From Deltaproteobacteria bacterium RBG_16_64_85 (GTDB taxonomy: Bacteria > Desulfobacterota > Deferrimicrobia > Deferrimicrobiales > Deferrimicrobiaceae), in assembly GCA_001798885.1 (NCBI GenBank), contig MGQW01000019.1, positions 1-61,707 on the forward strand: 61,707 nt of DNA, in the 5' to 3' direction. The notes under the pieces are model-generated. The model saw nothing but the letters and a program-made list of their open reading frames with translations. It was not told the origin of the DNA and made no database searches. Positions 1 through 61,707 of the stretch are shown here, piece by piece; the first letter of the stretch is position 1; each line of letters starts with the position of its first letter. The position numbers and the translations under genes are program-made.

Positions 1-538
1 GCCCGAAGAGGGAATTCTCGAAGAGGATGACGGCCGTCTTCGGTTTGACCACCTCCTGGAGGAAGGTGACGACCGCCGCCGGGTACTCGCTGGCGGGCGG
101 GTTGATCCGGAAGACGTAGTCGTAATTGCTTTCCGTGATCTTGTCCGCCGAGCCGGTCGTGACCAGGAAGGGTACCTTGAACTGCTGGGCGACGGCGGTC
201 GCGGCGGCGGTGACGGAACTGGAGTACCCGCCCGTGATGACGGGGACCTTCTCCTGGGAGATCAGCTTCTCCGTGGCGGACCGGCCGACGTCGGGCTTCC
301 CGGTATCGTCCTCGAAGAGAAGTTCCAGCTTTTTCCCCTTGACGCCGCCTTTCGCGTTGATCTCTTCCGCCGCTATTTCGAACGATCGCTTCTCGATCTC
401 GCCGAACTTCGCCTGCTCGCCTGTCAGCGGCAGCACGATCCCGACCTTGATAACTTCCGCCGCCGTTGCCGCGTTTCCGAGGAACGACGCGAGGAACAGC
501 GCGAAGCAGAAAACAAGCCATTTCTTTTCGCCTTTCAT
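1..538 (-). CDS. Branched-chain amino acid-type ABC transporter substrate-binding protein (3' end beyond window)
   Basis: The visible 179 codons are the N-terminal part of a periplasmic type-1 binding protein (LivK/Peripla_BP_6 family). Residues 1-27 form a signal peptide (basic start, hydrophobic core, cut near AATAAE). It continues with IKVGIVLPLTGEQAKFGE, the usual opening strand and ligand loop, then VPVITGGYSSSVTAAA and VPFLVTTGSADKITES, which match the family's conserved segments. The ATG at 538 follows GGGAGGT at good spacing. The C-terminal lobe lies outside the window. The family binds branched-chain amino acids, amides or small aromatic acids; the ligand cannot be read here. A downstream dehydrogenase related to BadH lies upstream on the same strand, which may hint at an organic-acid substrate, but that is inference. 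Confidence 0.85.
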   Translation of the reverse strand, partial: MKGEKKWLVFCFALFLASFLGNAATAAEVIKVGIVLPLTGEQAKFGEIEKRSFEIAAEEINAKGGVKGKKLELLFEDDTGKPDVGRSATEKLISQEKVPVITGGYSSSVTAAATAVAQQFKVPFLVTTGSADKITESNYDYVFRINPPASEYPAAVVTFLQEVVKPKTAVILFENSLFG

Positions 539-639
539 TGTTGGTTCTACCTCCCTGTTTTTTTTATTGTCTTTCCGGTGCCGCGTTGAAACAGTAACTT
601 ATATCATTTTTCCGAGACCGCCCAGCGAAAAATTTATCA

Positions 640-1398
640 TCAACCGACCATGTTCAGACCGCCGTTGACGCTCAGGACCTGCCCGGTGATGTAGGAGGCG
701 TCTTCCGACGCCAGGAAGTGGATGGCGGCGGCGATCTCCTCCGGCCTGCCCAGGCGCCGGAAGGGGATGCCGCGCTTGATCGCCTCGATGATCCTGCTTC
801 CCTCCTCCGTCCCGAAATTCTCCGTGAGGAGCGGGGTCTCCGTCGGCCCCGGGCAGACGCAGTTGACGCGGATCCCGTGCTGGGCGACTTCGCGGGCGAC
901 GGCTTTCGTGAAGGCGATCACCCCGCCCTTGGCGCCGGAGTAGACCGCCTCGCCCGAGCTTCCGACCCTGCCCGCGTCGGAGGCCACGTTGACGATCGCC
1001 CCTCCCTCCTTCCCCGCGACCATGGCTTCAAGAGCCACGCGCGTCCCGTGCACCACCCCCATCAGGTTGATCTCCACCACCTTCGCCCAATCCTCCGGAA
1101 CCGTCGACAGGAACGGGGTGATCCGATCCCAGCCGGCGTTGTTCACCCAGATGTCGATCCTTCCCAGGCCGGCGATCACCTTCTTCCCAACGGCCTCCAC
1201 CTCGGAAAACCGCCGGATGTCCGTCTTGACGAAGAGAAGTCGCGCGCCCCTCTTCTGCCCCACCACCCGGAGATGCTCCATCGCTTCGTCGCGCTGATCC
1301 GCAACCGCCACGTGCGCCCCCTCCCTCAAGAACCGCGTGGCTACCGCAAAACCGATGCCGCGCGACCCTCCGGTGACGACCGCCACTTTCCCTTTCAT
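640..1398 (-). CDS. Short-chain dehydrogenase/reductase, BadH-like
   Basis: A classical SDR of 252 residues. The cofactor motif TGGSRGIG is at 9-16, NNAG at 86-89, and the catalytic Ser140, Tyr153 and Lys157 lie in VASDAGRVGSSGEAVYSGAK. The segments NNAGWD and SDAGRVGSSGEAVY resemble 2-hydroxycyclohexanecarboxyl-CoA dehydrogenase (BadH) more than FabG, so oxidation of a hydroxyacyl-CoA with NAD is the likely chemistry; FabG-like activity cannot be excluded. The chosen ATG (1398) has a GGGGGGTC-type ribosome site; in-frame starts at 1410 and 1443 exist but would run into a palindromic repeat. It lies upstream of the ABC binding-protein gene on the same strand, with about 100 bases between them. 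Confidence 0.85.
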   Translation of the reverse strand: MKGKVAVVTGGSRGIGFAVATRFLREGAHVAVADQRDEAMEHLRVVGQKRGARLLFVKTDIRRFSEVEAVGKKVIAGLGRIDIWVNNAGWDRITPFLSTVPEDWAKVVEINLMGVVHGTRVALEAMVAGKEGGAIVNVASDAGRVGSSGEAVYSGAKGGVIAFTKAVAREVAQHGIRVNCVCPGPTETPLLTENFGTEEGSRIIEAIKRGIPFRRLGRPEEIAAAIHFLASEDASYITGQVLSVNGGLNMVG

Positions 1399-1413
1399 CT
1401 GACCCCCCATCGC

Positions 1414-1473
1414 GGGGAACACTCCTCGCCATAACGAGCGCAAAGATCAGGAGTGTTCCGTTGGAATGTCCCC
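1414..1473. repeat. REP-like palindromic intergenic element, copy 1
   Basis: A perfect 11-base inverted repeat, GGAACACTCCT (1416-1426) and AGGAGTGTTCC (1449-1459), is separated by 22 bases and followed by GGAATGTCCCC (1463-1473). The same words (GGGGAxACTCCT and GGAATGTCCCC) recur between proB and proA (34258-34339) and, in part, between purH and purD (50176-50221). Position between genes, short length and imperfect conservation fit a REP-type element. No associated transposase lies in the window. Confidence 0.6.
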
Positions 1474-1489
1474 CTAAAAAATCTTAGGG
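1472..1489. promoter_or_regulatory. CCCTAA/TTAGGG inverted repeat upstream of the BamD-like gene
   Basis: CCCTAA (1472-1477) and TTAGGG (1484-1489) form a perfect 6-base inverted repeat with a 6-base A-rich centre, between divergent genes. It abuts a TTGACA (1495-1500) and a TATACT (1513-1518), though these are only 12 bases apart, too close for a standard sigma-70 promoter. It could be an operator or a small hairpin. Evidence is limited to symmetry and position. Confidence 0.3.
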
Positions 1490-1531
1490 TAACATTGACA
1501 ATTCCCGCTGGCTATACTACCGTTTTTCCCC

Positions 1532-2260
1532 ATGCTTCGGCCGCGCAACTTCCCCGCCATCGGGGTCCTGCTCCTGCTTTTCCTTCTCCCCGCCTGTACC
1601 GAAAAGCTGGCGAAGCAAACGGGACTCACCGCCCCCGACCTCTTCACTCGAGGGCAGCAGAAGTTCGCCGCGAAAAAGTACGGAGACGCGACCGAAGCCT
1701 TCCAGGTGCTCCTCGAGCGGTTTCCCAACTCCCCCCTCGCCGCGAAGGCCCAGCTCGGCCTGGCCGACGCCCGGATGAACAACAGGGACGACGTCGAGGC
1801 GGAGGTCGCTTTCGACGATTTCCTCCGTCTTTACCCTGCCGACGACAATGTTCCTTATGCCTTCTACCGGAAGGGGGAACTCCTTGCAAGGCAGGTGGCC
1901 GACCCGGGCCGGGACCAGACCAAGACCCTCGAGGCGGTCAAGGCGTTCACGCAGGTGCTGGAAAAGAGCCCGAAAGGACCCTACTCTCCGATCGCCGCCG
2001 TCAAGATCGCCGAGCTTCGGAACCGGCTGGCGGAGCACGAAAAGCAGGTGGTCTCCCACTACCTCGGCCGCAAGCATTACGCAAGCGCGGAGGCGCGCGC
2101 CCTGCGGGCCCTGTCGGAATACCCGGAAACCGCCGCCGTGCCTTCCCTCTTGTCCTTCCTCGCGGAGGCGCTGGAAAAGCAGGGAAAGAAGGCGGAGGCG
2201 GCTGAAACCAGGAAGAGCCTCGCCGAAAAGTTCCCCGCACCGGGAGGGAAGAAGCCGTGA
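1532..2260 (+). CDS. bamD: Outer-membrane assembly lipoprotein, BamD/YfiO-like
   Basis: A 242-residue exported lipoprotein with tetratricopeptide repeats. The signal peptide ends in the lipobox LLPAC, giving lipidated Cys22. Repeats begin at ATAPDLFTRGQQKFAAKKYGDA-like sequence (about residue 35) with the BamD-style phrase FQVLLERFPNSPLAAKAQLGLADA, followed by further helical pairs to the C-terminus. BamD helps insert beta-barrel proteins into the outer membrane with BamA. Length and layout match the family, but other periplasmic TPR lipoproteins (CpoB-like) are possible. No Shine-Dalgarno sequence is visible before the ATG; TATACT at 1513-1518 would give a very short leader. It overlaps the following TPR gene by four bases. 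Confidence 0.75.
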   Translation: MLRPRNFPAIGVLLLLFLLPACTEKLAKQTGLTAPDLFTRGQQKFAAKKYGDATEAFQVLLERFPNSPLAAKAQLGLADARMNNRDDVEAEVAFDDFLRLYPADDNVPYAFYRKGELLARQVADPGRDQTKTLEAVKAFTQVLEKSPKGPYSPIAAVKIAELRNRLAEHEKQVVSHYLGRKHYASAEARALRALSEYPETAAVPSLLSFLAEALEKQGKKAEAAETRKSLAEKFPAPGGKKP

Positions 2261-2973
2261 GCCGGGACTTGTCCACGCTCATCACCATCGGGAAACGGGC
2301 CTTCGAGGAGAGGGACTTCTTCCGCGCGGAAAGGGTCCTGCGCGAGGCGATCGAAGGGGGGGCAAGCTACGCCGACCTCTACTACATCCTCGGTCTCATC
2401 TATCACCAATGGGGAAAGCTCCACCAGGGCGTCGAGTATTTCGAGAAGGCGATCGGGCTCAACCCAACCTACACCGAGGCCCTCCTCTCGCTCTCCATCA
2501 CCCTCAACGACATGGGGAAGTACGAGGAGGCGAAGGCCGTCTACCGGCGTGCGAGCGAATCCGTTGTCTGCATGGGGGAACCTACGCGCGGCAACCTCTT
2601 CCGCGGGAAGATCGCCAACCTGCACTCCGAACTCGGTGAGCTGTACCTCGCCCTGGGCCAGAACGAGGAAGCGATCCAGGAATACAGGAAGGCCCTCGCG
2701 GTGGCTCCCGAGTATCCCGACCTGCGCATCCGGATGGTCGTGGCGCTACGGGAAGCAGGCAAGCTGGTCGAGGGGCTGGAGGAAGTGGAGAAGGTCCTCG
2801 CCGCCCACCCGGACAACGTCCCTGCGAGGATCCAGCAGGGGATTCTCCTGTACCTGTCGGGGAAAAAGGAAAAAGCACGCCGCGCATGGGAGGAGGCCCT
2901 CTTCCGGGACCCCACGAACAAGCTGGTCCAGCTCTACCTCAACACGCTCGACCGGGATACCAAAGGCGAGTAA
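2257..2973 (+). CDS. Tetratricopeptide-repeat protein
   Basis: A soluble-looking 238-residue protein built almost wholly of TPR units: for example YADLYYILGLIYHQWGK (about 38-54), YTEALLSLSITLNDMGKYEEA, LHSELGELYLALGQNEEA and VPARIQQGILLYLSGKKEKA. There is no signal peptide or membrane segment. The GTG start overlaps the TGA of the BamD-like gene (GTGA), so the two are translationally coupled and probably act together, perhaps as a scaffold. Beyond protein-protein binding the function cannot be inferred. It converges on alaS with only 14 bases between. Confidence 0.8.
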   Translation: MSRDLSTLITIGKRAFEERDFFRAERVLREAIEGGASYADLYYILGLIYHQWGKLHQGVEYFEKAIGLNPTYTEALLSLSITLNDMGKYEEAKAVYRRASESVVCMGEPTRGNLFRGKIANLHSELGELYLALGQNEEAIQEYRKALAVAPEYPDLRIRMVVALREAGKLVEGLEEVEKVLAAHPDNVPARIQQGILLYLSGKKEKARRAWEEALFRDPTNKLVQLYLNTLDRDTKGE

Positions 2974-2987
2974 CCCCCCCGGCCGGC

Positions 2988-5624
2988 CTATTTCACCCAC
3001 CCGGACAGCGATCGGAGCGCTTCCGCAAGGCCGTCGGTCTTTGAACCGCCCGCCTGGGCCATGTCGCGCCGCCCGCCGCCGCCGCCGCCTACCGACGTGG
3101 CGGCCTTCCTGACGATGTCGTTCGCCGAATAGGAGGACAGCAGGTCCTCCGTCACGCCCGCCACGAGGTGGCACCGGTCGCCCTGGACGCTACCCAGGAG
3201 CAGGATCCCGCTTTTCATCTTCCCCTTGACCTTGTCGGCCAGATCCCGCAGGGCGGCGGCGTCCATCGGCTCGACCTCGGCGGACGCGAACGTCACGCCC
3301 CCCGATTTCACCGCCTTGCCCAAGACCTCCCCGACGAGGTCCCGCGATGCCCGGCGCCTGGCCTCCTGGAGCTCCTTCTCGAGGCCCTTGATCTGGACGA
3401 ACAGCTTGCGGACGCGATCGGCGGCGTCCGCCGGAGAGACCTTGAGGTCGCGCGAGATTTCGTGCAGCAGGCCGGCCTCGTCCCGCAGGTGGCGCAGCGC
3501 CGCGATCCCCGTCAGGGCCTCGATGCGGCGTACCCCCGACGCGAGCGCCCCCTCCGAAACGATCCGGAAAAGGCCGATCTCGCTCGTGTTGCGGACGTGC
3601 GTTCCCCCGCACAGTTCCCGGCTGATGCCGGGGACGCTCACCATCCGGACGGCGTCGCCGTATTTCTCGCCAAAGAACGCCATCGCGCCTGCCGCAATCG
3701 CCGCGTCGTGCGGCAGGGATTCCCACTTCACCGGTAACGCCGAGAAGATGGCCTCGTTGACCTGGTTTTCCACCTCGTGCAGCGCCTCCCCCGGGATCCC
3801 TTCGAAGTGGGTGAAATCGAACCGGAGCTTGTCCGGGCCCACGTACGAGCCCGCCTGCTTTACGTGGGTCCCCAAAACGTTCCGGAGCGCCGCCTGGAGG
3901 AGGTGCGTCGCGGTGTGGTTGCCCTGTGTCCGGCGCCGCACCTGCTCGTCGACCGAAAGGTCCACCGCCTCTCCCCCGCGCACCGTCCCCTCGGCGACCT
4001 TCGCGTGGTGGACGATCGCGTCCGCGGCGGGTTTTCGCGTCGACAGGATCTGCAGCCGGAATCCCTTCCCCGCGCCGGTCCCGATGTCCCCCGCCTGCCC
4101 CCCGGATTCCCCGTAGAAGGGAGTTACGTCCGTGGCGAAATCGATCTCCTCGCCCGCCCCTGCGCAAGGTACCTGCTCCCCCGTCCGGAAGAGGGCCACG
4201 ATCCTGCCCGCGGCGGCAAGACGCTCGTAGCCGACGAACTCCACCGCGATCCCTGCGCCGGAAAGGAACGCTGCCGCTGCGTCGGACGCGGCGACCTCTC
4301 CCCCCTTCCAGGAAACCCGGGACTGCGCCCGCTGCTTCTCCATCTCTCTTTCGAACCCTTCCTGGTCGAGCGCAACGCCCCGCTCGCGGCACAGGTCCGC
4401 CGTGAGATCCGCAGGGAATCCGTAGGTGTCGTAGAGCCTGAATGCCACCTCGCCGGCGAATACGACCCTCCCCTCCCTCCCGATCCGGGAGAATTCGTCC
4501 TCGACCATCCGCAGGCCCGCGTCGAGGGTCTCGAGGAACCGCTTCTCCTCGTTCACGGCCACGGTGTCGATGAACGCGGCGTTCTTGCCCAGTTCCGGGT
4601 ATGCGGGCGAGAACTCCTGCACCACGGTGCCCGCCACCCGGTGGAGGAACGGCCCGTCGAATCCGAGTTTCTTCCCGTGCCGCAGGGCGCGCCGCATGAT
4701 CCGGCGCAGGACGTACCCCCGCCCCTCGTTGGAGGGGAGCACGCTGTCGGCGATGAGAAACGCCGTGGCCCGCGCATGGTCGGCGATCACCCGCATCGCC
4801 GCGTCGGCGGCTTTCGACGTTCCGGGAGCGACGCCGCAAAGACGGGCGATTTCACGGAGAATCGGCTGGAAGAGGTCGGTGTCGTAGTTGCTGGCGACCC
4901 CCTGGGCGACCGCGGCCAGCCGTTCCAGCCCCATCCCTGTGTCGATGCTGGGCTTCGGCAACAGCGTCTTCTTGCCGCTCTCATCCTGGTTGTACTGCAT
5001 GAAGACGAGGTTCCAGATCTCGAGGAACCGGTCGCAGTCGCAACCCACGGAGCACCCGGGCCGCCCGCACCCCACCCCATCCCCCTGGTCGTAGATGATC
5101 TCGGAGCACGGCCCGCACGGTCCCGTAGGCCCCATCGCCCAGAAGTTGTCCTTCTCGTCGAACCGCACGATCTGCGAGGCGGGCAGCCCCATCGTTTTGT
5201 GCCAGAGGTCGTACGCTTCGTCGTCCTCCCGGAAGACGGACACCGTCATCCGCCGGCCGTCGAGCCCGACCTCCCGCGTGAGGAAATCCCACCCGAAGAA
5301 GATCGCCTCCTTCTTGAAGTAGTCCCCGAAGGAGAAGTTCCCCAGCATTTCGAAGAGCGTGTGGTGTCGGGCCGTATAGCCGACGTTCTCGAGGTCGTTG
5401 TGCTTGCCGCTGACGCGCAGGCAGCGCTGCGCGGTGGCCGAGCGTGTAAGGGAGGCGGGCCCCAGTCCCAGGAAATTCTCCTTGAACTGCACCATGCCGG
5501 CGTTCGTGAACAGCAGGGTCGGGTCGTTTCCCGGCACCAGGGAGGACCCGGGAAGGACCTTGTGGCCGTTCTTCTCGAAATAGGAAAGAAATGCGGCGCG
5601 AAGAGAAGCCCCGGTCTTCGACAA
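2988..5624 (-). CDS. alaS: Alanyl-tRNA synthetase
   Basis: An 878-residue enzyme that charges tRNA-Ala. The class II core starts at LRAAFLSYFEKNGHKVLPG and runs through LLFTNAGMVQFKENFLG, RHHTLFEMLGNFSFGDYFK and GRGYVLRRIMRRALRHG. The editing domain has NHTATHLLQ near residue 569 and CGGTHVRNT near 671, which supply the zinc/editing ligands. The C-Ala tail keeps GGGGGGRRDMAQAGG. The open frame extends upstream through recX, but homology begins at TTGTCGAAG; the TTG at 5624 has GAGGGA seven bases before it, inside the recX stop region. Expression therefore appears coupled to recX. Length is normal for the family. Confidence 0.95.
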   Translation of the reverse strand: MSKTGASLRAAFLSYFEKNGHKVLPGSSLVPGNDPTLLFTNAGMVQFKENFLGLGPASLTRSATAQRCLRVSGKHNDLENVGYTARHHTLFEMLGNFSFGDYFKKEAIFFGWDFLTREVGLDGRRMTVSVFREDDEAYDLWHKTMGLPASQIVRFDEKDNFWAMGPTGPCGPCSEIIYDQGDGVGCGRPGCSVGCDCDRFLEIWNLVFMQYNQDESGKKTLLPKPSIDTGMGLERLAAVAQGVASNYDTDLFQPILREIARLCGVAPGTSKAADAAMRVIADHARATAFLIADSVLPSNEGRGYVLRRIMRRALRHGKKLGFDGPFLHRVAGTVVQEFSPAYPELGKNAAFIDTVAVNEEKRFLETLDAGLRMVEDEFSRIGREGRVVFAGEVAFRLYDTYGFPADLTADLCRERGVALDQEGFEREMEKQRAQSRVSWKGGEVAASDAAAAFLSGAGIAVEFVGYERLAAAGRIVALFRTGEQVPCAGAGEEIDFATDVTPFYGESGGQAGDIGTGAGKGFRLQILSTRKPAADAIVHHAKVAEGTVRGGEAVDLSVDEQVRRRTQGNHTATHLLQAALRNVLGTHVKQAGSYVGPDKLRFDFTHFEGIPGEALHEVENQVNEAIFSALPVKWESLPHDAAIAAGAMAFFGEKYGDAVRMVSVPGISRELCGGTHVRNTSEIGLFRIVSEGALASGVRRIEALTGIAALRHLRDEAGLLHEISRDLKVSPADAADRVRKLFVQIKGLEKELQEARRRASRDLVGEVLGKAVKSGGVTFASAEVEPMDAAALRDLADKVKGKMKSGILLLGSVQGDRCHLVAGVTEDLLSSYSANDIVRKAATSVGGGGGGRRDMAQAGGSKTDGLAEALRSLSGWVK

Positions 5625-5628
5625 TGGT

Positions 5629-6087
5629 TTATCCCTCGCCTTCCTGGATGTCGAACGAAAACCCCCCGATGGCCCTCCGGCACATCTCCGGGGAAAACCC
5701 GCGCCCCGCGAGAAACCGGTAGGCCTTGGCAGCCCCCTGCCGGCCGTAGGGGAGCCCGGCGCGGAACCTCTTCCGGAGGGCGGCGGAAGCGGCGGCCAAC
5801 TCCTCTTCCCCGGAGGAGGATTCCCGCAGGATTTTCTCGACAAGGTCCGGCGGAAAATGGCGCGCCCGCAGGACCCAGATGATCTTTGCGGATCCGTAGG
5901 AGCGCGTCTCGCGGTAAGAGCGCACCAGCTGCGCGCAAAGCTCCGGGTCGTCCACCAGCCCAAGCTCCTGAAGCCGGCGGATCACCGCCGAAGCCTCCGT
6001 CGGGGGAATCCCCTTCTTCGCAAGCCTTTCCCGGATTTCCCCCTCGCTCAAGCCCCGCCGGGAGAGCATCCGGAGCGCCGCTGCCAT
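5629..6087 (-). CDS. recX: Regulatory protein RecX
   Basis: A 152-residue helical protein of the RecX family, which modulates RecA filaments. The three-helix repeat pattern is clear: ALRMLSRRGLSEGEIRERLAKKGI near the start, then VIRRLQELGLVDDPELCAQLVRSYRETRSYGSAKIIWVLRAR, then AYRFLAGRGFSPEMCRRAI. It lies two genes downstream of recA, with pilT between them, an unusual but tight arrangement. The start is uncertain: the ATG at 6087 lacks a clear ribosome site, and a TTG at 6153 lies inside pilT. Its TAA is followed within four bases by the alaS TTG. Confidence 0.85.
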   Translation of the reverse strand: MAAALRMLSRRGLSEGEIRERLAKKGIPPTEASAVIRRLQELGLVDDPELCAQLVRSYRETRSYGSAKIIWVLRARHFPPDLVEKILRESSSGEEELAAASAALRKRFRAGLPYGRQGAAKAYRFLAGRGFSPEMCRRAIGGFSFDIQEGEG

Positions 6088-6118
6088 AGCCCCGCCCGGG
6101 GGCGGCGGCTCTCCGCTT

Positions 6119-7249
6119 TTACTCCTTCGTCGGCAGCTCGCCGCTCTTGTCAAAATCGTCCCAGGTCAGGTCCGTGCCCGAGGAGATCCCGCGGATGCGC
6201 AGCGCCAGATCGTCGGGGTTCGAGGCCTGCCGCAGCGCCTCGTCCAGGGAGATCAGCCCTTCCTTGTAGAGCAACATGAGGGACTGGTCGAAGGTCTGCA
6301 TCCCGTAGCTCACGTACCCCTGGGCGATCGCCTCCCGGATCTTTTTGGTCTTGTCCTTGTCCTCGATGTACTCCCTGACCCGGGCGGTGTTGATCATGAT
6401 CTCGATCGCCGGCACGCGGCCCTTTCCGTCGGCCTTCGGCACCAGCCGCTGGGAAATGACGGACCTCAGCAGGGAAGCCATCTGGATCCGAACCTGCTTC
6501 TGCTGGTAGGGCGGGAACGCTCCCACGACGCGGTTGATCGTCTCGGCGGCGTCGAGCGTGTGCAGCGTCGAGAGGACAAGGTGCCCCGTCTCGGCGGCCA
6601 TGATCGCCGTCTCGATCGTTTCCAGGTCGCGCATCTCGCCCACGAGGATCACGTCGGGGTCCTGCCGCAGGGCGCTCCGGAGCGCCCCGGCGAGGGAAAC
6701 GGTGTCCACGCCCAGCTCCCGCTGGTTGATGATGCTCTTCCGGTCATGGAGGAGGAACTCGATCGGGTCCTCGATCGTAACGATGTGGCAGCTGCGGTGT
6801 ATGTTGATGTATTCGATGATGGAGGCCAGGGTCGTCGACTTCCCGCAGCCGGTGGTCCCGGTGCACAGGACCAGTCCGCGGTTCTCCAGCGCAACCTTTT
6901 CCAGCACCTTCGGCAGGTGGAGCTCCTCGAAGGACAGGACTCCGACGGGGACGATGCGGAGAACGATCCCGATCGTGCCGCGCTGAATGAAGATATTGAC
7001 GCGGAACCGCCCCAGCCCCGAGATGCTGTAGGCGCAGTCGAGTTCGTGGACCAGCTCGAATTTTTTCCGCTGTTCCTCCGTGAGGATGACCGCGCCCATG
7101 GCGGAGAGCTCTTCCGGTTTGAGCGGCTCCGGCACCTTGAGGGGGACAAGCTTGCCGTTGATCCGGAAGACGGGCAGAAGCCCGGCCTTCAAGTGGACGT
7201 CGGAAGCGCCATGACGGACGGCCGCCTTGAGGATGTCGTTGAGTTCCAT
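6119..7249 (-). CDS. pilT: Type IV pilus retraction ATPase PilT
   Basis: A 376-residue hexameric ATPase that depolymerises type IV pili at the inner membrane. Visible motifs are Walker A GTTGCGKST (131-139), Walker B DVILVGEMRD (199-208) and the His box AETGHLVLSTLHT (219-231). The N-terminal PAS-like domain begins LNDILKAAVRHGASDVHLKAG, typical of PilT rather than PilB. The ATG directly follows the recA TAA with no intervening base, and its ribosome site AAGGAG lies in the recA end, so it is co-translated with recA. No other pilus gene is in the window. Confidence 0.95.
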   Translation of the reverse strand: MELNDILKAAVRHGASDVHLKAGLLPVFRINGKLVPLKVPEPLKPEELSAMGAVILTEEQRKKFELVHELDCAYSISGLGRFRVNIFIQRGTIGIVLRIVPVGVLSFEELHLPKVLEKVALENRGLVLCTGTTGCGKSTTLASIIEYINIHRSCHIVTIEDPIEFLLHDRKSIINQRELGVDTVSLAGALRSALRQDPDVILVGEMRDLETIETAIMAAETGHLVLSTLHTLDAAETINRVVGAFPPYQQKQVRIQMASLLRSVISQRLVPKADGKGRVPAIEIMINTARVREYIEDKDKTKKIREAIAQGYVSYGMQTFDQSLMLLYKEGLISLDEALRQASNPDDLALRIRGISSGTDLTWDDFDKSGELPTKE

Positions 7250-8281
7250 TTAGGTGGCTCCTTCCTGCGCCGCGCGGCCGGCTTCCCCGATGCCGTAGTT
7301 CGCCAGGATCTTTTTCCGGAGGCCGGAGCCGATCTCCGGGTGCTCCTTGAGGAAGCCCCTGGCGTTCTCCCGCCCCTGGCCGATCCGCTCCCCTTCCAGG
7401 GAATACCACGCGCCGCTCTTCTCGATCATCCCGAGCTCCGTGCCGATGTCCAGGAGATCCCCTTCCCGCGAGATCCCCTCTCCGTAAAGGATGTCGAACT
7501 CCGCCTCCCGGAAGGGGGGCGCGAGCTTGTTCTTGACCACCTTGACGCGCGTGCGGCTCCCGATGATCTCGTCGTCCTTCTTGATCTGCGTCAGGCGGCG
7601 GATGTCCATCCGGACGGAGGCGTAGAACTTGAGGGCGTTCCCGCCGGTCGTCGTCTCCGGGTTGCCGAACATCACACCGATCCTCATCCGGATCTGGTTG
7701 ATGAAAATGACCGCCGTCTGCGACTTGCTGATCGTCGCGGTGAGCTTGCGGAGGGCCTGGGACATCAGGCGCGCCTGGAGTCCCATGTGCGCGTCCCCCA
7801 TCTCCCCCTCGATCTCCGCCTTGGGGACCAGCGCCGCGACCGAGTCGACGACGAGGACGTCGAGCGCGCCGCTGCGCACGAGCATTTCAGCGATCTCAAG
7901 GGCCTGCTCCCCGGTGTCCGGCTGGGAGATCAGCAGATCCTCGGTGGAAAGACCCAGCTTTCTCGCGTACGAAAGGTCCAGGGCATGTTCCGCGTCGATG
8001 AACCCCGCAATCCCCCCCTGTCGCTGCGCCTCCGCGACGATATGCAGGGCCAGCGTGGTTTTCCCGGACGCCTCCGGGCCGAAGATCTCCGTCACGCGAC
8101 CCCGGGGGATTCCGCCGATTCCCAGTGCCACGTCCAGGGAGAGCGCCCCCGTGGAGATCACGGGGATGTCTTTTACGGGCGTGTCGGCCCCGAGACGCAT
8201 GATCGCACCCTTGCCGTAATTCTTTTCGATCGCCGAAAGCGCCATTTCGAGCGCCTTCCGGCGGTTCGGGTCCTGGATCAT
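7250..8281 (-). CDS. recA: Recombinase RecA
   Basis: A 343-residue strand-exchange and SOS coprotease protein. Walker A GPEASGKT is at 68-75 and Walker B VLVVDS at 142-147. [23 protein letters not shown] and [16 protein letters not shown], the DNA-binding and allosteric segments, are intact. The start is the ATG at 8281, in [25 protein letters not shown]; it overlaps the thpR stop (ATGA). The upstream neighbours pgpA-pncC-thpR recall the cinA-thpR-recA cluster of many bacteria. No LexA box was recognised in front of it, so it is probably read from the pgpA promoter or from one hidden in the upstream coding regions. Confidence 0.97.
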
Positions 8282-8874
8282 TTCCCTTTCTCCTCTCTCT
8301 CCGTCCTCTCGGGCCCCCGCGGGAGTGGAATGTCGCGCAGGACGGTATACACAGCTCCTCCCGGAGACAGCCGGCTTTCGTACAGTTGGTACGAGTTTAC
8401 CCCGACCGCCCCGAACGGTTTCCCGGACAGGGCACTGGCGTATCTCTCCCCCCACCCCGGGGGGAGCCTGTCTCGTACGCGGCCGACCGTGATGTGCGGG
8501 TGGAACGGCCTTTCCTCGCATGGGAAGCCCGCGCCGGAAAGCACCTTTTCCATATTCTCTTGCAACTTCCCGACCAATTCAAGCGGTTCCCGGATGCCGA
8601 CCCACAGCACGCGCGGAGCACGCAGGGATGGAAATCCTCCCGCCCCCTCGGCGAGGAACTCGAAGGCAGGGATCCCGCTCCCTGCCGCAAGGAGCAGCGA
8701 GGCGATCTCGTCCACCCTTCCGGGCGATGTCTCCCCGAGAAACTTCAACGTTACATGGAGGTTTTGCTCGGGGGTCCAGGAAACGGCGAGACGCCGCGCG
8801 TGGAACGGGGAAATCGCTTCCCGGATCGCCCGACGGAACGAAGGCGGCAGGCCGATCCCGATGAACGCCCTCAT
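8278..8874 (-). CDS. thpR: RNA 2',3'-cyclic phosphodiesterase (LigT/ThpR)
   Basis: A 198-residue 2H phosphoesterase. The two catalytic motifs are HVTL (40-43, in LHVTLKFLG) and HITV (127-130, in [10 protein letters not shown]). It opens 2',3'-cyclic phosphate ends of RNA; the physiological substrate in bacteria is unclear. The ATG at 8874 overlaps the pncC TGA, and its own TGA overlaps the recA ATG, so it is embedded in a coupled pncC-thpR-recA series. Length is usual for the family. Confidence 0.9.
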
Positions 8875-9377
8875 TTCGTTTCTCCCCCCACGGCGCGCAC
8901 CCGCAGGAGAAGCTCGGTCAGGGCCCAGGCCACGGCCTGGCCACGGACGGATTCGCGGTCGCCGGAAAATTTCCTCCTGCCCGAATGCCGGACGCCATCC
9001 GCCGAAATCCCCAGACATACGGTGCCCACCGGCTTCTCCGGCGATCCCCCGCCCGGTCCCGCGATCCCGGTGACGCCGACCCCGGCGTCCGCGCCGAACC
9101 GGCGCCTGACCCCGTCCGCCAGGGCGATCGCCGCCGGCTCGCTCACCGCGCCGACGGACCGGATCAACTCCTCCGGGACGCCGAGTTCCCTGGTCTTGAC
9201 TTCGTTGTGATATGCGACAACGCCCCCCAGGAAGTAGACGGAACTCCCCGGGATCTCCGTGATCGCGGCGCACAAGCTTCCCCCGGTGCACGACTCGGCG
9301 ACGGCCAGCGTGATTTTCGCTCCTGAGAACGCCGCTCCTAAGCGCTCCGCCAGATTCCGGATCACCCGGTCAGCCAC
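8871..9377 (-). CDS. pncC: Nicotinamide-nucleotide amidase (CinA C-terminal domain, PncC)
   Basis: A 168-residue stand-alone CinA C-terminal domain, which deamidates NMN to nicotinic-acid mononucleotide. Diagnostic sequence is VAESCTGGSLCAAITEIPGSS with the catalytic Ser-Cys-Thr-Gly-Gly region, then GGVVAYHNEVK and VGVTGIAGPGGGSPEKPVGTV. The N-terminal molybdopterin-binding-like half of full CinA is absent. The GTG at 9377 has GGGGGA five bases upstream and overlaps the end of pgpA; a second GTG at 9365 overlaps the pgpA TGA and is an alternative. It fits the cluster cinA-thpR-recA. Confidence 0.9.
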   Translation of the reverse strand: MADRVIRNLAERLGAAFSGAKITLAVAESCTGGSLCAAITEIPGSSVYFLGGVVAYHNEVKTRELGVPEELIRSVGAVSEPAAIALADGVRRRFGADAGVGVTGIAGPGGGSPEKPVGTVCLGISADGVRHSGRRKFSGDRESVRGQAVAWALTELLLRVRAVGGETK

Positions 9378-9838
9378 ACGATCCCCCGGTAGGCAAGATT
9401 GGCGTACACCCCCGCAACGAGGTCGTCCGCGACGACGTACACGGCTCCCTCCCGCTTGTCCGCCCAGGCCGCGGGCCCGAATTTCACGATGTCGAAGAAC
9501 CGGAAAAGGAGGAAAAGGAGCAGGACCGGCCTCCACCCCCAGGGGATCCCCGTCGCGGCCAGCAGCATTCCCGCCACCTCGTCGATCACGACCGAGGGGG
9601 GATCCCTTCTGCCCGTTTCCCGGATTTCCACGTGCGCGGAGGGAACCGACAGCAGGAGCACTCCGGCGAGCGCGCAGTAATGGACCGGCCCCGTTCCGCC
9701 TCCCCAGAACCACAGCGGCAGGGCGAGCAGGGAGCCGAACGTTCCGGGGGCCACGGGAGCGAAACCCAGCCCGAGCCCTGAGGCGACCGCCCTCCAGAGC
9801 AGATTTCCCCGAAAACGTTTTCGTTGAAAGATAGGCAT
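9362..9838 (-). CDS. pgpA: Phosphatidylglycerophosphatase A
   Basis: A 158-residue inner-membrane enzyme that dephosphorylates phosphatidylglycerol phosphate. Family motifs are GLGLGFAPVAPGTFGSL near the start, PSVVIDEVAGMLLA with the acidic pair, and RFFDIVKFGPAAWADK; the usual KP is KF here. Several hydrophobic stretches fit membrane insertion. Two ATGs are possible (9838 and 9901). I prefer 9838 because GATAAT lies only six bases upstream of it and the sequence between the two ATGs is AT-rich, unlike coding DNA here. It heads the pgpA-pncC-thpR-recA-pilT-recX-alaS series. Confidence 0.85.
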   Translation of the reverse strand: MPIFQRKRFRGNLLWRAVASGLGLGFAPVAPGTFGSLLALPLWFWGGGTGPVHYCALAGVLLLSVPSAHVEIRETGRRDPPSVVIDEVAGMLLAATGIPWGWRPVLLLFLLFRFFDIVKFGPAAWADKREGAVYVVADDLVAGVYANLAYRGIVWLTG

Positions 9839-9924
9839 AACCAGATTATCAATTTTACATTTATAATAAACGACTGTGACAAATAAAACGATTTTTGCCA
9901 TCCACGGGGCATTGCGAGACGAAA
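9839..9924. promoter_or_regulatory. AT-rich divergent promoter region between pgpA and the HEAT-repeat gene
   Basis: This short region is strikingly AT-rich against a GC-rich background. On the plus strand TATAAT lies at 9862-9867, with no good -35 box at 17 bases. On the minus strand GATAAT (9850-9845) sits six bases before the preferred pgpA ATG. It plausibly drives both divergent transcription units; exact start points cannot be assigned. Confidence 0.4.
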
Positions 9925-11472
9925 ATGCCTGAAAGCGACCTCATACAGCGAATCTCCCGGGCGGTCACCGAACTGGCAAAGGGGCTGAAAAGCGTCAGCT
10001 TCTACCCTCCCGGACACCCCGCGCTGATCCAGGCCATCTCCAAAATCATCTCCAACTTCGAAGAGATCCCGCTGCCGGAGGAAGGGCTGGAAATCGACGT
10101 GACCAAGAACACCCTCCTATACGGGGAAACACCTCTCCCGGTTCCGAGCAAGGCGATCGCGGACCTGAACCGGGAGCTCTATCTCCGACGCGCAGGCAAG
10201 ATCATCTTCCTGCCCAACCTGAAGTCCAACGAGATGATCGCATTCCTCGGCATCCTCAACCGCGACCTCCAGCAGATCCAGGACGAGGGCGGCCTCGAGC
10301 AGGTAATGATCCGGGCGAAAGTGTCGCGGATCTGGGTGAACCGCGTGGATTACCAGGGCCTCACGGAGATGATGAAGACGGAGGAGGAGGTCCTGCCCGA
10401 AGAGAGCGCAGAGTCTGCGCAGACCGACGCGGAACCGTCGTTGGGTCTGGAGAATGTGGATCTGGAAGAATTGACGATCGAGGACCTTCTGGGCCTGATC
10501 GAGAAGGAAACCGACGCCGCCACGTACCGCGACCACCTCATCGCTCTCACCCGGGCCCTTTTCAGCGAGCGAATGGACCGGAAGATCGAATTCGCTTCCC
10601 GGGCGCTCATGATCTTCGCGGGCCACATCGAGCGCCCGCCCATGCAGAACGCGGAGATCGCCAACCTCGCGCGCCTCGGGATCAAGGAGATGGCCACCGA
10701 AGAGCTGGTCTCCCATTACATCCATCTCCTTCGGGGGAAGTCCGGAAGGGGCCGCCGGGGGGTGGAGACGGTGCTGGTGGCGTTCGAGGACCGGGCCGTC
10801 AAGCCGCTTCTCCGGACGCTCGCGGACGAGGAGGACCTCCTCGCGCGGAGATCGATCGTGGAGATCGTCGTCCGGATCGGCAGGCCCGCAGTACCCGCCA
10901 TCCTCGAGAACCTGAACGACTCCCGGTGGTTCATGATCCGCAACATGGTGAAGATTCTCGGAAGCCTGGGGCTCCCCGATCTCGCACCGCACGTGGCCAA
11001 CGCCCTGTCCCACCCGGACCTCCGCGTGAAGAAGGAGGCGATCAAGGCGCTTTCCAAGCTCCCCCACCCCTCCGCGGTCCAGGCATTGGGGGAACTCTGC
11101 TTCTTCCCGGAGGAAACGGTGGCCCTGACCGCCACCGCGGCGATGTCTTCCAAAAAGGAATCCGAGGCCGTCCTCACCCTGTTCCGGCGGACCGTCCACA
11201 AGCGGTTCCTGTTCCCCATTTACCGGCTGGCCCACGAAGCGATCGAATCCCTGCGGGCCATCGACACCGACGAGGCGGTCACGGCCCTGGAAGAAATCCT
11301 CCGGACGACGGCCGTCTGGGAGACGAAAAAGTTCCGGGCCATGAAAACCCACGCGCTCCGGAGCATCTCAAAGATGAGCGGGGAAAAGGCCAAGGAGGTG
11401 CTCGAACGGGCCGCCCGCGCACCGGAGAAATACCTGAGAGCGGAGGCGGAACGCCTCCTCAGGAAAAATTAG
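9925..11472 (+). CDS. HEAT-repeat protein with N-terminal module shared with the adjacent HD-GYP protein
   Basis: A 515-residue soluble protein. Residues 1-130 contain LKSVSFYPPGHPAL, a beta segment DVTKNTLLYGETPL and an alpha/beta stretch ending VSRIWVNRVDY. The N-terminus of the next gene aligns with all three. An acidic linker follows (about 140-175). Residues from about 270 form HEAT-like alpha repeats: LLRTLADEEDLLARRSIVEIVVRIGR, VPAILENLNDSRWFMIRNMVKILGSLG and LSHPDLRVKKEAIKALSKL. HEAT repeats bind proteins; the function is unknown. The context suggests partnership with the c-di-GMP-type phosphodiesterase 13 bases downstream. An alternative ATG exists at 9895. Confidence 0.8.
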   Translation: MPESDLIQRISRAVTELAKGLKSVSFYPPGHPALIQAISKIISNFEEIPLPEEGLEIDVTKNTLLYGETPLPVPSKAIADLNRELYLRRAGKIIFLPNLKSNEMIAFLGILNRDLQQIQDEGGLEQVMIRAKVSRIWVNRVDYQGLTEMMKTEEEVLPEESAESAQTDAEPSLGLENVDLEELTIEDLLGLIEKETDAATYRDHLIALTRALFSERMDRKIEFASRALMIFAGHIERPPMQNAEIANLARLGIKEMATEELVSHYIHLLRGKSGRGRRGVETVLVAFEDRAVKPLLRTLADEEDLLARRSIVEIVVRIGRPAVPAILENLNDSRWFMIRNMVKILGSLGLPDLAPHVANALSHPDLRVKKEAIKALSKLPHPSAVQALGELCFFPEETVALTATAAMSSKKESEAVLTLFRRTVHKRFLFPIYRLAHEAIESLRAIDTDEAVTALEEILRTTAVWETKKFRAMKTHALRSISKMSGEKAKEVLERAARAPEKYLRAEAERLLRKN

Positions 11473-11485
11473 AGGAGGATCGGCC

Positions 11486-12877
11486 ATGAACCGGCGCGAA
11501 CAGGAAATCCTGATTACCGGCCTGATCCGGGCACTGGGAACTTCCCTGAGGAACCGGGGGCTCTATCCCGCCGCGCACCCCCTGGTCCGTACCCCCGTGG
11601 AGAAGGTGCACAAGGACCTCCTCCTGCTCTTCGGAGACCATTCCGAGCTCGTCCTCCTCATTACGGATGGCACGCTGGTCTTCGAAGGGGTCCCCATCTT
11701 CAGCCTGACCTCCTCCCACGAATTCTTCATGGAACGGCTCTCCCGGATCGGGGTGCCGGCCATCATTTTCGACAAGAGGCTCACGCCCGGCGACATCGAG
11801 AACTTCATCCGTTTCCTCCATGAGACGAAGGAGCAGGAGCTCTCCCCGAACCGGATCCAGGAACTCCTTTTCCAGTCGGGAGTCACCTACATCCGCGTCA
11901 AGCCGATCGAGGACAGCGAGAAGGACGACCAGACGGTCGCGCACGAACTTTACGACAACGCGGTCTCCGTGGTGGTCTCGGTCCTGCGGGACGTGCGGTT
12001 GGGACGGATCCCTTCCGGGGCCGAGTCCGAGCGCGTGGTCAAGGACATGAGCAGCATGCTCACGCGGAACCGGGATGCCATGCTGGCGCTGACGCTCATC
12101 AAGAAGTACGACGAGTACACCTACAACCATTCCGTGAACGTGGCCGTTCTGTCGCTCGCCCTTGCCGATACCCTGAATCTCTCCTCCCAGGACAAGGTCG
12201 ACGTGGGAGTCGCGGGCCTCCTGCACGACATCGGGAAAACGCAGCTCGCCCTCAACCTCATCCGGAAGCCCAGCACGCTGACCCCAATGGAGTTCGAGGA
12301 GATCAAGAAGCACCCCGGGGAAGGGTTCGCCCTTCTCGGGAAGATGTCCCATATCCGTCCCGCCTCCGCGTACTTGGTCCTGGAACACCACATGCGGTTC
12401 GACCGGACGGGATATCCACGCCCGGAGCCGGATTACCGCATGCACCCCAATTCCAACGTCATTCCCGTTGCCGACAGCTATGACGCGCTGACGACGATGC
12501 GATCGTACCAGAAGGCCCGGTTCCCGCAGGAGTCGCTGGAGATCATGAAGAATGTCGCCGGCAAGTCGCTGGACCCAGGGGTCGTAGAGGTTTTCGCGAA
12601 AATCATGGGAACCTATCCGGTAGGGACCATGGTTCGATTGAACACCATGGAGATCGGGGTGGTCTCGGGGCAGGGGACATCCGGCGAGGGGGGGCAGAAG
12701 GTCGTGGTCCTGTTCGACCTGAACGGCAACCCGCTCCCCCGGCCGGAACAGGTGGACCTGGGCGAATCGGACGGAGCGTCGAAAAAGCCGCGCCGGATGA
12801 TCCTCGGGCCGGTGAACCCGCAATTCCACCCGTCCGCAACCACGGGGGCCCTGTTCTCCGCGATGGCTCCAGCTTAA
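11486..12877 (+). CDS. HD-GYP-type phosphohydrolase with shared N-terminal module
   Basis: A 463-residue protein. Residues 1-140 form a module like that of the preceding gene (LRNRGLYPAAHPLV, ITDGTLVFEGVPI, GVTYIRVKPI). The HD-GYP domain follows: YNHSVNVAVLS with His215, LLHDIGK with His247-Asp248, EIKKHPGEG with His276, EHHMRFDRTGYP (300-311) and VIPVADSYDALTT. HD-GYP enzymes hydrolyse cyclic di-GMP at a di- or tri-metal centre. The motif reads HHMRFDRTGYP where HHExxDGxGYP is usual, so activity may be altered. The ATG follows GAGGAGG. Its stop overlaps the stop of the convergent HEAT gene. Confidence 0.85.
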   Translation: MNRREQEILITGLIRALGTSLRNRGLYPAAHPLVRTPVEKVHKDLLLLFGDHSELVLLITDGTLVFEGVPIFSLTSSHEFFMERLSRIGVPAIIFDKRLTPGDIENFIRFLHETKEQELSPNRIQELLFQSGVTYIRVKPIEDSEKDDQTVAHELYDNAVSVVVSVLRDVRLGRIPSGAESERVVKDMSSMLTRNRDAMLALTLIKKYDEYTYNHSVNVAVLSLALADTLNLSSQDKVDVGVAGLLHDIGKTQLALNLIRKPSTLTPMEFEEIKKHPGEGFALLGKMSHIRPASAYLVLEHHMRFDRTGYPRPEPDYRMHPNSNVIPVADSYDALTTMRSYQKARFPQESLEIMKNVAGKSLDPGVVEVFAKIMGTYPVGTMVRLNTMEIGVVSGQGTSGEGGQKVVVLFDLNGNPLPRPEQVDLGESDGASKKPRRMILGPVNPQFHPSATTGALFSAMAPA

Positions 12878-13449
12878 GCATCCCCCCCGCTCCACTCCGA
12901 CAGGGCGCGGGCCGCCGCCGCGCGAACCGCCTCGCTCTCCGAGCGCGCCTGGAGGAGGATCTTCTCCCACTCTTTCTTTTCCGCGACGAGGGCATACGCC
13001 TCCACCGCCTTGCCGGCGACTTCCGGATCGGGGTGGCCAAGAAATTTTCCGATGACGGGGGCGAGTTCCTTCCTCCGGGATCTCCCCAGCGTCTCCAGGA
13101 GGTTCCCCAGCACGACCCCCTCCTCCTTCGGAAGCCGTTCCACCAGGGCTTTAAGAACGGTTACGGTGGGGGAGAAAGCGAGCACCCGGGCGGCGGCCCC
13201 CCGGACTTCCGCCTCGCGGTCGTTCAAGGCCGCCAGCAGGAGGGAGATCCCTTCCGACCCGCCGATGTCCTCCGCGGAGAAAACGACCCGCATCCGCTCC
13301 TCCAAGGTGCCCGTCTGAAGCACGTTCAAATAGGAAGCCACCGATCGCTTCGCCCTCAGCCGGTCCAGGGAAGAGGACGCGGCCTCGCGCACCGAGGGCG
13401 ACGGATCCGACTGCAACCCCCGAAGGGTTTCCTCAATCCGGTTCATCAC
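12874..13449 (-). CDS. Small HEAT-repeat protein
   Basis: A 191-residue all-alpha protein of about five HEAT repeats. Examples are LRGLQSDPSPSVREAASSSLDRL, LLLAALNDREAEVRGAAARVLAF, IGKFLGHPDPEVAGKAVEAYALV and LLQARSESEAVRAAAARALSEW. No signal peptide or catalytic motif is visible. It overlaps the upstream P1 peptidase gene by 17 bases and is therefore probably co-translated with it. It converges on the HD-GYP gene, whose operon also encodes a HEAT protein, so the proteins may belong to one process; this is only contextual. Confidence 0.75.
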   Translation of the reverse strand: MMNRIEETLRGLQSDPSPSVREAASSSLDRLRAKRSVASYLNVLQTGTLEERMRVVFSAEDIGGSEGISLLLAALNDREAEVRGAAARVLAFSPTVTVLKALVERLPKEEGVVLGNLLETLGRSRRKELAPVIGKFLGHPDPEVAGKAVEAYALVAEKKEWEKILLQARSESEAVRAAAARALSEWSGGDA

Positions 13450-14428
13450 GGCTCTCCCCTCCCTTCCCCGACAGATCCTCAGCCGACGGAACGGCCGGGG
13501 TACCGACCGCGCTCCGAACCGCGTCCAGAATCGCCTTTTCGAGCGCGCGCGCTCCCAGCATCGCTGCCTGCATCACGTTTCCCCTTCGTCCCGAAAGACC
13601 GGTGGAGAGCGCTACGACGATGTCCCCGTCCATCGGCGTGTGGACAGGGCGGATGGCCCGCGACAACGCGCCGTGCGCCATCCGCGCGACGGCCATGAGT
13701 TCCTCGCGTAAAAGCGGTTCGGCCGTTGCAACGACGGCCAGTGTCGTGTTCTCCGGAGCGAAGGGCTCCCGCCGGAACCCCTCCCGGAACCGTTTCTCCG
13801 TCCAGGCGGGCCCTTTCCCATCCTCTTCCCGGGCCCCGGCGATCCAGTCGCCCGTTTCCGGGTCCACCACGTCCCCGAAAGCGTTCACGACGGCGCAGGC
13901 ACCGACGATCGTTCCGCCGCCCGCCTCGCTGGCCGTCCCGAAGCCGCCCTTCATCGCGCGGCCGATGCCGAACGCCTTGCCGACCGTGGCCCCCGCGCCG
14001 GCCCCCACGGAGCCGCGGGCCGGCGGCACGGCGGACGCCCTGGAGGCAGCCGAGTATCCCATGTCGGGCGTCGGGCGAAACGAGGGATCGCCGAAACCCA
14101 GGTCGTAGATCACGGCGGTGGGAACGATCGGCACGATCCCCCCGGGGGTGGGAAATCCCATCCCTGCCTCTTCCAGATAGCGCATGACCCCCGCCGCGGC
14201 GTCGAGCCCGAAGGCGCTCCCGCCGGCAAGAACGAGGGCATGCATGCGGCCAACGGGATGGGGGCGCAGGAGAGAGTCCATCTGCCGGGTTCCAGCGGCC
14301 TCGCCGCGGATGTCGGCGGCCCCCGCTGCCCCTTGGGGGAACCGCAGTACCGTCACCCCGGAACCCCTGGCGAAGTCGTGCTCGTGCCCAAGCAGGACGC
14401 CCGCCACGTCGGTAATCGAACCTGGCAT
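13433..14428 (-). CDS. P1-family (DmpA-like) peptidase
   Basis: A 331-residue N-terminal-nucleophile hydrolase of the DmpA/ornithine acetyltransferase-like fold (L-aminopeptidase/D-esterase group). It starts ITDVAGVLLGHEHDFARGSGVTV, typical of the family, and has VLAGGSAFGLDAAAGVM, GATVGKAFG, GGGTIVGACAVVNAFGD and ENTTLAVVATAEPLLREE. The last segment should hold the autoprocessing site, by analogy with DmpA at the residue after Asn-Thr. Such enzymes release N-terminal residues from peptides. A divergent promoter pair lies between it and ruvX. Confidence 0.85.
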   Translation of the reverse strand: MPGSITDVAGVLLGHEHDFARGSGVTVLRFPQGAAGAADIRGEAAGTRQMDSLLRPHPVGRMHALVLAGGSAFGLDAAAGVMRYLEEAGMGFPTPGGIVPIVPTAVIYDLGFGDPSFRPTPDMGYSAASRASAVPPARGSVGAGAGATVGKAFGIGRAMKGGFGTASEAGGGTIVGACAVVNAFGDVVDPETGDWIAGAREEDGKGPAWTEKRFREGFRREPFAPENTTLAVVATAEPLLREELMAVARMAHGALSRAIRPVHTPMDGDIVVALSTGLSGRRGNVMQAAMLGARALEKAILDAVRSAVGTPAVPSAEDLSGKGGESRDEPD

Positions 14429-14449
14429 CCCCCCTCCGCAATGCGTATA

Positions 14450-14478
14450 GTTTTACCGGAGGTCGGCCGGTTCGTCAA
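14450..14478 (-). promoter_or_regulatory. Probable promoter of the P1-peptidase/HEAT operon
   Basis: On the minus strand TTGACG (14478-14473) is followed after 17 bases by TAAAAC (14455-14450). Transcription would begin about 15 bases before the ATG at 14428. It faces away from the ruvX promoter at 14500. Confidence 0.45.
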
Positions 14479-14499
14479 TCTTGATGGCCGTTCCCCGAG

Positions 14500-14529
14500 T
14501 TGACGGTCCGACGGGAGGAAACGTAAACT
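14500..14529 (+). promoter_or_regulatory. Probable promoter of ruvX-mltG
   Basis: TTGACG (14500-14505) and TAAACT (14524-14529) are separated by 18 bases, matching a sigma-70 promoter at five and four of six positions. The ruvX ATG lies 18 bases downstream of the -10 box, preceded by AGGGGA. Confidence 0.5.
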
Positions 14530-14547
14530 TTCTCAGGGGAATCGCCG

Positions 14548-14979
14548 ATGGATCAGATCAGGGGAAGGGTGCTCGCGCTCGACTTCGGCAGCCGTCGCAT
14601 CGGGGTGGCGATTTCCGACCTCCTCGGCATCACTGCGCAGCAGCTTCCGGCGATCCGGCGGGAGGGGGACCGAAAGGACATCGAGGCGATCGCGGTCGTG
14701 GCGAGGGAATACGGGGTGGAAACCGTGGTCATCGGTCTCCCGCTCCTCCCCGACGGGATGGAGGGGGTCCAGGCGGCCAAAGCCAGGGGGTTTGCGCTGA
14801 AGATCCACGAGTGCCTCGGTTTGCCGGTCGTCCCGTGGGACGAACGCTTCACCACGGCCCAGGCGGAACGCCATCTCATCGAGTCCGGCGTGCGACGCGA
14901 GAAACGGAAAGAGATCCGCGACAGCCTCGCCGCCGCCCTTCTCCTGCAATCCGTCCTGGACGCCCGGAACCGGAAGTAA
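14548..14979 (+). CDS. ruvX: Putative pre-16S rRNA nuclease / Holliday-junction resolvase-like RuvX (YqgF)
   Basis: A 143-residue RNase H-fold protein. The opening LALDFGSRRIGVAISD carries the first catalytic Asp. VETVVIGLPLLPDGMEG holds the second strand, VPWDERFTTAQAERHL the conserved WDER(F/L)(T/S)T motif, and RDSLAAALLLQSVLD the final acidic helix. YqgF trims the 5' end of 16S rRNA in E. coli, and resolvase activity has been proposed for relatives. AGGGGA precedes the ATG. mltG follows eight bases after the stop, a pairing seen widely in bacteria. Confidence 0.92.
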   Translation: MDQIRGRVLALDFGSRRIGVAISDLLGITAQQLPAIRREGDRKDIEAIAVVAREYGVETVVIGLPLLPDGMEGVQAAKARGFALKIHECLGLPVVPWDERFTTAQAERHLIESGVRREKRKEIRDSLAAALLLQSVLDARNRK

Positions 14980-14987
14980 TCCCCGAC

Positions 14988-15986
14988 ATGTCTTCCCAGA
15001 AATTCAAGGTCGCCCTCGTTCTGCTGCTCGGAATGGCGTCCCTCTTCGCTTTCCTGCTCATGGACACCCCTCCGTCCAAGGATTGGCAAATGGTCAAAGT
15101 GGTCATTCCGAAAGGAAGCACTTCTTCCGAGGTCGCGCGACTTCTGGCAGAAAGAAAGGTCCTGCAGCACCCCCTCGTCTTCCGGATGCTGATCCAGGGA
15201 TCGATGACGGGGAGGCGTCTGAAGTTCGGCGAATATTCGTTCCCGGACCCCCCTTCGGCAGTGGAGGCCTGGAAAAAGCTCTTTCGCGGCGAGATCACCC
15301 GCTATTCCGTGACGATCCCCGAGGGGTCGAACCTCTACGACATCGCGAAGATTCTGGGAGGCATCGAGCTCGTCGATCCTGAGAAATTCCTCGAAACCGC
15401 CGCTTCCCGGGAGGTTCTGCGCAGGCTGGGCATACCGGGGGCCACGGCGGAGGGGTTCCTCTTCCCGGACACCTACCTGCTCGAGAAGTCCATGTCCCCG
15501 GAGGACATCCTGGAGGTCATGGCCCGCCAGTTCCGCCGCAAGATCCTCCCCGAATGGGAGGGCAGGGCCCGTGAGGCGGGATTCTCGCTTCTCCAGCTCG
15601 TTACCATCGCGTCGATCATCGAAAAGGAGACCGGTGTCGACGAGGAGAAGCCATTCGTGTCGGCCGTCATCCGGAAGCGCCTCTCGCTGGGGATGCCCCT
15701 TCAGATGGACCCCACAGTGATCTACGGGCTCAAGCGGTTCGGGGAGGGACTGACGAAAAAAGACCTGCAGACGCCGTCGCAGTACAACTCTTACTTGAAC
15801 CGCGGGCTCCCGCCGGGGCCGATTGCCAATCCGGGAATTTCGGCCATCCAGGCCGCGCTTTTCCCCGCCGACTCGGATTACCTCTACTTCGTATCGCGGA
15901 ACGACGGGTCCCACAAGTTCTCCAGAACGCTCCAGGAACATAACCGGGGGGTGGTTTCTTACAGGAAAGACAAAACGGCGGACTAA
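14988..15986 (+). CDS. mltG: Endolytic murein transglycosylase MltG
   Basis: A 332-residue membrane-anchored enzyme that cuts nascent glycan strands. One transmembrane helix is at about 8-24 (VALVLLLGMASLFAFLL), then a LysM-like region (VVIPKGSTSSEVARLLAERKVL). The catalytic region is LVTIASIIEKETG, with the conserved Glu of EKETG, followed by LQMDPTVIYGL, YNSYLNRGLPPGPIANPG and LYFVSRNDGSHKFSRTLQEHN. All MltG signature blocks are present. The open frame continues upstream, but ATG 14988 gives the usual N-terminus. Confidence 0.94.
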   Translation: MSSQKFKVALVLLLGMASLFAFLLMDTPPSKDWQMVKVVIPKGSTSSEVARLLAERKVLQHPLVFRMLIQGSMTGRRLKFGEYSFPDPPSAVEAWKKLFRGEITRYSVTIPEGSNLYDIAKILGGIELVDPEKFLETAASREVLRRLGIPGATAEGFLFPDTYLLEKSMSPEDILEVMARQFRRKILPEWEGRAREAGFSLLQLVTIASIIEKETGVDEEKPFVSAVIRKRLSLGMPLQMDPTVIYGLKRFGEGLTKKDLQTPSQYNSYLNRGLPPGPIANPGISAIQAALFPADSDYLYFVSRNDGSHKFSRTLQEHNRGVVSYRKDKTAD

Positions 15987-16018
15987 AACGGCGAACCCGT
16001 GCGGGGGCGAGAGGGCCG

Positions 16019-16417
16019 CTACTCCTCGATCTCTCCGGCGGGGACTTTCTTGATCCCGTCCTCCGGCTCTTCGCGCAGGTACTTCTCCTCCCGCTCGAGC
16101 TTCTCCTGGCACTCCACGCAGTACTTGGCGAAGGGCATCACCTTCAGCCGACCCTTGGGGATTTTCACGCCGCACTCCTCGCACAGACCGTAGGAGCCTT
16201 CCTCGATCCGGTCGAGCGAGTCGTCGATCTGGCTCAGCTTCTTCTTCTCCCGGTCGGTCAGGATCATGTCCAGCTCCCGCGTCCGCTCCTCGGAGACCGA
16301 GTCCAGGATGTCCCCGATGTCGGGCGTGGTGCCCTCCGTGGTCGCCTTGGATCTGCGCGCGATATCCTTCACGAGATCCTCTCGCATGCGGAGCAGCATG
16401 TCCTTGATCGATTTCAT
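16019..16417 (-). CDS. DksA/TraR-family zinc-finger protein
   Basis: A 132-residue protein with an N-terminal coiled-coil helical hairpin (about 1-75, with alternating acidic and hydrophobic residues) and a C4 zinc finger CEECGVKIPKGRLKVMPFAKYCVEC, spacing C-x2-C-x17-C-x2-C, which is the DksA-type finger. Such proteins bind the RNA-polymerase secondary channel and adjust rRNA or stress transcription with ppGpp. The acidic tip seen in DksA (DxxDxA) is not obvious; the tip region reads TTPDIGDILDSVSEERTRE. It has its own strong promoter located within the end of rimO. Confidence 0.85.
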   Translation of the reverse strand: MKSIKDMLLRMREDLVKDIARRSKATTEGTTPDIGDILDSVSEERTRELDMILTDREKKKLSQIDDSLDRIEEGSYGLCEECGVKIPKGRLKVMPFAKYCVECQEKLEREEKYLREEPEDGIKKVPAGEIEE

Positions 16418-16448
16418 GGGCCTTGAGACCCCCGCCGGGATCGGAAAA

Positions 16449-17813
16449 TTACGTTAGTATAACCGGAGTCGTTCCGCTGTCAACCGGTTTTGCAAACAGG
16501 TCCCATTCCCGCGCGCCGGTCACCCGGGCCCGGCAGAAGCCCCCCGCAGGGCCCGCGTAGCCGGCCAGGTGAACGGTCCCGTCCACCTCGGGGGCTTGGC
16601 CCCGGTGGCGTCCCACCGCGCGCTCCCGGGCAAGCGTCTTTTCGACCAGCACTTCCACCTTCTCGCCGATCATGGCCGCGTTCCTCGCGGCGAGAATGTC
16701 CGCCTGGACGTCCTGAACCCGGCGCACCCGCTCCTGACTCACCGGCTCGGACACCTGGGAACGCATGGAATGGGCCGGCGTCCCTTCCTCCCGGGAGTAC
16801 GGGAACACCCCGAGGTAGTCCCACCGGGTCTCGTGGACGAATCGGAGCAGCCGGTCGAACGCTTTCGCCGTCTCCCCGGGGAATCCGACGATCAGTGAGG
16901 TCCGCAGGAAGATCCCGGGGAGGCGTTCCCGCAACCGGGCGACAAGTTTCCCGACGTCATCGGGGGTGTAGCGCCGTCCCATCCTTGCGAGAACACCGGC
17001 GTCGATGTGCTGGACGGGGATGTCGAGGTAACGGCAGATCTTCTTTTCCGTCGCAAGGAGATCGATCAGGGAATCGTCGATCCTTCCCGGGTACAAGTAC
17101 AGGAGCCGCACCCATCGGATGCCCCGGATCGCGCAGATTTCCCGTACGAGGGGCGCAAGCGCCCTCTTCTCCCCCCGGTCCGCGCCGTACGAAGTGATGT
17201 CCTGTCCGATCAGGTTGACCTCGCGGGCTCCCCGGCGGACGAGCAGACGGGCTTCCGCCAGGATGGACTCCTTCGACCTGCTCTTCAAAGGCCCCCGGAT
17301 CATGGGGATCGCGCAGTAGGAGCAGCGGTTGTCGCACCCCTCGAGGATCTTCAGAAACGCCGATGCGATCCCTTCCACGGAAACGCGGCTCCGGTAGGCC
17401 TCGTCGCCGAGCGCCGCCTCCACGATATGGGTGCGGGGAGCCTCCCCCTCGAACATTTTCCGGATGAGACCCGGGAGGGCGGGAAGGTCTCCCGGCCCGA
17501 TGAAAAGGTCGACTTCCGGAAGGAGCTTCGGAAGATCCTCCCGGTATCGGGTCGCCATGCAGCCCGCCACGACCAGGCGGCGGATCCTCCCCTTTTCCTT
17601 GGCCTGTCCCCAAGCCAGGATCTCCCCGATCGATTCCTCCTTCGCGTCGCGGATGAAGCCGCAGGTGTTGACGATGGCCACGTCCGCTCGCCCGCCGGCG
17701 ACGACCCGGCAACCCTCCTCGGCGAGAAGACCGGTCATCACCTCGGTGTCCACCGTGTTCTTCGCGCACCCCAGCGTAAGGATGCGCACCGTGGGAGCCT
17801 TTCGCGGAATCAT
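16449..17813 (-). CDS. rimO: Ribosomal protein S12 methylthiotransferase RimO
   Basis: A 454-residue radical-SAM enzyme that adds a methylthio group to an Asp of ribosomal protein S12. The N-terminal UPF0004 domain has three cluster cysteines, C16 (TLGCAKN), C51 (NTCGFI) and C85 (AGCMA). The radical-SAM motif CDNRCSYC gives C160, C164 and C167. A TRAM domain closes the protein (VEVLVEKTLARERAVGRH onward). TLGCAKNTVDTEVM and the lack of the CxxxCPYC-type MiaB sequence favour RimO over MiaB. The first four bases overlap the lolA stop. Confidence 0.93.
   Translation of the reverse strand: MIPRKAPTVRILTLGCAKNTVDTEVMTGLLAEEGCRVVAGGRADVAIVNTCGFIRDAKEESIGEILAWGQAKEKGRIRRLVVAGCMATRYREDLPKLLPEVDLFIGPGDLPALPGLIRKMFEGEAPRTHIVEAALGDEAYRSRVSVEGIASAFLKILEGCDNRCSYCAIPMIRGPLKSRSKESILAEARLLVRRGAREVNLIGQDITSYGADRGEKRALAPLVREICAIRGIRWVRLLYLYPGRIDDSLIDLLATEKKICRYLDIPVQHIDAGVLARMGRRYTPDDVGKLVARLRERLPGIFLRTSLIVGFPGETAKAFDRLLRFVHETRWDYLGVFPYSREEGTPAHSMRSQVSEPVSQERVRRVQDVQADILAARNAAMIGEKVEVLVEKTLARERAVGRHRGQAPEVDGTVHLAGYAGPAGGFCRARVTGAREWDLFAKPVDSGTTPVILT
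16456..16483 (-). promoter_or_regulatory. Strong sigma-70-type promoter of the DksA-like gene
   Basis: On the minus strand a perfect TTGACA (16483-16478) is followed after 16 bases by TATACT (16461-16456), which matches five of six -10 positions. It lies inside the last codons of rimO, so the DksA-like gene can be expressed apart from rimO. The leader to the ATG at 16417 is about 30 bases. Confidence 0.7.
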
Positions 17814-18478
17814 CCGTCAACGATCTCGACGCCGGCAGGCTTCCGGAAGCGGAACAGCCGGGAAGGCAGGGAAGGATCGAGGGTCGTCCCCTCCAGGTAA
17901 AGGTGATTGGCCCCGCCCATCCGGTCATAGATGTGGATCTCCCGAACCAGAAGGTCTCCGTTCCCCACGACCAGGTCGATACGGCGCACTTCCGGTGCGT
18001 CGTCGCCGCGTGGAACGAGCCGCAGGGCGGTTTCGCCGCCACCCTTCCTCGGGACGGCCTCCTCCACCCGGAAGAGTTCCGTGATCTCCCCCTTCCCGAA
18101 GAGCAGCAGGAGCGGGACCTTCCCGCCGAGCGCCTTCTCGTCGATCTTCCGCCGGAAAACCTGGGGAGAATCGGCCGGCCGGAAAAACAGGTGTTCCCCG
18201 TCGGCCAGGAAGATCTGGGCGTCCTTGCCGCGGTAATCCCACCGCATCTTCAGGGGCCGCTCGAAATAGACCTGCCCGGAGGACTTGCGCACGATCCCCA
18301 GGTTCTGCAGCGGGACCTCCTGGCGGAACCGTGCGGAAAACGTCCGGGCGGTCGCATACTTTCCGGCCACCCTCTGCAGGAGGGCCTCCCCGGTTTCCTC
18401 CGTCCCCGTCGCCACGGAGGCTGCCGCAAGAAAAACAAAGAGGGCCGCCAGCGCGGCCCGTGCCCATGCGTGCCTCAA
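17810..18478 (-). CDS. lolA: Outer-membrane lipoprotein carrier protein LolA
   Basis: A 222-residue periplasmic chaperone that ferries lipoproteins to the outer membrane. The signal peptide is at 1-25 (ALFVFLAAASVATG). The mature part has LLQRVAGKYATARTFSARFRQEV, GQVYFERPLKMRWDYRG, QIFLADGEHLFFRPADSPQVFRRK and a C-terminal half-barrel ending FRKPAGVEIVDG. These match the LolA fold and motif order. It sits between a HAD hydrolase and rimO in the ftsK-lolA-rimO order known from related bacteria. Confidence 0.92.
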   Translation of the reverse strand: MRHAWARAALAALFVFLAAASVATGTEETGEALLQRVAGKYATARTFSARFRQEVPLQNLGIVRKSSGQVYFERPLKMRWDYRGKDAQIFLADGEHLFFRPADSPQVFRRKIDEKALGGKVPLLLLFGKGEITELFRVEEAVPRKGGGETALRLVPRGDDAPEVRRIDLVVGNGDLLVREIHIYDRMGGANHLYLEGTTLDPSLPSRLFRFRKPAGVEIVDG

Positions 18479-18549
18479 CGAGGGACGCTCCTTTCCTGAA
18501 AGACTCTCTCTATCTTACACCAACCGAGGTGTGCGCCGCCGGCCCGGTG

Positions 18550-19161
18550 TCAGAGGCTCGGGACTCGGACACCGACTGCGTCCAGGGACTCCAGAAGGGC
18601 TCCGTGGGAGACGTAGCGGATCCCCTGTAGCCCCAGCCGCCGTGCCCCCTCGGCGTACGCCTCGATGTCGTCGATGTAGACGCATTCCTCGGGCCGGGCC
18701 CGAAGTTTCCCGACGGCGTCGAGGTAGATCCTCTCTCCCGGCTTCATCTCCTTGACCTCGAAGGAGACCGTCACGGAGTCGAACAGGGGGAAGATCTCTA
18801 CCTGTTTGAAGTAATGCTCGAAGTGCCACTCGTTCGTGTTCGACAACAGCCCGATCTTGTACCTCTCCTTGAGCTGGCGGATGAGCCGGAACGTGGAGGG
18901 GATGGGAGTGAAGATCCCCGTGAAGGCCTTGAAAAAATCCTCCCTGGAAACCGACAGGTTTCCCCTTCTTGCCGCCTCGCGGAAAAAATCCTCCGAGGAG
19001 ATCCGGCCGGTTTCGTACCGGGCCGGCAGGTCGGATGCGTAGATCGCCATCTTCAAATCGTCGAAACGCCTGTCGGTATGGCAAATCAGGTTCCGGAGGA
19101 AGACGTCGTTATCGAACGCGCAGATCACGTTGCCGAAATCGAAAATGACGGCTTGGATCAT
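18550..19161 (-). CDS. HAD-family hydrolase (subfamily IA)
   Basis: A 203-residue haloacid-dehalogenase-type phosphatase. Motif I is VIFDFGNVICAFD, with Phe-Gly-Asn in place of the common DxDGTL, as in YihX-type sugar-phosphate phosphatases. Motif II is IGLLSNTN, and motif IV ECVYIDDIEAYAEGARRLG. A helical cap lies at about 20-85. The substrate is probably a small sugar phosphate, but cannot be told. The ATG at 19161 overlaps the ftsK TGA, so it is coupled to ftsK. Confidence 0.85.
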   Translation of the reverse strand: MIQAVIFDFGNVICAFDNDVFLRNLICHTDRRFDDLKMAIYASDLPARYETGRISSEDFFREAARRGNLSVSREDFFKAFTGIFTPIPSTFRLIRQLKERYKIGLLSNTNEWHFEHYFKQVEIFPLFDSVTVSFEVKEMKPGERIYLDAVGKLRARPEECVYIDDIEAYAEGARRLGLQGIRYVSHGALLESLDAVGVRVPSL

Positions 19162-21305
19162 GAGTCCTTGCGGGTCACATACACTTCCCGCGGCTTCCCC
19201 CCCTCGGAGGGCCCGACGATCCCCTGCCGTTCCATCTCCTCGATGATCCGGGCTGCCCGGTTGAAGCCGATCTGCAGCCGGCGCTGGAGGAGCGACACGG
19301 AGGCGCGGCCGGCCCGCGCCACCTCCTCCACGGCGTCGTCGAACTTCTCGTCCCTCGACGGGTCGGGCTCCTCTTCGGGCGCCTGGATCGTGATGGAGGG
19401 CTCGTAGACCGGCGCCCCCTGGGTACGGAGGTGCTCCACGACACGCTGGATCTCTCCCTCTCCCACGTAGGGGCCGTGGAGGCGCAGGATCCCTCCGACG
19501 CCCGGCTGGAGGAAGAGCATGTCCCCATAACCCAGGAGCGTCTCCGCGCCGGACTGCTCCAGGATGGTCCGGGAGTCGTACTGGGACGCCACCTTGAAGG
19601 AGATTCGCGCCGGGAAGTTCGCCTTGATCACGCCCGTAAGCACGTCCACGGAAGGCCTCTGGGTGGCGAAGATGAGATGGATCCCCGCCGCTCGCGCCAT
19701 CTGGGTCAGGCGGGTAATGGTATCCTCGAACTCTCTGCGCGACGCGGTTGTCATGACGAGGTCGGCCAGCTCGTCGATCACGATGACGATGTAAGGAAGG
19801 CGGACCAGCTCTTCCCCCTCCCCGTTCCGTGTCTTCGGGCGAAACGCGGAGCGCGAACGCTTCTCCACGAGCTGGTTGTAGGCGTCGATGTGCCGGACAC
19901 CGTTTTCCTGCATGAGCTGGTAGCGCCCGGTCATCTCCCCCACCGCCCACTTGAGCACCTGCCCCGCCTCCTTCGACTGGGTGAGAACGTTATGGTAGAG
20001 ATGGGGGATCCCTTCGTAGGGCGTGAGCTCGAGCATCTTGGGGTCGACCAGGATGAACCTCACCTCCTCGGGCGTCGCGCGGAACAGGATCGACAGGATC
20101 ATGGTATGGAGGGCGACGCTCTTCCCCGACCCTGTGGCGCCGGCGATCAGGAGGTGCGGCATCTTCGAGAGGTCCCGGACGACCGGTTCGCCGAAGATGT
20201 CCTTCCCGAGGGCAAGCGACAGAGTCGCCTCCGACTCCGCGTAAGGCCGGCTTCCGAGGATTTCCCGGAGGTTGATGCGGGCCCGTCCCTCGTTGGGGAT
20301 CTCGAAACCCATGACTCCCTTTCCGGGGATGTTGGGGACAACGCGGACCGATTCGCATCGCATCGCCAGCGCCAGATCGTCCGCCATCCCCACGACGCGG
20401 ATCGCTTTGATCCCCGGCGCCGGCCGGAATTCGTACGTGGTGACGAGGGGCCCGGTCCGGATCTCGGTGATCGTGCCGTCGATCCCGTACTGGGAGAGTT
20501 TTTCGATCAAGGTTTCCGCGTTCCTGTGGAGGGATTCCTCGTCCGCGCCGTTTCCTCCCGCAACGGCAGGCTCCAGCAGCTCCAGCGGCGGGAGCACGAA
20601 CTCCTTGCCGGCCGCCCGTGCGGCCTGCGCGGGCTCGGCGGGGGCGGGGGAGGGCGCAACGATGCGCGGTGGGGGCGCCTCCCTCGGGGGCTCCGGATGC
20701 GGGCTCGACGGCTCCCACTCCTCTTTCGGGGACAGCTTTTCCTTGACCATGGCGCGGACCTTCTCGGGGCTCGTCTTTCGCCGCCAGAGGGAGGGTATGC
20801 CGGAGAGCGGCAGTCCGGTGAACAGCATAAGGGAAAAGAGCAGGAGCGCGGAGAGGCAGAGGAGCCCCCCCACGGGGTTCAGCAGCCTCCCGAAGAAATT
20901 GACTCCCAGCAGGTATCCCACGATCCCCGGCAGGAAGATGCCCTGGTCGAGGATCCGGATGTGCCCGGTGAAGAAGCTCAAGACCCCGAGCAGGCAGCAG
21001 ACGGCGATCAGCCCCCCCGCGGCCCGGCCCCACTTTCCGGAGATCCCCTCCCCGCGGAAGGTCCAGTAGGCGAGAGCCAGGCACAGGGCGGGGAAACCGA
21101 TGGCCCCGATTCCGAACAGCTGCAGCAGCAGATCGGAGAGGATCGCGCCCACCCATCCCCCCCAGTTCCTGATTCCTCCCGCCCCGGAACTCCAGGCGGA
21201 GAGGGAAGGATCGACCTGGTGGAACGACACCAGCGCCACCGTGAGGAAGATCCCGATGGTCAAAAACAGGATGGCCAGGGCGTCCCGTCGGATCTTCTCT
21301 CCCAT
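19158..21305 (-). CDS. ftsK: DNA translocase FtsK/SpoIIIE
   Basis: A 715-residue septal DNA pump. Four hydrophobic membrane segments occupy about residues 10-165. A proline- and acid-rich linker (about 185-230) follows. The motor has Walker A GATGSGKSV near 387, VRFILVDPKMLELTPYEGIPHLYHNVLT and YIVIVIDELADLVMT. The C-terminal winged-helix gamma domain (SLLQRRLQIGFNRAARIIEEMERQGIVGP) recognises KOPS-like sites. The linker is short compared with E. coli FtsK, as usual outside gammaproteobacteria. It is followed by HAD, lolA and rimO. Confidence 0.96.
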   Translation of the reverse strand: MGEKIRRDALAILFLTIGIFLTVALVSFHQVDPSLSAWSSGAGGIRNWGGWVGAILSDLLLQLFGIGAIGFPALCLALAYWTFRGEGISGKWGRAAGGLIAVCCLLGVLSFFTGHIRILDQGIFLPGIVGYLLGVNFFGRLLNPVGGLLCLSALLLFSLMLFTGLPLSGIPSLWRRKTSPEKVRAMVKEKLSPKEEWEPSSPHPEPPREAPPPRIVAPSPAPAEPAQAARAAGKEFVLPPLELLEPAVAGGNGADEESLHRNAETLIEKLSQYGIDGTITEIRTGPLVTTYEFRPAPGIKAIRVVGMADDLALAMRCESVRVVPNIPGKGVMGFEIPNEGRARINLREILGSRPYAESEATLSLALGKDIFGEPVVRDLSKMPHLLIAGATGSGKSVALHTMILSILFRATPEEVRFILVDPKMLELTPYEGIPHLYHNVLTQSKEAGQVLKWAVGEMTGRYQLMQENGVRHIDAYNQLVEKRSRSAFRPKTRNGEGEELVRLPYIVIVIDELADLVMTTASRREFEDTITRLTQMARAAGIHLIFATQRPSVDVLTGVIKANFPARISFKVASQYDSRTILEQSGAETLLGYGDMLFLQPGVGGILRLHGPYVGEGEIQRVVEHLRTQGAPVYEPSITIQAPEEEPDPSRDEKFDDAVEEVARAGRASVSLLQRRLQIGFNRAARIIEEMERQGIVGPSEGGKPREVYVTRKDS

Positions 21306-22958
21306 CTAAAGCTCCAGTACCACGGGGAGGATCACCGGCTTGCGCTCGAGGCGCTTGTTGAAGTACCGGCGCAGCGCCTTCCGGATGTCGGTCTGGATCT
21401 CCGTGAGGTCCTTCCTCGCCTCGACGCCGCTATCCTCCCACGTCTTGAGCACGATCCCCCGGGCCTCCTCGACGCTCGCCTCGGAGCCGTTCTCCGTGAC
21501 GACGCCCCGGGTCAAAATGTCCGGCCCGTACAGGATCTCCCCGGTTGTGGAGGAGAGGACCAGGACCACCATCACCATCCCCACCTGCGAAAGCTGGTAC
21601 CGGTCCTTGAGGATGAAGCTCTCCACGTCGCCCACCCCTTTCCCGTCCACGAAAAAACGGCCGACGGCGAGCTTTCCGGCCCTCGCCAGCTCCCCTCCCG
21701 AAAATTCCAGGATGTCCCCGTTCAAGGCCACCTCGGAGTGCGGGACGTCCATTTCTCTCGCCAGGTTCCTGTGCCGAAAGAGGAAGCGCGGGTCGCCGTG
21801 GATCGGGATGAAGATCTTCGGCCGCACCGTGCCGATCATGATCTTCAGCTCCTCGCGGCTGGCGTGGCCCGAGACGTGGACCTCGGAAATCCTTTCGTGG
21901 AGCACCTCCGCGCCGGCCAGGAACAGGTGGTTGATCACGCTGGCGATCGCCCGCTCGTTTCCCGGGATGAACTTGGAGGAAAGGACGGCGGTGTCCCCCT
22001 CCCGGACCCGGACGTGCTTGTGCTCGCCCAGCGCCATGAGCGTCAACGCGGAGCGGGGCTCCCCCTGGCTCCCCGTCGTCAGCACGACGACGCTCCGGTC
22101 GGGCAGCGTCTCCGCTTCCTCGACGGGAAGCAGGACGTCGGGACGCGGGAGCTTCATGCACCCGAGGTCCAGCGCGGTGGCGACGTTGCGGACCATGCTC
22201 CTGCCGCAGAGCGCCACCCGGCGGCCGTGGCGGGCGGCCGCCGTGAGCACCCCCTGGATCCGGTGGATGTTGGAGGAGAACATCGCTACGATGACCCGCC
22301 CCTGCGCGTCCCCGAAGATCTCCGACAGCGCCTCCCCCACGAACGCCTCCGGCAGGCTGTGCCCTTCCCGCTCCACGTTGGTGGAATCGGAGAACAGCGC
22401 CGTGACCCTCTCCTCGGAGGCCAGGCGCGCGAGACGGGCGACGGCGGTCGGGACGCCGTCGGGCGGGCGCGGATCGATCTTGAAGTCCCCGGTGTGGACA
22501 AAAACACCCTCCCCGCAGCGCAGGATGTACCCGACGCCATCGGGGATGCTGTGGCAGACCGGGAAGGCCTCGATGTCGAAGCTCCCCAGGCGGAAACGCT
22601 CGGACCTGCCGATCGTGACGAGCCTTGCCGCCCCGTCCAGGTCGTACTCTTCGAGGCGGTGCCGGAGAAGACCGAGCGTCAGCGGGGTTCCATGGACCGG
22701 GACGTCGAACTCCTTGAGGAGGAACGAGACCGCCCCGATGTGGTCTTCGTGGCCGTGGGTGAGAAGGAGCCCTTTCAGGCGCGGAGCCACTTCCCGCAAG
22801 ACGTCGAAATCGGGGATGACGTAGTCGATCCCCAGCATCGTGTCGTCGGGAAACATCAGCCCCGCGTCGATCAGGAGGGCCGACTCCCCGTCGTCGAACA
22901 GCATGGAGTTCAGCCCGATCTCCCCGAGCCCTCCCAGGGGCACGACGCGCAGCGGCAT
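21306..22958 (-). CDS. rnj: Ribonuclease J
   Basis: A 550-residue metallo-beta-lactamase/beta-CASP ribonuclease with 5'-exo and endo activity on mRNA. The zinc motif LLLTHGHEDHIG is at about 65-75, FVHTGDFKID follows, and beta-CASP blocks include FSDSTNVEREG, VIVAMFSSNIHRIQGV, VVLTTGSQGEP and IHGDPRFLFRH. A C-terminal domain ends RYFNKRLERKPVILPVVLEL. The ATG at 22958 has GAGG five bases upstream; a GTG at 22964 is an alternative. It directly precedes ftsK. Confidence 0.95.
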   Translation of the reverse strand: MPLRVVPLGGLGEIGLNSMLFDDGESALLIDAGLMFPDDTMLGIDYVIPDFDVLREVAPRLKGLLLTHGHEDHIGAVSFLLKEFDVPVHGTPLTLGLLRHRLEEYDLDGAARLVTIGRSERFRLGSFDIEAFPVCHSIPDGVGYILRCGEGVFVHTGDFKIDPRPPDGVPTAVARLARLASEERVTALFSDSTNVEREGHSLPEAFVGEALSEIFGDAQGRVIVAMFSSNIHRIQGVLTAAARHGRRVALCGRSMVRNVATALDLGCMKLPRPDVLLPVEEAETLPDRSVVVLTTGSQGEPRSALTLMALGEHKHVRVREGDTAVLSSKFIPGNERAIASVINHLFLAGAEVLHERISEVHVSGHASREELKIMIGTVRPKIFIPIHGDPRFLFRHRNLAREMDVPHSEVALNGDILEFSGGELARAGKLAVGRFFVDGKGVGDVESFILKDRYQLSQVGMVMVVLVLSSTTGEILYGPDILTRGVVTENGSEASVEEARGIVLKTWEDSGVEARKDLTEIQTDIRKALRRYFNKRLERKPVILPVVLEL

Positions 22959-23033
22959 CTTCACCTCGCAACCATAAAACGTATCATGAAACGGCGACGA
23001 TATGGCTTCCTCGCTACCCGGATCCCGCCAGAA

Positions 23034-23837
23034 CTACTCCCGAGGCCGGATCCTCGTCGGCGCCGGCTCGGAGCTCGAATCCTCCTTCAATAATGATCTC
23101 TTCCGGTTGGATTCTCGCCCGCTCGCGCCCGGACCTCGTGTCCGGGCTGCGCGGGCGGAGAGGATCCGGCGCCTCGCCTCCTCCGCGATCGCCTGCTTGG
23201 AGGAGGAGCCGCTGCTTTCGGGGAGGATCGGCTCCAGGACGCGCACCACCATCTCCGCCGGTTGGAAGAGGAGGGAGCCTTTGGGGAGGGCGTGCCGGCC
23301 GCCGTCGATATAGACGGGCAGAATGGGGACGCCCGCCTTTTGGGCGATGTAGAACGCCCCGGTCTTGAACTCCCCGATCTCGCCGTCGGGGCTGCGCGTC
23401 CCCTCGGGGAAAACGACGACGACCTGCCCCTTTGCAATTCTCCGGACCGCCTCCCGCATCAGGTGGACCGCGTCGCGCGGGTCGTCCCGGTCGATGAACA
23501 GGTTTCCGGCGAAACCCATCGCCTTCCCGAAGAGGGGAATTTCCCCCAGTTCCCTCTTCGCCAGGAACTTGATCTCCCTCGGGAACACCGAGAGAAAGAG
23601 GGGGATGTCCACAAGGCTCTGGTGGTTCGACACGAGGATCGCCCCCCCTTCCGGCAGGCGTTCCAGGCCTTCCGTCTGGACCCGCCATCCGCCGAGCCGG
23701 ATGACCCCCCTTCCCCACCACCCCATGACCCTGCCGGCGGCGCCCTCGGAACGTGCAACCGCACCGCAGAGGAACGCGCCCAGCGAACTGAGGAGGGTGA
23801 GAAAAAATATCGCGAGGGACTTGATTGCGCCCGTCAT
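23034..23837 (-). CDS. plsC: 1-acyl-sn-glycerol-3-phosphate acyltransferase
   Basis: A 267-residue membrane enzyme that acylates lysophosphatidate in phospholipid synthesis. A hydrophobic N-terminal helix (AIFFLTLLSSLGAFLCGAV) precedes the catalytic NHQSLVD (NHX4D, 71-77) and the substrate motif FPEGTRS (143-149); the third motif is VPILPVYIDGG. The basic, low-complexity C-terminal 30 residues are unusual and may be non-functional. The ATG shares one base with the radC TGA (TGATG). Confidence 0.92.
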   Translation of the reverse strand: MTGAIKSLAIFFLTLLSSLGAFLCGAVARSEGAAGRVMGWWGRGVIRLGGWRVQTEGLERLPEGGAILVSNHQSLVDIPLFLSVFPREIKFLAKRELGEIPLFGKAMGFAGNLFIDRDDPRDAVHLMREAVRRIAKGQVVVVFPEGTRSPDGEIGEFKTGAFYIAQKAGVPILPVYIDGGRHALPKGSLLFQPAEMVVRVLEPILPESSGSSSKQAIAEEARRRILSARAARTRGPGASGRESNRKRSLLKEDSSSEPAPTRIRPRE

Positions 23838-24415
23838 CACCAATCCGCTTCCTCCCGGAAGCTGTAGAAGGAACCGTCGCCTATTATGACATGATCGAGA
23901 ACCGCGATCCCCACGATTCCTCCCGCCGAACGAAGGCGTTTCGTGACCTCCCGGTCCTCGGGGCTCGGAGCGGGGTCGCCGCTGGGGTGGTTGTGGACCA
24001 GAAGGATCGAGGCGGCCCGTTCCCGGACGGCGGGGGCAAACACTTCCCGGGGGTGGATGAGGCTTCCGTTCAGGATCCCGGTCGAGACACGGATATCCTG
24101 CATCGGCCGGTTCTTGACGTCCAGCAGGAGGACGATGAACGCCTCGACCGGAAGGTCCGCCAGAAGGTAGCGATAGCGGTCGAACACGTCGGCCGCCGAC
24201 CGGAACGGCTCGGGGAGGGAAGGGGGAGCCGAGAGGGCCCGGCGGACGATCTCGACCGTCGCCTCCCATCGCGCCTTCCGCGCCGCGTCGGCCGTTTCCT
24301 CCCCACGGGCCACGCTTCGCATCCGCTCCCAGTCCTCCGGAAAGGCCACTCGAAAGAGGTCCGCCTCCTCCGACGTCTCCAGCGGCCTGTCGTTGCGGCC
24401 GGGAATCTTCCGCAT
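23837..24415 (-). CDS. radC: RadC/JAB1-type protein with divergent N-terminus
   Basis: A 192-residue protein whose C-terminal 110 residues are a clear RadC MPN/JAMM domain: FIVLLLDVKNRPMQ, STGILNGSLIHPREVFAPAV, and the metal motif LLVHNHPSGDPAPSPED with His141, His143 and Asp154. The N-terminal helix-hairpin-helix part of standard RadC (PREKLL...DAELLAILLRTG) is not recognisable; the region reads RPLETSEEADLFRVAFPEDWE. The precise function of RadC is unsettled, and a role in DNA repair is doubtful. GGAAGGGAG stands before ATG 24415; another ATG at 24466 lacks a ribosome site. Confidence 0.82.
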   Translation of the reverse strand: MRKIPGRNDRPLETSEEADLFRVAFPEDWERMRSVARGEETADAARKARWEATVEIVRRALSAPPSLPEPFRSAADVFDRYRYLLADLPVEAFIVLLLDVKNRPMQDIRVSTGILNGSLIHPREVFAPAVRERAASILLVHNHPSGDPAPSPEDREVTKRLRSAGGIVGIAVLDHVIIGDGSFYSFREEADW

Positions 24416-24510
24416 GGCTTCTCCCTTCCGGGGAATGGGCGGGAATGCCTTCAACTTCCATTCCAAAAAAACCCCAAAGAACGAAATTCCTTTCGGCGAT
24501 AATAAAAGAC

Positions 24511-25458
24511 ATGGACTTCGCGGAAGCCAGATCGGCGATCCATCGGCTGCGCGACAACGTCGAGTCGGTCCTTCTCGGGAAGCGGGAAGCCGTGGAGCTT
24601 GCGATTTCCTCCTTCCTGGCGGGTGGGCACATCCTTCTGGAGGACATGCCGGGAACGGGGAAGACGACGCTGGCGCGAGCCATCGCCGCGAGCATCTCGG
24701 GGACGTTCCGCCGCGTGCAGTTCACGAGCGACCTTCTCCCGCAGGACGTTCTCGGGGTCCACATCTTCGACGCGGACAAGCGGAACTTCACGTTCTCTCC
24801 CGGTCCCCTGTTCGCCAACATCGTCCTCGCGGACGAGATCAACCGGAGCAACCCGAGGGCGCAGAGCGCCCTGCTCGAAGGAATGAGCGAGCGCCAGGTC
24901 ACCGTGGAGAACCGGACGTACGCCCTGCCCGACCCCTTCCTGGTCATCGCTACCCAGAACCCCTTCGATCAGCACGGAACCTATCCCCTCCCTGAATCCC
25001 AGCTCGACCGGTTCAATCTCCGGCTGCGGCTTTCCTACCCGGACCGGAATTCGGAACTGCGGCTGATACGGGAAAACAACCTGTTCACCAGCCGGGACGG
25101 CGTCCTGCCCGTCCTCCTCTCCGAGCAGATGCGGGAATGCCGCATCCTGGTAAACCAGGTCACGGTGCGCGAGCCGGTCGTGTCCTACATCTACCGGATC
25201 GTGGAAGCGACGCGGACGCATCCGGCGGTGCGGCTGGGGGCGTCCCCCCGCGGAGCAATTGGGCTCAAGAGCACCTCTCAGGCGCTGGCGTTCCTCACGG
25301 GCCGGGACCACGTTGTCCCCGGCGATGTCAAGAGGGTGGCGCCGGCCGTGTTGTGCCACCGCATCTTTCTGAAAGGATCTCCCGGGGGGGACGCATCCGC
25401 CGAGGCCGCGGCGGCGGTGATCGAAGAAATCCTCGAGGCCGTCCCGCCGCCGGTATGA
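24511..25458 (+). CDS. MoxR-family AAA+ ATPase
   Basis: A 315-residue AAA+ protein of the MoxR class. Walker A is MPGTGKTTL (46-54), Walker B ANIVLADEINRS (102-113), and sensor 1 DPFLVIATQNPFDQHGTYPLPESQLDRF. MoxR proteins act as chaperones or activators, often with a DUF58 partner and a transglutaminase, exactly the two genes that follow here. No Shine-Dalgarno sequence is visible; GATAAT lies seven bases before the ATG, suggesting a leaderless message. An ATG at 24445 is open but falls in the divergent intergenic region. Its TGA overlaps the next ATG. Confidence 0.92.
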   Translation: MDFAEARSAIHRLRDNVESVLLGKREAVELAISSFLAGGHILLEDMPGTGKTTLARAIAASISGTFRRVQFTSDLLPQDVLGVHIFDADKRNFTFSPGPLFANIVLADEINRSNPRAQSALLEGMSERQVTVENRTYALPDPFLVIATQNPFDQHGTYPLPESQLDRFNLRLRLSYPDRNSELRLIRENNLFTSRDGVLPVLLSEQMRECRILVNQVTVREPVVSYIYRIVEATRTHPAVRLGASPRGAIGLKSTSQALAFLTGRDHVVPGDVKRVAPAVLCHRIFLKGSPGGDASAEAAAAVIEEILEAVPPPV

Positions 25459-26411
25459 AAGGGGCCCTCTCCGGGTTCCGCGGGAAGTTCCGTCTCCCGC
25501 GCAGGCTCCGGGTGACGACCGAAGGAAAGGGATTTCTGCTCCTCACGCTCGGTGTGGGCGCGGCGGCGATCAACACGGGCAACAACCTCCTCTACATCGC
25601 CCTCAGCATGAACTTGAGTCTCATCATCTTATCGGGGATCCTCTCGGAGTGGTGCATCCGGGGAGTCTCCGTACAGGTCCGGCCCGCCTCGGAAGCCTTC
25701 GCCTCCCGCGAGAGCCTCCTGGCCGTGACGTGCTCCGCGGCAGGGAAGCGCTTTCCCGCGATGTCGCTCACGGTGGGCCTCGCATTCGGGGGAACCCGCC
25801 TGACGGCGCGTTTTCCGGAAATATCGGCCGGCGGCTCGGCAACCCGCGTCCTCTCTTTCCGCCCGGAGCGAAGGGGAGCGCTTCCTCCCGTTTCCTGCGC
25901 TGTCTCCACCCTGTTCCCATTCGCCCTGTTCGAAAAGTCGATGGACGCGGCGACGGAAACCTCCTTGCTGGTGTATCCCGCACCTTCCGGCGCGGGGGAG
26001 CCCGAAGCGATCCTGGCCGCCCCCGACCCGTCGGGGGGCGCCGCGCCCGCCGGCAGGCAGGGGACGGCGATCCGCGGAGCCCGCGAGCACCTGCCCGCCG
26101 ATGCCGTCCGGGACATTCACTGGAAGGCGTCCGCGCGGATGGGGAAATGGATGGTCAAGGAACGCGAGCGGGAGGCGGCCCCCGTATCGGACCTGCATCT
26201 CCCCGCGCCCTGCCCTCCCCATGAGTTCGAGCGGCTCGTCTCCCGGGCATGCGATTTTGTCCTCCGGTGCGAGAGGAAGGGAAAGCCGTACCGGCTTTGG
26301 GTCGGCGACCGGCTCGGCGTGGACGCCTCCGGCGGCGGCCGCAGACCACGGGCGTTGACCTTCCTGGCGCTGGTCGAATGCGACGGCACCCTTTCCGGGA
26401 GGGGGACTTGA
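25455..26411 (+). CDS. DUF58-domain protein, partner of MoxR
   Basis: A 318-residue protein. Two hydrophobic segments (about 23-60, including GFLLLTLGVGAAAINTGNNLLYIALSMNL) are followed by a periplasm- or cytosol-facing beta domain. The DUF58 core IRGAREHLPADAVRDIHWKASARMGKWMVKERERE follows, with the conserved HWKASAR motif, and the rest resembles a degenerate von Willebrand A fold. In MoxR-DUF58-transglutaminase operons these proteins form a membrane-linked module whose task is not well defined. The ATG overlaps the moxR TGA. Confidence 0.88.
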   Translation: MKGALSGFRGKFRLPRRLRVTTEGKGFLLLTLGVGAAAINTGNNLLYIALSMNLSLIILSGILSEWCIRGVSVQVRPASEAFASRESLLAVTCSAAGKRFPAMSLTVGLAFGGTRLTARFPEISAGGSATRVLSFRPERRGALPPVSCAVSTLFPFALFEKSMDAATETSLLVYPAPSGAGEPEAILAAPDPSGGAAPAGRQGTAIRGAREHLPADAVRDIHWKASARMGKWMVKEREREAAPVSDLHLPAPCPPHEFERLVSRACDFVLRCERKGKPYRLWVGDRLGVDASGGGRRPRALTFLALVECDGTLSGRGT

Positions 26412-26412
26412 C

Positions 26413-28479
26413 GTGAGCAGCCACCGCCCTCCCGTCTCCCGGGCAGGTTTCCTCTGGTGGATCCTGCGAGCGCAGTGGGTCTGCGGACTGCTCCTCCTGG
26501 CCCTGCTGACGGAGGTGTCCCGCGCGGCGCTCCTGGCCTCCTTCGCCGCCTTCATCGCGGGAGTTTTCCTGGACCGGGCAGGGGCCTCCCGCGAGGGGTT
26601 ACGGCGGCTCACCGTCCCCCTGGTCGCCCTCGCCTTCGCCGCGTCCGGCGCCGACCTCCTCCTGGGAAGCGGCGACCTGCTCTTCTCGGTATCCGTGCTC
26701 GTGCTGGGAATCCAGTCGGTGAAGTTCCTGTTCCCCAAGAACGCGCGCGACGGCTGGCAGCTGTGCACCATCTCCTTCCTCGAATTTCTCGCTGCCGCCG
26801 CAACCACCACGGAAATCCAGTTCGCCGCCTTCGCCTTCCTCTATCTCGGTCTATGCGCGGAAGGGATGTGGGCCCTCCAGATCGGGCAGCGGGAGGAAGA
26901 GGGCGAAACCGCCCGCCCCGTGCGCCCCCGCTTCGCGGCGAAGCTTCTTCTCTTCTCGGCGACGGGAGGGTTCCTGATCACCGCGATCCTCTTCGCCGTG
27001 ACTCCCCGGATCGGGATCGGGCAGATTTTGCGCCGCCTCGGGCGCGCCGAGGGGTTCACCGGTTTCTCCGACACGATCTCCCTCAGGGACGTGACGGGAA
27101 TAAAGGCGGACCGGCGCGTGGTGGCGCGGGTGGAATTCCCGGCGCTGCCTCCGGGAGCTTCCCCGCTTTCCCTCTACCTGCGGGGGGCCGTGTATTCGCG
27201 GTTCGACGGAACGGCGTGGAAACGCCCCTGGGGATCCCGCCTGCGCGTCGTGCGGAGCGGGTTCACCTACCTCGTCGTCCCGGCCCCGCTGGGCGTCCGC
27301 CTCTCGACGGCAGAGATTACCCTGGAGGCGATGGACAACCCTGCCCTGTTCGTATATGGGAGTCCCTTCCTCTTCGAGGGAAGCCTGGGCGAAATCTGGA
27401 TGGAGGAGGAAGGGAACTTCTCCCTGTCGCAGCCGGGTCACACCGCCCTGCGCTATCGCCTGCAGTTTTTCCACGAAGCGCCGCGCAGCCGCATTGCCGG
27501 GTTTCCCCGGGAGCGCGAATATCTGGAGCTGCCGTCCGGGTGGGACGACATCCGCGCGCTGGCCGCTAAGGTCACCGCGGGAGGGAGTTCGGACGCGGAG
27601 CGGGCGGAGCTCGCGCTGCGGCATTTCCGGACCGGCTACCGGTACACGCTCATCGATCCGGCTTTCTCGGTCCGGGAGTTCCTCTTCGCCAAGAGGGCGG
27701 GCTTCTGCGAGCATTACGCCACCGCCCTGGCCCTCCTTCTGCGTGCCTCAGGCGTTCCCGCGCGCGTAGCGGCTGGATACCTGGGCGGGGAATGGAGCGA
27801 CGTCGGGAAATACCTCATCGTCCGGATGTCCGACGCGCATGCATGGACGGAGGCCTGGATCGGAGGCAGGTGGGTGACGCTGGACGCCACGCCGCCGCTC
27901 GGGGAGCACTCCCCCTTCTTCGCCCGGACCGGGAAGGTGGGCATCTACATCGACTGGGCGCGGCAGCGGTGGAACAAGTACGTGGTCGACTATTCCCTGA
28001 AGATGCAGGCGGAAAGCGTGTCGGAAGGATGGGCCGCACTCGGGCGGGCAAAAGCCGACATGCGGCGCGCTTTCTCCGCGGGAGGGGAGGTTCGCCGCCG
28101 GGCGGGCCTGCTGGCCGCCGTCCTCCTCACGCCGCTCCTCCTCGCGATCCTCCTACGGAGAGTTCTCGGCGCTGCGTCACAAAGGGAGTCGTTCGCCGGG
28201 CAGGGCAAGGGAGAGGCACGCCCCCCAAGGCCATACACCCGCCTGCTGCGCCGTCTGGCCGCCCGCGGGTACCGGCGCACGCCGGGGGTCACTCTGGAGG
28301 AGATGCTTCTTCGCGCCGCCGGGCAGAAGCCGGCTCTCGCCGGGGATGCATCCCGGTTCCTTGCGCTCTATCACCGGGACCGCTTCGGCCCATTTCCTCT
28401 TCCCGCCGCCGAATTCCGGGAAGCCGCCCGGCTCGCCGACCGGCTCGGTCGGGAAATCACGCGCCCCGGTGTGAAATAG
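26413..28479 (+). CDS. TgpA-like membrane transglutaminase
   Basis: A 688-residue protein of the TgpA type. It has an N-terminal block of five to six transmembrane helices (about 10-190, DUF3488), a periplasmic transglutaminase-like core, a further membrane helix (LLAAVLLTPLLLAILL, about 563-580) and a C-terminal DUF4129-like tail (PRPYTRLLRRLAARGYRRTPGVTLEEML). The papain-like triad is Cys432 (GFCEHYA), His476 (DAHAWTEAW) and Asp491 (LDATPP). P. aeruginosa TgpA is needed for viability, probably in envelope remodelling; whether this protein crosslinks or hydrolyses is unknown. It starts with GTG one base after the DUF58 stop. Confidence 0.92.
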   Translation: MSSHRPPVSRAGFLWWILRAQWVCGLLLLALLTEVSRAALLASFAAFIAGVFLDRAGASREGLRRLTVPLVALAFAASGADLLLGSGDLLFSVSVLVLGIQSVKFLFPKNARDGWQLCTISFLEFLAAAATTTEIQFAAFAFLYLGLCAEGMWALQIGQREEEGETARPVRPRFAAKLLLFSATGGFLITAILFAVTPRIGIGQILRRLGRAEGFTGFSDTISLRDVTGIKADRRVVARVEFPALPPGASPLSLYLRGAVYSRFDGTAWKRPWGSRLRVVRSGFTYLVVPAPLGVRLSTAEITLEAMDNPALFVYGSPFLFEGSLGEIWMEEEGNFSLSQPGHTALRYRLQFFHEAPRSRIAGFPREREYLELPSGWDDIRALAAKVTAGGSSDAERAELALRHFRTGYRYTLIDPAFSVREFLFAKRAGFCEHYATALALLLRASGVPARVAAGYLGGEWSDVGKYLIVRMSDAHAWTEAWIGGRWVTLDATPPLGEHSPFFARTGKVGIYIDWARQRWNKYVVDYSLKMQAESVSEGWAALGRAKADMRRAFSAGGEVRRRAGLLAAVLLTPLLLAILLRRVLGAASQRESFAGQGKGEARPPRPYTRLLRRLAARGYRRTPGVTLEEMLLRAAGQKPALAGDASRFLALYHRDRFGPFPLPAAEFREAARLADRLGREITRPGVK

Positions 28480-28531
28480 TCCCTGCCTTTCCCTTCCCGT
28501 ATACTGCATGGAATAACGGGTCCTGTGCGTT

Positions 28532-28588
28532 CGGAAATCGACCCTTGATTTCCGTCCACAGTACGAACAGGAAACCGACCCATTTCCT
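28532..28588. repeat. Two consecutive similar stem-loops in the comM upstream region
   Basis: CGGAAATC (28532-28539) pairs with GATTTCCG (28547-28554) around a 7-base loop, and AGGAAA (28569-28574) pairs with TTTCCT (28583-28588) around an 8-base loop. Both loops contain CGACCC in the same position, so the two hairpins look like a diverged duplication. They lie in a 226-base stretch (28480-28705) with no recognisable gene, between the transglutaminase and comM. They may be a terminator-like or regulatory RNA structure; no U-tract follows. Confidence 0.45.
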
Positions 28589-28705
28589 CACGCGGCACCT
28601 TTCCCTTTCCTGTCCTGCCCGCGGAGCCGGCACATGGATTGCTCTCTTTCCTCTCCGAAACGGCCGTGGTCCAGATCCTGCCCGACAGCCAGGGAGGTCT
28701 CCCGC

Positions 28706-30261
28706 ATGCTCGTCCGCGTCCACGCCTCCACTATGCTGGGGATCGAGGCCATTCCCGTCGAGGTGGAAACCGACATCTCCCAGGGACTTCCTTCCTACAC
28801 CGTCGTGGGCCTGCCGGGAGGCCCCGTGCGGGAGAGCGGAGACCGGATCCGCATCGCCATCCGCAACTCCGGCTTCCCCTTCCCCGGAAGGAAAGTGACC
28901 ATCAACCTCGCACCCGCCGACATCCGGAAGGACGGGGCGCTCCTCGACCTGCCCATCGCCCTTTCCATCCTCTGCGCCGAAGGTGCCCTTCCGTCAGACG
29001 CCCTCCGGGATCACCTGGTTGCCGGGGAAGTTTCGCTGGACGGCTCCCTCAAACCGGTCCGTGGAGTGCTTTCCCAGAGCCTCCTGGCAAGACGGCTCGG
29101 GCTGGACGGAATCATGATCCCTGCCGCAAACGCGGCCGAAGCGCTCCTGGTCCCGGGCATCGACGTCTTTCCGGCGGCGACGCTGCGCGACCGGTTTCCG
29201 CCCTATCCGGGAATGCGGCCTCTCGCATGGTACCGCAGGGGGACAATTTCTCCGGCCTCGATGAGGCCCCCGCCCCGGACCTGCGGGAGGTCGTCGGACA
29301 GCCGGTTGCCCGGAGGGCCCTGGAGATCGCGGCGGCGGGATGCCATGCGCTGCTGCTCATCGGCCCCCCGGGGTGCGGAAAAACGATGCTCGCCGAACGG
29401 ATCCCGGGCATCCTGCCCGGCTTCGAAGAGGGGGAGGCGCTGGAGACGGCGCAGGTGTACAGCGCGGCAGCCGAGCCTCCCTGGCCTCGCCTCATCTCCC
29501 GCAGGCCCTTCCGGACCCCTCACCACACCGTTTCTCCCGCCGGGTTGATCGGCGGCGGGAACCCCCCCCATCCCGGGGAGATCTCCTTCGCCCACGGGGG
29601 CGTCCTCTTCCTGGACGAATTTTCGGAGTTTCGGCGCGAGGCGAGGGAGGCGCTTCGCCAGCCGCTCGAATCGGGAGAAATCCGGATCGCGCGGGCGGGA
29701 AACGTTTTCTGCTTCCCATGCCGCTTCCTGCTAGTGGCGGCGACCAACCCCTGCCCTTGCGGGAACGCCGGCCATCCCCGTCGGATCTGCCGGTGCTCGC
29801 CGCCGCTTCTCTCCCGGTTCGGCCAGAAATTCTCCGGGCCGCTCCTCGACCGGATCGACCTGTCGGTGTCCGTCCTCCCGATGGCAGGGGCGGACTGGTG
29901 CGGGCCCGCCTCGGGAGAGGCGTCCGCTGCAGTGCGCGAACGCGTGAAGCGATGCCGGAACGTCCAGGAAAGGAGATACTCGGGCCGCTTCTGCCGTGCC
30001 AACGGCACGGTGCGCGCCCCGTTTTCCGAGCTGGCCTCCCACCTCTCGCCCGATGCCCGCGCGTTTCTCACCCGGGCCGCCGACCGCCTGAGTTTTTCCG
30101 GCAGGGCACTGGGCAGGGTTTGCCGCGTGGCCCGTACGATCGCGGATCTGTCGGGAGAGAAAACGGTCTCTCTCCCCCACCTCGCGGAAGCTGTCCAGTA
30201 CCGTCTGCCCGATTTCACGCTCCATGACGAAAGGAAGAAGGACCCCGCGGCTGGGGGCTGA
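28706..30261 (+). pseudogene. comM: ComM/YifB-type Mg-chelatase-like ATPase, split by a -1-base frameshift
   Basis: The N-terminal ChlI-like domain is read from ATG 28706 (after GGGAGGT): MLVRVHASTMLGIEAIPVEV, GLPSYTVVGLPGGPVRESGDR, KVTINLAPADIRKDGALLDLPIAL. From about 29245 homology continues in another frame: GDNFSGLDEAPAPDLREVVGQ, Walker A LLLIGPPGCGKTMLAERIPG, GGVLFLDEFSEF and the cysteine-bearing NPCPCGNAGHPRRICRC, ending at 30261. The frames join if one G is added to the run of five G at 29238-29242. ComM promotes branch migration during integration of transforming DNA. Both halves look unworn, so the break is recent, a sequencing error, or bypassed. As written, the first frame continues to 29548 in unrelated sequence. 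Confidence 0.88.
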
Positions 30262-30344
30262 ATCAAACGATTGCAGTGCCTGGAGGCAAAGCCGATTGCG
30301 GCGAAGCGGACGCAGGAGCCGATCGCGGAAGGCGCCTCCTGAGC

Positions 30345-31340
30345 CTACAGTCGGTCGGCGATGTCCCAGAAGACTTTCTCGACGTAGTTGCGGAAGCCGT
30401 GGATGAAGGCGCACCGGCGGTTGAAGCGCGCGAGGGAGCCGCAGAGATACAGGCCCGGGACGGTGGATTCCCCCACTCCGGAGATCACCGGGTAGCCGTC
30501 CGTGTCTTTCTGTATTTCTCCCCCCTCTATGGGGATCCACTTCGGGCGGTAGCCCGTCGCGCAGAGGATCCAGTCGAACTCCCGCTCGTCCCCCGACCGG
30601 AAGCGCACCCGGCGGTACGCGACGGACAGGGCGGGATCGGCCTCCCGGAGATGGATGATCCCGAACCGGATCAGTTCCTTGAGGACGCTTTCCGAGGATC
30701 CCCGGATGTGCTCCAGTTCCCCCGTCTCGCTGAAGAAGCGCAACGGCCCGCGGGTGCACAGCGTCACCCTGGCCGTACCGGCCAGCTCGATCGCGATCTC
30801 CGCCGCGGAGTTCCCGCCGCCGATGATCAGGACGCGCTTCCCCGCGTAGGCCATGCAGTGGACGAAATCGCAGGAATGGACCACGTGGGAATTGAGCGGG
30901 ATGCCCGGAATGTCGGGAAAGGCGGGGGACGTGGAGGCGCCCGACGCCAGCACGAGGAAGCGGCAGAAACTCTCCCCCGCTGTGGTCGAGACACGGAATC
31001 CCCCGGGCGCCGCGACCACCTTCGTCGCAGCAACGTTTTCCCCGATGCGGAGCGCGTGTTCCCGGGAAAACGCCTCGACGTAGCAGAGAAAATCCTCGCG
31101 GGTGGGAAACGGCTTCCGCACGCCGGGCAACGTCCATAGGGGGTGCTGGAGCGTGAGCGAGGTCCAGTCGGTCCCCGGCACCGAGGGGGACAGGAGCACC
31201 ATGCCCGGCCGCATCGCCCGCCACGCCTGCGCCACCTTCCCCCGCTCCAGGACGTGGTAATCGATCCCGTCCTCCTGGAAATGGTGCGCCAGCAGCAGCC
31301 CGGCGGGTCCCCCTCCGACGATCAGGACGTCCCTCTTCAT
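30345..31340 (-). CDS. FAD/NAD(P)-dependent oxidoreductase (flavin monooxygenase/thioredoxin-reductase-like)
   Basis: A 331-residue flavoprotein. The FAD-binding Rossmann motif VLIVGGGPAGLLLAHHF is at 5-21, and a second dinucleotide fold RVLIIGGGNSAAEIAIELAG near 170 binds NAD(P)H. ATGYRPKW (about 265) is the usual distal FAD motif, and GVGESTVPGLYLCGSLAR closes the FAD site. No redox-active CxxC is present, so it is not a thioredoxin reductase; it resembles YpdA/CzcO-type and flavin monooxygenase-like proteins. The substrate is unknown. It is transcribed toward comM and stands alone; its start lies close to the divergent rplU promoter region. Confidence 0.85.
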   Translation of the reverse strand: MKRDVLIVGGGPAGLLLAHHFQEDGIDYHVLERGKVAQAWRAMRPGMVLLSPSVPGTDWTSLTLQHPLWTLPGVRKPFPTREDFLCYVEAFSREHALRIGENVAATKVVAAPGGFRVSTTAGESFCRFLVLASGASTSPAFPDIPGIPLNSHVVHSCDFVHCMAYAGKRVLIIGGGNSAAEIAIELAGTARVTLCTRGPLRFFSETGELEHIRGSSESVLKELIRFGIIHLREADPALSVAYRRVRFRSGDEREFDWILCATGYRPKWIPIEGGEIQKDTDGYPVISGVGESTVPGLYLCGSLARFNRRCAFIHGFRNYVEKVFWDIADRL

Positions 31341-31412
31341 GAAAGTAGGCGACCTTCCCCCTTGCGCTCAAGGATGGATCTAAATATACCACCAGGAGCG
31401 GCAATTTCGGAG

Positions 31413-31441
31413 TTGACAGACCATCTGCAGTCTTTTACATT
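31413..31441 (+). promoter_or_regulatory. Promoter of the rplU-rpmA-obgE-proBA operon
   Basis: TTGACA (31413-31418) and TACATT (31436-31441) are separated by exactly 17 bases. The -35 is perfect and the -10 matches four of six positions. It stands 37 bases before the rplU ATG. No ribosomal-protein leader structure was recognised. Confidence 0.6.
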
Positions 31442-31477
31442 GAATAATTCCGGTTGCGGAAGGACGGGGGTACCATC

Positions 31478-31792
31478 ATGTATGCCGTGGTCCGGTCCGG
31501 CGGGAAGCAGTTGCGGGTTTCCCCCGGTGACATCGTAAACGTGGAGAAGCTCCCGGTCGAGGCCGGAAGTACCGTGGAACTCACGGACGTGCTGCTCGTT
31601 TCCTCCGAAGGCGGCACGACCATTGGAACTCCGACCGTCCCGAACGCGAAGGTCGTCTGCAGGGCGCTCGGCGAGGGAAAGGCGAAGAAGATCGTCATCT
31701 ACAAGTACAAGCGGCGAAAAGGGTTCGCAAAGAAGCAGGGGCATCGCCAACCCTTCACCAGGCTCTCCATCCAGGAGATCCGGGTGGGGTAA
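31478..31792 (+). CDS. rplU: 50S ribosomal protein L21
   Basis: A 104-residue ribosomal protein. Diagnostic sequence is MYAVVRSGGKQLRVSPGDIVNVEKL at the start, VVCRALGEGKAKKIVIYKYKRRKGFAKKQGHRQPFTRLSIQEI at the end, including the basic KYKRRKG.KK.GHRQ 23S-binding loop. The ATG at 31478 gives the standard N-terminus; the frame opens earlier at 31454. It leads rpmA (29 bases later) and obgE, the canonical order. Confidence 0.97.
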   Translation: MYAVVRSGGKQLRVSPGDIVNVEKLPVEAGSTVELTDVLLVSSEGGTTIGTPTVPNAKVVCRALGEGKAKKIVIYKYKRRKGFAKKQGHRQPFTRLSIQEIRVG

Positions 31793-31821
31793 CCTCCCCT
31801 CCTGCGGGAAGGTCATAGGAT

Positions 31822-32079
31822 ATGGCGCATAAAAAAGGGGTCGGCAGTTCCCGGAACGGGCGCGACAGCCAGAGCAAGCGGCTCGGCGTGAAGCGCTTCG
31901 GCGGGCAGTACGTCACCGCCGGATCGATCATCGTGAGACAGCGGGGGACGCCCGTCCATCCAGGGACCAACGTGGGGATGGGCAAGGACCACACCCTGTT
32001 CGCCCTGATCGACGGCACGGTGCAGTTTAACCGGTTCGGCAAGGACCGGAAGAGGGTGTCCGTCCTCGCCCTTTCGTAA
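31822..32079 (+). CDS. rpmA: 50S ribosomal protein L27
   Basis: An 85-residue ribosomal protein at the peptidyl-transferase centre. It starts [31 protein letters not shown] and continues [28 protein letters not shown], all family-standard. There is no N-terminal cleaved extension of the Firmicute type. It lies between rplU and obgE. Confidence 0.98.
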
Positions 32080-32093
32080 TCCCACCCCCCTTC

Positions 32094-33104
32094 ATGCCCT
32101 TCATAGATGAAGCCGCCATCACCGTCCGCTCGGGGGACGGCGGCCGGGGATGCTTGAGCTTTCGCCGGGAGAAGTTCGTCCCCAGGGGCGGGCCCGACGG
32201 CGGCAACGGTGGCAACGGGGGAAGCGTCCTTCTCCAGGTCAGCCCCCACCTCTCCACCCTCCTCGATTTCCGATACCGGAAGATCTTCAAGGCCAAGCGG
32301 GGCCAGCACGGCATGGGGAAAAACAGGTACGGGAAGAACGCCCCCGACCTGGTCATCGCCGTCCCGCCGGGGACGATCGTCCGCGACGAGGAAACCGGGG
32401 AAGTCCTTGCCGACCTCACGAAAGAGGGGGACGCCTTCGTCGCGGCTGCCGGAGCGCGCGGGGGGCGAGGAAACTCCGCTTTTGCATCGGCCACCAACCA
32501 GGCGCCGGACCGCGCGGATCCCGGCAGGCCCGGCGTGGAACGCCGGCTGCACCTTACGCTCAAGCTGATCGCGCACATCGGGCTGGTCGGGCTGCCCAAC
32601 GCCGGGAAATCGACCCTCCTGTCCAGGATCTCCCGGGCAAGGCCCAAGATCGCCGATTACCCGTTCACGACCCTTTCTCCGGTTCTGGGAGTCGTCTCGC
32701 ACCGGGACGAGGAGTTCGTCGTGGCGGACCTGCCCGGGCTGATCGAAGGGGCCCATCGCGGGGCGGGACTGGGTCATCGCTTCCTGAAGCACGCCGAGCG
32801 TACCGAAGGTCTCGTACATGTGGTCGACGCCTCCCACCCCGTCGAGAGGATCGTTGAGGCAACCCACACCGTACGGGAAGAGATGGAGAAGTTCCTGCCG
32901 GAACTGGCGGGCAGGCAGACGATCCTCGCATTCAACAAGATGGACCTCCCCGGCGCGCGGGAATCCGCCGAAAAAGCCCTTGCACGGTTGAATTTCCCGG
33001 TTGCGAGCGTCTATTATATTTCCGCCGCCACCGGCGAAGGGATCGCGACCCTCCTCGACGGCATGTTGACGTTCCGGAAGAAGAGAGCACCCGATGCTAC
33101 CTGA
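32094..33104 (+). CDS. obgE: GTPase ObgE/CgtA
   Basis: A 336-residue ribosome-assembly GTPase. The glycine-rich Obg fold fills residues 1-158 (FRREKFVPRGGPDGGNGGNGGSV). The G domain has G1 GLPNAGKST near 165, the switch PFTTLSPVLG, G3 DLPGLIEGAHRGAGLG, G4 FNKMD and G5 SAATGEG. The optional C-terminal OCT domain is absent, as in many proteobacterial homologs. Its last 11 bases overlap the proB start, so proB is translationally coupled. Confidence 0.97.
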   Translation: MPFIDEAAITVRSGDGGRGCLSFRREKFVPRGGPDGGNGGNGGSVLLQVSPHLSTLLDFRYRKIFKAKRGQHGMGKNRYGKNAPDLVIAVPPGTIVRDEETGEVLADLTKEGDAFVAAAGARGGRGNSAFASATNQAPDRADPGRPGVERRLHLTLKLIAHIGLVGLPNAGKSTLLSRISRARPKIADYPFTTLSPVLGVVSHRDEEFVVADLPGLIEGAHRGAGLGHRFLKHAERTEGLVHVVDASHPVERIVEATHTVREEMEKFLPELAGRQTILAFNKMDLPGARESAEKALARLNFPVASVYYISAATGEGIATLLDGMLTFRKKRAPDAT

Positions 33105-34302
33105 CATTGCAGAACAGCGAGCGGCTTTCCTTCGTTCCCGAAAGATCCGCCGGATCATCGTGAAGCTGGGCAGCGGCACGCTGACCGACGCGTCGCTGGG
33201 CCTGCGCGAGCCGACGATCCGCTCCCTCGCGGCCCAGGTCGCAAGGATCCGGGAGTCCCGCGGCATCGACGTCGTGGTGGTCACCTCGGGAGCCATCGCC
33301 GCCGGCAGAAAGAAATTGGGCATGGCGGACCGCCCCCGCACGATCGCCCTCAAGCAGGCTGCCGCCGCCGTGGGACAGACAACGCTGATGCGGGCGTACG
33401 AGCGGGCGTTCGAGAAACGGGGATTGAAGGTCGGGCAGCTCCTCCTCACGCACGAGGACTTCGAAAACCGGGAGCGCTACCTCAACGCGAAGAACACGCT
33501 GGAGACCCTGCTCTCCCGAGGCATCGTTCCGATCATCAACGAGAACGACACGGTGGCCACCGAGGAGATCCGGCTCGGAGACAACGATCACCTGGCGGCG
33601 CTGGTGACGCAGCTGATGGGAGCGGACCTGCTGCTCCTACTGACCGACAGCGACGGGCTGTACACGCGGGATCCCCACCGCTTCCCTGATGCGAAGCGGA
33701 TCCCGCTCCTTGCGAAGATCGACGACGACATCCTCCGGTCCACCGGGGTGAGAGGCGGGTCGGTGGGGACCGGAGGGATGGGATCCAAGCTCCTTGCCGC
33801 CCGGGTCGTGACCTCCTGGGGAACCCCGGTAGTCATCGCCGACGGCTTGTCGCGGCGCTCCATCCTGGACGTCCTCGACGGGAAAGAGGCCGGCACCCTG
33901 ATCCTCCCCCGGGGGGAGGCCAAGGCGCGCAGCCGGAAGCTGTGGATCGCCCACGCCCTGCAGCCGCATGGAATGATCGCGGTCGACGACGGGGCGAAGA
34001 AGGTTCTCCTGGAGGGGGGAAAGAGCCTCCTGCCGGCGGGGATCCTTGGCGTTTCGGGGTCTTTTCAGAGGGGCGACGCGGTGTCCATCGGCGACCGCAG
34101 GGGGCGCGTCTTCGCCCGGGGGATCACCTCCTGGTCCAGCGAGCAGGTGACGAAGGGAATGGGCCGGAAGAGCGCGGAAGTCCGGGCGATCCTGGGGGAA
34201 GAACCCCCTGCCGAGGTGGTCCATCGCGACAACCTGACGATCCTGGCGGCGATGGGCGGGGATACTCCTCAACGCGCTGGACGGGGACACTCCTCAACAT
34301 GA
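33094..34302 (+). CDS. proB: Glutamate 5-kinase
   Basis: A 402-residue enzyme for the first step of proline synthesis. The kinase domain opens IRRIIVKLGSGTLTD, then VVVVTSGAIAAGRKKLG, PIINENDTVATEEI.LGDNDHLAALV, LLLLTDSDGLYTRDP and GVGTGGMGSKL-like sequence (GGSVGTGGMGSKLLAA). A PUA domain follows from about 290. The family usually ends near EVVHRDNLTIL; here the frame runs a further 15 residues or so (GGDTPQRAGRGHSST) into a REP-like element that supplies the stop codon, so the tail is probably not functional. Confidence 0.95.
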   Translation: MLPDIAEQRAAFLRSRKIRRIIVKLGSGTLTDASLGLREPTIRSLAAQVARIRESRGIDVVVVTSGAIAAGRKKLGMADRPRTIALKQAAAAVGQTTLMRAYERAFEKRGLKVGQLLLTHEDFENRERYLNAKNTLETLLSRGIVPIINENDTVATEEIRLGDNDHLAALVTQLMGADLLLLLTDSDGLYTRDPHRFPDAKRIPLLAKIDDDILRSTGVRGGSVGTGGMGSKLLAARVVTSWGTPVVIADGLSRRSILDVLDGKEAGTLILPRGEAKARSRKLWIAHALQPHGMIAVDDGAKKVLLEGGKSLLPAGILGVSGSFQRGDAVSIGDRRGRVFARGITSWSSEQVTKGMGRKSAEVRAILGEEPPAEVVHRDNLTILAAMGGDTPQRAGRGHSST

Positions 34303-34339
34303 GACTTGAAATAGGAATGTCCCCCCCGAGAATGTCCCC
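34258..34339. repeat. REP-like palindromic element, copy 2 (proB-proA junction)
   Basis: GGGGATACTCCTCAAC (34258-34273) and GGGGACACTCCTCAAC (34283-34298) form a direct repeat. AGGAATGTCCCC (34313-34324) and GAATGTCCCC (34330-34339) form a second, inverted set; GGGGACACTCCT and the reverse complement of AGGAATGTCCCC agree at 11 of 12 positions. The element overlaps the 3' end of proB and ends 12 bases before the proA ATG. It resembles copy 1 at 1414-1473. Confidence 0.65.
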
Positions 34340-34351
34340 GGAGGGCGGAAG

Positions 34352-35611
34352 ATGACGACAATAAAGGATCGCGTGGAGCGGGTCTGCCGCGCGGCGAAGG
34401 AGGCGGCGGCCCGGCTCGGGAAAGCGGACTCCTCGAAGAAGAACGCGGCGCTCGCCGGGATGGCGAAGGGGCTGCGAGAGCGGTCGGATTGGCTCCAGTC
34501 GGAAAACCGGAAGGACATGGATGCGGGGAAGGCCAAGGGCCTCTCCGCCGCGATGCTCGACCGGCTCCTCCTGACCGACGCCCGGATCCGGCAGATGGCG
34601 GACGGGATCGGGGAGGTGATCGCCCTCCCCGACCCGGTCGGCGAGGTCCTGAAGATGGGACGGCGGCCCAACGGCCTCTGGGTGGGGCGGATGCGCATCC
34701 CCCTGGGCGTCATCGGGATCATTTACGAATCGCGCCCCAACGTGACGGCCGATGCGACGGCGCTGTGTGTGAAATCCGGAAACGCGGTCATCCTCCGCGG
34801 CGGGTCCGAGGCGATCCGCTCCAATACCGCCATCTCGCGTATCTTGCGGGACGCGCTCTCGGGAAGCGGCCTGCCGGCGGACGCCGTGTCGATCATCGAG
34901 CAGACCGACCGGAAGGCCATCGACTGCCTGCTTGCGGCCGAGGATTTCATCGACCTCATCATCCCCCGCGGGGGAGAGGGGCTCATCCGCAGCGTGGCGG
35001 AAAAGTCCCGCATCCCGGTGATCAAGCACTACAAGGGGGTCTGCCACATCTACGTCGACGAGGACGCCGATCTCCGGCAGGCCATCCCCGTCTGCATCAA
35101 CGCGAAGGTGCAGCGCCCCGGCGTCTGCAACGCCATGGAAACGCTCCTCGTGCACGAGAAGGCCGCGCCGGAGTTTCTCCCCGCGGTGGCAGCCGAGCTG
35201 GTGAAGAGCGGCGTCGAGCTGCGCGGCTGCCCGAAGACCGTCCGCCTCGTCCCGCAGGCGAGGCCCGCATCGAAGGAGGACTGGGGGACCGAGTTTCTCG
35301 ACCTGATCCTCGCGGTGAAAGTGGTCTCGTCGATGGAGGAGGCGATGGAACACATCCGCCGCTACGGCTCGCTTCACACCGAGGCGATCCTCACGAAGGA
35401 CCATGCCCGGGCGATGCGGTTCGTTCGCGAGGTGGACTCCTCGCTGGTCCTCGTCAATGCCTCCACCCGCTTCAACGACGGGTTCCAGCTGGGGTTGGGG
35501 GCGGAGATCGGGATCAGCACCACCAAGATCCACGCGTTCGGCCCAATGGGCCTCGAAGAGTTGACCACGACGAAGTTCATCGCCTTCGGGGACGGCCAGG
35601 TCAGAACCTAA
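34352..35611 (+). CDS. proA: Gamma-glutamyl phosphate reductase
   Basis: A 419-residue enzyme for the second step of proline synthesis, reducing glutamyl phosphate to the semialdehyde with NADPH. Family blocks are [65 protein letters not shown] and the catalytic-Cys segment [19 protein letters not shown]. The C-terminal part has EAILTKD and [35 protein letters not shown] precedes the ATG. Its TAA is immediately followed by the nadD GTG. Confidence 0.97.
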
Positions 35612-36295
35612 GTGGAATCCCCGCGGATATCGGTGGCGCTTTTCGGCGGGACGTTCGACCCCTTCCACAACGGCCACCTGCGGATGGCGATCGGGGTGAA
35701 GGAGACGTTCCGGGTCTCCCGCGTGATCCTGTTCCCGGCGCACCACCCGCCCCACAAACCGATGCAGCCCGTGTCGGAAGCACATCACCGTTTCGCGATG
35801 GTCTCGGCGGGCGCAGCCGGTCTCCCCGGGATCGAGGCATCGGACATCGAGATCCGGCGGGAGGGGCCTTCCTACTCGCTCCTCACGGTACTGGACTTCC
35901 GGCGGGCCCTGCCGGACGCACAGATTCTCTTCGTGATGGGGGCCGACTCCTTCGCAGAAGTGTCGACGTGGCACCGATACGAAGAACTTCTCTCGGCGTG
36001 CGATTTCGTCCTCCTTCCCCGCTCCGGCGCAGGCCCGGAACCCGCTCCTCCGGCGGGGTTCCGTATTGAAAAAGAGGACCCGCATTGCTATAGTTGGTTG
36101 GGAAGAAGCTACCGCCTCCCGGGCGGGCGGAGGCTGTTCTGCCCCTCGCTGCCGGCCCTGGACATCTCTTCGAGCGACATCCGCGAGAAAGTCCGGACGG
36201 GCATGTGCATCCGGGGGCTCGTTCCGCCGGAGGTGGAGCGGTACATTGTCGGCAATGGTCTTTACGTCGATCGCCCGGAGGAGCGACGGCCATAA
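35612..36295 (+). CDS. nadD: Nicotinate-nucleotide adenylyltransferase
   Basis: A 227-residue enzyme that makes nicotinic-acid adenine dinucleotide in NAD synthesis. The nucleotidyltransferase motif GGTFDPFHNGH is at 12-22, followed by VILFPAHHPPHKP, ILFVMGADSFAEVSTWHRYEELL and the C-terminal LDISSSDIREKVRTG, all diagnostic. The start is GTG directly after the proA stop. The TAA is overlapped by the probable ATA start of rsfS. Confidence 0.95.
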   Translation: MESPRISVALFGGTFDPFHNGHLRMAIGVKETFRVSRVILFPAHHPPHKPMQPVSEAHHRFAMVSAGAAGLPGIEASDIEIRREGPSYSLLTVLDFRRALPDAQILFVMGADSFAEVSTWHRYEELLSACDFVLLPRSGAGPEPAPPAGFRIEKEDPHCYSWLGRSYRLPGGRRLFCPSLPALDISSSDIREKVRTGMCIRGLVPPEVERYIVGNGLYVDRPEERRP

Positions 36296-36642
36296 CGATT
36301 CAGGATACGCTGCTGCGGTGCGCCCGGCTGGCCCAGGAGAAAAAGGCTGCCGATATCCGCGCGCTGGACGTCCGGGAACGGGCCACATTCACCGACTTCT
36401 TCCTCCTCTGCTCGGGGACGTCCGACCGGCAGGTTTCGGCCGTCGCCCATCACATCGAGAAATCGCTCCGGAAGGACGGGGTGCGGCCGCTGGGGATCGA
36501 GGGAATCCGGGAAGGACGGTGGGTCCTTCTCGATTACGGCGATTTCGTGGTGCACGTGTTTCTTTCCAGCGTTCGGGAATTCTACAACTTCGACCGGCTG
36601 TGGGGATCGGCCCCCGAGATCCCCCTCCCCGAGGAGCATTAA
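36292..36642 (+). CDS. rsfS: Ribosomal silencing factor RsfS
   Basis: A 116-residue protein of the RsfS/YbeB family that binds L14 and blocks subunit joining. Diagnostic sequence is AADIRALDVRERATFTDFFLLCSGTSDRQVSAVAHHIEKSLRK, then GIEGIREGRWVLLDYGDFVVHVFLSSVREFYNFDRLWG. No ATG, GTG or TTG lies in frame near the conserved N-terminus. The best candidate is ATA at 36292, ten bases after GGAGG and overlapping the nadD TAA; ATT at 36298 is next. The only upstream ATG (36094) lies deep in nadD. Confidence 0.9.
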   Translation: MTIQDTLLRCARLAQEKKAADIRALDVRERATFTDFFLLCSGTSDRQVSAVAHHIEKSLRKDGVRPLGIEGIREGRWVLLDYGDFVVHVFLSSVREFYNFDRLWGSAPEIPLPEEH

Positions 36643-36660
36643 CCCCGGAGGACTCCGCAC

Positions 36661-37992
36661 ATGGCGGTCCGACTGCTGTTCCTGCTGTTCGTCATCATCC
36701 TGGTGGGATTTTCCTACATCTCCCTCCTGAACGGCCAGCACATCCAATTCTTCTACTCCGCCACGCGCCAGATGGAGGTCACCGTCAGCGAGCTCGCCAT
36801 CCTCGCCTTCTCCCTCGGGGCGGCAATGGTCATCCTCGGCACGCTGGTCAAGGACGTGACGATGGCGTCGAAGAACTGGAAGGAACGCCGGGAGAAGCAG
36901 CGCAGGGAGGCGGCTCGCGCGCGGGTGGCCAAGGCCTCGGAGCTGTTCCAGCGGGGGATGCTCCAGGAGGCGGCGAAAGAGCTCGAGCGGAGCCTCTCCG
37001 TCAACCCGGACGACCGCGAGGCGCTCGACCTGCTCTCCTCCGTCGAGACGGAACGGGGAAATCCCCTGGAGGCCGTGAAGGCGCTGACCCGGGTCAAGCA
37101 GATCGATCCATCCGACCTGTCGGTATTCTTCCGATTGGCGAATCTCTACCGCAGGATGAACGACCTGGACAACGCCTTCTCCCTGCTCAAGGCCATCGAG
37201 GACACCGAGGGGGAAAATCCACGCGCCTGGGAAATATTGCGGGACATCCACCTCCTTCGCAAGGAGATGGTTCCCGCCTACTCGATGCAGAAGAAGATCT
37301 TGAAATACAAAGGGAAGACCGCAACTCCCGAGGACCAGGCGCTTTTCGACGCCCTCCGGTACGAGAAGGCGGTCGTCCGGATGGCGGAAGGGAAGACCGA
37401 CGACGCGGAACGGCGTCTCCGGGAACTCATCAAGGACCAGCCGAAGTTCTGTGCGGCGTATACCGCGCTGTCCGAATACGTTCGGTCGCGCGGGAACCTG
37501 GCGGAAGCCACGGATCTTCTCCTCCGGGGCTATCGAGCGACTCGCAACGCGGTGTTTCTCATCAAGCTCGAAGACCTTGGCATCGAGACGGAAAGCCCCC
37601 AGTCCGTGATCGGCGTCTACACCGAGCTCCTCCAGGAATTCCCCTCGGACTTCGACATCAACCTGTTCACGGGAAAGTTTTTCCTGCGCCTGGAGATGAA
37701 CGACGAGGCGGTGGAACAGTTGTTGAAGGCGGAATCGCTGGAGCCGGAGCGGGAGTCCATCAACATCCTCCTGGCGGAGGCGCTCCGGCGGAGAGGCCGT
37801 TATGAGTCCGCCTGCCAGCACTACCAGCACGCTTTCGGTTACAAGCGGCGATACCTCATTCCCTTCCGCTGCTCGAACTGCGGAAAGGCCACCATCAAGT
37901 GGGCCGACCGGTGCCCCGATTGCGGAGTCTGGAACGGCTACGCCATCGACCACGGACACAGGGAGTACGCGGCACCGGCTTCCATCCGCTGA
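36661..37992 (+). CDS. lapB: LapA-LapB fusion: membrane TPR protein with C-terminal zinc ribbon
   Basis: A 443-residue inner-membrane protein. Residues 1-75 read like LapA/YciS (DUF1049): a first helix LLFLLFVIILVGFSYISLL, then NGQHIQFFYS, and a second helix ELAILAFSLGAAMVILGTLV. Residues 80-400 carry TPR units (ASELFQRGMLQEAAKELERSLSVNPDD and others). Residues 402-425 form a rubredoxin-like ribbon, FRCSNCGKATIKWADRCPDCGVWNGY, as in LapB/YciM. In E. coli LapB steers FtsH to LpxC and so sets lipopolysaccharide synthesis. CCCGGAGGA precedes the ATG. Confidence 0.88.
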   Translation: MAVRLLFLLFVIILVGFSYISLLNGQHIQFFYSATRQMEVTVSELAILAFSLGAAMVILGTLVKDVTMASKNWKERREKQRREAARARVAKASELFQRGMLQEAAKELERSLSVNPDDREALDLLSSVETERGNPLEAVKALTRVKQIDPSDLSVFFRLANLYRRMNDLDNAFSLLKAIEDTEGENPRAWEILRDIHLLRKEMVPAYSMQKKILKYKGKTATPEDQALFDALRYEKAVVRMAEGKTDDAERRLRELIKDQPKFCAAYTALSEYVRSRGNLAEATDLLLRGYRATRNAVFLIKLEDLGIETESPQSVIGVYTELLQEFPSDFDINLFTGKFFLRLEMNDEAVEQLLKAESLEPERESINILLAEALRRRGRYESACQHYQHAFGYKRRYLIPFRCSNCGKATIKWADRCPDCGVWNGYAIDHGHREYAAPASIR

Positions 37993-38020
37993 TCCCGGGG
38001 ACGGGTTCACGGCGAGGCTC

Positions 38021-38740
38021 CTGCGGGGGCAGGCGGCGCGGTTCCTGGCCGAGTTCCGCTGCCTGACCTCGCTTTTTCCGGTTTCGGAGGGCGATCTTTC
38101 CGAAGCTTCCGTCCGAAGCTGGCCCGCATATCGCGGGGAGGAGTGCCCACGCTGCGGGGCCTTCACGGGGGACGGCTGCGCCGGCGGAACTCTCCCTTTT
38201 TGCCCTTCCTGCGCGACTCCTCCTCCCTTCGATTTCGCCCGCTCGCTGTTCGCCTACGAGGGGTGCGTCCGGGAGGGGATCCGGGCCGCGAAGTACGCCC
38301 GGAAGGCCGTTCCCGCGAAAACCCTGGCGGAACGGCTGCTGGAAGCCGTCTTCGGAAAGTGGGGCGACCGTTTTTCGGGCGGTTTCCGGCCGGTCGTCGT
38401 TCCGGTCCCGATCCTGTCGTTCAAATATTTCCAGAGGGGATTCAACCTTCCCGCGCTCGTGGGGCGGGCGATCTCGCGCCTTGCCGGTTGGCCGTTCGCG
38501 CCCCTCGTTCTCCGGAGGACCGGCGGAGAGCGTCCCCAGGTTGGGCTGCGTCTCATGGAGCGCGAGGAAAATGTGCGCGACGTCTTCCACGTCCCTCCGG
38601 GTCGGCGGCCGCCTCCGGAAATCCTCCTCCTGGATGACGTGTACACCTCGGGTGCCACAGCGAGGGCATGCGCCCGCGCCTTGAAAACGGCGGGTGCCGG
38701 GCATATAGTGGTCCTGACGGTGGCCCGCACCGTCCTCTGA
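38021..38740 (+). CDS. comF: ComF-family phosphoribosyltransferase-like protein (start uncertain)
   Basis: A protein of about 240 residues of the ComF/GntX family, linked to DNA uptake and repair. An N-terminal zinc ribbon has CPRCG and FCPSC pairs, then RSLFAYEGCVREGIRAAKYARK, VPVPILSFKYFQRGFN, GERPQVGLRLMEREENVRDVF and the PRPP motif ILLLDDVYTSGATARACARAL. No ATG, GTG or TTG precedes the homologous region except an ATG at 37802 far inside lapB. CTG at 38021 with GAGG just upstream is the nearest plausible start. A lost start codon or sequence error is also possible. Confidence 0.8.
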   Translation: MRGQAARFLAEFRCLTSLFPVSEGDLSEASVRSWPAYRGEECPRCGAFTGDGCAGGTLPFCPSCATPPPFDFARSLFAYEGCVREGIRAAKYARKAVPAKTLAERLLEAVFGKWGDRFSGGFRPVVVPVPILSFKYFQRGFNLPALVGRAISRLAGWPFAPLVLRRTGGERPQVGLRLMEREENVRDVFHVPPGRRPPPEILLLDDVYTSGATARACARALKTAGAGHIVVLTVARTVL

Positions 38741-38764
38741 TTCTTCCAGGCGCACGGAGACCGG

Positions 38765-39568
38765 ATGGTTCGCCCTTACAAGGCTGCCGTTCTGCAGTTC
38801 CGCATCGACATGGGCGCGGTGGAGGCCAACGCCGGACGGGCGTTCGCCCTCCTGCGGCGGGCCGCCGAAAGGGGCGCCGCACTTTGCGTTCTCCCGGAGA
38901 TGTGGAGCACCGGCTTCGCCTACGAGCGGCTGCCCGCCCTCGCCCGCAGCACCCCGGAGATCCTGCACGACCTGCGCAAGTTCGCGTCGGAAAAACACCT
39001 GGTGATCGCCGGATCGCTTCCCGAGCGCGCAGGGAGGTACGTATACAACACGCTTTATGTCATCGATACGACCGGCGCGATCACGGGACAGTATCGAAAG
39101 ACCCACCTGTTCCATCCGTCCGGAGAGCACCTTCACTTCGGGAAGGGATTCAAGGCGGAGGTGGCGCTGACCGACGTCGGGGTCATCGGCCCCCATATCT
39201 GTTATGACCTCCGCTTCCCGGAGCTCTCCCGGAAATATTTTTTGGCGGGGGCGACCCTTTTCTGTTTCAGCGCACAATGGCCCGCTGTCCGTAAAGCGCA
39301 CTGGGAGCTGCTCAATGCCGCGAGGGCGGTGGAGAACCAGCTCTTCGTCGTCGCGTCCAACGCCGTTGGGCGGTCGGGGGATTTCCACTATTCGGGGGGC
39401 TCGCTCATCGTGTCCCCCTGGGGGGAACGGCTGGCATGCGCCGGCGAGGAAGAGGGGCTGGCGATGGCGTCGATCGATCCGTCCCAGGTCGCCGAGGTCA
39501 GGAGGAGGATTCCGTGCGCTCAGGACCGAAACGAACGCGCCTACCGGAAGACCCGGCAAAAAAGATAG
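38765..39568 (+). CDS. Carbon-nitrogen hydrolase, omega-amidase-like (nitrilase superfamily)
   Basis: A 267-residue enzyme with the nitrilase triad Glu45 (VLPEMWSTGF), Lys112 (YRKTHLF) and Cys146 (GPHICYDLRFPEL). It resembles YafV/Nit2-type omega-amidases, which hydrolyse alpha-ketoglutaramate and alpha-ketosuccinamate. GDFHYSGGSLIVSPWGERL is the usual post-active-site block. GGAGACCGG precedes the ATG. Its end overlaps the rfaE2 start by 55 bases, showing tight coupling. The true substrate cannot be read from sequence. Confidence 0.9.
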   Translation: MVRPYKAAVLQFRIDMGAVEANAGRAFALLRRAAERGAALCVLPEMWSTGFAYERLPALARSTPEILHDLRKFASEKHLVIAGSLPERAGRYVYNTLYVIDTTGAITGQYRKTHLFHPSGEHLHFGKGFKAEVALTDVGVIGPHICYDLRFPELSRKYFLAGATLFCFSAQWPAVRKAHWELLNAARAVENQLFVVASNAVGRSGDFHYSGGSLIVSPWGERLACAGEEEGLAMASIDPSQVAEVRRRIPCAQDRNERAYRKTRQKR

Positions 39569-40077
39569 TCCCCGCCGGCAAGGCGGCCAAGCTCTTTTCC
39601 CGCCTTCGCGGGAAGGGGAAACGGATCGTCTTCACCAACGGGTGCTTCGATATCCTGCACGCCGGTCATGCCAGATACCTGCGCAAGGCCGCTGCGCTGG
39701 GCGACGTCCTGGTCGTGGGTGTGAACGGCGACGCCTCCGTGCGAAGGCTCAAGGGAGAGGGCCGGCCCGTCCAGGCGGAAGCCGACCGGGCCTACCTGTT
39801 GGCCTCCCTCTCGTGTGTTTCCTGCGTCGTGATCTTCCGGGAGGATACCCCGGCCGCCCTGATCGAGCGCGTGATCCCCCACGTGCTGGTCAAGGGCGGG
39901 GACTGGAAAGGAAAGGATATCGTCGGCTCCGGATTCGTCAGGGAGCGCGGCGGATCCGTGCGAACGATCAGGTTCCTCGCGGGAAGGTCGACAACCGCCA
40001 TCCTTCGGCGGGCGGCGTCGATCAGCGGATCTTCCGAAGGGCGGAAAGAAAGAGGGCGATCTCCTTCCGGGTCGTGA
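39514..40077 (+). CDS. rfaE2: D-glycero-beta-D-manno-heptose 1-phosphate adenylyltransferase
   Basis: A 187-residue nucleotidyltransferase, the stand-alone C-terminal half of HldE, which makes ADP-heptose for lipopolysaccharide. The motif IVFTNGCFDILHAGHARYL (38-56) holds the HxGH site; then DVLVVGVNGDASVRRLKGEGRPV, AYLLASLSCVSCVVIF and PHVLVKGGDWKGKDIVG. The typical end is GRSTTAIL; about 20 further residues overlap the convergent desulfurase gene. The GTG at 39514 has AGGAGGAGG upstream. No HldE kinase half is in the window. Confidence 0.93.
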   Translation: MRSGPKRTRLPEDPAKKIVPAGKAAKLFSRLRGKGKRIVFTNGCFDILHAGHARYLRKAAALGDVLVVGVNGDASVRRLKGEGRPVQAEADRAYLLASLSCVSCVVIFREDTPAALIERVIPHVLVKGGDWKGKDIVGSGFVRERGGSVRTIRFLAGRSTTAILRRAASISGSSEGRKERGRSPSGS

Positions 40078-41170
40078 ACGGCCCGGGGCTCGCGCGAACC
40101 GTTCCTTCGGGGAAGGTCCGTAGCGTCCGGTGCGAGTTGGGGGAACAGTGGAGACCCGCCCGGACGAGGATTCCGAACCGCTTCTCGAGCCGCCATCCCG
40201 TCTCCGCGGGATCCATCCCGTCCACCAGGAAGGAGAGCACGGAAGCGCAGCGGGCGGGATCCCGGGGGCCGAAGAGGGTCACGCCAGGAATCTTCTCCAT
40301 CCCCTCGAGCAGGTCCGCAAGCAGCGCCAATTCCTTCTCCCGGACGCTTTCCACCCTTTTGCGCAGCAGCCAGGCGAGGGAAACGGCAAGGCCGGCGAGC
40401 CCCACGCTGTTCCGGGTCCCCGACTCGAGGGCGTCGGGGTAGAAATACGGCTGGTGGTCGGCCTCGGAGAGGCTTCCCGTTCCGCCCTCAATGAGCGGCA
40501 CGAGAGACACCCCTTTCCGCACGTAGAGGAAACCGGTTCCCTGGGGGCCCAGGAGTCCTTTGTGACCGGGGGCGGCAAGGAGGTCGACGGGGAGGCCCTC
40601 GAGGTCGATCGGAAGCGCCCCCGCCGTCTGGGCGGCATCCACCAGCGTGAAGACGCCGCGCCGGTGCGCGGCCCGGACGATCTCCCCTACCGGCTGGATC
40701 GCGCCCGAAACGTTCGAAGCGTGGACCACGGCGACGAGACGCGTCGTCTGACGAATGGCGGCGACGACCTCCTTCGCGTCGACGATGCCGTCCCGGCCCG
40801 CGGCGACCACCGTCACCGAAACACCCGCCCCCTCCATTCGACGCAGCGGCCGCATTACCGAGTTGTGCTCGACGGAGGTGGTCACCACGTGGTCGCCGGC
40901 CCTGAGGATCCCCTTGATCGCCTGGTTGAGCGCGGCGGTGGCGTTCTCCGTGAAGACGAATCGGGAGCTGTCCTTCGCGCCGAACAGTTTCGCCAGCCTT
41001 TCCCGCGCGGCGAATACGTCCCTGGCGGAACGGATGGACAGGACGTGTCCCGAGCGGCCGGGATTTCCCGCTCGCCGGATGGCGGCGGCGACCGCCTCCG
41101 CCACGCCTTTGGGTTTGGGGAGGGAAGTCGCCGCGTTGTCGAGATAGACGAAGTTGCGGGGATCGGGCAG
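40022..41170 (-). CDS. Cysteine desulfurase-like class V aminotransferase (non-AUG start)
   Basis: A PLP enzyme of 382 residues in the SufS/CsdB group. FVYLDNAATSLPKPKGV opens the fold. The PLP lysine is Lys204 (APGHKGLLGPQGTG) and the active-site Cys342 lies in RAGLHCSPNSHRTLRT. The conserved N-terminal YLDNAAT lies upstream of the first GTG (41104), and no ATG, GTG or TTG precedes it; the CTG at 41170 has GGAG seven bases upstream, in the mltD stop region, and is the likely start. It would supply sulfur for clusters or thiocofactors. No SUF scaffold gene is adjacent. Confidence 0.87.
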   Translation of the reverse strand: MPDPRNFVYLDNAATSLPKPKGVAEAVAAAIRRAGNPGRSGHVLSIRSARDVFAARERLAKLFGAKDSSRFVFTENATAALNQAIKGILRAGDHVVTTSVEHNSVMRPLRRMEGAGVSVTVVAAGRDGIVDAKEVVAAIRQTTRLVAVVHASNVSGAIQPVGEIVRAAHRRGVFTLVDAAQTAGALPIDLEGLPVDLLAAPGHKGLLGPQGTGFLYVRKGVSLVPLIEGGTGSLSEADHQPYFYPDALESGTRNSVGLAGLAVSLAWLLRKRVESVREKELALLADLLEGMEKIPGVTLFGPRDPARCASVLSFLVDGMDPAETGWRLEKRFGILVRAGLHCSPNSHRTLRTFPEGTVRASPGPFTTRKEIALFLSALRKIR

Positions 41171-41171
41171 C

Positions 41172-42872
41172 TTAGGACTCCAGGGGGATCCGCAGGACGC
41201 GCCCCCGGGGCAGCGCCTGTCCCTCCTTCAGGTTGTTCCGCTCGGAGAGCTGTTCGGGGGTGACGCCGTACACCTTCGAGATTTTCGACAGGGTGTCTCC
41301 GCGACGGACGACATGCCGGATCTCCTTCTTCCCGCCGCGCTCGGAAGCGACGGACTTTTGCGCTGCACCGGCCCCCTTCTTCACGCGTACCGTCCGGGTC
41401 CGCCGCGCTCCGTCATCCAGCCGCTTGAGCGCCATCTCTACCTGCTCGGCGGACATCTCCTTCCCAGGTACGGCCTCCTCTTCGGAGAGGCCGGTTACCG
41501 GGATGACCAGCCGAGCGGAGCGGCCGATCTTCGGCTGTTTCATTCCGTTCAACTCCAGGAGGATGGGGACCGACGTTTGGTAGCTGTCCGCGAGGGATTT
41601 CAGGGACTCGCCTTTCTTCACGGTGTGGAGCAGAAAGGTGACCCTGGCGTTCGCCCAAATCTCCTCCATATGCTCCTCGGCGATCCTGCCGTACCCCTTG
41701 GGAAGCCGGATCTCGTAGCTCTCCTGGTTGGGCGGGGTGCAGAAACGGCGGAGTTCCGGGTTCCATTCCCGCAGGGATTCGTAAGGAACCCCGATGTGCC
41801 GTCCCAGCGTCGGCAGGTCCGTCCCGCCGGGGACGGTCACCTTGTCGAATTCTAGAGGATCCTCGTATTTCACCCCCTCGAAGCCGTACCTCTCCGGCTC
41901 CTTGGCGATGGTCAGGGCTGCGATCATCTTCGGGACGTAATCCTTCGTCTCCTGCTTCAAGTACCGGTGGCGGATCAGCTTGACGTAATCTTCGGACCTG
42001 TATCGGGTTACCGCCTTCTGGATCTTCCCTTCTCCCGCGTTGTACGCCGCGGTCGCGAGGGGCCAGGACTCGAACATCCCGTACAGATCCTTGAGGTAGG
42101 ACGCTGCCGCGTGGGTCGATTTCTCGTAGTCCCTGCGCTCGTCGGCCCACCAGTCGATCCGCAGGCCGTACCGGCGGCCGGTACCGGCGATGAACTGCCA
42201 GGGCCCGGCGGCGCGCGCCACCGAGTATGCCTTCGGGGAAAACCCGCTCTCGATGAGGGCAAGGTAGATGAGATCCCCGGGAAGGCCGTACTCGGCGAGG
42301 ATCTCCCGCATCATTTCCGAATACTTGCCCGACCTTGACAGATAGAGCTCGAACCTGCTTCGCCCGGCGTTCTGGAAATAGCGGATGAACTTCTCGATCC
42401 GGGCCATCAAGCCGGTGTAGAGAACGGTGTCTTTGTGCCTGCTTTCTTCCTGCGCACTGACGAAGAATCCCATCGACGAATCCGCCTCCCGCTCCTCTAC
42501 ACGATCCTTCGAAAGCTGGAGGTCCACCTCCCCCTGCGACAGCACGCGGTCCTGCTGCTTCTCTTCGGGAGGGGCCGAGAGGACGGCAGCCGGTTCGGGT
42601 GGGAGTTGGGAGTTTACGGCGAGCGGCTCAACCTGCCGCTGGGCGGGAAGCGCTTCCGGCTCCGGGGCCTGCAGGGATACGGCGGTGGTAACAGGGAGAG
42701 AGGCGGGGCCGGGCAACGCTTCCGGGGCCGGGACCGGCAAGGATACGGCTGCGATAACCGGGGGCGCCGCGGGAACCGCCGGTTCACCGGCGATACCCGA
42801 GTCAGAAAGTGTCACCAGGGTGACAAAAACCGTCACAACTAAAAAAGTGGGGCAATCCTTCCGCCTTCGCAC
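41172..42872 (-). CDS. mltD: Membrane-bound lytic transglycosylase D with LysM repeats
   Basis: A 566-residue exported murein hydrolase. A signal peptide (RRRKDCPTFLVVTVFVTLVTL) precedes a Pro/Ala-rich linker with repeated PEPEALP-like words (about 30-90). The SLT domain has ALIESGFSPKAYSVARAAGPWQFI with the catalytic Glu, and WPLATAAYNAGEGKIQKAV. Two LysM domains follow: TFLLHTVKKGESLKSLADSYQTS and RHVVRRGDTLSKISKVYGVTPEQLSERNNL. I chose GTG 42872 because a good promoter lies just upstream; an ATG at 42965 would place that promoter inside the coding region. Confidence 0.9.
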   Translation of the reverse strand: MRRRKDCPTFLVVTVFVTLVTLSDSGIAGEPAVPAAPPVIAAVSLPVPAPEALPGPASLPVTTAVSLQAPEPEALPAQRQVEPLAVNSQLPPEPAAVLSAPPEEKQQDRVLSQGEVDLQLSKDRVEEREADSSMGFFVSAQEESRHKDTVLYTGLMARIEKFIRYFQNAGRSRFELYLSRSGKYSEMMREILAEYGLPGDLIYLALIESGFSPKAYSVARAAGPWQFIAGTGRRYGLRIDWWADERRDYEKSTHAAASYLKDLYGMFESWPLATAAYNAGEGKIQKAVTRYRSEDYVKLIRHRYLKQETKDYVPKMIAALTIAKEPERYGFEGVKYEDPLEFDKVTVPGGTDLPTLGRHIGVPYESLREWNPELRRFCTPPNQESYEIRLPKGYGRIAEEHMEEIWANARVTFLLHTVKKGESLKSLADSYQTSVPILLELNGMKQPKIGRSARLVIPVTGLSEEEAVPGKEMSAEQVEMALKRLDDGARRTRTVRVKKGAGAAQKSVASERGGKKEIRHVVRRGDTLSKISKVYGVTPEQLSERNNLKEGQALPRGRVLRIPLES

Positions 42873-42905
42873 ACCACCCCCGGCGGCCCTGAAATAAGTA
42901 TTTAT

Positions 42906-42934
42906 TTTGATTGGCCAATTACAGTTTGTCAAGG
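42906..42934 (-). promoter_or_regulatory. mltD promoter with a palindromic spacer
   Basis: On the minus strand a perfect TTGACA (42934-42929) is followed after 17 bases by CAAAAT (42911-42906). The spacer contains the perfect 10-base palindrome ATTGGCCAAT (42912-42921), a candidate operator placed where bound protein would block polymerase. The surrounding 60 bases are AT-rich. The predicted start lies about 25 bases before the GTG at 42872. Confidence 0.55.
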
Positions 42935-42974
42935 TAAATATCCCCCCCTTCCGGAGGTCCAGCAAAACGGCGGT

Positions 42975-43241
42975 TCAGAATGGAATATTCTCATACTCTC
43001 CATGATCACGCAAAAGGTGGGCCGATACCGGGAGAAGTTTTGCCACCGAGAGAACCTTCCGGGCGCGAACCAGCTCCCCGGGAGGGATCCGGATGGCAAG
43101 GCCGCAATCGGAGGTAAGCCGTCTGGGGACGGGGATCAACCGCATGGCTACCCCTCCTCTTTTCAGATGTTTCTCCGCCGACAGAACCTGGTGTGTCCCC
43201 CGAAAGATCAGGATCATCTCCGGGGAGGAAGGACGCCCCAA
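42975..43241 (-). CDS. DUF3343-family small protein (putative Se/S carrier-like)
   Basis: An 88-residue protein. MILIFRGTHQVLSAEKHLKRGGVAMRLIPVPRRLTSDCGLAIRI is the hallmark of DUF3343, with the invariant Cys of SDCGLAI. Members have been called putative selenium/sulfur carriers because they often sit beside cysteine desulfurases; here a desulfurase is two genes downstream. The TTG at 43241 has GGGAGG seven bases upstream; ATG at 43217 is the alternative. Function is unproven. Confidence 0.8.
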   Translation of the reverse strand: MGRPSSPEMILIFRGTHQVLSAEKHLKRGGVAMRLIPVPRRLTSDCGLAIRIPPGELVRARKVLSVAKLLPVSAHLLRDHGEYENIPF

Positions 43242-43261
43242 CAGGAAACCTCCCGAACCTG

Positions 43262-43290
43262 CTGTCAGAATTGACGATCTATTATATAGT
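43262..43290 (+). promoter_or_regulatory. Promoter before the small membrane-protein gene
   Basis: CTGTCA (43262-43267) and TATAGT (43285-43290) are 17 bases apart. The ATG at 43297 begins only six bases after the -10 box and has no Shine-Dalgarno sequence, which suggests a leaderless transcript. On the minus strand TATAAT (43286-43281) could serve the DUF3343 gene. Confidence 0.45.
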
Positions 43291-43296
43291 TAATCC

Positions 43297-43584
43297 ATGA
43301 CGCTCGACGGAAACCTCTTCGGGACTCCCCCCCAGTTGAGCCTCATGGCGTGGATCGGCGTCGCGGCACTGGCAGTCAACCTCCCCTTGGGGTATCTCCG
43401 GGAAGGGACGAGGAAACTCTCCCTGATGTGGTTCGTCTACATCCATCTCTCCGTGCCCGTCATCGCCTACCTGCGGATCAGCAACCAAGTGTCCGCGTGG
43501 GCCATCCCGCCGTTTGTCGTTTGCGCCCTCATTGGCCAGATCGCGGGGGGCAGGATGCGGCGAATCCGCCAAAGGCGGACGTGA
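43297..43584 (+). CDS. Small membrane protein of unknown function
   Basis: A 95-residue protein with three hydrophobic segments: LSLMAWIGVAALAVNLPLGYL (about 14-34), LMWFVYIHLSVPVIAYL (about 43-59) and IPPFVVCALIGQIAGG (about 70-85), ending in a basic tail RMRRIRQRRT. No family was recognised. Its TGA overlaps the GTG of the DciA-like gene, so the two are coupled. The coding signal is good (no stop, start placed after a promoter, coupling), but the role is unknown. Confidence 0.72.
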   Translation: MTLDGNLFGTPPQLSLMAWIGVAALAVNLPLGYLREGTRKLSLMWFVYIHLSVPVIAYLRISNQVSAWAIPPFVVCALIGQIAGGRMRRIRQRRT

Positions 43585-44027
43585 AAAAAGCAGCCAGGAT
43601 ATCGGATGTACTTGAAGAAGTCCTTTCCGCCCAGGGACTTTGCTCCGTCACGTGGATGGTCCGACTCTCCTCGGCGTGGCCGCAGATCGTGGGCCCGTTG
43701 CTCTCCGGGAAAACGTCCCCCGCAAGACTGAAGAACCGCGTCCTCACGGTCCTGGTCCAAAACCACGCCTGGGCGCAGGAACTCCAGTTGGGGAAACCTG
43801 CCCTGCTCGAACGGATCAACCGCATCCTGGAGAACGAAAAGGCCGAGGACATCCGGTTCGTGGTGGGGCCTCTCCCCGCAGCGGAGACGGGGGACCCGGT
43901 AGCGCCGCATGAGGGTGCAATTCCCTCCCCCGCCGACGAACCGGAAGGGGTGGCCGCCGTAGCCGACCCGGAAACAAGGAAAATCCTGCGCTCCCTTGCC
44001 CGCAAGGCTGCTTCCCGGAAACCGTAG
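43581..44027 (+). CDS. dciA: DUF721/DciA-like replicative-helicase operator
   Basis: A 148-residue protein of the DUF721 family. The conserved region is VLEEVLSAQGL, LSSAWPQIVGPLLSGKTSPARLKNRVLTVLVQNHAWAQELQLGKPALLERIN, which matches the DciA fold (KH-like); an acidic, flexible C-terminal part follows. DciA loads or activates the replicative helicase DnaB in bacteria lacking DnaC/DnaI. The GTG start overlaps the preceding TGA. A 9-base-pair hairpin spans its stop codon. Confidence 0.85.
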   Translation: MKKAARISDVLEEVLSAQGLCSVTWMVRLSSAWPQIVGPLLSGKTSPARLKNRVLTVLVQNHAWAQELQLGKPALLERINRILENEKAEDIRFVVGPLPAAETGDPVAPHEGAIPSPADEPEGVAAVADPETRKILRSLARKAASRKP

Positions 44028-44037
44028 CTTCCGGGAA
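44012..44037 (+). terminator. Perfect 9-bp hairpin spanning the dciA stop codon
   Basis: TTCCCGGAA (44012-44020) and TTCCGGGAA (44029-44037) are exact reverse complements around an 8-base loop that contains the TAG. No T-run follows, so it is not a standard intrinsic terminator; it may weaken read-through into msrB or protect the 3' end. Confidence 0.4.
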
Positions 44038-44087
44038 ACGTCACCGGATCCAGCCGAATCTCAATGGAGGTGGAAGGAGGATCAGCG

Positions 44088-44684
44088 ATGAAGCGCTTAC
44101 TGGACGTGAATCTGCGAAGGGACGAGTTCCTGAAACTCGGCGCCCTCGCGATCGGGCTCGCGCTCGTGGATCCCGGAGCCCTCTACGGCACGATACAGGC
44201 CTCGGAGAGTCCGGCCGCAGGAACGAGGACGGGCGGCGGCTCCTCACAGATCAAGTTGTATTCAGCCCAGCGGAAAGGGTACGTCATGACGGAGAAGGTA
44301 ATCCGGACCGATGCCGAGTGGAAGAAGCTGCTGAGCCCCGAACAGTTCCACGTCACCCGGAAGAAAGGGACCGAAAGGGCGTTTTCGGGGCAGTACTGGG
44401 ACACCAAGGAGACGGGGATCTACCAGTGCATCTGCTGCGGAAACGACCTGTTCAGCTCCGATACCAAATACGATTCCGGGACGGGATGGCCAAGCTACTG
44501 GGCCCCGGTTGCCAAGGAGAACGTCCGGACGGAGGATGACAGCAGCTTCTTCACGAAGCGGACGGAGGTGCTCTGCAGCCGGTGCGACGCCCACCTCGGC
44601 CACGTGTTCACCGACGGGCCGAAGCCGATGGGACTGCGCTACTGCATGAATTCCGCCTCTCTAAAGTTCGTCAAGGCGGGATGA
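44088..44684 (+). CDS. msrB: Peptide-methionine (R)-S-oxide reductase MsrB, exported form
   Basis: A 198-residue enzyme that repairs R-methionine sulfoxide. Zinc-binding cysteines are Cys114/Cys117 ([10 protein letters not shown]) and Cys163/Cys166 ([12 protein letters not shown]); the catalytic Cys186 lies in [26 protein letters not shown] is the substrate loop. An N-terminal extension of about 60 residues has [18 protein letters not shown], close to but one residue longer than a twin-arginine signal (RRxFLK), then a flexible linker. It is therefore probably periplasmic. AAGGAGG precedes ATG 44088. Its end overlaps the convergent methyltransferase gene. Confidence 0.93.
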
Positions 44685-45444
44685 GACCGCGGTAGATCCT
44701 TTCCATCTCCGGGTGGTACCGCCCGCTCGAAGCGTAGACAGTGAGGGGGGGGAGAACCGACAGTTCCGGAGGCCTGCGGCGGTTTCCTATAAAGAGGACG
44801 AGGTTGGCAGGACGGTCTGCGTACGGGTGGACGAACCGGAGCCTCTCGGGGAAAATAAGCGCGGCGGAGGCGCAGGAGAGGATTTCGGCAAGACGCTCCG
44901 GCCGACCGATCATGGAAAAGCGACCCTGCGCGGACAGGGTTCTGACTGCGGCCCCGAAAACGTCGGCCAGCTTGCACCTTGCCTCGTGGCGCGCGATCTC
45001 CTTCTGGGGGTCGGGGTTTCTCCGGCCCTCCCCCAGCCGCCGGAAAGGCGGGTTGGAGACGACGAGGTCGAACGCCCCCGGGGGAAGCTCCGGATGCGGT
45101 TCCCGGAAATCACCGTGTACCGCGGCAAGCACGCCTTCGAACCCGTTCTCTTCGATGTTCCTCCGGGCAATCTCCCATAGATCGCGTTGGATCTCCACGC
45201 CGACCCCGTGGCGCATGGAGGGGCATAGCCGAGCCAGGAGGAGCAGGACGATCCCGCAACCGGTCCCAAGGTCGAGGACCGTGCGACCGCAAACGGCGGC
45301 GGCGAAATCGGCTAAAAGAAACGCTTCGATGGAAAACCGGTAACCCCGTGCAGGTTGCCGGATCGACATCGGGGCAAAGTCGATGCGAGCGGGTCTGCCG
45401 TCGCGCAACTCCGCTTCGTTAAAAAACAGGGACGGTCCTGGCAT
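44671..45444 (-). CDS. TrmN6-like tRNA1(Val) adenine-N6 methyltransferase
   Basis: A 257-residue SAM-dependent methyltransferase. [19 protein letters not shown] is the family's substrate-loop start, [16 protein letters not shown] the SAM-binding motif [22 protein letters not shown] motif II, and [16 protein letters not shown] the catalytic NPPF motif of amino-methyltransferases. TrmN6/YfiC methylates A37 of tRNA1(Val). The ATG at 45444 lies in a palindromic element whose right half supplies the stop of the neighbouring gene; the first codons are therefore uncertain. The 3' end overlaps msrB by 14 bases. Confidence 0.85.
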
Positions 45445-45524
45445 CCTCTTTCGGTCAATCCTCCCCGGCTGTGTGACCGCGATTCCTTTGTTGTGCTGCC
45501 AAGTCGCTCTCCAGGACCGTCCCT
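45428..45524. repeat. 98-base-class element with 14-bp perfect terminal inverted repeats
   Basis: AGGGACGGTCCTGG (45428-45441) and CCAGGACCGTCCCT (45511-45524) are exact reverse complements flanking 69 bases. Each arm is itself nearly symmetric (GGACGGTCC). The left arm overlaps the first codons of the methyltransferase and the right arm the stop codon of the DUF1015 gene. It looks like a REP pair or a tiny non-autonomous mobile element; no transposase is nearby. Confidence 0.65.
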
Positions 45525-46845
45525 AGACCCGTTCACCCCCGCGGGTGGAGAAGATCAGAAACCCCGTCAGGATCTTCGGGAAGAAGAACGTGGACTTCTG
45601 CGGCAGAACGTGGCCGGAGAGCGACACGCTCCGGAACTCCTCGACGGTCACCGGGTTCACAAAGAACGCGGCCTGGATCGCGCCGCCCGAGAGGTCCGAC
45701 ACCGCCTTGGCCGGATCCTTGTAATACTTGACGCACTGCCCAGCGGTCACAGCCTCAGGGGTGACGCCGAGCATCTGCTCCAGCAGGAAGCCGTGCAGGA
45801 GCACCACGTCCAGAGAGCGGAGCTCCGGGGGAAACTTCGCAAGGCGCTCCCCGCAGAAGCGGGCAAGATCCGGGAAGGCGATCAGGTGGAACCGGCCTCC
45901 TCCCGCGCTCCAGGCAATTGCCTTCCCCTTCCTCCCCGCAGCCTCGAGAGCCCGGATGGCGTCCTCCGGCGATCCCTTGCGGCTCTCCATGGGCAGCGCC
46001 GCACGCACCTTCGCTGCGAGCTCCTCCTCGGAAAATTCGGGAAGCGAGTGGACCCCCCGGTGCGTGGGAAGGATGACGATCCCCTTGTCGTCCATATTGC
46101 AAAGGAACATGAGGACATGCTCGTATGCGGCGTTCTCGCGGCTCCCGTGCCTCTTCCGCATTTCGTCGCGGAAGGCCAGCGCGGTCTCGTACCGGTGATG
46201 GCCGTCCGCGATGAAGACCTTCTTGTCCGCCATCTTCTTCGCCGCAGCCTTCTGGACGGCAGGGTCCGACACCGTCCACACCCGGTGCAGGACCCCCAGG
46301 TCGTCCTTCGCCACGAAATCGGGAGTCGGGGAAAGCCCCTTGCGCAGGGCGGCCAGCACCTCGTCCTTCGGGTCCGAAAACAACCCGAAGATGGGGCTCA
46401 TGTTCGCGTCGGTCACTCGCATGAGGGCAAGCCGGTCCTCCTTCGGCTTCGAGAGCGTCTTTTCGTGAGGAAGCACCTCCCCCTCCCCGAAGGCGGAGAG
46501 GCGGAGCGCGCCCAGGTAGCCCTTGCGGACGAAGGTCCCCTTGCCGGGGATGGTGAACTCCTGCTCGTAGTAGTAGAAGGCGGGCCGGGAGTCCTGCACG
46601 AGCGTCCCCTCGGAGAGCCACTGGCGATAATGGGAGGCGGCTCGGGTGTACTTGTTCTCCTTCGGGCCGTCCCCCGCCTGGTCCAGGCCGAAATCCACCC
46701 AGACGATGTTGCGGGGGTGACGCTGATGGAGTGCCTTCTGCTCCTCCGGGGAGATCACGTCGTACGGCTGTGTGACCACCTTCGAGAGGTCCCCGATCTT
46801 CTTCGTGTCGTAGTGGATCCCGCGAAACGGAGCGACGATCGCCAT
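45523..46845 (-). CDS. DUF1015-family protein
   Basis: A 440-residue cytosolic protein of the DUF1015 family. It opens IVAPFRGIHYDTKKIGDLSKVVTQPYDVISPEEQ, then FYYYEQEFTIPGKGTFVRKGYLGALRL, VLPHEKTLSKPKEDRLALMRVTDANMSPIFGLF, FIADGHHRYETALAFRDE and MLFLCNMDDKGIVILPTHRG. The conserved HEKT and DGHHRYETA motifs suggest an enzymatic site, but no reaction is firmly known. It is the last gene of the purH-purD-purE-DUF89-tsaC series. Its TAG lies inside the palindromic element. Confidence 0.88.
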   Translation of the reverse strand: MAIVAPFRGIHYDTKKIGDLSKVVTQPYDVISPEEQKALHQRHPRNIVWVDFGLDQAGDGPKENKYTRAASHYRQWLSEGTLVQDSRPAFYYYEQEFTIPGKGTFVRKGYLGALRLSAFGEGEVLPHEKTLSKPKEDRLALMRVTDANMSPIFGLFSDPKDEVLAALRKGLSPTPDFVAKDDLGVLHRVWTVSDPAVQKAAAKKMADKKVFIADGHHRYETALAFRDEMRKRHGSRENAAYEHVLMFLCNMDDKGIVILPTHRGVHSLPEFSEEELAAKVRAALPMESRKGSPEDAIRALEAAGRKGKAIAWSAGGGRFHLIAFPDLARFCGERLAKFPPELRSLDVVLLHGFLLEQMLGVTPEAVTAGQCVKYYKDPAKAVSDLSGGAIQAAFFVNPVTVEEFRSVSLSGHVLPQKSTFFFPKILTGFLIFSTRGGERV

Positions 46846-46849
46846 GGCT

Positions 46850-47518
46850 TCACCCCTTTTTCAGAATGTCGGTGATCTCCCCGAAAGGGATCACACCTTC
46901 CCGCAGGAGGACAACGTCCTCTTCGCTCGCGCGCACGACCGTTGAGCCCGGGGACCGCTGGACCGCGGAGGCAGCCGTACCGGACGCGGGAGAGCGCCCG
47001 TCCCACAGGACCCAGTCCACTTCCCCGGTGAACTCGCGGACGATCTCCTCGGCGGTGCGCCAGTCGCCCGGATTTCCCGCCCGGTTGGCGGACGTCCCGG
47101 TGATCGCCCCTCCCAGGGACTTTGCCAGGGCCCGGGGGATGGGATGGTTCGGCACCCGGAGCCCCACGGTCCCGCTTCCGCCGGTGATCTGCGGAGGCAC
47201 ATCGGCCCACGCCGGCAGCACGATCGTCAAGCCCCCCGGCCAGAACGCTACCATGAGACGCAAGGCCGAGGGAGGAACGTGCTCCGCCCAGGCGGAAGCC
47301 CGCTCCGCGCGATCGAGAAGGAGAGGGATCGGCTTTCTTCCCTCGCGGCTCTTGAGGACGAGGAGTTTCCGGAGCCCCTCCTTCGAGCGCGGGTCGACCC
47401 CCAGGCCATACAGCGTGTCGGTCGGAAAGATGACCATCCCTCCGGCCTGCAGCGATTCGACTACGCCGGGGGGAAAGAAAGCAACGTTGCCTGCGTCGAA
47501 ACACGCCAGTCGGGTCAT
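46850..47518 (-). CDS. tsaC: Threonylcarbamoyl-AMP synthase (Sua5/YciO/YrdC family)
   Basis: A 222-residue protein that makes threonylcarbamoyl-AMP for tRNA t6A. GGMVIFPTDTLYGLGVDPRSKEGLRKLLVLKSREGRKPIPLLL contains the KxR...S/TxN-type nucleotide site; FWPGGLTIVLPA, GTVGLRVPNHPIPRAL and GGAITGTSANRAGNP follow. It lacks the C-terminal Sua5 domain, so it is TsaC-sized with a short extra tail (SEEDVVLLREGVIPFGEI). The start overlaps the DUF89 stop. YciO-type paralogs cannot be excluded. Confidence 0.88.
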   Translation of the reverse strand: MTRLACFDAGNVAFFPPGVVESLQAGGMVIFPTDTLYGLGVDPRSKEGLRKLLVLKSREGRKPIPLLLDRAERASAWAEHVPPSALRLMVAFWPGGLTIVLPAWADVPPQITGGSGTVGLRVPNHPIPRALAKSLGGAITGTSANRAGNPGDWRTAEEIVREFTGEVDWVLWDGRSPASGTAASAVQRSPGSTVVRASEEDVVLLREGVIPFGEITDILKKG

Positions 47519-48381
47519 GTCGCGGATGCACCGTCGAGGATGACGATGTCACCTTCCCTCTTCCCAAGGGCGCGGGATACCACGGGGCACTTGCACCGCA
47601 GAAGGAAGACGGCGTTGCGCAACTGTCCCACGAGAGTCTCGAAATTGGCTTGTCCCTTGGAAAGGACCAGGTCGGAAACCGAGAGACGGGCGCGGAATTC
47701 CGGCGGACAGAGAGCAAGGTCGGTCCCTACGCCCTGGTTCCCGTTGGAGAGGATCTCGCCGTAGCGGGACAAACCCAGCTCGATGGCCTCGGCCGCAGTC
47801 AGGTCGTCGATGACGGGGCCGCCCTTCACCCCGATCCAGACGTCCCGCCCTTCCTCCCGTCCGAGCCGCGCAAGGAGCGGCACGTCGAACGCAGCCTCCC
47901 CGGCGTTGTCGAGCAGGACACCGATCCGTTTCGCGCGGCGGATCCGCTCGAGGATCTCCCTGGGCACCCCCGCCGGCGCGGTCTTCCCGGAGAGGCCGTC
48001 GACCTCCCGCTCCATCCACTCCCGCTCGATGATCCCGAAGTCCATGACGTTGCCGAACACCGCGATCCATACGGCCGCCGCAAGCGGGTCGGGCGAGGCG
48101 GCGACGAACTCCTCGGCCCGCCTCGACACCGCCTCGAACCGCTGCAGCTCCCGCCGCTTCACCTGCCGGAACGGGTCATCGGTCCGAAGCATTTCCCGCG
48201 CGAGCGCCTGGAGGCGCGTGGCGACCCCGGCGGGGACTTCCCCATCGGAAAGCCCTGCCAGCATGGCGGACACCCGGGAGGCAAGCATCGTCCGCTCCGC
48301 ATCGGAGGCGCCGTGCGCGCGTGCCGCCAGGTCCGCCTGCCGCAGGAAGCAGGGGAAGCATTCGGGGGAGAGGAAGATCAT
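47515..48381 (-). CDS. DUF89/ARMT1-like metal-dependent phosphatase
   Basis: A 288-residue protein of the DUF89 damage-control phosphatase family. MIFLSPECFPCFLRQADLAAR carries the CxxC of the bacterial subgroup, then FGNVMDFGI, RIGVLLDNAGEAAFDVPLLARL with the metal-binding Asp-Asn, SNGNQGVGTDL, LVLSKGQANFETL and LLRCKCPVV. Such enzymes remove phosphate from damaged or side-product sugar phosphates and nucleotides. Placement between purE and tsaC suggests cleaning of a phosphoribosyl by-product, which is inference. Both ends overlap their neighbours by four bases. Confidence 0.88.
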   Translation of the reverse strand: MIFLSPECFPCFLRQADLAARAHGASDAERTMLASRVSAMLAGLSDGEVPAGVATRLQALAREMLRTDDPFRQVKRRELQRFEAVSRRAEEFVAASPDPLAAAVWIAVFGNVMDFGIIEREWMEREVDGLSGKTAPAGVPREILERIRRAKRIGVLLDNAGEAAFDVPLLARLGREEGRDVWIGVKGGPVIDDLTAAEAIELGLSRYGEILSNGNQGVGTDLALCPPEFRARLSVSDLVLSKGQANFETLVGQLRNAVFLLRCKCPVVSRALGKREGDIVILDGASAT

Positions 48382-48866
48382 CGAACCTCTTTGGCGGACG
48401 CCGCGACGCCTTCCGCCATCTTCCGCCGCCGGTCCCTCAAGCGTTTCTTGAGCTTCGGGTCGGACAACGCAAGGATCTGCGCGGCGAGATAGGCCGCGTT
48501 CTGGGCGCCGGCCTTGCCGACCGCCATGGTGGCGACAGGCACGCCTCCCGGCATCTGGGCGGTGGAGAGGAGAGAGTCCAGCCCCAACAGGGGGGAGCTT
48601 GCCAGCGGGACCCCGATGACGGGCAGCACCGTCTCCGCCGCGACGACGCCCGCAAGATGAGCGGCGGCCCCCGCGCCGGCGATGATCACGGAGTATCCCT
48701 GCACCTCCGCCTCCCGCGCCAGCTTCTGCGTGCGCCCCGGAGAGCGGTGGGCGGACGCCACGGTCGTCGTGCAGGGGACCCCGAGCGCGGACAGGGTGTG
48801 GGAAACTTCTCCCATCACCTCCGCGTCGGACTTGCTGCCCATGAGGATGAGAACTTTGCCGGCCAT
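48378..48866 (-). CDS. purE: N5-carboxyaminoimidazole ribonucleotide mutase
   Basis: A 162-residue purine enzyme converting N5-CAIR to CAIR. GKVLILMGSKSDAEVM opens the flavodoxin-like fold; TTVASAHRSPGRTQKLAREAE has the active-site His, and VIIAGAGAAAHLAGVVAAETVLPVIGVPL follows. The usual PVATxAIGxxGAxNAA block is PVATMAVGKAGAQNAAYLAA. Class I PurE normally works with PurK, which is not in the window. ATG 48866 lies six bases after the purD stop. Confidence 0.95.
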   Translation of the reverse strand: MAGKVLILMGSKSDAEVMGEVSHTLSALGVPCTTTVASAHRSPGRTQKLAREAEVQGYSVIIAGAGAAAHLAGVVAAETVLPVIGVPLASSPLLGLDSLLSTAQMPGGVPVATMAVGKAGAQNAAYLAAQILALSDPKLKKRLRDRRRKMAEGVAASAKEVR

Positions 48867-48871
48867 GAAGC

Positions 48872-50158
48872 TTATACTCCGCCCCGCAGGAGTGCCTTCT
48901 TCCCGATGTCGCTCCGGTAGTACGCCCCCTCCCACTGGATCTTCTCCACCGCGCGGTACCCCCGCTCGATGGCGGTACGGATATTATCGTCGACTGCAGT
49001 GACGCCCAGCACGCGCCCGCCGTTGTTCACCAGCAGGCCGTCCTTAAAGGCCGTTCCCGCCTGGAACACCTGAACGCCGCCCAGCTTCTCCGCCTCCTCG
49101 ATGCCGGAGATGGGGAATCCCTTCCTGTAGGCTCCCGGGTAACCTGCGGAGGCCATCACGATGCATACGGTAGGCCGGGGATCGATATCCATTCCTGCGT
49201 CGGTCAGCTTCCCCTGCGCGCACTGGATGAGGAGAGGGACGAGGTCGCTTTTCAGGCGCATGAAGAGCGGCTGCGCCTCGGGATCGCCGAACCGGACGTT
49301 GAACTCGAGCACCTTCGGCTCTCCTCGCTCGATCATGAGCCCTCCGTAAAGGATCCCGCGGAACGGCATCCCTTCGGCCCGCATGCCGGCGAGGAGCGGT
49401 TTGAAGATTTTCTCCATGGCCTTCTTCTCCACCTCGGGCGACACCACCGGCGCCGGGGAGTACGCCCCCATCCCGCCCGTGTTGGGCCCCGTGTCGCCGT
49501 CGCCGATCCGCTTGTGGTCCTGCGACGTGGGCAGAGGAACGATCTTCTCGCCGTCGGTGAAGACGATGTACGATGCCTCTTCGCCCGTCAGGCAGTCCTC
49601 CACGACGACCCTCTCCCCGGCGGTGCCGAAGACCCGCTTTTCCATCACGTCCCGCAGAAACGTGACCGCTTCCTCGTACGTTCCGGCGACCGCCACGCCC
49701 TTGCCTGCCGCCAATCCGTCCGCCTTGATCACGACGGGAAGGCGATGGGTCAGCACGAACTGCTCTGCGTCGTCATAGTCGTCGAACACCCGGAAAGCGG
49801 CCGTCGGGATCCCGTACCTGGCCATGATGTTCTTCGTGAACACCTTGGAGCCCTCCAGTTGCGCGGCGGCACGGCTCGGGCCGCACACCAGGAGCCCCTC
49901 CTTCGCCAGCAGGTCGGTGAGACCTGCTACCAGAGGGGCCTCGGGCCCCACGACGGTCAGATCGATCCGGTTCCCCACCGTGAACTCCCGCAGCCTCTCG
50001 AGGTCGTCGGAGGCCACCGGTACGAGTTCGGCATGTTTCGCCATCCCGGGGTTTCCCGGCGCCGCGTAGATCCTGTCCACCAGAGGGCTCTGGGCGATCT
50101 TCCAGACCAGCGCGTGCTCCCGCCCGCCGCTTCCCACCACCAGGACTTTCAGGCCCAC
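48872..50158 (-). CDS. purD: Phosphoribosylamine-glycine ligase
   Basis: A 428-residue ATP-grasp ligase of purine synthesis. The N-domain starts LKVLVVGSGGREHALVWKIAQSP; then VVGPEAPLVAGLTDLLAKEGL, PVVIKADGLAAGKGVAVAGTYEEA, VVVEDCLTGEEASYIVFTDGEKI, PSQDHKRIGDGDTGPNTGGMGAYSPAPVV and FNVRFGDPEAQPLF give all ATP and metal sites. The GTG at 50158 has AAAGGAGGG upstream; an ATG four bases earlier is out of frame. A REP-like element separates it from purH. Confidence 0.97.
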   Translation of the reverse strand: MGLKVLVVGSGGREHALVWKIAQSPLVDRIYAAPGNPGMAKHAELVPVASDDLERLREFTVGNRIDLTVVGPEAPLVAGLTDLLAKEGLLVCGPSRAAAQLEGSKVFTKNIMARYGIPTAAFRVFDDYDDAEQFVLTHRLPVVIKADGLAAGKGVAVAGTYEEAVTFLRDVMEKRVFGTAGERVVVEDCLTGEEASYIVFTDGEKIVPLPTSQDHKRIGDGDTGPNTGGMGAYSPAPVVSPEVEKKAMEKIFKPLLAGMRAEGMPFRGILYGGLMIERGEPKVLEFNVRFGDPEAQPLFMRLKSDLVPLLIQCAQGKLTDAGMDIDPRPTVCIVMASAGYPGAYRKGFPISGIEEAEKLGGVQVFQAGTAFKDGLLVNNGGRVLGVTAVDDNIRTAIERGYRAVEKIQWEGAYYRSDIGKKALLRGGV

Positions 50159-50175
50159 TCATTCCCTCCTTTTAT

Positions 50176-50221
50176 CGGGGACATCCCCGGTTTTGTGCTT
50201 CATATCGCGAGGAGTGTCCCC
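50176..50221. repeat. REP-like palindromic element, copy 3 (purH-purD junction)
   Basis: CGGGGACATCCCCGG (50176-50190) and AGGAGTGTCCCC (50210-50221) recall the words of copies 1 and 2: the reverse complement of the second, GGGGACACTCCT, shares its first eight bases with GGGGACATCCCC. The element begins six bases after the purH stop and ends before the purD ribosome site. Confidence 0.5.
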
Positions 50222-50226
50222 GCCCG

Positions 50227-51789
50227 CTAATGCCGGAAGTGCCGGACCCCGGTGAACACCATCGCCATCCCGTGCTCATCGGCAGCGGCAATCACTTCCC
50301 CGTCGCGCACCGACCCGCCCGGCTGGATGGCCGCCGTCGCGCCCGCGGAGGCGGCAACGTCGAGACCGTCCCGGAAGGGGAAGAAGGCGTCGGAGGCCGC
50401 GACCGTACCCTTCGTCGGCCGCTGCGCCTTCATCCCCGCGATCCTTGCCGAGTCCACCCGGCTCATCTGGCCCGCTCCCACGCCGACCGTCCGGTCCTTC
50501 AGGGCGTACACGATGGCGTTGGACTTGACGTGCTTGCAGACCTTCCAGGCGAACTGCAGGGCCTCGAGCTCGTCGGCCGTGGGCGCCCGCTTCGTCACGA
50601 CCTTGAGATCCTGGTCATTGAGGACGTGCCGGTCCCGGCTCTGCAGGAGGAGGCCGCCGCTCACCTTCTTCATCTCGTGGCCCGCCTCCGCGCACCAGCG
50701 AAACTCGCCCCCGGTTTCCAGCACCCGGAGGTTCGCCTTGACGGAGAGGATCTTCCGGGCCGCCTTGTCGAAGGAGGGGGCGATGACCGCTTCGAAGAAG
50801 GTGGCCGCCACTTCCCTGGCCGTCTCGGATCCGACCGGGCGGTTGAACCCGATCACCCCGCCGTAGGCGGAAACGGGGTCGCACTCCCTCGCCTTCTTGA
50901 AGGCGTCGACCAGCCTTCGTTTCGATATCCCCACGCCGGAGGGGTTGGTATGCTTGAGGATGGCAGCCGCCGGCCCGGAGAACTCCATGACCAGCTGCAG
51001 GGCCGCGTCGATATCCACGATGTTGTTGTAGGAGAGCTCCTTTCCCTGGAGCTGCCGCGCACCGCCGAGCGTCGGCTCCGGGGGGAGCGAGAGGTCCGCG
51101 TAGAAGGCGGCCGTCTGGTGCGGGTTCTCCCCGTAGCGGAGGGACTGGCGCCGGAGCCACTGGGCGGTGAAGGTCACCGGGAACTCGTCGAGGCCGTTCT
51201 CGCCGCGCCCCAGGTAGTTGGAGATCGCGGCGTCGTAGGCCGCAGTGAGGGCGAAGGCCTTCCGACCCAGCTCCGTGTGCGTCTGTGGGTCCAGGTTGCC
51301 GTTCCCCTTCTTCAGCTTCGCCAGGAGGTCCGGGTAGTCCGCCGGGTCGCAGACCACCGCAACGTACTGGCAGTTCTTGGCCGCGGAGCGGAGCATCGAC
51401 GGCCCCCCGATGTCGATGTTCTCGATCGCTTCGCCGCGCGTGCATCCCGGCTTCGCGATCGTGGCCTCGAAGGGATAGAGGTTGACGACCACCATGTCGA
51501 TCGGAACGATGTCGTGGGCTTCGATCGTCTTCAGGTGCGCGGGGTTGTCCCGGAGCGCGAGGATCCCCCCGTGGATCTTCGGATTGAGCGTCTTCACACG
51601 GCCGTCGAGCATCTCCGGGAAGCCGGTGTATTCCTCGATGAGTCGAACCGGGATCTTCTTCTCCTTCAACAGCTTCGCCGTCCCCCCCGAGGCGTACAGC
51701 TCCACGCCGAGTCGCGAAACTCCCTTCGCGAACTCGACCACGCCCGTTTTGTCCGACACGCTCAAAATCGCCCGATGGATTCTCGCCAT
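50227..51789 (-). CDS. purH: Bifunctional AICAR formyltransferase/IMP cyclohydrolase
   Basis: A 520-residue enzyme for the last two steps of IMP synthesis. The cyclohydrolase (MGS-like) domain has RAILSVSDKTGVVEFAKGVSRLGVELYASGGTAKLL and FPEMLDGRVKTLNPKIHGGIL; the formyltransferase has SLRYGENPHQTAAFY, GKELSYNNIVDIDAAL, ILKHTNPSGVGI and the C-terminal SDAFFPFRDGLDVAASAGATAAIQPGGSVRD. GAGGGAAG precedes the ATG. It heads the purine series, with 49 bases of nothing notable between it and mlaD. Confidence 0.97.
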   Translation of the reverse strand: MARIHRAILSVSDKTGVVEFAKGVSRLGVELYASGGTAKLLKEKKIPVRLIEEYTGFPEMLDGRVKTLNPKIHGGILALRDNPAHLKTIEAHDIVPIDMVVVNLYPFEATIAKPGCTRGEAIENIDIGGPSMLRSAAKNCQYVAVVCDPADYPDLLAKLKKGNGNLDPQTHTELGRKAFALTAAYDAAISNYLGRGENGLDEFPVTFTAQWLRRQSLRYGENPHQTAAFYADLSLPPEPTLGGARQLQGKELSYNNIVDIDAALQLVMEFSGPAAAILKHTNPSGVGISKRRLVDAFKKARECDPVSAYGGVIGFNRPVGSETAREVAATFFEAVIAPSFDKAARKILSVKANLRVLETGGEFRWCAEAGHEMKKVSGGLLLQSRDRHVLNDQDLKVVTKRAPTADELEALQFAWKVCKHVKSNAIVYALKDRTVGVGAGQMSRVDSARIAGMKAQRPTKGTVAASDAFFPFRDGLDVAASAGATAAIQPGGSVRDGEVIAAADEHGMAMVFTGVRHFRH

Positions 51790-51837
51790 GGTACGCTTCC
51801 CTCTCGCGTCTTTTCCCGTATTGTGATCGAACGCCCG

Positions 51838-53280
51838 CTACGGCCGGATCGGGACGGCTCCCAGCAGGGTCTTCAAGTCCTCGTCCGCGAATTTGATCCC
51901 GAATCCGAAGAAGAACGTCCTCAGGTTGTTCTCGCTGTTGAGGATATCGTCCACCCCGCCGGTGATGAAAAGGTTTTTGACGATATCATAGTTGCCATAC
52001 GCTTTCAAATGCGGATGCCGCCCAGTTCTCCCCCCGAAATCGAAGGCGTCCAGACCCACGGTGAGTCGGTCCTTGAACACCTCGTAATCGGCGCCGACCC
52101 CCCCCGTCGACTCCATGACTCCCCCCTTGATCGTCAAGCCGGAGAACCGCTTCGCGACGAGCGCGGTCAACGTAAGCTTGTTGGTAAAGGACTCCGTGCG
52201 CGACCGGGTCGTCACCCCGTTGACGGTCGACGTGGTGTCGCTGGTGTCGAGCTTCCCGCGAGGATCGTCGACGATCCCGAGGAGGTAATATTTGTCGGCG
52301 GAAGGCTGAAGCCGCAGGTTCGCGAAGTGCTTGTACTCGGAGGGGCCGGTCTGGTATTCGAGCCGGTAGTCCAGGAACGTTTTGAGGGATTCGGTTTTCC
52401 GGACATACCGGTTGATCCCTTCCAGGGTGTCGTTGAGCGAGCCCACGGTGGTGTTGTCGTTCACCAGTTTCCCGAGGGTCCCTTCCCCTCGCTCGATCTT
52501 GGCCAGCACCTTCTCCGCGGAGGAGAGGACGTTGTCCAGCTTGGCGGAGGCCAGTTTCAGGTTCGCGATGCTCTCCCGGATGTTCTCCCGGTTCTCGCCG
52601 AACACTCCGCTGACCTGGTCGCCCATCGCTTCGAGCTTCTTCGCAAGGCCGGGGGTCTGCTCCTTGAGCGTCTGGGAGAACTCCCGCAGGTTGGCGATGG
52701 TGACCCGCAGGTTCTCCTTGTTGTCCGAGGAGATGTCCTTGAGGTCCCCGGAGAACCGGTCGACGTTGGCCAGGATCCGGGCCAGGGCCTTTTTTCCCTC
52801 CTCCGTCCCGATCGTGCCGGAGAGGGTCGCGGTGAAGCTCTTGACGTCGTCGGCAATGAGGGAGAGTTTCCGGATGACTTCGTCCAGGTTCAGCGGCGGC
52901 TGGGTATTGGCGATCCGGCCGCCCGGAGGGAGCATCTGCTCCGTCTGCCTGCCCGGCAGGATCTCCACGTATTTCTCTCCGAGAAGCCCCTGGGTCTGGA
53001 TCGACGCCATGGAGTCGACGGGGATGTGTTTGTCCCTGTCGATTCGCAGCACGAGTCTCGCCCGGTTGCCCTCGAGCCGGATCTCCTCCACCTTCCCCAC
53101 CGGGACCCCCGCCATCTTCACGTTCGCCTTGGGCTCCAGCCCCGCTGCGGTCTCGAAGTCCACGGTGAGCTTGTACCCCTTTTCCGCGATCCCCCCCCAC
53201 TTGCTGACGCGGAACGTGAAGTACGTGAGGATCACCAGCCCCAGCACCACGAAGATCCCCACCTTCGCTTCTCTGGACAT
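51838..53280 (-). CDS. mlaD: MlaD-type MCE protein with C-terminal beta-barrel-like region
   Basis: A 480-residue protein of the lipid transporter between membranes. A signal-anchor helix (VGIFVVLGLVILTYFTF, about 7-24) is followed by the MCE domain (about 35-115: YKLTVDFETAAGLEPKANVKMAGVPVGKVEEI, GLLGEKYVEILPG). A long helical region (about 130-270, with EGKKALARILANVDRFSGDL) precedes a Gly/aromatic-rich beta region (about 295-470). The latter, with strands such as FANLRLQPSADKYYLLGIV, LTLTALVAKRF and TFFFGFGIKFA, resembles an outer-membrane barrel, unusual for MlaD. Its ATG overlaps the mlaF TGA. Confidence 0.88.
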   Translation of the reverse strand: MSREAKVGIFVVLGLVILTYFTFRVSKWGGIAEKGYKLTVDFETAAGLEPKANVKMAGVPVGKVEEIRLEGNRARLVLRIDRDKHIPVDSMASIQTQGLLGEKYVEILPGRQTEQMLPPGGRIANTQPPLNLDEVIRKLSLIADDVKSFTATLSGTIGTEEGKKALARILANVDRFSGDLKDISSDNKENLRVTIANLREFSQTLKEQTPGLAKKLEAMGDQVSGVFGENRENIRESIANLKLASAKLDNVLSSAEKVLAKIERGEGTLGKLVNDNTTVGSLNDTLEGINRYVRKTESLKTFLDYRLEYQTGPSEYKHFANLRLQPSADKYYLLGIVDDPRGKLDTSDTTSTVNGVTTRSRTESFTNKLTLTALVAKRFSGLTIKGGVMESTGGVGADYEVFKDRLTVGLDAFDFGGRTGRHPHLKAYGNYDIVKNLFITGGVDDILNSENNLRTFFFGFGIKFADEDLKTLLGAVPIRP

Positions 53281-54092
53281 CAATGCTCCTCCTGCCCCCG
53301 GGGTTCGCCCGACCGGTGGACAAAGCGGACGAACTCCTCGTGCTCGGCCGTGATGGGCCCCTGGGCGCGCCCTTCCACGAACTGGGAGACCACAGGGTTG
53401 GCGGTCTGCCGGATCTGGTCCGGCGTCCCCACCTCGATGATCTTTCCTTTATACAACATGGCGATGAAATCCGCGATCTTGTAGGCCGATGCCATGTCGT
53501 GCGTGATGGAGATCGAGGTCACGCCGAGCGACTCCCGCAGCCGGATGACCAGGTCGTTGATGACGTCCGCCATGATGGGGTCCAGGCCGGTCGTCGGCTC
53601 GTCATACAGGAGAATCTCGGGCTCCGAGGCGATGGCGCGGGCCAGACCGACCCGCTTCTTCATCCCGCCCGACAGTTCCGAGGGCATCAGGTGCTGGAGG
53701 TCGCGCAGCCCCACCAGGGCGAGCTTCTCCTCCACCACGTTCGGGATCTGGTGCTCCGGATACCGGTGGAGCCGTCGCAAGGCGAACGCCACGTTGTCCC
53801 CCACGTTCATCGAGTCGAACAGCGCCGAACCCTGGAACAGCATGCCGAATTTCATCCGGACCCGGATCAGCTCGCGCTCGTCCATCTTCGTCACGTCCTC
53901 GCCGTCGATCCGGATCTCCCCAGCGTCCGCCCGCAGGAGCCCCACCACGCACTTGATGAGCACCGACTTGCCCGTGCCGCTGCCGCCGATGACGACCGTA
54001 TTCTTCCCCCGGGGCACGGTCAGGTCGAGACCGTCGAGGACGACGTTCTTCCCGAACCGCTTGCACAACCCGTGGATCTCGATCGTCGGCAC
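53280..54092 (-). CDS. mlaF: MlaF-type ABC transporter ATPase
   Basis: A 270-residue ATPase driving MCE-linked lipid transport. Walker A GGSGTGKS is at 36-43, the Q-loop MLFQGSALFDSMNVGDNVAF near 84-104, signature LSGGMKKRVGLARAI at 140-154, and Walker B ILLYDEPTTGLDP just after. SGGMKKRV is the hallmark of MlaF relatives. It is the middle gene of mlaE-mlaF-mlaD. The gap to mlaE is 13 bases. Confidence 0.96.
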   Translation of the reverse strand: MPTIEIHGLCKRFGKNVVLDGLDLTVPRGKNTVVIGGSGTGKSVLIKCVVGLLRADAGEIRIDGEDVTKMDERELIRVRMKFGMLFQGSALFDSMNVGDNVAFALRRLHRYPEHQIPNVVEEKLALVGLRDLQHLMPSELSGGMKKRVGLARAIASEPEILLYDEPTTGLDPIMADVINDLVIRLRESLGVTSISITHDMASAYKIADFIAMLYKGKIIEVGTPDQIRQTANPVVSQFVEGRAQGPITAEHEEFVRFVHRSGEPRGQEEH

Positions 54093-54105
54093 CCGGCGCC
54101 TCCCG

Positions 54106-54903
54106 CTAGAACATGAACGACGTCATGAAGTAGTCCGAGATGAGCACCACCATCGAGGAGGCCACCACCGCCCGCGTCGTTGCCCGCCCCACGCCCTCGG
54201 CGCCCCCCTCTGCGATGAAGCCGTTGTAGCAGGAGATGAGGGCGATCAGAAAGCCGAAGACGGCGGCCTTGATAAGACCGGTATAGATGTCCTTGAACTC
54301 AAGGTACTGGTAGGTCTTGTTGACGTAAACATACGGGTTGGCGCCGAGAAGGTACACGGCGACGAAGTACCCGCCGAGGATCCCCACGAGGTCCGCGAAG
54401 ACGACCAGGATCGGCAGGACCACCGTGGAGGCGACCACGCGAGGGATCACGAGGTACTTCACGGGGTTCGTGGCCAGAGTCACAAGAGCGTCGATCTGCT
54501 CCGTGACCTTCATCGTCCCAAGCTCCGCCGCCATGGCCGCCCCGACGCGCCCGGAGACCATGAGCCCGGCGAACACCGGTCCGAGCTCCCGCGTGATGGA
54601 GAGGGCCACCACCGACCCGACAAGGCTGGTCGCCTGAAATCGCTGGAAGCCCGACCAGCTCTGGAGGGAAATGACCATGCCGGTGAACGTCGCCGTCACG
54701 AGGACGACCGGCATCGACCGGATCCCCACCTCCTCCATCTGCTTCACGATGTTCCGTATTTCCGACGGCGGACGGAACAGCCAGGTGAGGCACTGCAGGA
54801 AGAGGACGAAGACGTTCCCCAAGTCCTCGACCATCCGGAACACCCGGGTCCCGAACTTCTCCAGGACCACGGAGAGTCCGTTGCGTTTCACCCGGTCAGC
54901 CAA
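54106..54903 (-). CDS. mlaE: MlaE-type ABC transporter permease
   Basis: A 265-residue inner-membrane permease. It has five or six hydrophobic segments and the MlaE blocks SMPVVLVTATFTGMVISLQSW, FQATSLVGSVVALSITRELGPVFAGLMVSGRVGAAMAAELGTMKVTEQIDAL, then NPVKYLVIPRVVAS and GAEGVGRATTRAVVASSMVVLISDYFMT. It couples to MlaF and MlaD for phospholipid movement between inner and outer membranes. The TTG at 54903 overlaps the alr stop by eight bases, so translation is coupled. Confidence 0.95.
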   Translation of the reverse strand: MADRVKRNGLSVVLEKFGTRVFRMVEDLGNVFVLFLQCLTWLFRPPSEIRNIVKQMEEVGIRSMPVVLVTATFTGMVISLQSWSGFQRFQATSLVGSVVALSITRELGPVFAGLMVSGRVGAAMAAELGTMKVTEQIDALVTLATNPVKYLVIPRVVASTVVLPILVVFADLVGILGGYFVAVYLLGANPYVYVNKTYQYLEFKDIYTGLIKAAVFGFLIALISCYNGFIAEGGAEGVGRATTRAVVASSMVVLISDYFMTSFMF

Positions 54904-56020
54904 CGACGCGCCTCGGAATCCGCCGACCCACCTGCGTGAGGATCTCGTAGGGAATGGTCCCGGAGATACGGGCCAGATCGTCGGCCGTGGCCGCTCCTTC
55001 GCCCATCACCACGACGTCCGTCCCCCGCGAGACGCCAGGGATGTCGGTCACGTCCAGCATCGTGTGATCCATGCACACTCTTCCGGCGACCGGCGCCATG
55101 CGGCCCATCACCCCCATGGACGCGGCGTCGGAGAAGGAACGACGATAGCCGTCGGCGTATCCCAGCGGCACCACCGCGATCTTCCGCCGCTCGGGCCGGC
55201 GATATCCCCTCCCATAACTCACGGGATGGCCCGGGGGCAGCTCCTTGATCGAGATAATCTTGGTGACCAGCCGCATCACCGGCCGCAAGCCCAGCTCCGC
55301 GCCCAGCCCATCCGACGGAAGGCTGCCGTACAGGGTGATCCCGGGTCGGACCATGTCGAACGCGTATTCGCGGAAGGACAGGATGCCGGCGCTGTTCAGG
55401 GCGTGCACCGTGACCCCGGCACCGAACGCTTCCCGCATCGCCGCGATCCCCCGGGAAAAAACGGCGAGCTGGCCGAGGGTGAACTCCCGGTCGGCCGGTT
55501 CCTTCCCGTCTGCGGAAGAGAGGTGGGTCATCCAGCCCTCGACGCTCAGCTCCTTGCGCGACCTCACGGCCTCGATGATCATTGTCGCGCTCTCCGGAAG
55601 AATGCCCAGCCGGCCCATCCCCGTGTCGACCTTCAGGTGGACCGGGAACGGCCTGTCGCGGGTGGCCGCGGCGCGGGCCATATAGGGAATCTGGTCGGGA
55701 TCGAAGAGGGCCGCGGAAAGGCCATTGGCGTGGGCCTCCTCGGCCTGCAGCTCGTCCACCCCGCCCAGCACGACAACCGGGCAGCGGATGCCCGCCTGGC
55801 GAAGCTCCACCCCTTCCTCCACGGTGGCCACGCCGAGCATCCTGACGCCTTCCTCCACGAGCGTCCTGGAGACGGGAACCGCCCCGTGGCCGTAGGCGTT
55901 CGCCTTCACGACGGCAAAGATGGAGGTCGACGGAGGAAGGAGGGAGCGCAAGGTCCGGTAATTATGCCGGAGCGCCGAAAGGCTGATTTCCGCCATCGTC
56001 GGCCTTGCCAACAGGAACAC
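54896..56020 (-). CDS. alr: Alanine racemase
   Basis: A 374-residue PLP enzyme that supplies D-alanine for peptidoglycan. The PLP lysine is Lys39 in FAVVKANAYGHGA. HLKVDTGMGRLGI, LNSAGIL, VRPGITLYGSLP and VPLGYADGYRRSF follow, the last holding the catalytic tyrosine region; AGRVCMDHTMLDVTD closes the second domain. The GTG at 56020 and a TTG at 56011 are both possible; the TTG has GAGGTG at better spacing. It is the first gene of alr-mlaE-mlaF-mlaD and is divergent from the thiamine leader. Confidence 0.95.
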   Translation of the reverse strand: MFLLARPTMAEISLSALRHNYRTLRSLLPPSTSIFAVVKANAYGHGAVPVSRTLVEEGVRMLGVATVEEGVELRQAGIRCPVVVLGGVDELQAEEAHANGLSAALFDPDQIPYMARAAATRDRPFPVHLKVDTGMGRLGILPESATMIIEAVRSRKELSVEGWMTHLSSADGKEPADREFTLGQLAVFSRGIAAMREAFGAGVTVHALNSAGILSFREYAFDMVRPGITLYGSLPSDGLGAELGLRPVMRLVTKIISIKELPPGHPVSYGRGYRRPERRKIAVVPLGYADGYRRSFSDAASMGVMGRMAPVAGRVCMDHTMLDVTDIPGVSRGTDVVVMGEGAATADDLARISGTIPYEILTQVGRRIPRRVVG

Positions 56021-56110
56021 CTCGCCCGGGAGAAAAATGATCGATGTTGAAAAAGTTTAACCCACCCTCCCTCCCAAGTAAAGGCAACGGGGGCATTCCG
56101 CGTCGATCGT

Positions 56111-56140
56111 TTGACAACGAATCCGCCGGCAGCGTAACAT
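56111..56140 (+). promoter_or_regulatory. Promoter of the thiamine operon
   Basis: TTGACA (56111-56116) and TAACAT (56135-56140) are separated by 18 bases. Transcription would begin about 56147-56150, just at the first stem of the TPP riboswitch, which supports the call. Confidence 0.6.
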
Positions 56141-56151
56141 ATACGAACATA

Positions 56152-56250
56152 ACCGCCAGGGGTGCTATTCGCTGAGAGCCCGGGGAGGGTTTCCGCCCAG
56201 GGCAACCCGTCGAACCTGATCCGGGTAATACCGGCGCAGGGAGCGTGGCC
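56152..56250 (+). ncRNA. TPP riboswitch (THI element)
   Basis: The conserved THI-box words are present in order: AGGGGTGCTATTCGCTGAGA (from 56158), then ACCC within GGCAACCCGTC, GAACCTGATC (56212-56221), CGGGTAATACCGGCG and GCAGGGAG. GCCA near 56155 pairs with TGGC near 56246 to close P1. It binds thiamine pyrophosphate and should shut down the downstream genes when the cofactor is plentiful. A terminator-like hairpin follows directly. Confidence 0.95.
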
Positions 56251-56258
56251 TTTCACGA

Positions 56259-56285
56259 ACCGTACCTTTTGGGGTGCGGTTTTTC
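56259..56285 (+). terminator. Riboswitch expression-platform terminator
   Basis: ACCGTACC (56259-56266) pairs with GGTGCGGT (56273-56280) with one G-U pair around a six-base loop, followed by T-rich sequence (TTTTCCTTTTT). It is placed between the TPP aptamer and the first thiamine gene, so ligand binding probably favours termination. The ribosome site GGAGG follows at 56292-56296. Confidence 0.75.
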
Positions 56286-56307
56286 CTTTTTGGAGGTTCT
56301 CTCGTCC

Positions 56308-57702
56308 ATGCTTCCGCAAAAGCAGCAAACCACCCTCCCCGTATCGTCGGGGGAGATCTTCCGGATGCTCGCCGCGGCTAGACCGTTCGCACGGAAGGAG
56401 GCGTTTTCGCTCCTTTTGTCCCTCTCCCCGCGGCGCAGGCTGCTCCCCTTCGAGGCGGCGCGGCTCCTTTTGACCGGCGACCCCATGGTGTGGGAGACGG
56501 CCGCCAACATGGCCCGGGCGGTTCGCGAGGAGGTGTTCGGGCGCCGGATCGTCCTCTTCGCCCCCCTCTACCTGTCCAACGAGTGCGGCAACAACTGCCT
56601 CTACTGCGGCTTCCGAAAGGGAAACCGGGAAGCCCGGCGGATCACGCTCTCCCCGGAAGCGGCGGTTGCCGAAGCACGCTTCCTCGAGAAGAAAGGGTAC
56701 CACCGGCTGCTGCTGGTGACCGGGGAGCATCCCCTCCGGACCCGGCCGGGATACATCGCCGACGTCCTGCGGGCGATTTACCGCGAGACGGGGATGCGCA
56801 TCCTCCATGTGAACGCCGCTCCCATGCCGGTCGATGACCTCCGGATGCTGAAAGAAGCCGGCGCGGGCGTTTACCAGGTGTTCCAGGAAACATACCACCC
56901 GGAGACCTACGCGGCGATGCACCCGTCCGGAGCGAAAGCCGACTATGCCTGGCGGCTGACGTGCATGGACCGAGCGATTCCGGCGGGCTTCGGCGACGTC
57001 GGGATCGGGGCGCTCTTGGGCCTGTACGATTACCGGTTCGATGTCCTCTCGGTTCTTCGGCATGCCGAGCACCTTTTCGATTCGTTCGGGACCTTCCCGC
57101 ACACGATTTCCGTGCCGCGCTTCAGGAGGGCGTTCGGCTCCCCGCTCCCGTCCGCGCCCTGCCCGGTGTCCGACGCGGAGTTCGAGAGGATCGTCATCGT
57201 CTACCGGCTATCGGTTCCCTCCGCCGGCGTGGTGGTCACGACCCGCGAGCCCGCCGCGATCCGGGAGCGGGTTCTGGACATCGGGGCGTCCCAGATCAGC
57301 GCCGGATCCAAGACCAATCCCGGGGGATACGCGGAAGGCCTGCGCAGGCACGAGGCCGAGCAGTTCGAGGTGGACGACACCCGGCCGCTTGAGGAAATCG
57401 TCCGGAGGGTGCTCGCCAGAGGGTATCTCCCCTCCCTGTGCACCAGTTGTTACCGGCGGCACCGCACGGGGAACACCTTCACGGAGATGGCGGTGGACGG
57501 TCACATCCGCGATTTCTGCATGCCCAACGCGCTGCTCACGCTGGCCGAATTCGCAATCGCCACGGAGGACAACGCGTTGCGGGAGGAGTGCATCGCCGCC
57601 GTGCGAGACGGCAGGAAGGAACTGGAAGGGTCCCCGCTCTTGCCGGAGTTCGATCGCAAGATCGCGCGCGTGCTCGAGGGCGACAGGGATCTCTTCTTCT
57701 GA
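56308..57702 (+). CDS. thiH: HydG/ThiH-like radical-SAM tyrosine lyase, first gene of the thiamine operon
   Basis: A 464-residue radical-SAM protein. The SAM cluster is Cys93, Cys97 and Cys100 (NECGNNCLYCGF). VTGEHP, VFQETYHPETY, DVGIGALLGLYDYRFDVL and ISVPRFRRA fit the tyrosine-lyase (ThiH/HydG) family. The C-terminus has CTSC then Cys404, spacing CX2CX22C (378, 381, 404), in CYRRHRTG...FCMPNALLTLAEF. That is the auxiliary-cluster motif of HydG, which ThiH lacks. Position behind a TPP riboswitch and before thiS-thiG argues for making dehydroglycine for the thiazole. ATG 56308 follows GGAGG; no HydE or HydF is in the window. Confidence 0.85.
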   Translation: MLPQKQQTTLPVSSGEIFRMLAAARPFARKEAFSLLLSLSPRRRLLPFEAARLLLTGDPMVWETAANMARAVREEVFGRRIVLFAPLYLSNECGNNCLYCGFRKGNREARRITLSPEAAVAEARFLEKKGYHRLLLVTGEHPLRTRPGYIADVLRAIYRETGMRILHVNAAPMPVDDLRMLKEAGAGVYQVFQETYHPETYAAMHPSGAKADYAWRLTCMDRAIPAGFGDVGIGALLGLYDYRFDVLSVLRHAEHLFDSFGTFPHTISVPRFRRAFGSPLPSAPCPVSDAEFERIVIVYRLSVPSAGVVVTTREPAAIRERVLDIGASQISAGSKTNPGGYAEGLRRHEAEQFEVDDTRPLEEIVRRVLARGYLPSLCTSCYRRHRTGNTFTEMAVDGHIRDFCMPNALLTLAEFAIATEDNALREECIAAVRDGRKELEGSPLLPEFDRKIARVLEGDRDLFF

Positions 57703-57715
57703 AGGGCGGGAGGCA

Positions 57716-57916
57716 TTGGAAATCGTCGTCAACGGGGAGCTCCGCGCAGTCGCAGAGGGTGCGACCGTCCGATCGTTGTTGCGCGAACTCGATCTGCCGG
57801 AATCCCGGGTCGCCGTGGAGCGGAACCGGGCCATCGTCCGGAAGACCGATTACGCGGACATGGGGCTTTCCAATGGAGACCGGATCGAGATCGTCACTTT
57901 CGTGGGAGGAGGGTAA
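57716..57916 (+). CDS. thiS: Sulfur-carrier protein ThiS
   Basis: A 66-residue ubiquitin-like protein: [65 protein letters not shown]. The C-terminal Gly-Gly is adenylated and thiolated and delivers sulfur to ThiG. The TTG at 57716 follows GGGAGG closely, so the start is a little uncertain. It ends two bases before thiG. The adenylating enzyme ThiF is not in the window. Confidence 0.93.
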
Positions 57917-57918
57917 CG

Positions 57919-58689
57919 ATGGACACGCCGCTAACGATCTCGGGAAAGACGTTCCGGTCCCGTCTGCTGGTAGGGACGGGGAAATACCCGGACTACCCGA
58001 CGATGGTCAAGGCGCTCGAGGCTTCGGGGGCCGAGATCGTCACGGTGGCCGTGCGAAGGGTCAACCTGGACCGGAGCAAGGAGTCGCTCCTCGACCACAT
58101 CGACCCGAAAAAATACACCCTCCTGCCGAATACGGCAGCCTGCTACACGGCGGACGACGCGGTCCGCACCTGCCTCCTCGCGCGGGAGGCGGGGATGTCG
58201 AACCTGGTGAAGCTCGAGGTGATCGGCGACGAGAAGACCCTCTTCCCCGACACGGAAGGGCTGCTTGCTGCGGCCCGGACGCTTGTCAAGGAAGGGTTCA
58301 TCATTCTCCCCTACACCAACGACGACCCCGTCATGGCGAAGAAGCTCGAGGACGCGGGCTGCGCAGCGGTCATGCCGCTGGCTGCCCCCATCGGCTCCGG
58401 GCTGGGAATCCGGAACCCGTACAACATCCGGATCATCCTCGAGACCGTGAAGGTGCCGGTGATCGTCGACGCGGGCGTGGGGACCGCCTCCGACGCGGCC
58501 GTGGCGATGGAACTCGGGTGCGACGGGGTCCTGATGAACACGGGAATCGCGGGGGCGAAGGACCCCGTGGGGATGGCCGAGGCAATGCGGGAGGCGGTTT
58601 CGGCAGGACGCAAGGCGTTCCTGGCGGGCCGGATCCCGAGGAAGCTCTACGCCACGGCCTCCTCCCCGATCGACGGAACCTTTTTCTGA
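57919..58689 (+). CDS. thiG: Thiazole synthase ThiG
   Basis: A 256-residue TIM-barrel enzyme that forms the thiazole phosphate from deoxyxylulose phosphate, dehydroglycine and ThiS-thiocarboxylate. [77 protein letters not shown], with the Schiff-base lysine, and [34 protein letters not shown] are all family-standard. GGAGGAGGG precedes the ATG. Confidence 0.97.
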
Positions 58690-58700
58690 AAGGGAGGCGG

Positions 58701-59363
58701 ATGAAGATCGACTTCCGGGTCTACCTCCTCACCGACCGGAAGCTTTGCCCCGGAGGGGAGATCCTGGAAACCGTGGAAAGGGCCCTGGACGGCGGCGTCC
58801 GCGCCGTCCAGCTGCGGGAAAAGGATCTTTCGGGGAGGGAGCTGTTTCGCCTGGCGGAGCGGATGCGCAAGCTTACGGAGGGATACGGAGCAAGGCTTCT
58901 GATCAACGACCGCGCGGACGTGGCCATGGGTGTCGGCGCGGACGGCGTCCATCTGGGGGTTCTCTCCATCCCGCCGCGCGAGGCCAGACGCTTCCTCGGC
59001 CCGCAGGCCGTCATCGGGTGCTCCGCGCACAACGCGGAGGAACTGCGGGAAGCCGAGATGGGGGGAGCCGATTTCGTCACGTTCGGGCCGGTCTATCCCA
59101 CGCCTTCCAAGCGTCCTTTCGGCCCGCCGGTGGGGATTCCCGCGCTCGCCTCGGCGTGCCGGACGGCAGGCATCCCGGTCTTCGCCCTCGGGGGAGTCGG
59201 GCCGGGGAACCTGGAGGAGGTCATGCGGGCGGGAAGTTTCGGGATCGCGCTGATTTCGGGGATCGTCGCGGCGGCGGACCCGCGCGCGGCGGCGGCCGCC
59301 CTCACGGAGTACTTTGCGCCAGGCCCGGGCCGCGTAAAAGCAGAAAGGGAAGGTGCGCCATGA
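58701..59363 (+). CDS. thiE: Thiamine-phosphate synthase ThiE
   Basis: A 220-residue TIM-barrel enzyme joining the thiazole and pyrimidine units. YLLTDRKLCPGG, AVQLREKDLSGRELFRLAERM, LLINDRADVAMGVGADGVHLG, VIGCSAHNAEEL, ADFVTFGPVYPTPSK and VFALGGVGPGNLEEVMRAGSFGIALISGI match ThiE step by step. AAAGGGAGGCGG precedes the ATG. The TGA overlaps the thiC ATG. Confidence 0.95.
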   Translation: MKIDFRVYLLTDRKLCPGGEILETVERALDGGVRAVQLREKDLSGRELFRLAERMRKLTEGYGARLLINDRADVAMGVGADGVHLGVLSIPPREARRFLGPQAVIGCSAHNAEELREAEMGGADFVTFGPVYPTPSKRPFGPPVGIPALASACRTAGIPVFALGGVGPGNLEEVMRAGSFGIALISGIVAAADPRAAAAALTEYFAPGPGRVKAEREGAP

Positions 59364-60649
59364 CGTTATTGCATCGCGCGAGAACGGGGAAGCTCCCGGA
59401 GGAAATCGCGAAGGCGGCCGCGGAGGAAGGAGTCTCTCCGGAGAAACTCCGGGAACTGGTCGCCGGAGGGCGAGCCGTGGTCCCCAGAAACCGCAAGCGC
59501 CGCGAAATCCGTCCCGTCGCCATCGGCGAGGGGCTGCGCGTCAAGATCAACGCCAACGTTGGGACCTCCCGCGACCGCACGGACATCGATGTCGAGCTCG
59601 AAAAGACCCGGGTCGCCGTCGCGGCGGGCGCCGACGCCGTGATGGACCTCTCCACAGGGGGACCCATCGATAAGATCCGGCGGGCCATCCTCGCCGAATG
59701 CCCCGTCCCAGTGGGGACCGTCCCCATCTACCAGGCCGCGGTGGAGGCCGCTTCCCGCAGGAAATCCTGGGTCGAGCTCTCCGCCGACGACTTCTTCGAC
59801 GGGATCCTCAAGCAGGCCGAGGACGGCGTCGATTTCATGACCGTCCACTGCGGCGTCACGCGGGAGGCGCTGGCGCGGCTCGTCCGGGAAGGCCGCCGGC
59901 TGGACATCGTGAGCCGCGGCGGATCGCTGCTGGCCGAATGGATGGAGCACAACGGCCGCGAGAACCCGTTCTTCGAGCAGTACGACCGCCTGCTCGAGAT
60001 CTGCAGGGAATACGACATCACCCTCTCCCTCGGGGACGGGCTGCGCCCCGGATGCCTGGCCGACGCCACCGACCGCGCGCAGGTGCACGAGCTGATGACG
60101 CTCGGAGAGCTGACGGAGCGCGCCTGGGAGCGGGACGTGCAGGTGATGATCGAGGGTCCGGGCCACGTGCCGCTTCACCAGATCGCCGCCAACGTACAAA
60201 TGCAGAAGCGCCTCTGCCACGGGGCGCCCTTCTATGTGCTGGGTCCGCTGGTGACCGATATCGCGCCGGGGTACGACCACATCACCTCGGCCATCGGAGG
60301 GGCGATCGCCGCCTGGAGCGGTGCGGACTTCCTGTGCTACGTCACCCCTTCCGAGCACCTGCGCCTCCCGACGGTCGAGGACGTCAAGACCGGCGTGATC
60401 GCTTCGCGCATCGCCGCGCACGCCGCCGACATCGCCAGGGGGATTCCGGGGGCGATCGACCGGGACAACCGGATGGCGGACGCCCGGCGCAAACTCGACT
60501 GGAAGGCTCAGATCGAGCTGTCCATCGACCCGGAAACCGCCCGGGCGATGCGGGGCGGGAGCCTGCCGACGGTCGACGAGGCGGTCTGCACGATGTGCGC
60601 GGACCTCTGCGCCATCAAGACCTCGCAGAAGGCCATCCGGCGCGGCTAG
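59360..60649 (+). CDS. thiC: Phosphomethylpyrimidine synthase ThiC (short form)
   Basis: A 429-residue radical-SAM enzyme converting aminoimidazole ribotide to the thiamine pyrimidine. VKINANVGTSRDRTDIDVELEK, GADAVMDLSTGGPIDKIR, VPIYQAA, DFMTVHCGV, SRGGSLLAEWM, LSLGDGLRPGCLADATDRAQ, EGPGHVPLHQIAANVQMQKRLCHGAPFYVLGPLVTDIAPGYDHIT fit the family. The cluster motif is Cys410-x2-Cys413-x3-Cys417, one residue shorter than the CX2CX4C of E. coli ThiC, as I recall for the short anaerobic clade. BzaF-type enzymes are similar; operon and riboswitch favour ThiC. Confidence 0.95.
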   Translation: MTLLHRARTGKLPEEIAKAAAEEGVSPEKLRELVAGGRAVVPRNRKRREIRPVAIGEGLRVKINANVGTSRDRTDIDVELEKTRVAVAAGADAVMDLSTGGPIDKIRRAILAECPVPVGTVPIYQAAVEAASRRKSWVELSADDFFDGILKQAEDGVDFMTVHCGVTREALARLVREGRRLDIVSRGGSLLAEWMEHNGRENPFFEQYDRLLEICREYDITLSLGDGLRPGCLADATDRAQVHELMTLGELTERAWERDVQVMIEGPGHVPLHQIAANVQMQKRLCHGAPFYVLGPLVTDIAPGYDHITSAIGGAIAAWSGADFLCYVTPSEHLRLPTVEDVKTGVIASRIAAHAADIARGIPGAIDRDNRMADARRKLDWKAQIELSIDPETARAMRGGSLPTVDEAVCTMCADLCAIKTSQKAIRRG

Positions 60650-60653
60650 TGTC

Positions 60654-61460
60654 GTGAGGGGGAAAGGGGGGGCCTGCGGCACCGATCCCACCCCTGTAGC
60701 GTGCGCTCTTTCGCAGCGGGGCCTCTCGATCACCGAATGTTGCGTCGAGGAGCGGACCTTCCTCCCCTACCTTTCGTCCGCAAAAAAACGGGGGGATTTC
60801 TACCGCCTTCTCCACTCGTACGCTTTCCGCCTCTTCCTGCGCGACCTTCTGGCGCTGCGGAACCGCTACCTGCCCGAGCGGCTCGGCCCCTTTTTCTCTC
60901 CCGAATCCGTCGAGGAGATGGCCGGCCAGGTGGAGCGGCTGGCCCTCATCCGGCAGGGCCCCGCCGGAACCATCCGGCTCCTGGCCGAGGCGGTGACCGA
61001 CTTCGGCGACACCTTCGAATGGTTCGTGGCGGAGATCCTTCACCGGCAGTTCCACGCCGACGTGCTGTGGGGGGTGACGATCCCCGGTCTTTCCTGCGGA
61101 GGAGACTTTGACATCCTGGCGCTCCTCTCGGGAAAACTCCTCTACCTCGAGACGAAGACGTCCCCACCCAAGCACATCGAGCAAAAGGAGATGCGCGCGT
61201 TTGTCCAGCGCGTCCGGAAGCTTTCGCCGGACATCGCGATCCTGCTCGTGGACACGCACCTCCGGATGAAGGACAAACTGGTTCCCCTGCTGTCGGAGGC
61301 GCTCCGGGAAGGAGGGGTGAAGGACGCAGAGATGACACGCGTGGAGAAAGAGACGTTCGAATGGAACGGCCGCCTCTTCCTCACGAACTCCAAGCGCGAC
61401 ATCGGCGCGAACCTGGCGCTTTGCCTGAGGAGCTATTTTCTGGACCGTTTTTTCGGCTGA
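60654..61460 (+). CDS. Uncharacterised protein with PD-(D/E)XK-like nuclease motif
   Basis: A 268-residue protein without a recognised family. The N-terminal half (about 40-110) is helical and aromatic (GDFYRLLHSYAFRLFLRDLLALRNRYL). The second half reads DTFEWFVAEILHRQFHADVLWGVTIPGLSCGGDFDILALLSGKLLYLETKTSPPKHIEQKEM: a glutamate helix, then Asp in GGDFDILA, then Glu-x-Lys in LETKTS, the order of the restriction-endonuclease-like fold. Loops after it (IAILLVDTHLRMKDKLVPLL) resemble the continuing sheet. The GTG at 60654, five bases after thiC, is uncertain; the first 30 residues may be untranslated. Confidence 0.65.
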   Translation: MRGKGGACGTDPTPVACALSQRGLSITECCVEERTFLPYLSSAKKRGDFYRLLHSYAFRLFLRDLLALRNRYLPERLGPFFSPESVEEMAGQVERLALIRQGPAGTIRLLAEAVTDFGDTFEWFVAEILHRQFHADVLWGVTIPGLSCGGDFDILALLSGKLLYLETKTSPPKHIEQKEMRAFVQRVRKLSPDIAILLVDTHLRMKDKLVPLLSEALREGGVKDAEMTRVEKETFEWNGRLFLTNSKRDIGANLALCLRSYFLDRFFG

Positions 61461-61690
61461 GAACCGGGGACGACCTCCCCCTCGCTCCCGCCGCTCTTCT
61501 CCCCCCCCGGGTGTAGCTCCGCGGCGCGCATCTTCTCGCGGAACGACTCGCGGATTCGTTCGGGAAAGGCACCTTCCATCCAGCGGGCCGCAACCATTAG
61601 GCGCGGGGAGAACTTCGACCCTTTCAGAAGCGATGCATCGCGCGGCAGCAGGAGGGCAAGGAAAAACACCAGCAGGACGGAGAGGAACAT
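61433..61690 (-). CDS. Small membrane-anchored protein of unknown function
   Basis: An 85-residue open frame with an N-terminal hydrophobic helix (MFLSVLLVFFLALLLP), then a basic/amphipathic segment (FSPRLMVAARWMEGAFPERIRESFREKMRAAEL) and a charged Gly/Ser-rich tail. AAAGGG stands just before the ATG at 61690. Its 3' end overlaps the convergent unknown gene by 28 bases, the weakest point. No family was recognised; it may be a true single-pass membrane protein. Confidence 0.5.
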   Translation of the reverse strand: MFLSVLLVFFLALLLPRDASLLKGSKFSPRLMVAARWMEGAFPERIRESFREKMRAAELHPGGEKSGGSEGEVVPGSQPKKRSRK

Positions 61691-61707
61691 GCCCTTTGCG
61701 GCTCCCG

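Follow-up and report, generated by a model that had tools for sequence, protein, structure and literature searches.

The first gene of the thiamine operon in the window (the whole 61,707-nucleotide stretch of DNA that was analysed) very likely encodes a HydG-type tyrosine lyase that is dedicated to thiamine synthesis, acting in the role of ThiH and feeding dehydroglycine to ThiG, an assignment that rests on no biochemistry. ThiH and HydG have tyrosine cleavage in common and diverge at dehydroglycine, HydG going on to make CO, cyanide and an Fe(CO)2(CN)Cys synthon. The protein belongs to the HydG family and has the HydG fold, with intact radical-SAM and auxiliary cysteines, the HydG-invariant His265 and conserved tyrosine-binding residues; its gene is under the control of a TPP riboswitch and linked to thiS and thiG, no other dehydroglycine source was found, and its barrel carries a signature specific to its clade. 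By inference, an uncultured bacterial group seems to use a modified HydG instead of ThiH to make the thiazole of vitamin B1. No prior description of a thiamine-linked HydG-type enzyme was found in the open-licence literature, to which the search was limited.

The gene (56308..57702, forward strand, as are all features given below) begins with an ATG start codon and encodes 464 amino acids. The protein scores 378.7 bits against the NCBIfam HydG model (TIGR03955), above the equivalog cut-off of 312.15, and 293.6 bits against the ThiH model (TIGR02351), below the equivalog cut-off of 380. The closest solved structures by sequence are those of HydG (4WCX, 384.9 bits; 4RTB, 358 bits), with ThiH (7PD1) at 178. 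An AlphaFold model of the protein, with a mean pLDDT of 95.8, superimposes on the HydG structure 4WCX over almost its full length (TM 0.93, rmsd 1.8 A), as against a TM of 0.72 for ThiH, which is without the C-terminal domain.

Residue conservation was assessed in sets of 53 thi-clade sequences (some species being represented twice), 103 HydG sequences and 35 ThiH sequences. The radical-SAM cluster motif CX3CX2C (Cys93, Cys97, Cys100; 56584..56607) is invariant in all three sets. The auxiliary-cluster motif CX2CX22C (57439..57519) is exact in the window protein, with codons at 57439-57441 (Cys378), 57448-57450 (Cys381) and 57517-57519 (Cys404); the three cysteines are kept in 52/52 clade members with an intact C-terminus, one further member being cut, and the motif is found in none of the 35 ThiH sequences. 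A chance match to the motif was ruled out by the full-length HydG homology and by this conservation. His265 (57100..57102), counterpart of the invariant HydG histidine in PHTIS(V/F)PR, is present in 53/53 clade and 103/103 HydG sequences and in 0/35 ThiH sequences; its position is the one which we take to be a ligand of the HydG dangler iron. Purifying selection acts on the C-terminal domain (dN/dS about 0.14-0.32), whose rate of evolution exceeds that of the barrel. The tyrosine-binding residues T312, R313, R319, S331 and S334 (57241..57309) are invariant in the clade and correspond to T299, R300, R306, S318 and S321 of TcThiH, where their roles in binding tyrosine have been described (PMC9046217). 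Where TcThiH has Glu 158, the window protein has asparagine (N169); it shares this residue with HydG, and likewise the two phenylalanines of the channel, F84 and F192.

Variation at these sites was also seen elsewhere in the family. About half of the sampled HydG sequences have Ala/Asp/Thr at the tyrosine phenolate-binding positions T312/S331/S334, positions that have been called strictly conserved (PMC9046217); this group (L044-L094, from Bacteroidota and Neomarinimicrobiota, L148, L156 and L160-L165) comes from genomes that do have HydF. A second, divergent HydG-like paralogue (L189-L199, genomes f41 g74) has the auxiliary cysteines, but its residue at the HydG histidine is mostly Arg, with Arg319 replaced by Trp, Ser331 by Leu and Tyr88 by His, and no thi or hyd genes adjoin it.

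The clade differs from HydG at a small number of positions. Four replacements, Y77F, R165I, N167H and T188V, are fixed or nearly so in the clade at sites where 103/103 HydG sequences agree; positions 306, 309 and 392 differ too, and the F77 of the clade is common to ThiH. On the beta-4 strand (I165-L-H167-V-N169, 56800..56814; strand E165-169 in the model) the HydG pattern RxNxN reads IxHxN, with His at position 167 in 53/53 clade sequences versus Asn in 103/103 HydG sequences, and Ile at position 165 in 51/53 versus Arg in 103/103. On beta-5, V188 (56869..56871) is Val in 53/53 clade sequences versus Thr in 103/103 HydG sequences. Positions 165 and 167 are inferred to face the barrel interior, deeper toward the auxiliary site, because N169 on the same strand matches the position in contact with the carboxylate of the substrate; this inference relies on strand parity in a cluster-free model and not on coordinates, and T188V is likewise inferred, from strand parity in the same model, to face the interior.

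The operon is headed by a TPP riboswitch (THI element, RF00059; 56148..56260) that scores 62.4 bits in cmscan against a gathering score of 54.3. Downstream of the HydG-type gene, and on the same strand, lie thiS, encoding a sulfur carrier of 66 aa with a TTG start and a GGG end (57716..57916; PF02597, 59.8 bits), thiG, encoding thiazole synthase (57919..58689; PF05690, 374 bits), thiE, encoding thiamine phosphate synthase (58701..59363; TIGR00693, 196.5 bits, above cut-off), and thiC, encoding phosphomethylpyrimidine synthase (59360..60649; NF009895, 662.6 bits, above cut-off). Directly after thiC is a 268-aa open reading frame (60654-61460) with no match in Pfam or NCBIfam, and in many clade members (L141, L028, L147, L138) the prolipoprotein diacylglyceryl transferase gene lgt lies between thiG and thiE.

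The genome of the window's organism is 99.09% complete. Genome-wide, no second relative of the HydG-type protein (a second ThiH included) and no ThiO were found, HydE and HydF were not found above cut-off, and neither an [FeFe]-hydrogenase catalytic domain nor a [NiFe]-hydrogenase large subunit was found. The ThiS/ThiG pathway is present without ThiH or ThiO, and the HydG-type protein is therefore the only detected candidate for a source of dehydroglycine. In the absence of hydrogenase genes, the genome likewise yielded no protein known to use CO or cyanide; supply of these ligands to a [NiFe]-hydrogenase was ruled out by the missing large subunit. The first-pass annotation had claimed an exact CX2CX22C motif, a gene in the ThiH position of a TPP-riboswitch operon, a HydG-like length of 464 residues, and no HydE, HydF or [FeFe]-hydrogenase gene in the window. 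All four claims held: the motif coordinates were confirmed and its cysteines proved to be conserved throughout the clade, the riboswitch and the thiS-thiG-thiE-thiC order were recovered, the match to 4WCX is almost full-length, and the absence of hydrogenase genes was extended from the window to the whole genome by a search for hydEF and hydA, which the annotation had proposed.

The arrangement is not confined to one contig. A search of GTDB genomes gave 80 relatives; those adjacent to thiG belong to 'Deltaproteobacteria' assemblies, together with a few contigs that were oddly binned. A TPP riboswitch lies upstream in 29/31 clade members checked (the window, 11/13 loci, 15/16 loci, L031 and L129), a count that includes L129 even though its riboswitch is marginally short of the 54.3-bit threshold at 54.2 bits; upstream of HydG-type loci in other contexts the count is 0/15. 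Of the clade, only L031 was found in an unbroken context without thiG beside it; it has its own TPP riboswitch, and its genome encodes a second HydG adjoining hydF. In the 22 genomes with thiG-adjacent loci there is no second ThiH and no HydF above cut-off, although one of them (G012) has a HydF split over two contigs. Across the window's phylum, a thiG-adjacent HydG-type gene is present in 27/395 genomes. None of these 27 carries ThiH, which 95 others carry (Fisher p 0.0007), and none carries HydF, which 53 others carry (Fisher p 0.04). These probabilities are uncorrected for shared ancestry, and most of the genomes are metagenome assemblies, so that each individual absence is soft. In the family to which the window belongs, the HydG-type gene occurs in some genomes and ThiH in others, and no genome has the two together.

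Genomes with two copies separate the two kinds of enzyme. In four such genomes (G012, G013, G017, G031) one copy bears the clade signature and the other the HydG signature, and the HydG-signature copy adjoins a hydE-like gene, with hydF adjoining too in G012 and G017. Two further genomes, G119 (L142/L182) and G362 (L143/L178), were observed to carry, in addition to the thi-linked copy, another HydG that adjoins a HydE-like gene; HydF was not found in either, and G362 is rated 100% complete. An Alkaliphilus HydE-like radical SAM gene (L023:9338-10678) was also seen as a single open reading frame in which a Se/S carrier-like domain (PF11823) forms the N-terminal part.

In phylogenetic analysis the deltaproteobacterial thi-type genes form a monophyletic clade (support 100/100) that falls on the side of HydG, ThiH being set apart as a separate group by a split with full support (100/100). 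The best tree joins the clade to Alkaliphilus-type HydG without support (44/9), and holding the other HydG sequences together, with the clade as their sister, costs 0.8 log units and is not rejected by the AU test (p=0.396). Two trees and the AU test left the rooting undecided, the NosL outgroup branch being too long, and recruitment from HydG and an ancestral form both remain compatible with the data. The first-pass annotation had suggested a HydG relative recruited to thiazole synthesis, an enzyme with both functions or an ancestral form, and had called for a phylogeny with ThiH and HydG. Family scores, fold, operon, riboswitch, clade conservation and mutual exclusion with ThiH all support the core of that suggestion, a HydG-type protein doing the job of ThiH; the phylogeny places the protein on the HydG side of the split, its rooting relative to HydG stays undecided, and no choice can be made between the recruited and the ancestral form. 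The refuting case that it had named combined a place in the HydG clade with the presence of hydEF and hydA at other loci and of a separate ThiH or ThiO; this case was looked for and does not apply to the window's genome.

The neighbouring ThiG proteins fall into two unmixed groups, one adjacent to HydG-type genes and one adjacent to ThiH (split support 100). Identity to the window ThiG is 69-95% in the first group versus 45-55% in the second. The nearest structure to the window ThiG is that of Pseudomonas aeruginosa ThiG (1WV2), at 348.7 bits; a ThiH-partner ThiG, at 228 bits, is not closest to the P. aeruginosa protein. P. aeruginosa uses ThiO. The split among ThiG proteins and the P. aeruginosa-like character of this one indicate, therefore, that the entire thiazole module is distinct.

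From family knowledge, the enzyme would cleave SAM to a 5'-deoxyadenosyl radical and cut tyrosine to p-cresol and dehydroglycine. The genetics suggest that dehydroglycine would then be passed to ThiG and not degraded to CO and cyanide, the delivery itself being an inference. The enzyme probably still binds the auxiliary [4Fe-4S] cluster and makes use of it, which is argued from the full conservation of the cluster ligands and the purifying selection on the C-terminal domain and has not been shown. The cluster may donate an electron to quench the p-cresyl radical, serve as a site for docking, holding or protecting dehydroglycine, or take part in residual formation of CO and cyanide. Since the changes in the interior are fixed, it can be argued that CO and cyanide formation is altered; R165I, N167H and T188V would have steered the breakdown chemistry away from production of the hydrogenase synthon. 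That the auxiliary ligands are all conserved could also mean that CO and cyanide chemistry continues. A bolder reading has the HydG-type auxiliary site, altered by the fixed N-to-His and R-to-Ile changes in the barrel, repurposed for vitamin B1, holding or stabilising dehydroglycine or quenching the p-cresyl radical; the balance tips slightly against it. If it is true, ThiH and ThiO would be joined by a third type of enzyme for the thiazole imine, and this one would be a tyrosine lyase with two clusters whose reaction halts before CO and cyanide.

Among the alternatives, the one that survives best is that of an ancestral form, in which the clade is sister to all HydG and a thiamine enzyme of this kind, with its C-terminal cluster, gave rise to HydG. 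This remains possible: it withstands the AU test, and F77 is shared by the clade and ThiH. Against it, the best tree pairs the clade with Alkaliphilus-type HydG (though without support), the clade has a narrow range (one phylum besides the oddly binned contigs) and HydG a broad one, and the ThiG of the clade is not of the ThiH-partner kind. A bifunctional enzyme, which would deliver dehydroglycine to ThiG and convert part of it to CO and cyanide at the auxiliary-cluster iron for an unidentified acceptor, is unlikely, although sequence cannot decide the matter. In its favour are the conservation of all the auxiliary ligands and His265, the retention of F84 and F192 in the channel, as in HydG, and the purifying selection on the C-terminal domain; against it, the genome has no known acceptor of CO or cyanide, both [FeFe]- and [NiFe]-hydrogenase being absent, positions invariant in 103 HydG sequences have been replaced, and TPP control would couple cyanide output to the demand for B1. 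It is also unlikely that the C-terminal domain is a structural leftover that binds a plain [4Fe-4S] cluster or none and serves only in folding or ThiG docking. The faster evolution of this domain relative to the barrel and the missing hydrogenase genes would fit such a history, but loss of the dangler-iron histidine and of some cysteines would be expected, and these are kept (53/53 and 52/52, respectively) despite an identity of only 46-55% between the window protein and the far branches of the clade. An ordinary hydrogenase-maturation HydG that lies in a thiamine operon by chance passes the HydG equivalog cut-off and is nevertheless all but excluded, having been rejected on genome content (no HydE, HydF or hydrogenase) and on recurrence (27 genomes, the riboswitch nearly always present), with a distinct signature and a separate canonical HydG where genomes carry both.

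If the enzyme is a thiamine-dedicated lyase, as preferred here, the clade is a natural set of enzymes that combine the second site of HydG with, by context, the job of ThiH, and that have few fixed differences from HydG; what causes dehydroglycine release as opposed to CO and cyanide formation is therefore testable by residue swaps. The second iron-sulfur site seems to be retained in this bacterial group although there is no hydrogenase to build. The clade gene fills a missing thiazole step in many deltaproteobacterial genomes, and automatic annotation will label such genes hydrogenase maturases, which may falsely imply hydrogen metabolism.

With regard to known systems, the window protein is closest to HydG (TIGR03955; 4WCX, 4RTB), which it resembles in fold (TM 0.93), length, the CX3CX2C and CX2CX22C motifs, the His265 equivalent, the F/F channel residues, N169 and a score above the HydG equivalog cut-off. 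It differs from HydG in its place in a TPP-riboswitch thiamine operon, in a genome without HydE, HydF or hydrogenase, and in having, with its clade, I, H, V and F where HydG has R165, N167, T188 and Y77 (103/103; window numbering). ThiH (TIGR02351; 7PD1) is matched in operon position and, by inference, in product; the tyrosine-binding T312, R313, R319, S331 and S334 are kept, and the window-type gene and ThiH are mutually exclusive across genomes. In contrast to ThiH, the protein scores below the ThiH cut-off, possesses a C-terminal cluster domain absent from ThiH, carries N169 where ThiH has Glu (35/35), and is partnered by another kind of ThiG. The tryptophan lyase NosL (4R33, 6HTK) shares the radical-SAM barrel family, but has other substrate residues, no auxiliary cluster domain and a far lower score (85 bits). 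ThiO, the glycine oxidase route, makes the same imine in the same metabolic slot, and the window ThiG is nearest to that of P. aeruginosa; ThiO itself is an unrelated flavoprotein and was not found in the window's genome. The comparison suggests, by inference, a HydG-type lyase that behaves as if it had taken the slot of ThiO in an anaerobic lineage.
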